NCBI GenBank assembly: GCA_005779305.1
Contig: SXJR01000112.1
Location: 1 to 35,694, forward strand
Direction of reading: 5' to 3'
From: Myxococcales bacterium
Lineage (GTDB): Bacteria > Myxococcota_A > Polyangia > Haliangiales > Haliangiaceae
Length of the DNA stretch: 35,694 nt
Below the pieces are notes generated by a model. That model was given only the letters and a program-made list of their open reading frames with translations. It searched no databases and had not been told where the DNA came from. The translations under genes and the position numbers were made by a program. Positions 1 through 35,694 of the stretch are shown piece by piece (the stretch's first letter is position 1; each line of letters starts with the position of its first letter).

Positions 1-459
1 GCACCGGTGGTGACGCTGCCCGGGATCGCGCGCGGCGTGGCGGCGGCGTCGGGTCAGCCCACGTCGCGGCGCACCGGCCAGGGCGGCACCGGCACCGGCG
101 CCGGCAGCGGCGACGGTTCGGGATCGGGCAGCGCGCCGGTGGTCGCAACCTCGGTTGCATCGATCAAGACGCCGGCCGAGGCCAAGGATGGCTTCGACTA
201 TTTCGACGCGCGCAAGAGCTATCCGGCCGAAGCCCGCCGTCTGGGCATCGAGGGCAAGATCCGGGTACGGCTGGTGGTCGACGCCACCGGCAAGGTGGCC
301 CAGGCCAAGCTCCTCGGCAGCCTCGGCCACGGCCTCGACGAGCTGGCCGTGTCCCGCGCCCGCGCGATCGAGTTCGTCCCGGCCCGGGACACCGACGACA
401 AGGCGGTCGCGTCGGTCGTGGTCTGGACCTTCACCTTCACCCTGCCGTCGGATACCTGA
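1..459 (+). CDS. TonB C-terminal domain protein (5' truncated by window)
   Basis: The reading frame is open from base 1, so the true start lies to the left of the window. About 152 residues are visible. The first third is a low-complexity Gly/Ser/Thr linker. The last ~90 residues read as a TonB C-terminal domain: a YP-x-EARRLGIEGKIRVRLVVD segment followed by a Lys-Val 'hydrophobic strand, helix, WTFTF strand' end, matching the TonB family pattern in which the domain contacts outer-membrane receptors. The likely role is energy transduction across the periplasm, or an AgmX/GltJ-like protein of the kind myxobacteria carry. The missing N-terminus prevents a choice. It is followed 76 bp later by the OmpA-like gene on the same strand. 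Confidence 0.8.
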   Translation, partial: APVVTLPGIARGVAAASGQPTSRRTGQGGTGTGAGSGDGSGSGSAPVVATSVASIKTPAEAKDGFDYFDARKSYPAEARRLGIEGKIRVRLVVDATGKVAQAKLLGSLGHGLDELAVSRARAIEFVPARDTDDKAVASVVVWTFTFTLPSDT

Positions 460-535
460 TCGCTACCCGTGTAGGCAGGGGTGGGCGTCACCCGCCGTAT
501 CGAACCCGACCGCCGTCGGGGTACCATCGTCCTCG

Positions 536-2905
536 ATGAGCCTACGGGGGATGCTGGCTATCCTTGGGATGGGTGTGGGCGCGGGTGTCCTGGCGCCGTC
601 GCTCGCGTCCGCGCAGTCGGATCCGGTTCCGTTCGATCCAGCGATCGACATCAACCTGTTCGAGTACGCGATCGGGCCCAAACGCTTCTTCACGGTCGCC
701 GACGCCGACGTTTCGGCCAAGCGTCAGCTCGCCTTCGACTTCCTGGTCACCTACTTCACCCACCCGTTCACGATCTACAACGTCGATGACGACGACGACG
801 TGATCACCGACGAGCGCACCGAGGTCATCAAGACCGCGCTCATCGGGGATCTGTCGGCCAGCTACGGCCTGAGCGACAAGTTCCAGCTCGGTGTCAGCCT
901 GCCGATCGTGTTGCAGATGGCCGGCGACGGCCTCATGCCGACCACGGCCCGGCCGACCGCCGAGGGCATCAAGATCACCGGCACCGGCGATCTGCGCGCC
1001 GAGCTCAAGACCCGGCTCTGGCAGAAGCGGACCATCACGCTGGCCGGCGCGGTCGGCGCCACCCTGCCCTCCAGCTTCGGCTCGGGTGACAGCCAGTTCA
1101 TCGGCGACGACCTGCCGTCGCTGCGTGGCCGCGTCATCGGGCAGTGGACCAACGCCGACGGCAAGCTGGCGCTGGGCACCAACGTCGGCCTCGCCTTCCG
1201 CAAGCCGCGCACGATCTACGCCTCGACCGTCGGCCAGCAGCTGGTCTGGGGCGTGGCGGCGGCGTACCGGCCCACCGATCGCTTCTCGCTGGTCGCCGAG
1301 GGCTTCGGCCGCACCGGCCTGGAGGGCCTCGATCTCGACGCCAGCCCGCTCGAGCTGGGCGGCGGCGCTCGGGTGCTCGCCACCAAGGCGGTGGCGGTGG
1401 TGGTGGGCGGCTCGGCCGGCGTGGTCCGCGGCATCGGCTCGCCCGACCTGCGCGTGTTCGCGTCGATCGGCTACGCGCCCGACACCCGCGACACCGACGG
1501 CGACGGCGTCGCCAACAACCGCGATCGCTGTGTGATCGCGCCCGAGGACAAGGACGGCTGGGAGGACAGCGACGGCTGCCCCGACGACGACAACGACGGT
1601 GACCGCCGCGACGACGCCGTCGACAAGTGTTCGACCCAGGCCGAGGACTTCGACGGCTTCGAGGACGACGACGGCTGTCCCGAGGACGACAACGACGGCG
1701 ACGGCCTCAAGGACCTCGACGACACCTGCAAGGTCGATCCCGAGGACGGCAAGGAGCCGTTCCCCAAGGACGGCTGTCCGTACGACAAGCGCGACACCGA
1801 CGTCGACAGCATCATGGACCACCTCGACCAGTGCCCGAGCGACGCCGAGGACGGCGACGGCTTCGAGGACTGGGACGGCTGCCCCGACTTCGATCAGGAC
1901 AAGGACGGCGTCGCCGACGAGGACGACCAGTGTTCGCTGTGCGCCGAGGACAAGGATGGCTTCGCTGACGAGGATGGCTGCCCGGAGAGCGACAACGACG
2001 TCGACGGCCTCCCCGACACGGTCGACGCCTGCAAGAACGAGGCGGAGGTGCTCAACGGCATCGACGACTTCGATGGCTGCCCCGACGAGGGCGGCGCAGT
2101 CATCGCCCAGCTCGATGGCGATCGCTTGACCCTGCGCAGCCCACCCACGTTCGACCGGCGCGGCCTCAACAAGGGCGGCCGCATCATCATCGACCAGGTG
2201 GCGCTGACCATGCTCCAGCAGCCGCTGGTGACCAAGTGGCTCATCGCGGTGTCGGCCAGGAAGAAGCGCGACGCCGACGAGCGCGCCGGCTGGATCCGCG
2301 ACCAGCTCGAAGCGCGCGGCGTCCCGGCCGAGCGCTTCAGCACCGTGACCAGCGCCGGCAGCGAGCAGGTCGGGTTCATCGTGCAGGAACGGTCCGAGAC
2401 CGCGCCGGCCGAGGCCTGCCCCACCGGCAGCGAGGTCGTGCCGCGGGTGGCGCCCGAACGGCCGCCGGTGAGCGAGCTGGAGACGCCGGCGCCCACGCCC
2501 GCCCCGGTCAAGCCGCCGGTCGTCACCCCGTCTCCCACGCCCGTCAAGCCGCCGATCGTCACCCCCACGCCGACTCCGGCGCCGGCTCCGCCGGTGGCCA
2601 CCGGCAAGGCGGTGCCGCCGGTGTTCCAGAAGCTCGAGGGCGTGACCACCAAGATCTCGTTCGAGGGCTCGAGCACCACGCTGGCCGGCTCGTCGTCCAA
2701 GACGCTCGATCTGCTCGCCACGCTGCTCAAGGGCAACCCCGACGTGATCGCGACCGTGGTCGTGGCCGGCGACGGTGCCACCGCCCAGGCCGACGCGGCG
2801 CGCGGCTACCTCATCGGCAAGGGCGTCGTGCCCGCGCAGGTCGTGGCCTCGGGCCAGGATTCGATGGATCCGACGTCGATCGAGCTGCGCTTCACGATGC
2901 GCTGA
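536..2905 (+). CDS. OmpA-like outer-membrane protein with thrombospondin type 3 repeats
   Basis: A 789-residue protein. The ATG at 536 is chosen because a clean signal peptide follows (hydrophobic to about residue 25, cleavage near ASA-Q); the frame is open further upstream but that part looks non-coding. Residues ~30-315 look like a transmembrane beta-barrel. Residues ~318-515 hold Asp-rich DxDxDGxxD repeats with paired Cys, the calcium-binding TSP3 pattern. A Pro/Thr-rich linker (~635-692) leads to a C-terminal OmpA-like module (~695-789). A second, weaker OmpA-like segment lies at ~525-620. In this family the OmpA module binds peptidoglycan, but the usual NxxLSxxRA signature is not obvious in either copy. 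The likely role is a structural or adhesive outer-membrane protein. A TACCAT box sits at -14 from the ATG. Confidence 0.85.
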   Translation: MSLRGMLAILGMGVGAGVLAPSLASAQSDPVPFDPAIDINLFEYAIGPKRFFTVADADVSAKRQLAFDFLVTYFTHPFTIYNVDDDDDVITDERTEVIKTALIGDLSASYGLSDKFQLGVSLPIVLQMAGDGLMPTTARPTAEGIKITGTGDLRAELKTRLWQKRTITLAGAVGATLPSSFGSGDSQFIGDDLPSLRGRVIGQWTNADGKLALGTNVGLAFRKPRTIYASTVGQQLVWGVAAAYRPTDRFSLVAEGFGRTGLEGLDLDASPLELGGGARVLATKAVAVVVGGSAGVVRGIGSPDLRVFASIGYAPDTRDTDGDGVANNRDRCVIAPEDKDGWEDSDGCPDDDNDGDRRDDAVDKCSTQAEDFDGFEDDDGCPEDDNDGDGLKDLDDTCKVDPEDGKEPFPKDGCPYDKRDTDVDSIMDHLDQCPSDAEDGDGFEDWDGCPDFDQDKDGVADEDDQCSLCAEDKDGFADEDGCPESDNDVDGLPDTVDACKNEAEVLNGIDDFDGCPDEGGAVIAQLDGDRLTLRSPPTFDRRGLNKGGRIIIDQVALTMLQQPLVTKWLIAVSARKKRDADERAGWIRDQLEARGVPAERFSTVTSAGSEQVGFIVQERSETAPAEACPTGSEVVPRVAPERPPVSELETPAPTPAPVKPPVVTPSPTPVKPPIVTPTPTPAPAPPVATGKAVPPVFQKLEGVTTKISFEGSSTTLAGSSSKTLDLLATLLKGNPDVIATVVVAGDGATAQADAARGYLIGKGVVPAQVVASGQDSMDPTSIELRFTMR

Positions 2906-2960
2906 GCGGGGCCCCGGCGCGGGGACTCGACGATCGCGCCCGGCGGCCGAGACGAGGTTC

Positions 2961-5900
2961 ATGAACCTCCGCCGGCTCTCGTTTTCGCTCGCGCTCTCCC
3001 TGACCGCCGTCGCCGGATGCGACGCTCCCGAACCCGTTCCGGTCCCGACCTGCACCGATCCGGCGCTGATCGCGATCGTCGCCCCGTCGGGCATCATCAG
3101 CACCGACGTCAACGCGGCGGCGGCGGGTGTGCAGACCTCGGTGAACGTTCGGACCAGCTTCGCGGCAGGCGTCGAGCTGACTCTGGCGATCACCCCGCAG
3201 GGGGGATCGGCCGCCCTCACGACGGCGGTCACTGACGGGAGCGGCAACGCCGCGTTCGCGGGCGTGACGGTCCCGTCCGGACGCGTCGAGCTGCGCGTGA
3301 GCGGCGAGGACGAGTGCGGCCCGGTCGAGGATCTCCGCGAGGTCATGGTGGTGGCGGGCGCCGGCTGCGAGGTGCGCTTCGCGATCACCCCCGAGGCCAA
3401 CGACTTCTACGCGCCGGTGGCGGTGCTCGACGCCGAGACCGACGCCGACGCGGCGCCAGGCTTCCAGGGCGAGGTCATCGTCACCACCATGGCCGGCTTC
3501 GACATCAACGTGTACCGGTCGGGCGCCGGAACGCTCGAGGCACTGGTCGGCAGCGGCCGCGCCGGCGCCGAGGGCGGGATGAGCCTGGCCATCAGCCTGC
3601 CCGAAGGACAGAGCGACGTGCGGGCCGAATGCGTCGGCCCCGACGGCGTGGGTTCGCGCGCCTCGCTGGCGACCTCGGTGTTCGTCGACACCGTCGCCCC
3701 CGCCTGCTCGATCGCGTCGCCGGTCCCCGGCACCAGCTTGACCCCGGCGCTCGACGGCGATCAGGATCGCGACAACGGCCTCCAGGTGACCCTGGGTGGT
3801 CACGTCGCCGGCGCCGACGTCGCTGGCGAGCCAGCTAGCTTCATCATCACCGCGCCGGGCGGCGGCACCACCACCGTCACCGCCGGCACCGTCAACGGCG
3901 TCGGCGCGGCCAGCGCCACCGCCACCTTCGATCCGCCGGCGCCGCCGTCCAACTACGGCGTCGCCTTCACCGCTCGCGATCACGCTGGCAACGGCTGCAC
4001 CACGGACCACAGCTACCGCGTCGTCTATGACGGCTGCGCCATCTCGGTGGTGGCGCCGTTGACCGTGACCACGCAAGACGCCGACGCCACCGCCGGCAAC
4101 GGCGCCCAGGTCGACGTCGTGCTCGACGTCGCCGACGAGTGCATCGGCCGGACCGTGACCTCCGACTGCGGCACCAACGACGTCTCCGGCACCATCGGCG
4201 CCGGCGGCGCCGTGACCCTGCGCGCCGATGTGTGCGGCGCGGTGCCCTGCGAGGCCAGCGAGCTGTGCACGGTCCGTGTCGTCAGCGCCGACGGGATCGA
4301 GACCACCGCCGGTGTCGCGCTCGGCTTCGACAATCAGGCGCCCAATGTCAGCGTCCAGGTCGCGGCCCCCAGCGGGATCACCTGCGGTGGTGTGGTCGTG
4401 CCCGAGCAGGATCTCGATCCCGGCGTGCCTGGCATCCAGATCGCCATCCGCGTGGTGTCGCCGGCCGCGGCCGACAAGCAGCTGCGCATGATCAACGCCA
4501 GCGGCACCGCGTTCTTCGACGCCGACACCTCGGGCAGCGAGGTCCGGGTCACGATCGACGCCGCCGCCAACGACTTCGCCGGCGTGGTCACCGACGCGGT
4601 CGGGAACAGCGCGACCTCGTCGACCTGCCGGGTGACGCTGGCCGACGTCGCGGTCGGGTTCACCGGATCGCCCGCCGACGGCCTCGTCGGCCCGCCCGAC
4701 GGCACCGGCGCCGACGCCGGCAGCCTGAGCTTCGTGCTGTCGGGGACGACCTCGGCCAGCGGCGCCAGCGTCGCCGTCAGCGTCGACGGCGGCGCGGCCA
4801 CCGCGGCGACCGTGATCGGAACGTCGTGGACCCTGCCCATGACCCTCGCCGGCCGGACCGCCCCCTACACCATCACCGCGGTCGCGACGTCGGGCCCGCG
4901 GATCGGCTCGGGCACGCTCGCGCTGGTGGTCGACCTGACCCCGCCGCCGCCGGTGGGCGCCCCGTCTGGCACCGCGGACACCCGGCAATCGGTACGCGTC
5001 GATTTCACCGCGCCAGGTGACGGCGGGCAGGCGGTGGCGGCCTACCAGGTTCGCTACGCGACGGCGCCGTTCACCGACGCCGGGTTCGACACCGCCGGCA
5101 CCCTTGTCGTGGCACCGACCCCGGCCACGCCCGGCGCCGCCCAGTCGGTGCGCATCACCGCGGCCCGCACCGGCCAGGCGTTCTGGATCGGCGTTGCCAC
5201 GGTCGACGCCGCGGGCAATCGCTCGCCGGCGGCGATCGTCGGACCACTGACCCCGGCCTTCGACGCCACCGCGCCCGAGGTCGGCCCGTCGGGCAGCGGC
5301 CTCGGTCACGCCATGGTCCGCGGCCGCTTCGACGCCGACGGCTTCGACGACGTGGCCGTGGCGGCGCCGTTCGCGACCTCCACCGGCGGTGCCGGCGCCG
5401 GCGAGGTCCGCGTGTACTTCGGCTCGGCCAGCGGCCTCTCGCCCACGCCGGGCCTGATCATCCGCGGCACCAGCGCCGGCGGCTCCCTCGGCTCGTCCCT
5501 GGCGCGCGTGCGCTGGCGCGACGCGACCCACGACGATCTGGCGATCGGCGAGCCCTTCGCCGATGGCGGTAGCGGCCGCATCATGATCTTCCACGGCGGC
5601 GCAGCGTTCCCGTCGGGGCTCGTCGACGCGACCGCGGCGCCGACGCGGATCAGCGTCAATCCGATCTCCAACTGGTTCAGCGGCAGCGCCCTCGGCTGGC
5701 AGCTCGCCACCGCCGATCACGACGGTGACGGCGTCGACGATCTGGTGGCGACCGCGGTGTTCGGCGCCGCCGGCAACGCCGGCGCCGCTCTGGTGTTCTA
5801 CGGCGGGACCGTGCCCACCGGGCCGGTGCTGATCTCCGATGCCACCGCCGCCGGCAGCGGCACCGCCGTGATCCGCATGTACGAGCAGGTCGGCTTCACG

Positions 5901-6671
5901 CTGTTCGGCTACTACGCGCGCTCGCTCGGACCGACCCAGGGACCGGCCGACGCCGCCGACGACATCGGGGTCGCCTTCGTCGAGGACGGCGTGCCCGGTG
6001 GAGACATCGTCGTCCTCCGCGCCACCTCCGGCCGCCCGCCGGCACCGGGCGTCACCCAGGAGCCCTTCACCGTCGGGCGGGATGTCCGCATCCGTTACGC
6101 GACCTCCGACGACACGCTGGAGTGGGGCTCCGACATGACGTCGATCGCCGACCAGAACGGCGACGGGGCCCGCGACCTGGTGTTCGCCGACCACCGGGCC
6201 GGCAACGACGTCGGCGTGGTGTTCGTCGTCGACGGCGACACCACCGGCACCGCCGGCGTGGCCTCGCTCGCCGACGCGGGCGTGGTGATCAGCACCTTCA
6301 CCGGAGACGCCGCCGGCGCGCAGTTCGGCATGGCGGTGCTCGACGACGCGGGCGCGACCGCGCCCGACGTCGACGGGGACGGTCGCGAGGACCTGGTGAT
6401 CGCCGGCCGCGTGTCGGGCCAGACCCAGGCCGCGCTCCTGGTCTGGTTCGGTCCCATCCCACACGGATCGGTATCCGCGGTCGGCGCCGATCACGCGATC
6501 GTGGGCCCGGCTTCGTTCCAGGGCGCCGCGCCGTCGAACGGCGGCACGGCCATGGCGGCGATCTGGGCCGGTGACGTCAACGGCGACGGGCTCGACGACG
6601 TGTGCTGGGCCGACAAGACCAGCGCCAGCGGCGCCGGCAGCTTCCAGGTGCTGTGGGACGATGGCCTCTGA
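2961..6671 (+). CDS. Large FG-GAP / Fn3 repeat surface lipoprotein
   Basis: A 1236-residue protein. The ATG at 2961 gives a lipoprotein signal (MNLRRLSFSLALSLTAVAGC), so the mature protein should begin with a lipidated Cys. Residues ~30-650 are a series of Ig-like beta-sandwich segments rich in Thr, Ala, Gly and Asp. Residues ~660-765 resemble a fibronectin type III domain (AYQVRYA ... FWIGVATVDAAGNRS). From ~780 to the end there are repeated DxDGxDD(L/V) motifs followed by VYFG or VFYGG, the FG-GAP/VCBS pattern of integrin-alpha-like beta-propellers. Such proteins sit on the outer surface and bind ligands or metals; the ligand here is unknown. It lies 55 bp after the OmpA-like gene and is probably cotranscribed. 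A weak GAGG lies before the start. Confidence 0.85.
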   Translation: MNLRRLSFSLALSLTAVAGCDAPEPVPVPTCTDPALIAIVAPSGIISTDVNAAAAGVQTSVNVRTSFAAGVELTLAITPQGGSAALTTAVTDGSGNAAFAGVTVPSGRVELRVSGEDECGPVEDLREVMVVAGAGCEVRFAITPEANDFYAPVAVLDAETDADAAPGFQGEVIVTTMAGFDINVYRSGAGTLEALVGSGRAGAEGGMSLAISLPEGQSDVRAECVGPDGVGSRASLATSVFVDTVAPACSIASPVPGTSLTPALDGDQDRDNGLQVTLGGHVAGADVAGEPASFIITAPGGGTTTVTAGTVNGVGAASATATFDPPAPPSNYGVAFTARDHAGNGCTTDHSYRVVYDGCAISVVAPLTVTTQDADATAGNGAQVDVVLDVADECIGRTVTSDCGTNDVSGTIGAGGAVTLRADVCGAVPCEASELCTVRVVSADGIETTAGVALGFDNQAPNVSVQVAAPSGITCGGVVVPEQDLDPGVPGIQIAIRVVSPAAADKQLRMINASGTAFFDADTSGSEVRVTIDAAANDFAGVVTDAVGNSATSSTCRVTLADVAVGFTGSPADGLVGPPDGTGADAGSLSFVLSGTTSASGASVAVSVDGGAATAATVIGTSWTLPMTLAGRTAPYTITAVATSGPRIGSGTLALVVDLTPPPPVGAPSGTADTRQSVRVDFTAPGDGGQAVAAYQVRYATAPFTDAGFDTAGTLVVAPTPATPGAAQSVRITAARTGQAFWIGVATVDAAGNRSPAAIVGPLTPAFDATAPEVGPSGSGLGHAMVRGRFDADGFDDVAVAAPFATSTGGAGAGEVRVYFGSASGLSPTPGLIIRGTSAGGSLGSSLARVRWRDATHDDLAIGEPFADGGSGRIMIFHGGAAFPSGLVDATAAPTRISVNPISNWFSGSALGWQLATADHDGDGVDDLVATAVFGAAGNAGAALVFYGGTVPTGPVLISDATAAGSGTAVIRMYEQVGFTLFGYYARSLGPTQGPADAADDIGVAFVEDGVPGGDIVVLRATSGRPPAPGVTQEPFTVGRDVRIRYATSDDTLEWGSDMTSIADQNGDGARDLVFADHRAGNDVGVVFVVDGDTTGTAGVASLADAGVVISTFTGDAAGAQFGMAVLDDAGATAPDVDGDGREDLVIAGRVSGQTQAALLVWFGPIPHGSVSAVGADHAIVGPASFQGAAPSNGGTAMAAIWAGDVNGDGLDDVCWADKTSASGAGSFQVLWDDGL

Positions 6672-6684
6672 GCTGTCCACGGGC

Positions 6685-6698
6685 CGGCGTTCGCGCCG
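6685..6698. terminator. UUCG-loop hairpin between convergent genes
   Basis: CGGCG-TTCG-CGCCG lies in the 33-bp gap between two convergent genes. The stem is perfect over 5 bp and has a stable tetraloop, but there is no T run on either strand. It may stop or protect both transcripts. Confidence 0.35.
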
Positions 6699-6704
6699 CG
6701 CGAG

Positions 6705-7709
6705 TCAGCGCAGGACGCGGGCGCCGGCGGCGGTGAGCTCGAGGGCCTGGGTGGGACCGCCGTAGTACTTGGCCAGCCCCACGTCGATGCGCCACAGCGC
6801 GCCGTCGCACGCCGACGAGACGCCCGCCTGCTGCGGCGTGTGGCCGATGACCATGCGCTTGACGCCGAGCTCGGCGAGGGCCTTGCCGAGCAGGGCGCAG
6901 TCGACGTGCTCCCCGCCGAAGGTGCGATCCCACAGCGGCCCGCCGTCGTCCGAGGCCACCGCCGGCAACGGCCCCTGCCCGGCCAGCCAGCAGCGGGCGG
7001 CGTGGTTGGCGTCGTCGAGGCCGGCGGCGACGCCAGGCAGGATGCCGCCGTGGACGAAGGCGGTGTCACCGATCACCGCGGCGATGCTCTGGCCGGCGAG
7101 CACGCGCGCGTAGGGTCCGCCCGGGGCGAACGCCGCCAGCCGGGCCCGCGCCTGCGCCGGCGCGTCGGCGAAGTGGTCGCGATCGAGGCCGGGCACGTCC
7201 TCGAAGTCGGTGAAGCCACCGGGGGTCACGTAGCGCAGATCGCCGGCGGCGTTCATGAGCTCGTGGTTGCCGTCGAGCCAGACCAGGCGCCCGCCGGCCG
7301 CCTCGGCCTCGCCCTCGAGGCGCTCGAGGTCGTCGATGATCTGCTGCTCGTCATCGCCGCGATCGAGGAGGTCGCCGGTCTGCACCAGCCACGCCGTGCC
7401 GCCGGTCCAGCGCATGTCGGCGTCGACCAGCCCGGCCAGACGCAGGACCCGCACCAGCGCGGCCCGATCGCCGTGGACGTCGCCGACGGCCACCACCCGG
7501 GCCTGCGCCGGGTGGCGCCAGGTCGCGCGCTCGAGGGTGCAGCCGGTGGGGGCTGCACGGCCAGCGGCGGCGGCGGCCTCGGCGGCGGTGCCGCGGTCGG
7601 CGGCGGTCACCGCGTCGGGGAAGAGCACGCTGGGCGGCGCGGTCTCGGTCCGTGGCTGCTTGCGCTCGCAGGCGAGGAGGCTCAACGCGGCGAGCACGAG
7701 CGAACGCAT
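6705..7709 (-). CDS. Shewanella-like PPP-family metallophosphatase, lipoprotein
   Basis: A 334-residue protein with the metal-binding motifs of the calcineurin-like PPP superfamily in order: GDVHGD (~75), GDLLDRGD (~109), DGNHE (~144), VHGG (~217) and VIGHTPQ (~289). Additional features (WTGGTAWLVQTGD, LWDR, IDVGLAKYYGG) match the Shewanella-like (Shelph) subgroup, many of which dephosphorylate phospho-tyrosine or phospho-serine proteins. An N-terminal hydrophobic stretch ending in LSLLAC suggests export and lipidation. I prefer ATG at 7709 over GTG at 7712 because a TAAGAC box lies at exactly -12 to -7 from that ATG. It diverges from the sigma factor gene across 29 bp. The substrate is unknown; the periplasmic location argues against cytosolic signalling. 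Confidence 0.85.
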   Translation of the reverse strand: MRSLVLAALSLLACERKQPRTETAPPSVLFPDAVTAADRGTAAEAAAAAGRAAPTGCTLERATWRHPAQARVVAVGDVHGDRAALVRVLRLAGLVDADMRWTGGTAWLVQTGDLLDRGDDEQQIIDDLERLEGEAEAAGGRLVWLDGNHELMNAAGDLRYVTPGGFTDFEDVPGLDRDHFADAPAQARARLAAFAPGGPYARVLAGQSIAAVIGDTAFVHGGILPGVAAGLDDANHAARCWLAGQGPLPAVASDDGGPLWDRTFGGEHVDCALLGKALAELGVKRMVIGHTPQQAGVSSACDGALWRIDVGLAKYYGGPTQALELTAAGARVLR

Positions 7710-7715
7710 CACGAG

Positions 7716-7721
7716 GTCTTA
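7716..7721 (-). promoter_or_regulatory. Leaderless-type -10 box (phosphatase gene)
   Basis: On the minus strand TGC-TAAGAC is followed by CTCGTG and ATG at 7709, so the hexamer occupies -12 to -7 and is preceded by an extended -10 TGN. No Shine-Dalgarno sequence is present. No clear -35 box was seen. Confidence 0.5.
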
Positions 7722-7726
7722 GCAGA

Positions 7727-7732
7727 TAGACT
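7727..7732 (+). promoter_or_regulatory. Leaderless-type -10 box (sigma factor gene)
   Basis: TAGACT, then ACCGCC, then ATG at 7739: the hexamer is at -12 to -7. It lies about 5 bp from the opposing box of the divergent phosphatase gene, so the two promoters must compete or be mutually exclusive. Confidence 0.5.
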
Positions 7733-7738
7733 ACCGCC

Positions 7739-8434
7739 ATGGGTGAAGGCCTCGACCACGGCGACGATCTGCGCCTGGCTCGGGCCTGTGCCGAGGGCGA
7801 CCCGGCCGCGCTCCGCCGCTTCGACGACGAGATCCTGCGACCGGCGGTGGCCGCGGTGCGCTCGATCGACGCCGCACCCGCCTTCGTCGACGAGGTCACC
7901 CAGCGGCTCCGCGCCCGGCTCCTGGCCGGCGACGGCACCGCCGACGGCGTCCCCGCCATCGGGCAGTACGCCGGTCGCGGCGCGCTGCGGGCCTGGATCG
8001 GGGTGGCGGCGGTGCGGACCGCGCTCATGATGAAACGCACGACCCAGCGCCAGCGCGAGGTCTCCGACGACGACTGGGCCGGCGCGCTGTCGCTCGCCAC
8101 CACCGGCAACCCCGAGCTCGAGCTGCTCAAGCGCCAGCACGCCACCGCCTTCGCGGCCGCGCTGCGCGACGCCGCCCTCGCGCTCGAGCCGCGGCTGCGC
8201 GCGGTCCTGGCCATGCACTTCGCCGAGGATCTCACCATCGACGAGATCGGCGCGGCCTACGCCGTCCACCGCGCCACCGCCGCCCGCTGGATCCAGCGGG
8301 CGCGCGAGCTGCTGTTCGAGCAGACCCGGGCCCACCTGATCGAGCGGCTCGCGCTGTCGCCGACCGAGGTCGACCGCCTCACCGCCCTGGTGCAGAGCCA
8401 GGTCGACGTCAGCCTGTCGCAGCTGCTCGGCTGA
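7739..8434 (+). CDS. Sigma-70 family (ECF-like) RNA polymerase sigma factor
   Basis: A 231-residue protein. The N-terminal half (RLARACAEGDPAALRRFDDE ...) has the layout of region 2 of an extracytoplasmic-function-like sigma factor, with a conserved aromatic GYA/YAGRG-AWI segment. The C-terminal half has a region 4 helix-turn-helix (EDLTIDEIGAAYAVHRATAARW) that would contact the -35 element. There is no adjacent anti-sigma factor that I can recognise; the neighbour on the other strand is a phosphatase and the downstream convergent gene is a membrane protein. Sigma factors of this type are numerous in myxobacteria and often lack a classical anti-sigma partner. Its target promoters are unknown. 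The start is supported by the leaderless-type -10 box immediately upstream. Confidence 0.85.
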   Translation: MGEGLDHGDDLRLARACAEGDPAALRRFDDEILRPAVAAVRSIDAAPAFVDEVTQRLRARLLAGDGTADGVPAIGQYAGRGALRAWIGVAAVRTALMMKRTTQRQREVSDDDWAGALSLATTGNPELELLKRQHATAFAAALRDAALALEPRLRAVLAMHFAEDLTIDEIGAAYAVHRATAARWIQRARELLFEQTRAHLIERLALSPTEVDRLTALVQSQVDVSLSQLLG

Positions 8435-8451
8435 CCGACGGCGGCCCGGCG

Positions 8452-10455
8452 TCAGCCCATCACCGGCGGCTGCAGCTTGACCTTGTACTTCGCCATGAAG
8501 GCCACCGCCTTGACGCCACGCGCCGCCCAGAAGAACACGCCGAAGCCGATCACCAGGAGCAGCGGCGTGCTGAGCAGGAGCATCGACCAGTTGACCTTTT
8601 CGGCCGCGGTCGCCGACGCCATGATCTTGCGCTCGATGGCCTCGATGCCGAAGCGGGCGATGAAGACGTAGACCAGCGGCAGCAGCTGGGCCAGGAGCAC
8701 CGCCGGGATGCCCCAGGTCCACCAGCGCGTGTGGGCCGCCAGCGGTACGCCCTCGTTGAAGCGCTGCTGGAAGACCTTCTGGGTCTTGCCCAGGAAGAAC
8801 GTCATCGACAGGATCACCACGGCCAGGTTGAGGACCAGGAACAGGATCACGCCGAACAGCATCAGCGCCACCATCCCGGTCGACGCGCCCTGCACGAACT
8901 GCAGGTAGTCGACGGCGCGGGCGAAGCAGGTGATGAGCGCGTCGAGCGCAGGTTTGACCACGACGCCCATGACGAAGCCCGACACGAAGGTCATGACCAC
9001 GAGCACGCCCAGCGCGCACACCGTGGCCACCATCTCGCCACCGACCCGACGCATGGCCCGCTTGACCACGTCCTGCCCGGCGGCGGCAGCGCCGGCAGCG
9101 GCGGTGGCCGGCAGCTTGACGATCTCGATGAGGGTCGGCTTGATGGCCAGGATGAACAGGAAGAGCGTCACCGCCAGGAGCACGATGGGCAGGACGCCGA
9201 AGACGAAGTTCACCTTCTTGAACATGCTGGCGATGTTCTTGAACACCGAGGCCTGCTTGACGATCTTCTGGCCGTTCTCGATGAGCAGCACCGCCGGCTG
9301 CTCGTCGCTCTTGCCGTTCAAGGACTCGAGCGTGGGCGCGAACAGCTCCTTGCCGGTGGTCACGTAGCGGGGCGCGTTCTCGTCGAGCGCGTCGAAGAAG
9401 CCGGCGGCGATCTTGAGCTGCGGGTTGGTCTGCTTCGAGACCGCGCCCTGGGCGGTCTTCATGCCCAGCATGATCACGCCGAACAGGTTGACGGTGACGA
9501 TGAACGTCGCCGCCGCGATGGCCGAGTACTTGAACAGGTTGCCCATCTGGCCCGGGTACTTCTTGTTCAGGAACAGCGGCATGGCCAGGAGCAGGAAGCC
9601 GGCCAGCGAGAACAGGAAGATCATGGTCGAGATCTTCCCCATGCGCGCGTCGGCCTTCTTCTGGATCTTGGCCTCCATGCGCTCCAGCACCTTGCGCTTG
9701 GCCAGGCGCACCAGCTTGCGGAACTGCTCGATGGTCAGCGACGGCAGGAGGTTCTTGCCGGCGGGACGGGCGTCGAGGGCGGCGTCTGTGACCTCGTTGG
9801 GGATGTCGGCGAAGGCGCCGTCGTACTCCTGCTCCTCGGCCAGCTCCTCGGCCGAGACCTTGCCGTCGCCGTCGCTGTCGGCCTCGATGTAGAGCTCGCC
9901 ATCCTCGTCGACGGTCTCGGCCACGTCCTGGGCATCGTCCTCGGCGGCGTCGGAGATGCCGTCGTTGTCGTCGTCGTTGTCGGCCGCGTCGGGGGTGCCG
10001 TCGCCGTCGACGTCGGTGTCGTCGCCGATGATGCCGTCGGCCGCGTCGGCGTCGGCGGCGGCGGCGTCGGGCGCCTCCTGGTCGTCGGGCGTCCCGTCGT
10101 TGTCGTCATCCTTGTCCTGCGCGTCGGGCGTCCCGTCGCCGTCGGCGTCGCCGGTGGCGGGCTGGCCGTCGTCGGGCTTGTCGTCGCCGGCCGCGGGCTG
10201 GCCGTCGTCGGGCTTGTCGTCGCCGGCCGCGGGCTGGCCGTCGTCGGGCTTGTCGTCGCCGGCTGCGGGCTGGCCGTCGTCGGGCTTGTCGTCGCCGGCC
10301 GCCGGCTGGTCGTCGGGTGGCGGCGGATCGTCGGCGGGCGGCGCCTGGGGCGCCTCGTCGTCTTCCTGCGCGGACGCCGGCGTGCCGATGGCGGCAAGCC
10401 CGATGAGACCGAGTGTGAGCGCGAGGACACGCAGCCAAGCGAGACGAGGGGACAT
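8452..10455 (-). CDS. Seven-helix membrane protein with Asp-rich repeat N-terminus
   Basis: A 667-residue protein of unknown function. A signal peptide (cleavage near ASA-Q) is followed by a Pro/Asp-rich region with four copies of a 12-residue unit GDDKPDDGQPAA, then Asp-rich repeats (DxDGDGTPDxxDxDDDNDG) of the TSP3 calcium-binding kind, and an EF-hand-like loop DSDGDGKVSAEELAE near residue 195. From ~residue 272 to the end about seven hydrophobic helices can be drawn, with periplasmic or cytosolic loops rich in Lys. The layout suggests a calcium- or cation-responsive inner-membrane protein, but no channel or transporter signature is recognised. AAGGAG at -12 to -7 of the ATG is a good ribosome site. 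It is convergent with the sigma factor gene (17-bp gap). Confidence 0.75.
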   Translation of the reverse strand: MSPRLAWLRVLALTLGLIGLAAIGTPASAQEDDEAPQAPPADDPPPPDDQPAAGDDKPDDGQPAAGDDKPDDGQPAAGDDKPDDGQPAAGDDKPDDGQPATGDADGDGTPDAQDKDDDNDGTPDDQEAPDAAAADADAADGIIGDDTDVDGDGTPDAADNDDDNDGISDAAEDDAQDVAETVDEDGELYIEADSDGDGKVSAEELAEEQEYDGAFADIPNEVTDAALDARPAGKNLLPSLTIEQFRKLVRLAKRKVLERMEAKIQKKADARMGKISTMIFLFSLAGFLLLAMPLFLNKKYPGQMGNLFKYSAIAAATFIVTVNLFGVIMLGMKTAQGAVSKQTNPQLKIAAGFFDALDENAPRYVTTGKELFAPTLESLNGKSDEQPAVLLIENGQKIVKQASVFKNIASMFKKVNFVFGVLPIVLLAVTLFLFILAIKPTLIEIVKLPATAAAGAAAAGQDVVKRAMRRVGGEMVATVCALGVLVVMTFVSGFVMGVVVKPALDALITCFARAVDYLQFVQGASTGMVALMLFGVILFLVLNLAVVILSMTFFLGKTQKVFQQRFNEGVPLAAHTRWWTWGIPAVLLAQLLPLVYVFIARFGIEAIERKIMASATAAEKVNWSMLLLSTPLLLVIGFGVFFWAARGVKAVAFMAKYKVKLQPPVMG
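10165..10308 (-). repeat. Four tandem 36-bp repeats inside the membrane-protein gene
   Basis: Four adjacent units at 10165, 10201, 10237 and 10273 are nearly identical; unit 3 differs by one base and unit 4 by one. They encode GDDKPDDGQPAA (last unit in reading order ends AT). The near identity at DNA level points to recent duplication and possible copy-number variation between strains. Confidence 0.9.
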
Positions 10456-10620
10456 TCAGCTCTCCTTCAATGCACCGATGCCGAGTGTCGCCAGATGTCG
10501 CATGGTGGCAAGCGACCCGTCGTCCGGAGTGCCGCGCCAAACCGACATTTCTGCTTGCCCACACCAAGGCAGATCACGGCCGCGGTTCGCCGGCGTGTGC
10601 CGTTCCGGCGGCTCGGCGGT

Positions 10621-11514
10621 TCAGACCACGCCGGTGATGAGGAGGTAGTGACTCCCGGTGACGAACACCCGGCGCCGGTGCTGCTGGAGGTACTTGCGAT
10701 AGAAGGCGACGTCCTTGACCAGCACGCCCAGCTCGGGCTGGCGCAGGTTCTTGACCCGCGCGCCGCCCAGGATCTCGCCGTCGACGTGGCGGCAGTTGGG
10801 CATGCCCAGGATGACGGCACCCTCCGGCGTGAGGTGGTCCTGGACGACCCGGCGCAGGACCTCGCGGTCGTCGACGCCGGGGCTCTGGAAGGTCCCGATC
10901 GAGACCACCAGGTCGAACCGGCCGAGGTCGTGGGCGGCGAGGGTGGCCAGATCGGCCTCGACGAAGCGGGCGGCCGGGAACCGTGCCCGCGCCACCGCCA
11001 GCGCCGTGGCGCTGTGATCGACGCCGACCACGCCGGCCTCGCTCAGCGCCGGCGCCAGCGCCAGCAGGAGCTCGACCTCGTCGCCGGTGTTGACGCCGAG
11101 ATCGAGCACGCGGGCGCCGGCGGCCGGGGCCACGCGGGCGAGCGCCTCCTCCAGGTCGAGCACGAAGCCGGGGTCCTCGCGCTTGTCGATCCGTGCAAAC
11201 GCCGACCCAGCGCCGTACTTCTCGGTGGGATCGTCGACGGCGGCGTCGTGCCAGCGGGCGCCCGGATCGAGCCGCTCGAAGCGAAGCTCGACCAGCGGTG
11301 GCGACGCCGGCCGCGGCGTGCACAGGCGCAGCTCGAGCCGCTGGGCCAGGGCCAGCCACGCCGCCAGCGGCCGGTGGACGTGGGTGACGCCGTCGATCTC
11401 GAGGGTCTCGCCGGCGTACAGGCCGCGGCCGCGATCGGGGTCGAGCACGCGGATCGTCACCTCGCTCGCGCCACCCGCCAGCGCCGCCCGCAGCTGGGCG
11501 ATGATCTCCCGCAA
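10621..11514 (-). CDS. Class I SAM-dependent methyltransferase
   Basis: About 297 residues if the TTG at 11514 is used. A SAM-binding motif I is visible ([13 protein letters not shown]), followed by the acidic motif II ([18 protein letters not shown]) and a [14 protein letters not shown] motif IV, typical of Rossmann-fold methyltransferases. The ~100-residue N-terminal part is an extra domain of unknown role. The substrate is not apparent; similar proteins act on small molecules, RNA or quinones. The frame is open far upstream, overlapping the PP2C gene, but that part looks out of frame with a real protein. A GGTGAG lies 7 bp before the TTG; a CTG at 11535 overlapping the PP2C stop is an alternative. 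It is the last gene of the minus-strand block. Confidence 0.75.
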
Positions 11515-11531
11515 CCCGCGCTCACCCGCGC

Positions 11532-12413
11532 TCAGTCGATCTGCTCGTTGGCGATCATCACCGCCACCACGGTGACGTTGTCGTCGCCGCCGCGCTGGTT
11601 GGCCAGATCGACCAGTTGCTGGGGCGCCCGCCGGAACCACGTGGTGGCCAGGATGTGCTCGAGCTCGCGGTTCTCGACGTAGTTGGACAGGCCGTCCGAG
11701 CAGAGCAGGAAACAGTCGCCGGCCTCGCACGCCACCGTGCGGCTATCGGCCTCGACGTCGCGCTCGAAGCCAACCGAGCGGGTGATGACGTGGCGGTAGC
11801 GCGAGGCCTTGGCCTCGGCCTCGGTCAGGTTGCCCGAGCGGACCTGCTCGGCGATCCAGGAGTGGTCGTCGGTGATCTGGCGGATGGTGTTGTCGCGGAA
11901 CAGGTAGCAGCGCGAATCCCCGGCGTGGACCACGTGCATGCGGCCGTCGTCGTAGAGCATGGCGGTCAGGGTCGTGCCCATGCCGCGCAGGTGGGGCGAG
12001 GCCAGGGCCGCGTCGAAGATGGCGAACGACGCCTCGCGGGCGGCGGCGCGGATCACCGACACCGCCGGTGCCGGCGGGGCATCGATGAGCGGGCTGGTCG
12101 GGGTGTTGGCGCCCCAGCCGGTGTCGGTCTTCTCGGCCGGCTCGTCACCACCGCCCTCCTCGAGCCGCTTGAGCAGCTCTTCGCGCCGCGACGACTCGAT
12201 CTCCCTGGCCGCCTTGACGATGTCGACCCGGGCCGAGGCGACCCGCTGGTAGACCACCTGGAGCGCCAGCCGGCTGGCGTGCTCGCCGCCCTGGTGGCCG
12301 CCCATGCCGTCGGCGACCGCGAACAGGCCGAGACCCTCGTCGACGAGGTAGCCGTCCTCGTTGTGATCGCGCTTCTTGCCGGTGTCGGTCTTGGCCCAGG
12401 CGATGAGACGCAT
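11532..12413 (-). CDS. PP2C-family Ser/Thr protein phosphatase
   Basis: A 293-residue protein covering a whole PP2C domain. Visible motifs are [59 protein letters not shown] and [11 protein letters not shown], which supply the Asp residues that bind two Mn/Mg ions. No membrane segment or sensor domain is present, so it is predicted to be cytosolic. A ~50-residue insertion rich in charged residues ([20 protein letters not shown]) interrupts the domain after the second motif. It starts 27 bp after the SpoVR stop codon and ends just before the methyltransferase. The position suggests that it reverses phosphorylation by the Ser/Thr kinase or PrkA encoded upstream; this is inference. Confidence 0.92.
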
Positions 12414-12440
12414 CGAAGAGGTGAACCCCTGGCGCCGATC

Positions 12441-13949
<1,509 letters not shown>

Positions 13950-13952
13950 GGC

Positions 13953-15059
<1,107 letters not shown>

Positions 15060-15061
15060 GG

Positions 15062-15280
15062 CTAGAACACCACCTCGGCGGCCTCGCCGCGATCGTTGAC
15101 GAAGCAGAGCCGGCCGCCGGTGCGGCGCGACTTCTGGGCCAGGTCGAACAGGCCCAGGGCGCGCGACAGGACGCCGAGGTAGTCGTCGGTCTCCTGCTCG
15201 ACGCAGAGCCGGGCCAGGAGCTCGGCCAGGGTCGGGTTGAGCTCGATGGCGACCGGCGCTTTTCCGCGCGGGTCGCTCAC
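15062..15280 (-). CDS. 72-residue ribbon-helix-helix-like protein
   Basis: A small protein between prkA and yeaH. The pattern [16 protein letters not shown] ... [21 protein letters not shown] reads as a beta-strand followed by two helices, resembling ribbon-helix-helix (CopG/Arc-like) regulators; the tail [21 protein letters not shown] resembles the GxKLxxVDxDGKxxxEI end common in such small proteins. It could be an operon autoregulator or a small partner of PrkA. It starts with GTG, ends 2 bp before the yeaH start and is 108 bp downstream of prkA. The space upstream carries copy A of the structured repeat described below. The function is not proven; an alternative is a scaffold protein without DNA binding. 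Confidence 0.75.
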
Positions 15281-15314
15281 GGACCGCTCGCCTCGCGGCT
15301 CACGTCCCGTCCGT

Positions 15315-15387
15315 CGATCGATCGCCCTCGGCGCGGACGCCTCGTTCGATCTGAGTCTGAGAAGAGGGCTCGCATGGCTCGCCTGGG
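15315..15387. repeat. Structured intergenic repeat, copy A
   Basis: This element lies between prkA and the 72-residue gene and ends at the prkA stop codon. It shares with 31061-31137 the ordered blocks GATCGATCG, GGCG-loop-CGCC, CGATCT(G/C)AGTCTGAG, GGCTCGC and GCTCGCCTGGG, with nearly the same spacing. GATCG can pair with CGATC as an outer stem around a GGCG/CGCC hairpin. Confidence 0.6.
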
Positions 15388-15388
15388 G

Positions 15389-17431
<2,043 letters not shown>

Positions 17432-17437
17432 GGCGGT

Positions 17438-17443
17438 ACGGTA
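17438..17443 (-). promoter_or_regulatory. Leaderless-type -10 box (prkA)
   Basis: TACCGT then ACCGCC then ATG on the minus strand. The spacing equals that of the sigma factor, kinase, acyltransferase and 34264 genes. No -35 box or sigma-54 site was recognised in the 119-bp gap. Confidence 0.5.
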
Positions 17444-17522
17444 CCATGCGTCGTTCGTCCAGGGACGCTCGTGGATCCGGGCACCTACCCGAAAACGACG
17501 GCGCGATCGGCGACCGGGATTG

Positions 17523-17542
17523 CCGCGTCGTTCGCGACGCGG
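17523..17542 (-). terminator. Perfect 8-bp hairpin between activator gene and prkA
   Basis: CCGCGTCG-CGAA-CGACGCGG (minus strand) starts 8 bp after the activator stop codon. The stem is perfect and GC-rich with a tetraloop, but no T run follows. It may attenuate read-through into prkA or protect the upstream mRNA end; it argues that prkA has its own promoter. Confidence 0.5.
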
Positions 17543-17550
17543 GACCGCCG

Positions 17551-18876
17551 TCAGCGCTCGCCATGGCGCTTGATCAGCGCGTAGAGCGACATCCGGCTGA
17601 TGCCGGCGGCCCGAGCCGCCGCGGAGACGTTGTCGCCGTGGACCGCAAGCAACCCCTCGAGGTAGCGGCGCTCGAAGTCGTCGAGGACCCGCTGGCGCGC
17701 CTCCTTGTACGGGAGGCCCAGGTCGATCGGCGCCGGTGCCGCGGTCCGCGGTGGATCGATGCTGCCGGGCGCCGACGCGGCGCCCAGCACCGCGCACTGC
17801 TCGAGGAAGTTCCGCAGCTCGCGCACGTTTCCGGGCCACGCCGCACGCCCGAGCGAGGCGACGAACTCGGAACCTTGCAGCTCGAGCGCCACCTCCGGCG
17901 GCACGCGACCGGCGCGGCCAAGATCGCCCAGGATCGCTTCGACCAGGAGCGGCAGATCCTCCGGGCGACGGCGCAGGGGCGGCAGCTCGACGCGTACCAC
18001 GGCCAGGCGGTAGTAGAGGTCGGCGCGGAATCCGCCGCTGTTGACCTCGGCGCGCAGATCGCGATGAGTCGCCGCGATCACGCGCACATCGAGCGGCGTG
18101 GGCGTGGCGGCCCCGACGCGGCGAACCTCGCGCGCCTCGAGGACGCGGAGCAGCTTGGGCTGGAGCTCGAGCGGCAGCTCGCCGATCTCGTCGAGGAAGA
18201 CGGTGCCGCCCTGCGCCGCCTCGAAGGCGCCGACGCGGCGCACGGCGGCGCCGGAGAACGCGCCCCGCTCGTGGCCGAACAGCTCGGCCTCGATGAGCGT
18301 CGCCGGGATGCTGCCGCAATCGATGACGTGGAGCGGCGCAGGGCCGCGCCGACCGGCCTCGTGCAGCGCGCGCGCCGCGCCCTCCTTGCCGGTCCCGGTC
18401 TCGCCTTCGATCAGCACCGTGACGTCGCTCCCTGCCGCCCGCTCGAGCACGGCGAACGCCGCCCGCATCGCCGGCGACCGCCCCACCAGCGACCCGAAAC
18501 GGGTGCGCTCCGACAGCGGAATGGCGACGGTGCGGTCGGCGAGCTCGAAGCGCAACACGGTGCGCCCGCAGCGGATCAGGCTGCCGTGCCGCAACCGCGC
18601 CTCCTGGATCGTGACTCCGTCGACGGAGGTGGCGTTCTTGCTCCCCAGATCGCGAACGCGGACGCCACTCTCGCCGCCCTCGACCTCGCAGTGGAAACGG
18701 GACACCGTCGAGTCCTCGATCGCGAGGTCGTTGCTGGCGGCCGAACCGATCGTGCACCGCGCCTGGTCGCGCGCCCACACCGCGCCCGCCGCGGGGCCCT
18801 CGATCACCTCCAGGCGGAAGCCGCGGACGCGGGGCTCGTCGTCGCCGGCGATCAGGTCCGTGGCGCCCGCGCTCAT
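17551..18876 (-). CDS. FHA-domain sigma-54-dependent transcriptional activator
   Basis: A 441-residue protein. Residues ~40-85 form a forkhead-associated domain ([33 protein letters not shown]), which binds phosphothreonine. Residues ~130-360 are an AAA+ sigma-54-activating domain with Walker A GETGTGKE (~157), the sigma-54 contact loop GAFSGA (~202, Ser instead of the usual Thr), and Walker [10 protein letters not shown] (~228). A Fis-type helix-turn-helix closes the protein ([29 protein letters not shown]). There is no receiver domain, so the input is likely phosphorylation, matching the Ser/Thr kinase gene whose stop overlaps its start (ATGA). It probably drives sigma-54 promoters; a good one occurs at 33294 and none was seen directly before prkA. 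Confidence 0.94.
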
Positions 18877-21704
18877 GGCAGCACCGCCAGCCGGGCGTCG
18901 GCGGCCTTCACCAGCGGGTCGTCGGGCCGACGCAGCCGGGCCAGGGCATCGCGCTCGGCTCGGGCGCCGGCGCGATCACCGGCGATCAGCGCCGCTTCGA
19001 GCCGCCACATCCGGCAGCGCCCCACCGCGCCGCCCCAGGCAGACACCATCCGACGCGGCTGCACGATCCCGCCGCAGGTCGCGGCGGCGGCCGTCACGTC
19101 GCCCTGGGCCCGTTCGAGACGGGCGATCTCGACCAGCTCGAGGAAGGCGATGCCGGCGTCCGACTCGCCGTCGAACGCGCGCCGCCACCCTGCCACGGCG
19201 GCGGCCAGGTCCCCCCGTCGCTCGGCGGCGCATGCGCCGGCGGCCGCCGCGATCGTGGCGACCGGCGACGCGAGGCTTCGCTCGAGCTCGTCGACGTCGC
19301 CGACCCGGCAGGCGAGGAGGACTCGCAGCGCCGAGACCACGAGCCCCTCGCGTCGCGACGGATGGGTGGCCTCGCGCACCTGGTCGAGGATCGAACGTAG
19401 CTCCCGCGGGTCCCGCTCGGAGACCAGCGCCACTGCGGCGAGCATGCCGACCCGTACCGACCGCTCTAAGCCGGGGACCGCGACCGCCGCAGCCTGGCGC
19501 ACGGCGTCGTCGGCGGCGCGCAGCGCGACCGGCTCCCCCTGGGCCGCGGCCAGCATCCAGCGGTGCTCGATGCTCTCCTGGGGGAGCACGGCGCTGATCT
19601 CGCGGGCGAACTCGAGCTGTCCGCGCAACGCGTACGCGGCCACCGCCCCGTCGATCACGTAGTAGTAGCCGGAGTCGGTGCGACCGGCGTCGAACCGGGC
19701 CTCGAAGCTGGCCAGCGCGGCGTCGTAGTCGCGGCGCGCGATCGCCACCAGCCCCTCCCAGCTCTCGAGCACGCGCCCCTGCGAGACGTCGATGCCGTCG
19801 AGCAGGTCGGCCAGCTCGGCCGGCGGGGCGTGGAGAAGGCGGTACTCGAGGACGTGGATGATCCCGGTGAGGAGCTGGGGGTAGTGACCGCGCAGCCGAT
19901 CGTGGACTGCCATCGCGGCGCGAGGCTGGCCGGCGTGGAACAGCGCCTCGAACCAGCCATAGAGGATCTCGCGGTCCTCGGGGTAGCGAGTCGCTTCGCG
20001 CGCGAAGTGCTCGACCGCCGCCGCGTAGTCGGCGTCGAGAAAGAGCTCCAACCCATCGACGAAGGCGCGCCGGGTCGGCGCCAGCCCGCTCCGATCGATC
20101 CGGTCGAGCTGTCCCTTCACCTCGCCCGGAGCGCCGCCGCTCCACCAGAGGGCGATCGCCAGGTAGTAACGGGCCTCCTGGTTGCGGGCATCGAGCTCGA
20201 CGGCGTGCGAGAGCGACGCGGTCGCGGCCGCGAGCTCGTGGCGCTCGAGCGCGGCCGCGCCTTCGATCATCGCGCGTTGCGACGCCTCCGCGGGGCTGGG
20301 CTGCACCACGGCGCGGGCACCGGTCAGGCGCTCGACCAGGGCCGGCGCCAGCGCGCGCATCTCGGCCGACACGGCATCGCGGCTGACCCGCGCGCGGTGC
20401 GTGAACACCTGGTGGCCACGGCGGTCGAGCGCCTGGACCTCCACCTCGAGCTCGCCTCCAACGGCGTGCAGCGCTCCACTCACGACCGCGTCGGCGCCGA
20501 GCGCGTGGGCGGCCTCGCGCCAGGCGACGGGGCTGGCATCCGGTGAGGCCAGGCGGGCACGGATGCGCGAGGCCTCGATCACGGTGATGCCTTCGACGCG
20601 GAGCATCTCGCTGGCGAGCACGTGGGGTAGGCCGTGCGCGCTGTAGTCGAGCGACGGGTCGCCGGTGCGGTCGGCGAACGGGACGAAGGCGATACGGCGG
20701 GCGCCCAGGGGTTCCTGCCGGCCCCCGGCGGACGCGACCGATCGCCGCTGGGCGAGCGCCAGCCCGGCGACCAGCGCGGTGACGAGGATCGCGGCCAGCA
20801 CCACGGTGCCGGTGCGCCGGACCGGCGGCACCAGCGCGGCCTGGAGCGCGATGGCGTCGGAGAAGCGGTCGGCGGCCCGCTCGGCGACCGCGCGCGCCAC
20901 CGTCCGCGCCAGGCGCCGATCGCCGGTCGCCGCATGCACCGCGCCGGCGACGTCGGTCGCGCGCTCGCCGTCGACGTGCAGCGGCTGGCCCGTGAAGAGC
21001 TGGAACATCGTGGCACCGGCGGCGTAGACGTCGACGCCTGGCTCGGTGGCGCGGCCGCGCAACTGCTCGGGCGCCATGTACGCCGGTGTGCCGACGCGGA
21101 CCCCGGTCGAGGTCAGCTCGCTGTCCGCGAAGGTCGCGACGCCGAAATCGGCGAGCTTCACCCCACCGTGGCGGTCGAGCAGCAGGTTGGCCGGCTTGAC
21201 GTCGCGGTGGACGATGCCGGCGCCGTGGGCGGCCGCCAGCGCGCCGACCAGGGCGCTCGCGATGCGCCGCGCCTCGGGCAGCGCCACCCGCTCGCGGCGG
21301 AGGCGCTCGGCGAGCGACTCGCCGTCGACCAGCTCCATCACCAGGTACTCCCCCTCGGTGTCGACGTCGTGGATCGTGACGATGTTGGGGTGGTGCAGCA
21401 TCGCGGCGGCGCGCGCCTCGCGCACGAAGCGCACGCGATGCTCGGCGTCGCGGCGCTCCGGGGCCAGGCGCTTGAGCGCGACGGTGCGGCCGAGCGTGCG
21501 ATCGACGACCTCGAACACCTCGCCCATGCCGCCCCGCCCGAGCAGGCGCACCAGCTCGAAGCGGCCAGGCAAGGACGCCGCGATCGCGGCGAGGTCGGTG
21601 GTCTCGGCGAGCCGGCGCGCTGGCGCCTCCGCCGACCCGGTGGGCTGCGGGTCGGGATCGAAGGTCTCGGTGGGGTCTCCACCCTCCCCCCGGTGGGCCG
21701 ACAT
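18873..21704 (-). CDS. Membrane Ser/Thr protein kinase with TolB-like and TPR regions
   Basis: A 943-residue protein. Residues ~50-290 are a Hanks-type kinase: glycine loop [19 protein letters not shown], catalytic [12 protein letters not shown] (~164), DFG (~185) and [13 protein letters not shown]. One membrane helix follows (~295-315, [17 protein letters not shown]). The outside part begins with a TolB-like domain ([21 protein letters not shown]) and then a long helical region with TPR-like helices. All kinase catalytic residues are present. The ATG at 21704 is supported by TACGCT at -12 to -7 and by the position of the first domain. Its stop codon overlaps the start of the FHA activator gene, so the two are made together; the activator is the likely substrate. 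The ligand sensed outside is unknown. Confidence 0.95.
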
Positions 21705-21710
21705 CGAAGG

Positions 21711-21716
21711 AGCGTA
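21711..21716 (-). promoter_or_regulatory. Leaderless-type -10 box (kinase gene)
   Basis: TACGCT, CCTTCG, then ATG at 21704 on the minus strand: hexamer at -12 to -7. No Shine-Dalgarno sequence. This is the probable promoter of the kinase-activator pair. Confidence 0.5.
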
Positions 21717-21753
21717 TCGCGGCAGGCGGCGCGGCGATACCGAGCGGCTCGGG

Positions 21754-23832
21754 TCAGATCGGCCGGGGTCGAGCCCCGGTCCGGCGGCGGAGGACCACGA
21801 GCGCGAGCAGCCCCCCCGCCAGGCTGGCCAGCGCCAGCACGCCGAACGGGAGCGGCGGCGCGAAGCGCAGCTCCACCTCGTGCCGACCGCTCGCCAGCGG
21901 AAGGCCGAGCATGGCCGGGCCGGCGCGCACGACCGGCGCGGGACGACCATCGACGCGCGCCCGCCACCACGGGTGGTAGGCCGCCGAGACCAGCAGGAGC
22001 CACGGTGGGCCGGCGGTGTCCGGCACGTCGAGCCCGAGGTCGATGGCCGCGGCGGCGGCGCGGCGAGCGATCAGCGGGCGCGGTCGCTCGGTACTGGCCG
22101 CGGCGGCGGCCATGAGCGCGGCCTGGGCCGCGCCAGGGTCGGCACCGTCGATCGACCCGAGGTCGCAGCGGCGACACACCACGGGCATGACGCCGCGGGC
22201 GAACAGCCGCGGCGCGATGTCGTTGATCACCGCGACCGCCTGGCTCCGATCGGCGCGCAGCGGCGGCGTCGTGCGCACCAGGTGGAAGCGGGTCGGCGGT
22301 GTCTCGCCGACCACCAGCGCGTGGGTGTCGTCACGCCAGGCGACCGACAGCCCGGATGGCAGCTCCGGAGGGACGCCGCGGGCGACGATTGCGACGACGC
22401 CGTAGAGCGCGAGCCCCGCCGACGACGGCTCGAAGTCGATCACGTAGGCGGTGGACGGCGAGTCGTGGAAGCCCCGCGACATCGAGAGCAGCGGCGGGCG
22501 CCGCGCCAGCGCCGGCAAGGTCGCCAGGTACGGCACGGTGCGGGTCCTCAGCTCGGGCAGCGTCATGATCCGGCCCTCGCGGTGCGCCAGCTCGGCGGCG
22601 AGCGTGCCGAGCGCCCCGGCGTGGCCCGGGTGCAGGCCGCGCTGCGTGGTCCAGGCTCGACCCGCGATCAGCGACACCGCCAGCGCGCCGACGCCCACGG
22701 CGGCGATCGTGTCACCGCGCGAGTGATGGCGCGCCGACCAGCGGGCGATCGCCGCGGCGCCGGACGCGACGGCCACGGCGGCCGAAACGATCGCGCACGC
22801 GTGCACCCCCGCGACGAGTCGCACCGGCTCGATCACACCGCCGGGCAGCCAGCGGAGCCCACCCGCGAGCGCGGCCACGGTGAACCCGACCGTCACGATC
22901 AGCGCGCGCCCGGCGCCGCGCCCGGGCGCGGCCCGGCCCACCACCAGGCCGGCGAGGGCGAGCGCGCCCACCCACGGCGTTCGGCCGGCGTCGGTGAGCT
23001 CGCCGCGGGCGAGCGCGGCGAGGACGCCACGCCAGTCGTGGTGTCCGGCGACCGGACGAGGGGCGAGCAGCCCACCCTGAGCGTCGAGGAGCGCGACCAT
23101 GGGGATCCACCACCACGCCGTCAGCAAGGCGGCGGCGGTCACCGCCCACAGCGCCCGCGCGCGATGCGGGGTGCGCTCGACGCTCACGTGCACGGTGACC
23201 GCGAACAGGCACCACGCGCTCAGCACCGGGTGGCAGAGGATCAGCGCCGCCAGCGCGGCCGCCGCCGACCGCACGCCCGTCCCGTCCCGCGCCGTCCGCA
23301 CCAGGCCGCCCCAGGCCAGCGGCAGGAGGGCACCGGCCCACACCTGGCTGACCAGGCCCGACCCGGCCAGCGTCCGCAGCCCGAGGCCGAAGCCGTCGGG
23401 GTCGAGCACCATCGGCGCGAGCAGGCCAGCCGCGATCGCGGCGCCGCGGGTCAGCCCGAGCCAGCGCGCACCGAGCCACCAGGCTGCCGGTGTGACCGCC
23501 CACGCCAGCGCCGCCAGCGACATCACGATGACCGGCGCGGCGTCGTCCCCGACCACGGCGACGATCGCCGCCGCCGTCAGGAGCGGCAACGGCTGGTACG
23601 TGACGACCAGCGGATACCCGAGGTTGGGCCCGTCGTACCAGGCCACCAGCTCGCCGCGGCGCAGGGCCGCCGCCAGCGCCTGCACCTCCGCGATCGCCGA
23701 CGGCAGGTCGCCGTCGGTGGGCCAACCCGAGAGCGCCCAGGGCAACGCGGCCGCGAACAGGGCGACGGCCATCGCGGCGATCAGCCACTCCGGCCGCGGC
23801 AGCGCCGACGCTGCGAGCCCGCGGGCGCTCAC
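21754..23832 (-). CDS. YfhO-like multi-span membrane protein
   Basis: A 692-residue protein with roughly a dozen hydrophobic helices in the first ~470 residues and a soluble C-terminal part that ends in another helix. The tail carries AYHPWWRARVDGRPAP ... GLPLASGRHEVELRF, the beta-rich signature of YfhO-type proteins, and the N-terminal part has the GT-C-like layout of glycosyl- or polyprenyl-linked transferases (WYDGPNLGYPLVVTYQPL). These proteins are thought to modify cell-envelope polymers such as teichoic acids or lipids in Gram-positives; the target in this organism is unknown. The GTG start at 23832 overlaps the stop codon of the upstream lipoprotein gene by 4 bp (GTGA), so the two are translationally coupled. 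Confidence 0.75.
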   Translation of the reverse strand: MSARGLAASALPRPEWLIAAMAVALFAAALPWALSGWPTDGDLPSAIAEVQALAAALRRGELVAWYDGPNLGYPLVVTYQPLPLLTAAAIVAVVGDDAAPVIVMSLAALAWAVTPAAWWLGARWLGLTRGAAIAAGLLAPMVLDPDGFGLGLRTLAGSGLVSQVWAGALLPLAWGGLVRTARDGTGVRSAAAALAALILCHPVLSAWCLFAVTVHVSVERTPHRARALWAVTAAALLTAWWWIPMVALLDAQGGLLAPRPVAGHHDWRGVLAALARGELTDAGRTPWVGALALAGLVVGRAAPGRGAGRALIVTVGFTVAALAGGLRWLPGGVIEPVRLVAGVHACAIVSAAVAVASGAAAIARWSARHHSRGDTIAAVGVGALAVSLIAGRAWTTQRGLHPGHAGALGTLAAELAHREGRIMTLPELRTRTVPYLATLPALARRPPLLSMSRGFHDSPSTAYVIDFEPSSAGLALYGVVAIVARGVPPELPSGLSVAWRDDTHALVVGETPPTRFHLVRTTPPLRADRSQAVAVINDIAPRLFARGVMPVVCRRCDLGSIDGADPGAAQAALMAAAAASTERPRPLIARRAAAAAIDLGLDVPDTAGPPWLLLVSAAYHPWWRARVDGRPAPVVRAGPAMLGLPLASGRHEVELRFAPPLPFGVLALASLAGGLLALVVLRRRTGARPRPI

Positions 23833-25013
23833 ATGCCGTCGACCTGATAACCCCACGATCCGGACGTGTAGTGGCCGGCCGTGGGTTGGCCCCAGCCGCC
23901 GCCGAAGACCCAGCTTCCCACCTTCTTGCCGAGACCCGAGTCGACGGTGGCGAGGTTGCTGTCGGTCCCAGGACGCGTCGAGGAGCTGGAGCGATACATC
24001 CCGCACACGCTCGTGCAGACCTCCTTGACGTGGTTCGCGATGGTCGGACCCACGCTGGGAACTGCGCAGCTCCCCTGGATCTGCGCGGCGAGCTGACCGC
24101 ATCGACCGAACATGGCTGCCTCCGCGAGGGCGTCGGTGTTGCTGTTATGACCGAACTCCGGCACCGCGAACGGGATCCAGTAGGTACCGCTGCCGGCCTT
24201 GGCGTTGTCCCAGGCCGCCCACCCGTCTCCGCTGTACACCGCGCGGGCGGAGAAGAGCGCGAACCACGCCGAGCCGTCCTCGGGGCCCAGGTGCAGCGCG
24301 GGCGGGGCCGTGTAAGCATCGTTGCCGCAGTTCCGATCGCAGAAGCCGTCGGTCATCGCCACGCCGACGCACCACTCGATCGCGCCGAGGCGGGGACCAT
24401 CATTGGCCCCGCCCGGGGCGCGGAACACGAACGCGGAGATCGACGACGCGTTGGTCATCTCGTGGTTGACGGTGGCAGAGCGAAGCCCATCGGTGTTGAT
24501 GGTGCGCCCGTGGTTCGCGGTGCCAGCGCCGATGCTGCGGCTCGGGTAGCCGTAGAGCTGATCGCCGTTGTACCACTGCGGCCGGTTCTTCCAGCCACCG
24601 TATTCGTCGTACGCGATCGCGCCCTGCTCGCGGATCACGCCGAGCCCGACGTGCCAGCCGACGACCGTGTGCAGCAGCGCATCGAGGACCGCGCGCAGCT
24701 CGCTCACCGACGAGAGCGCCACGGTCACCTGGTTGCCGAGCGAATAGACCGGGTAGTTGGTGCCGGCCAGCGTCCAGGTGTACTTGGTCTCCGCGTACCC
24801 GGTCCCGATACAGCTGGTGGTGCACGGCAGCGGGTTCGGGCAGTTGTACGGCGGATTCGTACACGGACAGGCCGCGTTGCCGGCACCGTAGCCTCCGCTG
24901 CCGCTTCCGCCGCCCTCCTCCTGGATCATCTCCGACAGGTCGGGGTCGACGTCGTCGACGCATCCCGAGGCGCAAAGGAGCGCGAACATGACCGCCACGT
25001 GGATGTTCCTCAT
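23829..25013 (-). CDS. Unknown Cys-containing lipoprotein
   Basis: A 394-residue protein not assigned to a family. The ATG at 25013 gives a lipoprotein signal (MRNIHVAVMFALLCASGC), so it is probably lipidated. A Glu/Gly/Ser-rich spacer is followed by a Cys cluster (CPCTNPPYNCPNPLPCTTSC), and further Cys lie at ~230-250, ~330 and ~350, suggesting disulfide bonds. WHVGLGVIREQGAIAYDEYGG loosely recalls the His-containing strand of permuted papain-like (NlpC/P60-type) enzymes, but no matching catalytic Cys is clear. The frame extends upstream of the ATG without a signal peptide. Coupling with the YfhO-like gene suggests a joint envelope role. It has no obvious Shine-Dalgarno sequence. Confidence 0.6.
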   Translation of the reverse strand: MRNIHVAVMFALLCASGCVDDVDPDLSEMIQEEGGGSGSGGYGAGNAACPCTNPPYNCPNPLPCTTSCIGTGYAETKYTWTLAGTNYPVYSLGNQVTVALSSVSELRAVLDALLHTVVGWHVGLGVIREQGAIAYDEYGGWKNRPQWYNGDQLYGYPSRSIGAGTANHGRTINTDGLRSATVNHEMTNASSISAFVFRAPGGANDGPRLGAIEWCVGVAMTDGFCDRNCGNDAYTAPPALHLGPEDGSAWFALFSARAVYSGDGWAAWDNAKAGSGTYWIPFAVPEFGHNSNTDALAEAAMFGRCGQLAAQIQGSCAVPSVGPTIANHVKEVCTSVCGMYRSSSSTRPGTDSNLATVDSGLGKKVGSWVFGGGWGQPTAGHYTSGSWGYQVDGM

Positions 25014-25098
25014 GCGATGGCAGTGGTGCAACCGAGATGCCCGCGGCGGGAGCCATGACCGACGCGTGGTTGCGCGACGGCGCGCGCGTCCGCTGATT

Positions 25099-25139
25099 GG
25101 CGCGGCTGACACCTGGTGCCGACGAGTGTCAGGCGCGCC
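25099..25139. repeat. 14-bp inverted repeat (REP-like hairpin)
   Basis: The arms GGCGCGGCTGACAC and GTGTCAGGCGCGCC pair over 13 of 14 bases around a 13-bp loop. The loop-side sequence CACCTGGTGCC and the GTGTCAGG core recall palindromes that occur as dispersed REP elements. A partial match, GTGTCAGGCACC, occurs at 33118. Confidence 0.6.
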
Positions 25140-25220
25140 TTACAGGGCGCGGCCTCGACGCACGTGGCCATGGCCTGGGCCAGCCGGTTGCCGATATCAC
25201 GCGCCACGCTCCAAGCTCGG

Positions 25221-25445
25221 GTGAGCGCGAGGCTGCTCGGCGCGGTCGTGGGCGGCGTGGTCGGGGTCGGGGCGATCGTGGCAACGCCGGCTCCCGCCGA
25301 CGCGTGCACGTGTGACCGTCTCACGCTAGCGGAGGAGGACGCGCGGGCGATGGCGAGTTGCTGGGCGGCGCGTGGGTGGTCGTGCCCGCGGCTCCTGGGG
25401 AGTCCCGCGAGGGCGTCCCACGTCACGCCGGCCGAGGTGTCGTGA
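25221..25445 (+). pseudogene. Possible remnant of a small secreted Cys protein
   Basis: The segment 25014-25698 has no convincing gene. Within it a GTG at 25221 opens 74 codons that begin like a signal peptide (ARLLGAVVGGVVGVGAIVATPAPADACTC), followed by CDRLTLAEEDARA, resembling the start of small myxobacterial secreted Cys proteins. The reading then becomes unlike protein and stops. In the same frame after the stop, VSRVEGKALCVSYREDC again looks protein-like. This suggests a decayed gene with a frameshift, but chance is not excluded in such GC-rich DNA. Confidence 0.25.
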
Positions 25446-25698
25446 GCGCGGGGATCCCTCGGCCGCGAGTTCCGCAGCGGCCCCGCCCGGGCACGTGACT
25501 GCGTGGTGTCCAGGGTCGAGGGCAAAGCGCTGTGCGTCTCGTACCGCGAGGACTGTCTGAGCGGACGAGGGCCCCCGCGCTCGCGGCGCCGACGGCCGGC
25601 GAGCCCGAGGTCTCCACCGCCCTCTCGTGGAGTGTGCCCTCCGTCTCGGCCGCAGACGGCCTCGCTCAGGGCGGCCGGGGCGAGCGAGGGCGGCCGAC

Positions 25699-26823
25699 CT
25701 ACCGCATGTACTTGTCGACGGCGGCCTCGTGCTCGGCCACGGTCTTCGAGAAGACGTGGGTGCGCGGATCCTTGGCGACGAAGAAGAAGTAGTCGCTGCC
25801 GTCGGGCTTCATCGCCGCCTCCATGGAGGCGCGGCCGGGGTTGCCGATGGGTCCCGGGGGCAGGCCCTCGTGCTGGTAGGTGTTGTAGGGGTTGTCGCGA
25901 TCGTCGAGCTGGGCCCGGCGCAGGCGTTCGCAGCCGTCGGGTCTGGGCGGCACGGCCTTGCGGCAGGGCTCGTTCCACGCGATGCACGCGGCGCTTGGCG
26001 TGGGTGACACCAGGCAGCCGTACCGGATCGTGGGATCGGTCTCGAGCCGCTTGGGCTTGAAGGTCGGCGAGACCATGCGATTGACGAAGACCTGGGCGAT
26101 GCGCGGCCGCTCGGCCGGATCGACCGCCTCCTTCTCGACGATCGAGGCCAGGATCAGGACGTCGCGATCGCTCCACTGCAGCCGATCTTTCAGCTTGCCC
26201 AGCGCCTTGCCGTGCTCGCGCGCGAGCCCGTTCCAGGTCGCCCGGTGAGCCTCGATGAGCCGCTCGAGCACCTTGCGAGGCGCGGTCGGCACCACGAACT
26301 TGTAGGTGTCGGGGAAGAGCAGGCCGTCGACCGAGTCGCCGGCGATGCCGTGCTTGCGCAGGAACTCGGCGTCGCGGGCCAGGGCCTCGAGCTCGGAGGC
26401 CTTGGCGACGCCGGCTTCCTCGATCAGCGCGAACAGCTCGAGCATGTTCTTGCCCTCGGGCAAGGTCACCGCCACCGAACGCGCCTGCACGCCGGCGATC
26501 AGCGCGTCGAGTACCTCGTGCGGGGTCATGTTGTCGCGCAGCGTGTACTCACCGGTCTTGACCGCGGTGGTGGCGCCGCGGCGCATGGCGTAGAAGCGGA
26601 ACCACGACGGGCGATCGATGATGCGATGCTGGGCCAGCCGGCTCGCCACCTGCGGGAACGACATGCCCTTGTCGATGGTCACCTTGACCTCGACGCCGGT
26701 GCCGGCGTGACGCTGGTCCGGATACTGGTAGAGCTGCCAGCCGTACCAGCCGGCGACGCACAGCGCGATCGCCAGGGTGCCGAGCACCACGAGCAACGCC
26801 GTACGGAACGCCTTCTTCGACAT
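25699..26823 (-). CDS. mltG: Endolytic murein transglycosylase MltG
   Basis: A 374-residue protein. An N-terminal membrane helix (~7-29) anchors it with the catalytic part in the periplasm. A LysM-like region ([22 protein letters not shown]) is followed by the YceG domain: [12 protein letters not shown], the catalytic Glu in [10 protein letters not shown] (~225-232), [10 protein letters not shown] and [18 protein letters not shown], all characteristic. MltG cleaves nascent glycan strands and sets their length. A ~40-residue Cys-containing insertion ([20 protein letters not shown] ...) after the LETDPT motif is not usual in the family. The gene lies 14 bp after ruvX; this mltG-ruvX pairing is common. 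Confidence 0.95.
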
Positions 26824-26837
26824 CAGTCTCGTGGAGC

Positions 26838-27266
26838 CTACGTGATCTCTCGTCGTCGTGCGTCGAGCCAGCCCTGCAAGATCACCGCGGCCGCCTGCTT
26901 GTCGATCACCTGCTTGCGCCGCGCCCGCGACACATCGGCCTCGATGAGCACGCGCTCGGCCAGGGCGGTGGTGAAACGCTCGTCCTGCTCGTGCAATTCC
27001 ACCCCGGCCGGCAGCGCGGCGCGCAGCGCCTCGGTGAAGACCTGCACCCGCTTCGCCCGCGGACCGATCTCGCCGGACAGCTCGTAGGGCAAGCCCACGA
27101 TGACAGCTCCCGCCTCGCGGGCTTGCACCAGGGCGATGACCGCGGTCACGTCCGCCGCGGTGCCGCGTCTTGCCAGCACCAGCTCCGGATGCGCGGCGAG
27201 CCCGAGCTCATCGGACACGGCGACGCCGATGGTCTTCATCCCGACGTCGAGACCGAGCGCGCGCAT
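26838..27266 (-). CDS. ruvX: RuvX/YqgF family Holliday-junction resolvase-like nuclease
   Basis: A 142-residue protein of normal family length. The RNase H-like fold residues are visible: [16 protein letters not shown] (first catalytic Asp), [28 protein letters not shown] and [14 protein letters not shown] (last Asp). Family members process 16S rRNA precursor ends or act on DNA junctions. The ATG at 27266 is chosen; the N-terminus MRALGLDVG is typical. TAGGAA lies at -12 to -7 preceded by TGC and there is no Shine-Dalgarno site. mltG follows in the same direction, 14 bp later. Confidence 0.95.
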
Positions 27267-27272
27267 CGCTGC

Positions 27273-27278
27273 TTCCTA
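27273..27278 (-). promoter_or_regulatory. Leaderless-type -10 box (ruvX)
   Basis: TGC-TAGGAA, GCAGCG, then ATG on the minus strand. The last base of the hexamer is A rather than T, so this is the weakest of the seven boxes. Confidence 0.4.
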
Positions 27279-27841
27279 GCACGAGCTGGCTCGTCGAGAT
27301 GTGGCGTACTCACCGACGCCGACTCACGAAATTCGAGTGGCTACTCGAGTTGCCGCTGCTGCGACGCCCCTGGCGCAGTGCCTGGCAACTCCATCAGCCA
27401 TTTCGTCAACGGGTGGTGACACGAGGTGACAAAGCTGCAGAGGTTCGAGCCGTAACGCCGCGAAGCTTCATCGCGCGATCTCGCGCACAGAGTTGGAACG
27501 CGTGTTGCTCTGGTTTCGGTCATGATCAACGTGACTCCTTGCCCACGCGCCCAACCGGCGGTGCAAAAGGCGCGGAACACACGCTGAGCATCAGACGAAG
27601 CAACTCCTCGCGAGCTGACGCGTCTGAGTATTGGAATCAGTCCGCACCCTCTGCCGGTTGTACAGGCAGCCCTTCAACGCACCTCCCCCGCACCCTCCGA
27701 GGCACCTACCCCCCCTACACACGCGCGACATAGCGAGAGAAAATTTCGACTCAGTGGCGCCGAACGGTCTCCCTCCCCCTCATCCCTTTCGGCATCCCCC
27801 TCCCACTTGAGGCAACCAGTATCTCGTCGTGATCAGCGCCC

Positions 27842-27882
27842 GGCGCTGCATGGTTCCCCCCACTGCAGCGCCTTCTTTTTTT
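27842..27882 (+). terminator. Strong intrinsic terminator, no gene upstream
   Basis: GGCGCTGCA (27842-27850) pairs perfectly with TGCAGCGCC (27864-27872), with a 13-base loop, and is followed by TTCTTTTTTTC. It is the best terminator in the window. A preceding C-rich tract could also serve as a Rho site. Confidence 0.8.
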
Positions 27883-27958
27883 CGGGGCCCGTGGACATCA
27901 ACCTCGGAGCCCACGGCCCCACGAGGCAGGATCTGGCACCCGGACGTACGAAACGTGA

Positions 27959-27978
27959 TCGCGCTGACGTCAGCGCGA
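27959..27978. repeat. Perfect 20-bp palindrome over a stop codon
   Basis: TCGCGCTGACGTCAGCGCGA is its own reverse complement and includes the stop codon (27970-27972) of the outer-membrane-like gene. It can form an 8-bp stem with an ACGT loop and may act as a terminator hairpin or a binding site. Confidence 0.7.
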
Positions 27979-28641
27979 GAACACCACGCCGAAGTTGAAG
28001 AACGCGCCCGTGTCCCACGGCGACGGCCCGGTGGCCATGTCGCACGGCCCGGCGCAGGTCGGCGGCGCGTCGGCCTTGTAGGTCGGGTCGCGCGCGACCA
28101 GGCCGCGGAACGCGTAGTAGAAGCCGACGTAGTTGGGCTTGTCCTTGCCGACCCGCACCGTCATCTGACCACCGGCGCCGAAGGCGAGATCGCGGCGCGA
28201 GAGCTCGCCGCCGCCGTACCACTGAACGAGCTGGTTGCCGACGCCGCCCTCGACCCAGATGTCGCCGCGGATCGGCACGTCACGCCCGCCGAACGCGGCG
28301 ATCGAGTACCGCACGTTGGCGCCGACGCGATGGAGCACGCCGCGGATCGGCGCGTCGTACTCGTACGCGCTCTGCCCGTGGGACAGGAAGTCGTACTCGC
28401 CGAGCAGCGCCAGCTTGCCCGAGCGCATGCCGCCATCGACATGAAGGCCGACCGCGGCGCCGCCGACCGGGCCCACGCTGTAGCCGCCGGCCAGGACCCC
28501 GAACGCGCCCTCGAAGCGGGGCTTCGCCCATGCCTTGGCGCGGGCGTCCTTGCAGTCGCTGTCCCAGCAATCGGCGGCGGCAGGGGCCGCGGCCGCGGCG
28601 AGAGCGATGACGGACAGTGACGCGGTCGCGAGCGTTGCCAT
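27970..28641 (-). CDS. Predicted outer-membrane beta-barrel protein
   Basis: A 223-residue protein. A signal peptide (MATLATASLSVIALAAAAAPAAA-D) precedes a mature part with alternating hydrophobic/polar strands and many Gly and aromatic residues (FEGAFGVLAGGYSVGPVGG, GKLALLGEYDFLSHG, NYVGFYYAFRG, FFNFGVVFSR at the end). The terminal aromatic-rich strand fits an outer-membrane barrel. Two Cys pairs are present (CWDSDC near the N-terminus and CAGPC near residue 200). No family name can be given. The start is well supported: AGGAGG lies 4 bp before the ATG. It lies 41 bp after the DedA gene and is probably cotranscribed with it. Confidence 0.75.
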   Translation of the reverse strand: MATLATASLSVIALAAAAAPAAADCWDSDCKDARAKAWAKPRFEGAFGVLAGGYSVGPVGGAAVGLHVDGGMRSGKLALLGEYDFLSHGQSAYEYDAPIRGVLHRVGANVRYSIAAFGGRDVPIRGDIWVEGGVGNQLVQWYGGGELSRRDLAFGAGGQMTVRVGKDKPNYVGFYYAFRGLVARDPTYKADAPPTCAGPCDMATGPSPWDTGAFFNFGVVFSR

Positions 28642-28682
28642 GGTGCCTCCTGACGCACCAACGCGGCGGTGGATCCAAACTT

Positions 28683-29288
28683 TCAGCTCGCGCGGTGTCG
28701 CCGCACGCGGCCGACGACGAACCACACCACCACCACCCCGACCACCACCGCGATCGCCACGGTGGTGTAGGTCGTGACCAGCCGTTCCAGTCGATCGTAG
28801 TTCGCGCCCAGCGCCAGGCCCGCGCCCATCAGCGCCAGGTTCCACAGCAAGGACGAGAGCGCGCCGTAGACGTAGACCGCGCGTCGCGACATGCCGGCCA
28901 GACCGGCGGCGACGAAGAACGCCGAGCGCACGCCGGGCACGAAGCGGTTGAGCATCAGGTAGACCGCGCCGTGCTTCTCGAAGCCGGTGATCAGGCGATC
29001 GAGGCCGGCGCTGCGCTTGCCGCCGCGGGCCGCGCGCCGCCGCGCCCACCACACGCCGACCTCGAAGGTGATCGCCGCGCCGATCACCGAGCCCACCATG
29101 AGCGCGCTGAGCACGCCGAACCAGGACCACGACGCCGCCACCACCAGCGACGCCGCCAGCACGGTCACCACGTCACCGGGAAAGGGCGGGAACACGTACT
29201 CGATCACCGCCGAGCCCGCGAGCGCGAGCCAGCCCAAGGGGCTATCCTCGCGTCCGACCCACGTGGTGAGCGTCTCGACGATCGACAT
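28683..29288 (-). CDS. DedA family (VTT domain) membrane protein
   Basis: A 201-residue protein. Features of the DedA family are visible: EYVFPPFPGDVV near residue 30, the FxRFxPGxR signature as LNRFVPGVRSAFFVAAGLAGM, and several hydrophobic helices, the last near the C-terminus (AIAVVVGVVVVWFVVG). DedA proteins flip or transport phospholipids such as undecaprenyl phosphate, and affect membrane homeostasis. The start shares its CATG with the divergent LD-carboxypeptidase gene; both proteins relate to peptidoglycan and its lipid carrier. No Shine-Dalgarno sequence is obvious. Confidence 0.92.
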   Translation of the reverse strand: MSIVETLTTWVGREDSPLGWLALAGSAVIEYVFPPFPGDVVTVLAASLVVAASWSWFGVLSALMVGSVIGAAITFEVGVWWARRRAARGGKRSAGLDRLITGFEKHGAVYLMLNRFVPGVRSAFFVAAGLAGMSRRAVYVYGALSSLLWNLALMGAGLALGANYDRLERLVTTYTTVAIAVVVGVVVVWFVVGRVRRHRAS

Positions 29289-30219
29289 GGTCCGTCCGCC
29301 CGCGCTGCGCCCGGGCGATCTCATAGGGGTGTGCGCTCCCGCCGGCCCTGTCAACCCCGAGCGCTTCGCATCCGGCCTGGCGCTGCTCGGCCAGCACTTC
29401 CGCCTGCGCGTGCCCGACGGCCTCGAGACCCGCACCGGGTTCCTGGCCGGCTCGGACCAGCGCCGCGCCGACGAGCTGAACGCGCTGCTCGCCGATCCCG
29501 ACGTGCGCGGCATCGTCTGCGCCCGCGGCGGCTACGGCGTGACCCGCATGCTGGCCGCGGTCGACCCGGCCCCGCTCACCGCCGACCCCCGGCCCATCGT
29601 CGGCTTCTCCGACGTCACTGCGCTCCTGTCGTGGGCCGCCGCCGCCGGCGTGCGCTCCATCCACGGCCCCATGGTGAGCCAGCTCGGCGACGTGCCAGCC
29701 GAGGACGTGGCGTGGCTGGTCCGTCTGCTCACCGATCCCACGCCGCCGGGCCGACTGCCATGGACGCTGGCGCCACTGGGCGCGGAGCCGCCGGCCGCGC
29801 CCGTGACCGCGCCGCTCGTGGTCGGCAACCTCACCCTGTTCGCCCACCTCATCGGCTCGCCGTGGCGGCTCGATCTCGACGGTGCGGTCATGGTCACCGA
29901 GGAGGTGACCGAGAAGCCGTACGCGATCGATCGATACCTGACCCAGCTCGCCCACGCCGGCGTGTTGCGCGGCTGCCGCGGCGTCGTGGTCGGCGATCTC
30001 ACACGCTGCACCGATCCGCCGACCCCGGCCGGCACCGAGGACGATCCGAGAGCGGCGCTGGCGGTATTCGCCGAGCGCCTGTCCGCGTTCCGGATCCCCG
30101 GGCTGGCCGGCGCACCGCTCGGCCACGCCGCCCGCAACGTGGCCCTGCCCTTCGGTGGCCGCGCCACCGTCGACCTCGCCGCTGGCACGATCGAGCTGGT
30201 CGACGCCGCCGTGGCCTGA
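29287..30219 (+). CDS. LD-carboxypeptidase (LdcA-like, S66 family)
   Basis: A 310-residue protein. It shows the S66 layout: N-terminal RPPALRPGDLIGVCAPAGPV, GIVCARGGYGVTRML, the nucleophile Ser in GFSDVTALL (Ser108), a catalytic Glu in TEEVTEKPYAIDR (~205-215) and the His in GAPLGHAARN (~279). These enzymes remove D-Ala from the muropeptide tetrapeptide in the cytoplasm during peptidoglycan recycling. No signal peptide is seen, consistent with the cytosol. The start ATG overlaps by 2 bp the start codon of the divergent DedA gene, and no Shine-Dalgarno sequence is obvious. The stop is 40 bp from the convergent PilZ-like gene. Confidence 0.93.
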   Translation: MVRPPALRPGDLIGVCAPAGPVNPERFASGLALLGQHFRLRVPDGLETRTGFLAGSDQRRADELNALLADPDVRGIVCARGGYGVTRMLAAVDPAPLTADPRPIVGFSDVTALLSWAAAAGVRSIHGPMVSQLGDVPAEDVAWLVRLLTDPTPPGRLPWTLAPLGAEPPAAPVTAPLVVGNLTLFAHLIGSPWRLDLDGAVMVTEEVTEKPYAIDRYLTQLAHAGVLRGCRGVVVGDLTRCTDPPTPAGTEDDPRAALAVFAERLSAFRIPGLAGAPLGHAARNVALPFGGRATVDLAAGTIELVDAAVA

Positions 30220-30259
30220 CCGTCGCGGACCTGGGCGCGGGTGTGAGCCCGGTGGGAGG

Positions 30260-31036
30260 TCAGCCGCTCGTGCCGCGCTTGCTGCGCTTGCCGCGGCGCT
30301 TCTTGCCCTTGCCGGCGGCGGCCGGGCCGTCGCCGGTCGGACCGTCGTCGGTGCCGTTGCCGCCGTCATCGCCGTTGACGGCCCCGCTGGTCTCGGTCTC
30401 GGTGGCCTCGACGATCGCCGACACGTCCACCGCCGACATCACCGAGGTGCGCTTGCCGTCGTCGACGATGCCGTCGTCGTCGGTCTCGCCGGCCAGGCCC
30501 TCGATGGTCGCCGGGTCGACCGCCTCCATGACGTCGGTGGTGCCAGCGTCGCGATCGTCGGCGTCGTCGGCCTTCATCGCCGCCAGCGCGCGCTGGACCT
30601 CCACCGTCGACATGGTCAGTGTGCTGCGGGCGACGATGTCGGCGCGCGGATCGTGCTTGTTGCCGTTGCCGGCAGCGGCCGCCAGCACGGCGGCCGGGCT
30701 CGCCGCCGGGGTCGGTGCCAGGTCTGGCGCCGCGACCACGACCGGCGCGGGCAGCGCCTCGGCCCGGGTCTTCCACCACGCCTTCGCCGCTCCCTCGAGC
30801 GAAGGTGCGATCTGCATGCCCGGCGACTCGTTGGTCCCGCCTACCTGCTCGTGCACCCGGGTCACCGTGGCGGAGAACTCGAGCCCGTCGTCGGTCTTGA
30901 TCGACAGCAGCGTGCCTACCGGCATCGGCGTCGCGTGATCGAGGTAGCCGTCGCCGGGATGGATGCCGTGCAGCTTGACCCGCTTGCCGACCTCGAGCCC
31001 ACGCCAGGTGACGTCCACGAAAGCCTCGTTGCTCAC
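30260..31036 (-). CDS. PilZ-like domain protein with acidic middle and basic tail
   Basis: A 258-residue protein. The first ~85 residues look like a small beta-barrel of PilZ type (VDVTWRGLEVGKRVKLHG, GTLLSIKTDDGLEFSATVTRVHE), though the RxxxR/DxSxxG cyclic-di-GMP residues are not clearly visible, so ligand binding is unproven. An Ala/Pro-rich linker follows, then a long acidic low-complexity region (~130-235) with repeated TxMSxV(D/E)V segments, and the basic tail GKGKKRRGKRSKRGTSG. The GTG start at 31036 has GGAGGG at a good distance. The TxMSxVEV repeats could be phosphorylation or binding sites. It is divergent from the acyltransferase gene, and copy B of the repeat lies between. Confidence 0.6.
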   Translation of the reverse strand: MSNEAFVDVTWRGLEVGKRVKLHGIHPGDGYLDHATPMPVGTLLSIKTDDGLEFSATVTRVHEQVGGTNESPGMQIAPSLEGAAKAWWKTRAEALPAPVVVAAPDLAPTPAASPAAVLAAAAGNGNKHDPRADIVARSTLTMSTVEVQRALAAMKADDADDRDAGTTDVMEAVDPATIEGLAGETDDDGIVDDGKRTSVMSAVDVSAIVEATETETSGAVNGDDGGNGTDDGPTGDGPAAAGKGKKRRGKRSKRGTSG

Positions 31037-31060
31037 GATCCCTCCGGGCTCATGGGCAAG

Positions 31061-31137
31061 GATCGATCGATCGGTCCCCGGCGAAGACGCCGAGGGCCGA
31101 TCTCAGTCTGAGGGCGGCTCGCGTCCGCTCGCCTGGG
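31061..31137. repeat. Structured intergenic repeat, copy B
   Basis: This copy lies in the divergent gap between the PilZ-like and acyltransferase genes. It folds well on its own: GATCGG pairs with CCGATC, CCC with GGG and CGGCG with CGCCG around an AAGA loop, with two single-base bulges. Copy A at 15315 has the same order of blocks. Confidence 0.6.
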
Positions 31138-31177
31138 CATGGGGGATCGACGCTAACACGACGGCTGCGCGCTGGTC

Positions 31178-31183
31178 TAAGCT
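31178..31183 (+). promoter_or_regulatory. Leaderless-type -10 box (acyltransferase gene)
   Basis: TAAGCT, GCGCGC, then ATG at 31190: hexamer at -12 to -7, no Shine-Dalgarno sequence. Confidence 0.5.
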
Positions 31184-31189
31184 GCGCGC

Positions 31190-32047
31190 ATGGGCGTCAC
31201 CGACTGGCTCCGCCGCCGCCTCGACAATGCCGTCGAGGATCGACTTGGCGACGATGTCGGTGCGCGGACCCGGGCGCTGGTCTTTCGCGGCAACGAATAC
31301 GGCTACGACGCCTACGGCCTGGGCCGCGACCACCTCAAGGTCGCGGCCCTGCTCGCCGGCTGGGTCTACCGCCACTACTTCCGCTGCGAGGCCCACGGCA
31401 TCGAGCACATCCCGCCCGCCGGCCGGGTGCTGTTCATCGCCAACCACTCCGGACAGCTGCCGTTCGACGGCGTCGTGATCGGCTCGGCCTGTTTCCTCGA
31501 GCCGCCGGTGCCCCGCCTGGTGCGGTCGATGGTCGAGACCTTCGTGCCCACGGTGCCGTTCGCCAGCTACCTGCTGCCCCGCTGGGGCCAGATCACCGGC
31601 ACCCCCGAGAACTGCCTCCGCCTGCTCGAGGAGGACGAGGCCATCCTCGCCTTCCCCGAAGGCGCGCGCGGAATCTCCAAGCCGTTCTCGCGCCGCTACC
31701 AGCTCGAGCACTTCGGCCTCGGCTTCATGCGGCTGGCGCTGGCCACTCGCACGCCGATCGTGCCGATCGCGGTGATCGGCGCCGAGGAGCAGGCACCGGC
31801 GGTGAACGTGAAGCCGCTGGCCCGACTGCTGGGCGCGCCGTCGTTCCCGATCGTGCCTTACCCGCCGTTCATCCCGCTCCTGCCGCTGCCGGTGAAGTAC
31901 CGGCTCTACTTCGGCGAGGCCATGACCTTCACCGGCGATTCCGACGACGAGGACGAGGTGCTCGAGGAGAAGGTGCGCGCGGTCAAGCACCGCATCGAGT
32001 CGATGATCCACCTCGGCTTGCGCGAGCGCAAACATGTCTTCTGGTGA
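31190..32047 (+). CDS. Lysophospholipid acyltransferase family (PlsC-like) protein
   Basis: A 285-residue protein. Acyltransferase motifs appear in order: NHSGQLPFDGVV (the HX4D motif is spaced here as H-x6-D, a variant seen in some bacterial relatives), FPEGARGISKPF (acyl-acceptor site), and PIVPIAVIGAEE. It should transfer a fatty acyl chain to a lysophospholipid or a related acceptor at the inner membrane; no clear transmembrane helix except a short hydrophobic segment near residue 55-65. The last 14 bp overlap the next gene, so they are probably cotranslated. The pair acyltransferase-SDR is a known arrangement in lipid metabolism. Confidence 0.9.
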   Translation: MGVTDWLRRRLDNAVEDRLGDDVGARTRALVFRGNEYGYDAYGLGRDHLKVAALLAGWVYRHYFRCEAHGIEHIPPAGRVLFIANHSGQLPFDGVVIGSACFLEPPVPRLVRSMVETFVPTVPFASYLLPRWGQITGTPENCLRLLEEDEAILAFPEGARGISKPFSRRYQLEHFGLGFMRLALATRTPIVPIAVIGAEEQAPAVNVKPLARLLGAPSFPIVPYPPFIPLLPLPVKYRLYFGEAMTFTGDSDDEDEVLEEKVRAVKHRIESMIHLGLRERKHVFW

Positions 32048-33005
32048 GCCTGTCCCGCGCGGAGGCGACGGGCCGCGTCGCAAGAAGGTGGTCATCACCG
32101 GCATCGCCGGCCGCCTCGGCCGCGTGGTCGCGCGCGCCCTCCATCACGACCCGCGCTTCCTGATCGAGGGGCTCGATCGCCGGCCCTTCCCGGGCAAGCC
32201 CAAGGACGTCATTCACCACCAGGTCGACCTCCGCAGCAAGAAGGCCCGCGACGTGTTCCGCACCGGCGAGGTCGACGCCCTCATCCACATGGGGGTGATG
32301 CACGATCCGCGGGCGACCACCGCCGAGCTGTACTCGTGGAACGTGGGCGGCACGTCCAAGCTGCTCGAGTACTGCGCCACGTACAACGTCCCCAAGGTGG
32401 TCGTGCTGTCGAGCGCCAACGTCTACGGCCCGCGCCCGGAGAACCCGCAGTTCCTCACCGAGGAGGCGCCGCTGCTGGCCGCCCAGCGGTTCCCGGCCAT
32501 GCGCGATCTGGTCGAGATCGATCACCTGGCCTCGACCTTCTTCTGGAAGGCGCGCGACATCGAGACCGTGATCCTGCGCCCGGTCCACATCCTGGGCCGG
32601 GTTCACAACGCGCCGTCCAACTACCTCCGGCTCGATCCCATCCCGATGCTGCTCGGATTCGATCCGATGGTGCAGGTGATCCACGAGCGTGACATCGCCG
32701 AGGCGGTCACCTGCGCGCTGACCCCGGGCGCACGCGGCATCTACAACATCGTCGGCCCGGGCGAGGTGCCACTGTCGGTCATCGTCCGCGAGCTCGGTCG
32801 CCGCACCCTCCCGATCCCGCACCCGATCGCGAAGCCGCTCTACGCGCTCGCCTTCCGCCTCGGGCTGTCGGGGTACCCGGTTGCCGAGTTCGACTTCATC
32901 CGCTACGTCTGCATGGTCGACGGATCGCGCGCCGAGAACGAGCTCGGGTTCCGCGCCCGCGCGACGCTCCGGGAGACGATCCGAGCGGTCGACGACCCCG
33001 ACTGA
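32034..33005 (+). CDS. NAD-dependent epimerase/SDR-like protein, atypical active site
   Basis: A 323-residue protein. The nucleotide-binding motif TGIAGRLG (~22-29) and the DxD/NVGG strands (WNVGGTSKLLEYC) are typical of the extended SDR family, and SSANVYGP holds the usual Ser position. The YxxxK catalytic pair is absent: the corresponding region reads RFPAMRDLVEIDHLAS with neither Tyr nor Lys in place. The protein may bind NAD(P) and a substrate without classical catalysis, or use a different residue. It overlaps the acyltransferase gene by 14 bp. ATG 32034 is the only start before the Rossmann strand. The family function is probably sugar- or lipid-related. Confidence 0.85.
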   Translation: MSSGEPVPRGGDGPRRKKVVITGIAGRLGRVVARALHHDPRFLIEGLDRRPFPGKPKDVIHHQVDLRSKKARDVFRTGEVDALIHMGVMHDPRATTAELYSWNVGGTSKLLEYCATYNVPKVVVLSSANVYGPRPENPQFLTEEAPLLAAQRFPAMRDLVEIDHLASTFFWKARDIETVILRPVHILGRVHNAPSNYLRLDPIPMLLGFDPMVQVIHERDIAEAVTCALTPGARGIYNIVGPGEVPLSVIVRELGRRTLPIPHPIAKPLYALAFRLGLSGYPVAEFDFIRYVCMVDGSRAENELGFRARATLRETIRAVDDPD

Positions 33006-33093
33006 CCGGCCGGGAGGTGGGGCGGTAAGGGGCGGAAGGACCACACCGACTGTGAACGGATTGCTACACCCGACCGTGGACGAACGTTGACGC

Positions 33094-33111
33094 AGACCGT
33101 TTGACGGTTTT
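33094..33111 (+). terminator. Hairpin with T run downstream of the SDR gene
   Basis: ACCGT-TTG-ACGGT followed by TTTTC, about 90 bp after the SDR stop codon. The stem is 5 bp, or 7 with a G-T pair, so termination is probably partial. Confidence 0.5.
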
Positions 33112-33293
33112 CGCGCGTGTCAGGCACCAAGGGATCGCAACGTGACGGATGCCCCGATCCAGGCCCGCCCGGTTGGGTGGGCAACCGAAATCCCGGACGT
33201 TTCTGTCATAGGTCAGGCGGTGGCGATGGATTTCCACCGGTACGACCACCCAGGACCGCACTGATTCCGCCGCGTTCGATCTCCCTGACAGAC

Positions 33294-33309
33294 TGGCACG
33301 ACGACTGCT
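33294..33309 (+). promoter_or_regulatory. Sigma-54 (RpoN) promoter
   Basis: TGGCACG-ACGA-CTGCT matches the consensus TGGCACG-N4-TTGC(A/T) with one clear mismatch and has the exact GG-N10-GC spacing. The transcript would start near 33320, giving a ~55-nt leader with a GGAGGA ribosome site before ATG 33375. The rest of 33006-33293 holds the terminator above and no gene. Confidence 0.7.
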
Positions 33310-33374
33310 TTGTCGTTTGTCCGACCTACCAACCTCGCACCCGCTCTGCTCGCCAGGACCACCCGGAGGACGCC

Positions 33375-34181
33375 ATGAAGAAACTGCTCGCACTCGTTGC
33401 CTTGGTCGCGCTCAACGCGACCGGCTGTACCCTCTACTTCGGGGAGAGTGACGACGACGACGTCGTGGTCACCAACTACTGCGAGCCGTCCTCGAACGGC
33501 ACGGTTTGTTACACCTGCTACGAGTACGAGGACGGGTGGTCGGAGTGCTTCCCGGACAGCTACGGGTGCAGCAGCGACAACGACTGCGCCACCGGCTGCT
33601 TCTGCGAAGAGAGCACCGGCGAGTGCAACGAGGCCGGCTGGTGCGCGAGCGATTCGGACTGCGGTGGTGGACTGGTGTGCGACTGCTCCGGCTCGTGCGC
33701 CGACCCGAGCCTCGGCGCCCGCGACTGCAACTCCTGCCAGGTCTCCGGCTGCCCGGTCGGCTTCGTGTGCGCCGCCAACGGCTCGTGCGTGCCCGACCCG
33801 AACCAGCCCGGCTGCACTGACGACGACCAGTGCGCCGCCGGCTGCTTCTGCCTCGACGGGTACTGCGAGGAGAGCTCGATCTGCACCAACGACAGCCAGT
33901 GCCCGTCGGGTCAGACCTGCGACGAGGTCCGCAACACCTGCGTGCCCGGCACCCCGCCGCCCCCGCCCCCGCGCCCGCCCCCGCCGCCGCCGCCCCCGCC
34001 CCCGCCGCCCCCGTCGTGCGGTGATCTGACGAACCAGGCCGCGTGCGACGCGCGCTCCGACTGCCGCTCGATCATCGGTGGGACCAACTGCCACCGCCCC
34101 GATGGCAGCACCTGCCAGATGAACGACACCAACTGCATCTGCGAGCCGCCCTTCACCTTCCAGGGCTGCGTCCCGAGCTGA
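33375..34181 (+). CDS. Cys-rich repeat lipoprotein with polyproline linker
   Basis: A 268-residue protein. The lipoprotein signal (MKKLLALVALVALNATGC) is clean. The body is a set of Cys-rich repeats with the pattern CxxDxxCxxGxxC (DNDCATGCFC, DSDCGGGLVC, DDQCAAGCFC, DSQCPSGQTC), typical of myxobacterial surface lipoproteins with disulfide-knotted modules. A polyproline segment follows (PPPPPP, one Arg, then 13 Pro) and a last Cys module ends the protein. Translation of 13 prolines in a row needs elongation factor P. GGAGGA precedes the ATG at good spacing. The sigma-54 promoter upstream suggests activation by an enhancer-binding protein such as the FHA activator at 17551; unproven. Confidence 0.88.
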   Translation: MKKLLALVALVALNATGCTLYFGESDDDDVVVTNYCEPSSNGTVCYTCYEYEDGWSECFPDSYGCSSDNDCATGCFCEESTGECNEAGWCASDSDCGGGLVCDCSGSCADPSLGARDCNSCQVSGCPVGFVCAANGSCVPDPNQPGCTDDDQCAAGCFCLDGYCEESSICTNDSQCPSGQTCDEVRNTCVPGTPPPPPPRPPPPPPPPPPPPPSCGDLTNQAACDARSDCRSIIGGTNCHRPDGSTCQMNDTNCICEPPFTFQGCVPS

Positions 34182-34209
34182 GCTGACTGACGGTCGCAAA
34201 GACCCCGCG

Positions 34210-34245
34210 ACGGAGCCGGATTGGATTCGGCTCCGTTCTGCGTTT
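34210..34245 (+). terminator. Intrinsic terminator after the Cys-rich lipoprotein gene
   Basis: ACGGAGCCG and CGGCTCCGT form a perfect 9-bp stem, extended by one wobble and one A-T pair, followed by TCTGCGTTT. It separates the Cys-rich lipoprotein gene from the next. Confidence 0.75.
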
Positions 34246-34251
34246 AACAGG

Positions 34252-34257
34252 TACGCT
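34252..34257 (+). promoter_or_regulatory. Leaderless-type -10 box (34264 gene)
   Basis: TACGCT, ACCTCC, then ATG at 34264: hexamer at -12 to -7. Confidence 0.5.
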
Positions 34258-34263
34258 ACCTCC

Positions 34264-34692
34264 ATGGGCTTTGGCTTCGAGGAGACGATGAGCGGAACCT
34301 GGACCCGGGACGGGGTTGAGCGGCCCTTCTCGTTCTCCGTCAGGGTGCGCTCGGGGCCGCTGCGCCACTTCCGCAAGGACCAGGTGGCAGACATGGAGGG
34401 CACCGTCGACGCCGGTGGGCTGGCCAGCCGGCAGCCGCTGCGAGGGACCCTGCTCCTCAAGCCCTTCCTGGGCCGGGTCATCCGCTACGAGTTCGACTTC
34501 ACCGGCGACGACGGCCGGCCCTACTCCTTCGCCGGCCAGAAAGACATCCGCTGGCTCTCGCCGGTGCGCACCTGGACCCAGCTCCCCGGCGAGGTCCGCA
34601 ACGCCTCCGGCACTCTGGTCGGCACCGCCATGACCCACTTCGACATGAAGAAGGACGGCGTCACCTTCATCCGCAGCTGGAAGCCCGCCTGA
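34264..34692 (+). CDS. Small protein resembling a GMC-oxidoreductase-associated domain
   Basis: A 142-residue protein, all predicted beta-strand, with no signal peptide or membrane helix. The sequence pattern (GFEETMSGTWT, GTVDAGGLASRQPLRGTLLLKPFLG, YEFDFTGDDGRPYSFAGQKDIR, AMTHFDMKKDGV) resembles the extra domain found attached to GMC-family (cholesterol-oxidase-like) oxidoreductases, here standing alone. This is a tentative resemblance from memory; no catalytic motif is visible. It probably binds a lipid or acts as a partner protein. The gene is between a terminator and the next lipoprotein gene, whose start lies 8 bp after its stop, so those two are probably cotranscribed. Confidence 0.6.
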   Translation: MGFGFEETMSGTWTRDGVERPFSFSVRVRSGPLRHFRKDQVADMEGTVDAGGLASRQPLRGTLLLKPFLGRVIRYEFDFTGDDGRPYSFAGQKDIRWLSPVRTWTQLPGEVRNASGTLVGTAMTHFDMKKDGVTFIRSWKPA

Positions 34693-34699
34693 GGGGACG

Positions 34700-35272
34700 G
34701 TGTCAACTTTGTCAACTTTGGCGGCGGGAGCGGGAGCGGCGGCGCTGGCCGTGGCGCTGAGCGCCTGCGGCGGCGCCGATCTCACCTGCGAGATCCTCTC
34801 CGACCCGACCAACTGCTGGGCAACCGCGGCCGCAGCCGCGAAGGCGTGCCTGCCGGCCGGCAACCCGGCCCAGCAGGGCGTGCTCGCCGCTGACCGGACC
34901 TCGTGCACGTTCGCCGATGGCACTCGCGTGGTCTTCGACGAGGCCCTGCCGACCGACAACCTGGATCTGGAGCGCCTCGGCTTCGCGATCGAGAAGGACG
35001 GCGTCCGCTGTGCCCACTTCCTCGACACCTTCGCCAACCGCATGGAGCTCGAGGCCGGCGGCAAGACCGTCGTGTCGGAGCTCCACCCGGGCGGCGACTT
35101 CCACCTCCACTGCGACGGCGGCCCCGACTACGAGGCCGCGTTCGACCTGCTGTTCACCTGCCCCGGCGGCACCGCGCCCACCGATGGCTTCACGGTCGAC
35201 GCCACCACCGTCTCCTTCACGATCGTCTCGGTGAACAGCCCAGGCTTGCTCTTCACGTGCAACGCGCCCTGA
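34700..35272 (+). CDS. Unknown lipoprotein
   Basis: A 190-residue protein. The N-terminus (MSTLSTLAAGAGAAALAVALSAC) is a lipoprotein signal with a clear lipobox LSAC. The mature part has six or more Cys (CEILSDPTNCW, CLPAG, CTFADG, CAHF, CDGG, CPGG, CNAP) and no recognised domain. The GTG start at 34700 follows GAGGGG by a few bases; the sequence TTGTCAACT is repeated, so TTG codons 9 and 18 bases later could also start. Its position behind the 34264 gene suggests joint expression. The gap up to secA (35273-35377) holds a candidate promoter. Confidence 0.75.
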   Translation: MSTLSTLAAGAGAAALAVALSACGGADLTCEILSDPTNCWATAAAAAKACLPAGNPAQQGVLAADRTSCTFADGTRVVFDEALPTDNLDLERLGFAIEKDGVRCAHFLDTFANRMELEAGGKTVVSELHPGGDFHLHCDGGPDYEAAFDLLFTCPGGTAPTDGFTVDATTVSFTIVSVNSPGLLFTCNAP

Positions 35273-35353
35273 GCGGTCGCCACCGGATCGGGCAGGTGCC
35301 TCAGGTGGGCGGAATGGCTAGAGTCTGGCAGGTCACCTGCGCCCGCCTGCCCG

Positions 35354-35362
35354 TGCTAGAAC
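35354..35362 (+). promoter_or_regulatory. Extended -10 box before secA
   Basis: TGC-TAGAAC lies 16 bases before the secA ATG and resembles the TGC-TAAGAC and TGC-TAGGAA boxes of the phosphatase and ruvX genes. The -35 region is not clear. Just upstream, GCAGGT-C-ACCTGC (35328-35340) is a small inverted repeat. Confidence 0.45.
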
Positions 35363-35377
35363 CCGCCCGGATAGCTC

Positions 35378-35694
35378 ATGTCCTTCTTCCAGAAGATCTT
35401 CGGTAGCAAGAACCAGCGCGAGCTCAAGCGGATGCAACCCCTCGTGGTCCGCATCGGAGAGCTGGGGAAGGGTCTCAAGACCAAGTCCGACGCCGAGCTC
35501 CGGGCCATGACCGGCGAGTTCAAGCAGCGGCTCGACAACGGCGCCTCACTCGACGACATCCTGCCGGAGGCGTTCGCGCTGGTGCGCGAGGCCGGCACGC
35601 GCGCGCTCGGCATGACCCATTACGACGTGCAGCTCATCGGCGGCATGGTCCTGCACTCGGGCAAGATCGCCGAGATGCGCACCGGCGAGGGCAA
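35378..35694 (+). CDS. secA: SecA preprotein translocase ATPase (5' part)
   Basis: The first ~105 residues are present and the gene runs off the window. [23 protein letters not shown] followed by [62 protein letters not shown] matches SecA closely, and the last residues lead into the Walker A motif (TGEGKT). SecA drives export of unfolded proteins through SecYEG. The start is the only ATG before the conserved first helix. No strong Shine-Dalgarno sequence is seen. Confidence 0.96.

Follow-up and report, generated by a model that had tools for sequence, protein, structure and literature searches.

A probable small RNA gene with a predicted sigma-54 promoter beside ruvX in the Kofleriaceae

The window (the whole 35,694-nt stretch of DNA that was analysed) derives from an 8.1-Mb draft genome that is 75% complete. 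Analysis of its open reading frames revealed no recognisable plus-strand gene in 27267-27882, and the nearest genes, ruvX, mltG and a beta-barrel-like ORF, were on the minus strand, both as described in the first-pass annotation. mltG flanks the interval, and genes for a VTT-domain protein and an LD-carboxypeptidase also occur around it. The GC content of the interval was 59-63% compared to ~70% in its surroundings, which confirmed the lower GC reported earlier. The beta-barrel-like ORF had no Pfam match, showed 72-80% identity in four congeners and was kept beside the RNA described below within the window's genus. The positions of all features are given in Table 1.

Table 1. Observed and predicted features of the ruvX-upstream interval and its flanks (window coordinates).
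Feature	Position	Strand	Remarks
ruvX	26838-27266	-	
Distal enhancer (UAS) dyad TGGCTACTCGAGTTGCCG	27338-27355	+	one mismatch to TGGC-N10-GCCA
Proximal enhancer (UAS) dyad TGGCAACTCCATCAGCCA	27383-27400	+	exact TGGC-N10-GCCA
Sigma-54 promoter TTGGAACGCGTGTTGCT	27493-27509	+	-24/-12
Predicted sRNA transcript	27520-27882	+	363 nt including 68 nt of repeat; +1 inferred from -12 element
Genome-specific repeat	27521-27591	-	68 nt inserted; frame ATG-20 codons-TGA-NN-ATG (71 nt)
5' stem-loop TCAGACG...CGTCTGA	27591-27627	+	
Core structured domain	27723-27839	+	P1, conserved internal loop, P2, P3
Closing stem P1	27723-27738/27822-27839	+	
P2	27750-27757/27803-27811	+	
P3	27759-27764/27788-27793	+	
Apical C-rich loop CTCCCTCCCCCTCATCCC	27769-27786	+	candidate anti-Shine-Dalgarno seed
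Second C-rich stretch ATCCCCCTCCCAC	27794-27806	+	P2/P3 internal loop, 3' side
Intrinsic terminator, C-rich hairpin loop	27842-27882	+	fold and compensatory stem changes
C-rich unpaired segment of terminator loop	27854-27861	+	
Beta-barrel-like ORF	27970-28641	-	flanks terminator side

The interval ends in an intrinsic terminator in which GGCGCTGCA (27842-27850) pairs with TGCAGCGCC (27864-27872) over 9 bp; TGG/CCA lengthens this stem to 12 bp, with one bulged C. The hairpin loop is TTCCCC and the U-tract, TTCTTTTTTT (27873-27882), lies directly 3' of the stem. The minimum free energy was -21.9 kcal/mol (z -3.3), which none of 200 shuffled sequences equalled. The stem, the fold and the shuffles thus bore out the 9-bp stem and T run noted in the first-pass annotation. 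A general terminator scan did not include this terminator among its listed sites, probably because the bulged stem did not fit the scan template. When the eight T-rich tracts of the window were ranked by energy the hairpin came second; the tract ranked first, at 13279, had only the interrupted tail CTTCTTCTTC, and the best true U run of the eight was that at 27873-27882. The earlier claim that this is the best terminator in the window therefore held.

The region upstream of ruvX could be aligned in six related genomes. The block 27718-27882 showed 95% identity in G005 and G002, 83% in G003 and 76-79% in G006, G009 and G011. As ruvX and mltG of G005 were 85% and 83% identical to those of the window, the non-coding block was more conserved than the adjoining genes in the closest relatives. 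A covariance model, built from the consensus fold of seven sequences, found a single copy in 20 of 30 Kofleriaceae genomes, representing four genera. The RNA was near ruvX in every model-positive genome of the family, and both orientations occurred. Some genomes without a match are explained by their assemblies: a contig end of G001 falls within the RNA, and ruvX itself was absent from G004, G016, G019 and G043. Four others (G007, G008, G012 and G014) had ruvX and an absent or unrecognisable RNA.

A model search of 290 genomes of the class and 379 of the phylum gave no convincing copy outside the family. Weak matches in G111 and G151 were rejected as their convincing alignment was limited to the terminator hairpin. 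When 84,980 species were scanned for the pattern, 48 stretches emerged, 20 of which were confirmed by the model; these 20 were labelled Kofleriaceae, Myxococcales, Deltaproteobacteria or were similarly labelled metagenome-assembled genomes (MAGs), and the named relatives that carry the RNA were Kofleriaceae and other Myxococcota MAGs.

In the consensus fold a long stem closes the domain and leads into an internal loop; two more stems, capped by a C-rich apical loop, come next, and the terminator completes the structure. In the alignment of 20 homologues, which was fitted to the structure and therefore somewhat favours covariation, 95.4% of structure cells were paired, 28 of 41 pairs had changed on both sides (reached by none of 500 shuffles) and 117 cells carried such changes compared to 35 expected from the shuffles. 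Sliding the partners by 1-3 columns as a control reduced pairing to 33-45%. Covariation was already plain in a MAFFT alignment of the seven sequences, and compensatory changes were also present within the terminator stem. Single-sequence folding gave z-scores of -4.9 and -6.2. The strands of the internal loop, AAANUUUCGACUC and GAGGCAACNAGUA, were nearly invariant across genera. Compensatory covariation above the controls supports the block as a structured non-coding RNA. The comparison with relatives proposed in the first-pass annotation thus found conserved sequence as well as structure, clearly not the lack of conservation that would have spoken against a transcript. Upstream of the core, the 5' stem-loop has a counterpart in G005, CGTCAGCGCG...CGCGCTGACG, at the predicted 5' end; when the 5' segments of one genus were folded by consensus, no common structure emerged.

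A strong sigma-54 element, with TGG near -24 and TGCT near -12 at canonical spacing, was found upstream on the RNA strand in 21 of 21 homologues with a scan reach of 450 nt; a reach of 200 nt misses the sites of the window, G006 and G011. The element aligned in G005, G002 and G001. Its background frequency was approximately one per 25 kb-strand, and only three such sites, including this one, were present on both strands of the 35.7 kb. RpoN was encoded by all 21 genomes tested, that of the window included. A second strong sigma-54-like element, TGGCACGACGACTGCT (33294-33309, plus strand), was observed within a predicted gene at 33117-34181. The +1 predicted for the RNA lies 12 nt past the C of the -12 element, and in the other homologues with a predicted start the transcript would be 196-331 nt long. 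Within one genus, the start so inferred coincides in most homologues with a conserved AGCAACC/TGCAACC, 70-85 nt upstream of the core. The first-pass annotation had proposed to look for a transcript from 27280 onwards; the start is probably at ~27520 instead, and 27338-27509 appears to be the promoter and enhancer region.

A gapped-word search revealed TGGC-N10-GCCA upstream of the promoter in 17 of 21 homologues, compared to no more than five in shuffled sequences; exact dyads of this form are expected by chance at ~0.02 per region. The dyads were not found upstream in L150, which is diverged, or in L191, where the contig ends. In the window the two dyads are spaced by 45 bp, and their centres lie 147 nt (distal) and 102 nt (proximal) ahead of the -24 element. 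Across the homologues the dyad-to-promoter distances clustered at 69, 91, 102-103, 114, 125, 136 and 147 nt, in steps of ~11 bp. At a period of 11 the phasing gave R 0.83, which none of 20,000 random draws attained, a probability that serves as a guide only since the homologues are related and hence non-independent. Steps of ~11 bp are what would be expected if an activator must occupy one face of the helix.

A 68-nt repeat sits at the predicted +1 of the RNA in the window, and G005, G001 and G002 have a precise empty site at this position; in sister species the sRNA does not include the repeat. The window's genome holds ~40 copies (further ones at L009-L032 and L094-L100); searches of six congeners found none, and a single borderline partial match came from elsewhere in the family. 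The 71-nt frame is fixed, almost without indels, with MLSLxxxxSAPPVGRVGKDSR as the typical peptide, and its 21 codons end 2 nt before a downstream start codon. Most intact copies directly precede the coding starts of unrelated genes, among them those for ThiG, an ECF sigma factor, an FHA/TPR protein and a GntR-type regulator (labelled by eye); for the GntR-type gene, the empty site in sister genomes falls precisely on the ATG. On contigs C175/C547 and C156 copies stand in tandem with a period of 68 nt, and the termini of the repeat, TGCTCAGC...GCTGATCA, form short inverted repeats. One copy (L014:1081-1151; G000:C436:4081-4151) lies inside a Nudix-type-looking coding region whose frame is seemingly open throughout, which recalls the Rickettsia palindromic elements. 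We take the repeat to be a miniature element, mobile or spreading, that prefers start codons. It would insert between the A and the TG of an ATG and give the downstream gene a translated leader, predicted to have 21 codons, with two bases between its end and the new start codon. Its presence at the predicted start could alter the function of the RNA in the window's genome.

The conserved structure, terminator, promoter and enhancer dyads computed here very probably mark a structured sigma-54-dependent sRNA gene. The fuller reading, an undescribed Kofleriaceae sRNA gene with a sigma-54 promoter, two activator sites, a conserved fold and C-rich loops suited to pairing, is likely on the sequence data. 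The first-pass annotation had offered a non-coding RNA or a lost gene to explain the terminator; conservation above that of the neighbouring genes, covariation, the terminator and the sigma-54 promoter with its phased dyads strongly support the former. We infer that a sigma-54 activator (bEBP) would bind the two TGGC-N10-GCCA dyads (27338-27400) and contact the sigma-54 polymerase bound at the -24/-12 element. The plus-strand RNA would then start at ~27520, end at the intrinsic terminator at 27882 and fold into a 5' stem-loop followed by the long closed core domain. The C-rich apical loop, internal-loop strand and terminator loop would most plausibly base-pair with other mRNAs at their G-rich ribosome-binding sites, which would lower the translation of these putative targets.

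This pairing is suggested by the C-rich loops, which are both conserved and unpaired; the core of the apical loop, CCCCTCATC, was invariant in the aligned homologues. By analogy with known sRNAs we lean, by a little, towards anti-Shine-Dalgarno action. Complements of the apical loop occurred before ATG 27 times in seven genomes compared to twice for a reversed control, an excess that is confounded by codon usage; few of the 27 matches were obviously shared and no conserved target was established among them. The loops could instead bind protein or Rho. The C-rich tracts that the first-pass annotation had pointed out as possible Rho sites were indeed found, and are conserved RNA loops as well. 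The main rival to anti-Shine-Dalgarno action is that the RNA binds a protein or ligand through the internal loop formed by its near-invariant strands, serving perhaps as a decoy or scaffold, without antisense pairing. Those strands are conserved across genera beyond what antisense seeds alone would need, but the C-rich anti-Shine-Dalgarno-like loops are conserved to an equal degree, and we consider this explanation possible and rather unlikely.

Other readings dispute the independent RNA gene itself. For one genus, most genomes have the RNA on the ruvX strand, 5-210 nt upstream of ruvX, as would befit a leader or attenuator of a ruvX-mltG operon with a conditionally bypassed terminator. However, the RNA points away from ruvX in three genera, that of the window among them, as well as in L145 and L171, and the inverted copies keep the same structure, promoter and terminator. 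No conserved anti-terminator pairing was seen. As the orientation to ruvX flips both between and within genera, the RNA does not appear to be a ruvX leader, and we judge this reading improbable. The hairpin lies ~100 nt downstream of the minus-strand stop of the beta-barrel-like gene at 27970 and might be a 3' stabiliser of that gene with a T run arising by chance. The T run is nevertheless 3' of the hairpin on the plus strand in every homologue, even where the neighbour on that side differs, and covariation spans the whole 165-nt domain, which leaves this account scarcely credible. The same very low probability applies to the lost gene of the first-pass annotation, a protein-coding remnant: open frames are present on both strands, but the minus-strand ORF is not conserved as a protein and the plus-strand loop indels have lengths that are not multiples of three. 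The minus-strand ORF of 60 aa was rejected as a gene as sister genomes lack its start codon. Its differences were even across codon positions and mostly nonsynonymous (17-20 compared to 4-6 synonymous), and the apparent protein conservation (64-69% similarity in sisters) arises because the enhancer DNA there is conserved.

With a sigma-54 sRNA gene as the preferred reading, a whole regulated gene would be readable from the DNA, from its enhancers and promoter through start, fold and seed-like loops to the stop, which opens its activator, its regulon and its function next to cell-wall genes to direct tests. It would seem that, when the genome is GC-rich, an orphan terminator can reliably point to an unannotated RNA gene. 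To our knowledge the myxobacteria have yielded few sRNAs, chiefly Pxr, and neither in Rfam nor in the searched literature did we find a regulatory RNA described for Kofleriaceae. We give about an even chance to the broader proposal that the interval holds the founding member of an sRNA family of the Kofleriaceae, controlled by its own sigma-54 activator, together with a 68-nt mobile repeat that prefers start codons.

Comparison with Rfam 15 at gathering and permissive thresholds gave no family match, the sole match being a chance terminator. The RNA resembles 6S RNA in its long closed stem with an internal loop and its size of ~160-190 nt. Identity with 6S RNA was rejected: the RF00013 model had no match in this RNA even at E 10, and a separate single-copy 6S RNA, used as a control, is located elsewhere in the window's genome (G000:C472:6021-6205, minus strand). 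Each family genome has its own 6S RNA at another locus. The C-rich anti-Shine-Dalgarno-like loops are shared with the alpha-r14 sRNAs (NfeR1) of rhizobia, which expose such motifs in several loops (PMC10746234). The alpha-r14 RNAs have three separate hairpins with an identical CCUCCUCCC, whereas the RNA described here has one closed domain plus the terminator and CCCUCCCCCUC-type loops; the CCUCCUCCC motif was not found in 27718-27882.

GlmY of the Enterobacteriaceae depends on sigma-54 and the activator QseF/GlrR, which recognises TGT-N12-ACA dyads; the TGG-N12-CCA dyads here have equal overall length and spacing (PMC6075780). Both are stand-alone sRNA genes with a sigma-54 promoter, several 18-bp upstream dyads and an envelope-related context, here the LD-carboxypeptidase and MltG neighbours. 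The Kofleriaceae RNA differs from GlmY in its structure, in lacking a sequence or Rfam match and in having no activator gene adjacent among the neighbours examined. Pxr of Myxococcus, likewise from a myxobacterium, is an sRNA for which a sigma-54 promoter and an enhancer region are predicted, and its activator is PxrR (PMC5684412); it has three stem-loops, adjoins pxrR and arose within the Cystobacterineae (PMC5568312). In contrast, no NtrC-like regulator was among the immediate neighbours examined of the Kofleriaceae RNA, and its model matched nothing outside the family in the phylum sample, Pxr being compared by description. By analogy the locus would work much as GlmY and Pxr do, as a putative sRNA gene that is placed in neither family.

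Follow-up and report, generated by a model that had tools for sequence, protein, structure and literature searches.

The gene for a cysteine-rich predicted lipoprotein is very probably served by a dedicated, enhancer-dependent sigma-54 promoter. The gene lies in a DNA stretch of 35,694 nucleotides (the window), contig 24 in a genome of 8.08 Mb and 611 contigs. We take the family of this bacterium to be Kofleriaceae, class Polyangia, and counts given for "the family" refer to it. The reading as a dedicated enhancer-type promoter follows from the conservation of the core, a repeat at a fixed distance upstream, and a box that occurs with the core at one gene. Comparison between related genomes establishes, at the level of sequence, these three elements, their fixed spacing and their concentration at the lipoprotein gene. 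The features of the region are as follows.

33051 to 33068, plus strand: box A, TGTGAACGGATTGCTACA (TGT-N12-ACA), found in the genus only
33196 to 33207, plus strand: candidate activator (enhancer-binding protein, EBP) site, the inverted repeat GACG-TTTC-TGTC, picked out by an EM motif search and by its fixed spacing
33264 to 33269, plus strand: GATTCC, a short conserved block; five of its six columns are invariant among the seven genus members
33275 to 33289, plus strand: box C, TTCGATCTCCCTGAC, separated from the -24 element by 4 nt, found by sequence logo
33294 to 33309, plus strand: putative sigma-54 core promoter (-24, TGGCACG; -12, CTGCT)
33320, plus strand: predicted transcription start, 12 nt past the C of the -12 element, from the usual -12 geometry
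33375 to 34181, plus strand: ORF for the cysteine-rich predicted lipoprotein, 268 aa, with homologs in relatives
34210 to 34236, plus strand: hairpin, 9 bp and GC-rich, 3' of the stop codon, a likely terminator

The core, TGGCACGACGACTGCT, reads TGGCACG-ACGA-CTGCT on the plus strand. Its GG-N10-GC spacing and single mismatch to the consensus TGGCACG-N4-TTGC(T/A) bear out both properties that an earlier, sequence-only reading of the window had ascribed to it. By itself, a match of this kind in a single window is weak and within chance: with up to two mismatches allowed, the window holds three sites where shuffles average 4.85, and sites with up to one mismatch number 131 genome-wide against 68 for the reversed pattern. 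A consensus sigma-70 scan gave no match where the expectation is also zero, and is thus of no help in deciding the promoter type. RpoN is encoded in the same genome (PF04552, 215.5 bits).

All seven members of the genus carry a homolog of the lipoprotein gene, each with TGGCACG-nnGAn-TGCTTTG in the equivalent position, 52-65 nt 5' of the start codon (65 nt between core and ATG in the window). The TTTG extension 3' of the core, which reaches 33312, is kept across the genus. Alignment of the upstream 300 nt showed 13 of the 16 core columns, and 16 of 19 in the extended element, to be invariant; the spacer taken as baseline (the stretch from the upstream repeat to GATTCC) has 11 invariant columns of 54, and the leader 8 of 47.

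The wider search used a profile made from residues 1-120 of 23 homologs. It matched 68 of the 289 genomes of the class at E <= 1e-8, and 50 of these yielded 52 upstream regions, G007 contributing three genes. Left out were two genomes for which no start was obtained (G036, G044), G183, whose listed promoter and N-terminus are identical to those of G019, 15 genomes matched at E 8.5e-12 or weaker (12 of them without the N-terminal portion), as well as secondary matches. Sites with one mismatch or none lie within 150 nt of the start in 33 of the 52 regions, where 200 dinucleotide shuffles per region lead one to expect 0.04; with two mismatches allowed, the count is 43 against 0.54. Ten of the 33 regions come from other families (G022, G027, G028, G052, G059, G060, G096, G116, G127, G175). 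This conservation supports the earlier proposal that a sigma-54 promoter precedes the lipoprotein gene. Nine regions hold no site within two mismatches (G007b, G007c, G008, G035, G084, G156, G192, G046, G054), so that sigma-54 control would not be universal in the wider lipoprotein family.

The homolog profile had no match at E <= 1e-8 in four family genomes (G013, G159, G162, G167), and a phylum-wide search at E <= 1e-12 matched 15 of 377 genomes, all inside the class. The 21 homologous loci in named genomes belong to uncultured or metagenome-assembled Myxococcales, Kofleriaceae or deltaproteobacteria. The loci of G019 and G183 (L163, L164) are labelled as different families and share the same listed promoter and lipoprotein N-terminus, which suggests a shared or misbinned contig. 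A search with the core and its TTTG tail, TGGCACGNNNANTGCTTTG, returned 12 matches in 10 of 36 genomes and none for the reversed pattern; eight of the 12 are at the lipoprotein gene and four at other places. In G003, a second TGGCACGnnnAnTGCTTTG site (L109, G003:C19:21002-21020) stands 9 nt 5' of another ORF with a lipoprotein-like start, MRSSLALVSIATVVTAC.

The second element emerged from an EM search of 22 family upstream regions, from which three near-identical genus members had been left out. The motif found, AAATCCCGGgCATTTyTGTCAG (width 22), scored a log-likelihood of 351, against 71-82 for five mononucleotide shuffles run with fewer restarts. In the window, the repeat is the core of AAATCCCGGACGTTTCTGTCA (33188-33208). 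The pattern G[A/G]C[A/G]-N4-TGTC ends 86-87 bp 5' of the TGG in the -24 element in 24 of the 28 regions, from 26 genomes, that represent the family, where dinucleotide shuffles would place it anywhere at all in 0.66 regions. Three family regions devoid of a sigma-54 site (G007b, G007c, G008) also lack the repeat, and two regions have the site and no repeat (G012, and G023 of the same order outside the family). Outside the family, a perfect GACA-N4-TGTC is present in 3 of 24 regions (0.10 expected), at 86 bp in G022, 65 bp in G026 and 54 bp in G024; the last two, whose cores carry two mismatches, thus have it about two and three helical turns closer to the core. A distance that is fixed or helically phased would fit an enhancer that has to face the holoenzyme. 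The earlier reading had proposed looking for an activator site between 33130 and 33290, and the repeat at 33196-33207, by its conservation and spacing, is a candidate for it.

Elsewhere the repeat pattern is found at 27 places in 12 genomes, against seven for its reverse. Ten of the 27 are the lipoprotein promoter, in ten of the 12 genomes, the pattern having missed that of G003 and G017; the remaining 17 are all without a sigma-54 site 86-87 bp away. Among the latter, a repeat copy at L211 has a two-mismatch sigma-54 site 9 bp away, and L219 (G002:C28:90567-90582) holds a perfect GACA-N4-TGTC copy, CGGACACTTCTGTCCG, with a one-mismatch sigma-54 site 40 bp off on the opposite strand, a pair that makes a second target of the same activator possible. 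Relaxed repeat matches also fall within two loci of G006 (L227, L236) that encode a sigma-54 activator gene, and are possible leads to the regulator.

Box C, with the family consensus TTCGATCCCGTTGCC, also given as TTCGATCnnnnTGCC, ends 4 nt 5' of the -24 element. Searched together with the core at up to three mismatches, it occurs once per genome in 16 of the 36 genomes, every match being at the lipoprotein gene and the reversed control giving none. At this threshold the other 20 genomes, including G006, G010, G012 and G016, contain no such combination. The repeat and box patterns were counted in the very sequences that had yielded them, so that their restriction to the gene is informative and their presence there is not. 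Semi-independent support is limited to the fixed position, the restriction to the gene and the cases at the level of the order, and these patterns may overlook less strict sites of that activator. Farther upstream, box A has one match per genome in the seven genus members and none in the other 29 of the 36, its reversed control giving one match over all 36; it is possibly a second distal site.

The lipoprotein ORF is preceded by GGAGGA, and its product begins with MKKLLALVALVALNATGC, a signal peptide read by eye that ends in the lipobox NATGC. The lipobox cysteine, residue 18, is invariant in 23 of 23 homologs, and of the 26 invariant columns in an alignment of 18 sequences, 17 are cysteines. 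The product is probably a disulfide-rich lipoprotein processed by signal peptidase II. The frame stays open upstream to 33117, and an earlier start is disfavoured by the lipobox signal peptide at 33375 and by indels between promoter and ATG within the genus. The genome holds a single gene of this family at E <= 1e-8. A Pfam search of the protein gave no match, hence no PA14 domain; TIGR04201 scored 22.2 against a curated cut-off of 25 (E = 1e-4, residues 170-183), which leaves the protein below the membership threshold; and the predicted fold, of poor quality (pTM 0.26), resembled nothing in the PDB at E <= 0.001. All 11 homologs examined have a hairpin after the stop codon, a count made without a shuffle control, which points to a gene that is probably transcribed alone. 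Matches to an acyltransferase and an epimerase lie upstream in 17 of the 21 named loci, and a small ORF and SecA downstream in many of them. A search of 32950-34300 for known RNA families returned none up to E = 1.

The proposed mechanism would run as follows. RNA polymerase with RpoN would rest as a closed complex at the -24/-12 element (33294-33309), and a dimeric AAA+ enhancer-binding protein would occupy the inverted repeat, centred at about -118. DNA looping would carry this protein to the holoenzyme, where ATP hydrolysis would open the promoter complex. A monocistronic mRNA with a leader of 55 nt, counted from the predicted start at 33320, would then be translated into the lipoprotein. 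Box C, beside the -24 element, may be a second conserved contact, for an accessory protein or a regulator. Sigma-54 dependence, activator binding, looping, the start site and the terminator are all steps that we infer. A more far-reaching reading is tentative and rather doubtful: that of a Kofleriaceae class of sigma-54 promoters with an extra TTCGATCCCGTTGCC element fixed 4 nt 5' of -24 and a rigidly phased single-dimer enhancer, with a one-gene regulon, a dedicated activator and a second DNA-binding protein.

The most obvious regulator for such a promoter would be the activator encoded in the window itself, whose presence the sequence-only reading had rightly noted and which domain matches place, with a neighbouring kinase, as follows.

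17551 to 18876, minus strand: FHA-AAA+-Fis sigma-54 activator, with FHA, Sigma54_activat and Fis domains
18873 to 21950, minus strand: Ser/Thr protein kinase, its gene overlapping the activator gene by 4 bp

That this FHA activator, switched by the neighbouring kinase, drives a real sigma-54 promoter at the lipoprotein gene is nevertheless very unlikely, although the two are encoded 11-16 kb from the promoter and their ORFs overlap. They occupy a segment of about 8 kb (about 17551-25699) between PrkA and YceG, adjoining the PrkA-DUF444-SpoVR genes. In G002 and G005, of the same genus, PrkA adjoins YceG without an intervening match to kinase or activator, and identity is 76-98% for PrkA, YceG, RuvX, VTT, S66, acyltransferase and epimerase; the same adjacency, again with no kinase or activator match, is seen in other genera (L127 of G014, L130 of G017). 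All four of these relatives retain the promoter and the upstream repeat. The segment therefore looks like an insertion in the lineage of the window, and the promoter is older than it. In the six other genus members, which all keep promoter and upstream repeat, the best matches of the FHA activator reach 52-61% identity and lie on contigs (some of them short) other than that of the lipoprotein gene. Moreover, 101 matches to PF00158 (Sigma54_activat), fragments among them, were counted genome-wide. The suggestion that the lipoprotein is a target of the kinase and FHA activator is hence not supported, since synteny and orthology in the relatives show the activator not to be conserved with the promoter, and it is probably not the promoter's regulator. 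A profile for EBPs, with nine sequences from the window's own genome as seeds, detected no activator gene in the flanks of the lipoprotein loci (L002-L030, L117-L201; up to 6 kb, many shorter), its sole match being a weak, non-homologous one (L031). The positive control of this profile was 30 of 30 loci, its seeds having been drawn from the same set.

Two other explanations concern the core itself. TGGCA could be kept as half of a dyad operator, TGCCA-N3-TGGCA, formed by box C and the -24 element and bound by a repressor or another regulator instead of sigma-54. Indeed, TGCC lies exactly 4 nt 5' of TGGCA in most family regions, but the -12 half, TGCTT, is equally conserved at exact spacing, the window has TGAC and so a broken dyad, and the -24 and -12 elements persist without the box in distant families (G096, G116, G127, G175, G028, G052), all of which makes an operator very unlikely. 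A chance match, with the gene using some other promoter, is close to negligible in probability: the abundance of one-mismatch sites in the genome and the lack of any excess in the window would allow it, but it has to contend with the 33 of 52 regions and with the near-invariance of the extended element relative to the spacer. A dedicated enhancer-dependent sigma-54 promoter is the reading that we retain.

A further locus of the window, at 27494-27882 on the plus strand, may encode a small RNA, with a core at about 27715-27882. G002 and G005 match this core at 95% identity, and three other genomes of the family (L131, L134, L130) at 68-72%. The candidate has C-rich loops, and a strong hairpin resembling a terminator is accompanied by a T run. 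A consensus fold of six sequences by RNAalifold has 21 pairs, nine of them kept through two-sided changes, and an Rfam search of 27260-28000 returned a single sub-threshold match, outside the core. In six of six sequences a sigma-54-like site lies 89-205 nt upstream, with one mismatch in three, two in two and three in one. The plan recalls that of Pxr of Myxococcus xanthus, a sigma-54-driven small RNA (PMC5568312, PMC5684412), the likeness being one of layout.

In a genome with about a hundred activator-domain matches, the lipoprotein promoter is a target whose parts are legible from conservation alone. In our searches these parts stand together at one gene per genome, so that a single DNA fragment could serve to capture the activator. 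A cysteine-rich lipoprotein kept in several genera thereby gains a testable mode of regulation, and the case illustrates how a nearby activator gene can mislead about the regulator.

Several known systems invite comparison. In the Nla28 network of M. xanthus, the sigma-54 core consensus is given as TGGCACG-N4-TTGC(T/A), and the MXAN5040 promoter, TGGCACG-N4-CTGCT, has a core identical to that of the window (PMC9765219). Nla28 promoters likewise carry activator half-sites near the core, but these are described as tandem CT(C/G)CG(C/G)AG half-sites of varying spacing, whereas the window has one inverted repeat at a fixed 86-87 bp. The sigma-54 promoter of Escherichia coli glmY also has upstream activator sites, the QseF sites TGT-N12-ACA (PMC6075780), a pattern that box A fits; box A is however confined to the genus, and the widely kept site resembles GACA-N4-TGTC, so that the likeness to QseF sites is a lead only. 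As to the product, TIGR04201 (Myxo_Cys_RPT) is the cysteine-rich repeat of TraA (PMC3325183), a myxobacterial envelope protein with similar short repeats; the TraA paralog is reported with a type I signal sequence, unlike the predicted lipoprotein of the window, which has no PA14 domain. Envelope functions are likewise under predicted sigma-54 control in computed regulons that include Polyangia (PMC12316311), where the lipoprotein gene family goes unmentioned among the matches listed (12 of 16 places), and no published account of this family was recognisable in the portions of the literature that our search returned. The same paper states for M. xanthus that losing rpoN may be lethal. Sigma-54 promoters of this plan are known, and the lipoprotein promoter adds a well-conserved member to them, unusual in that box C is fixed in place and that the elements are concentrated at a single gene.
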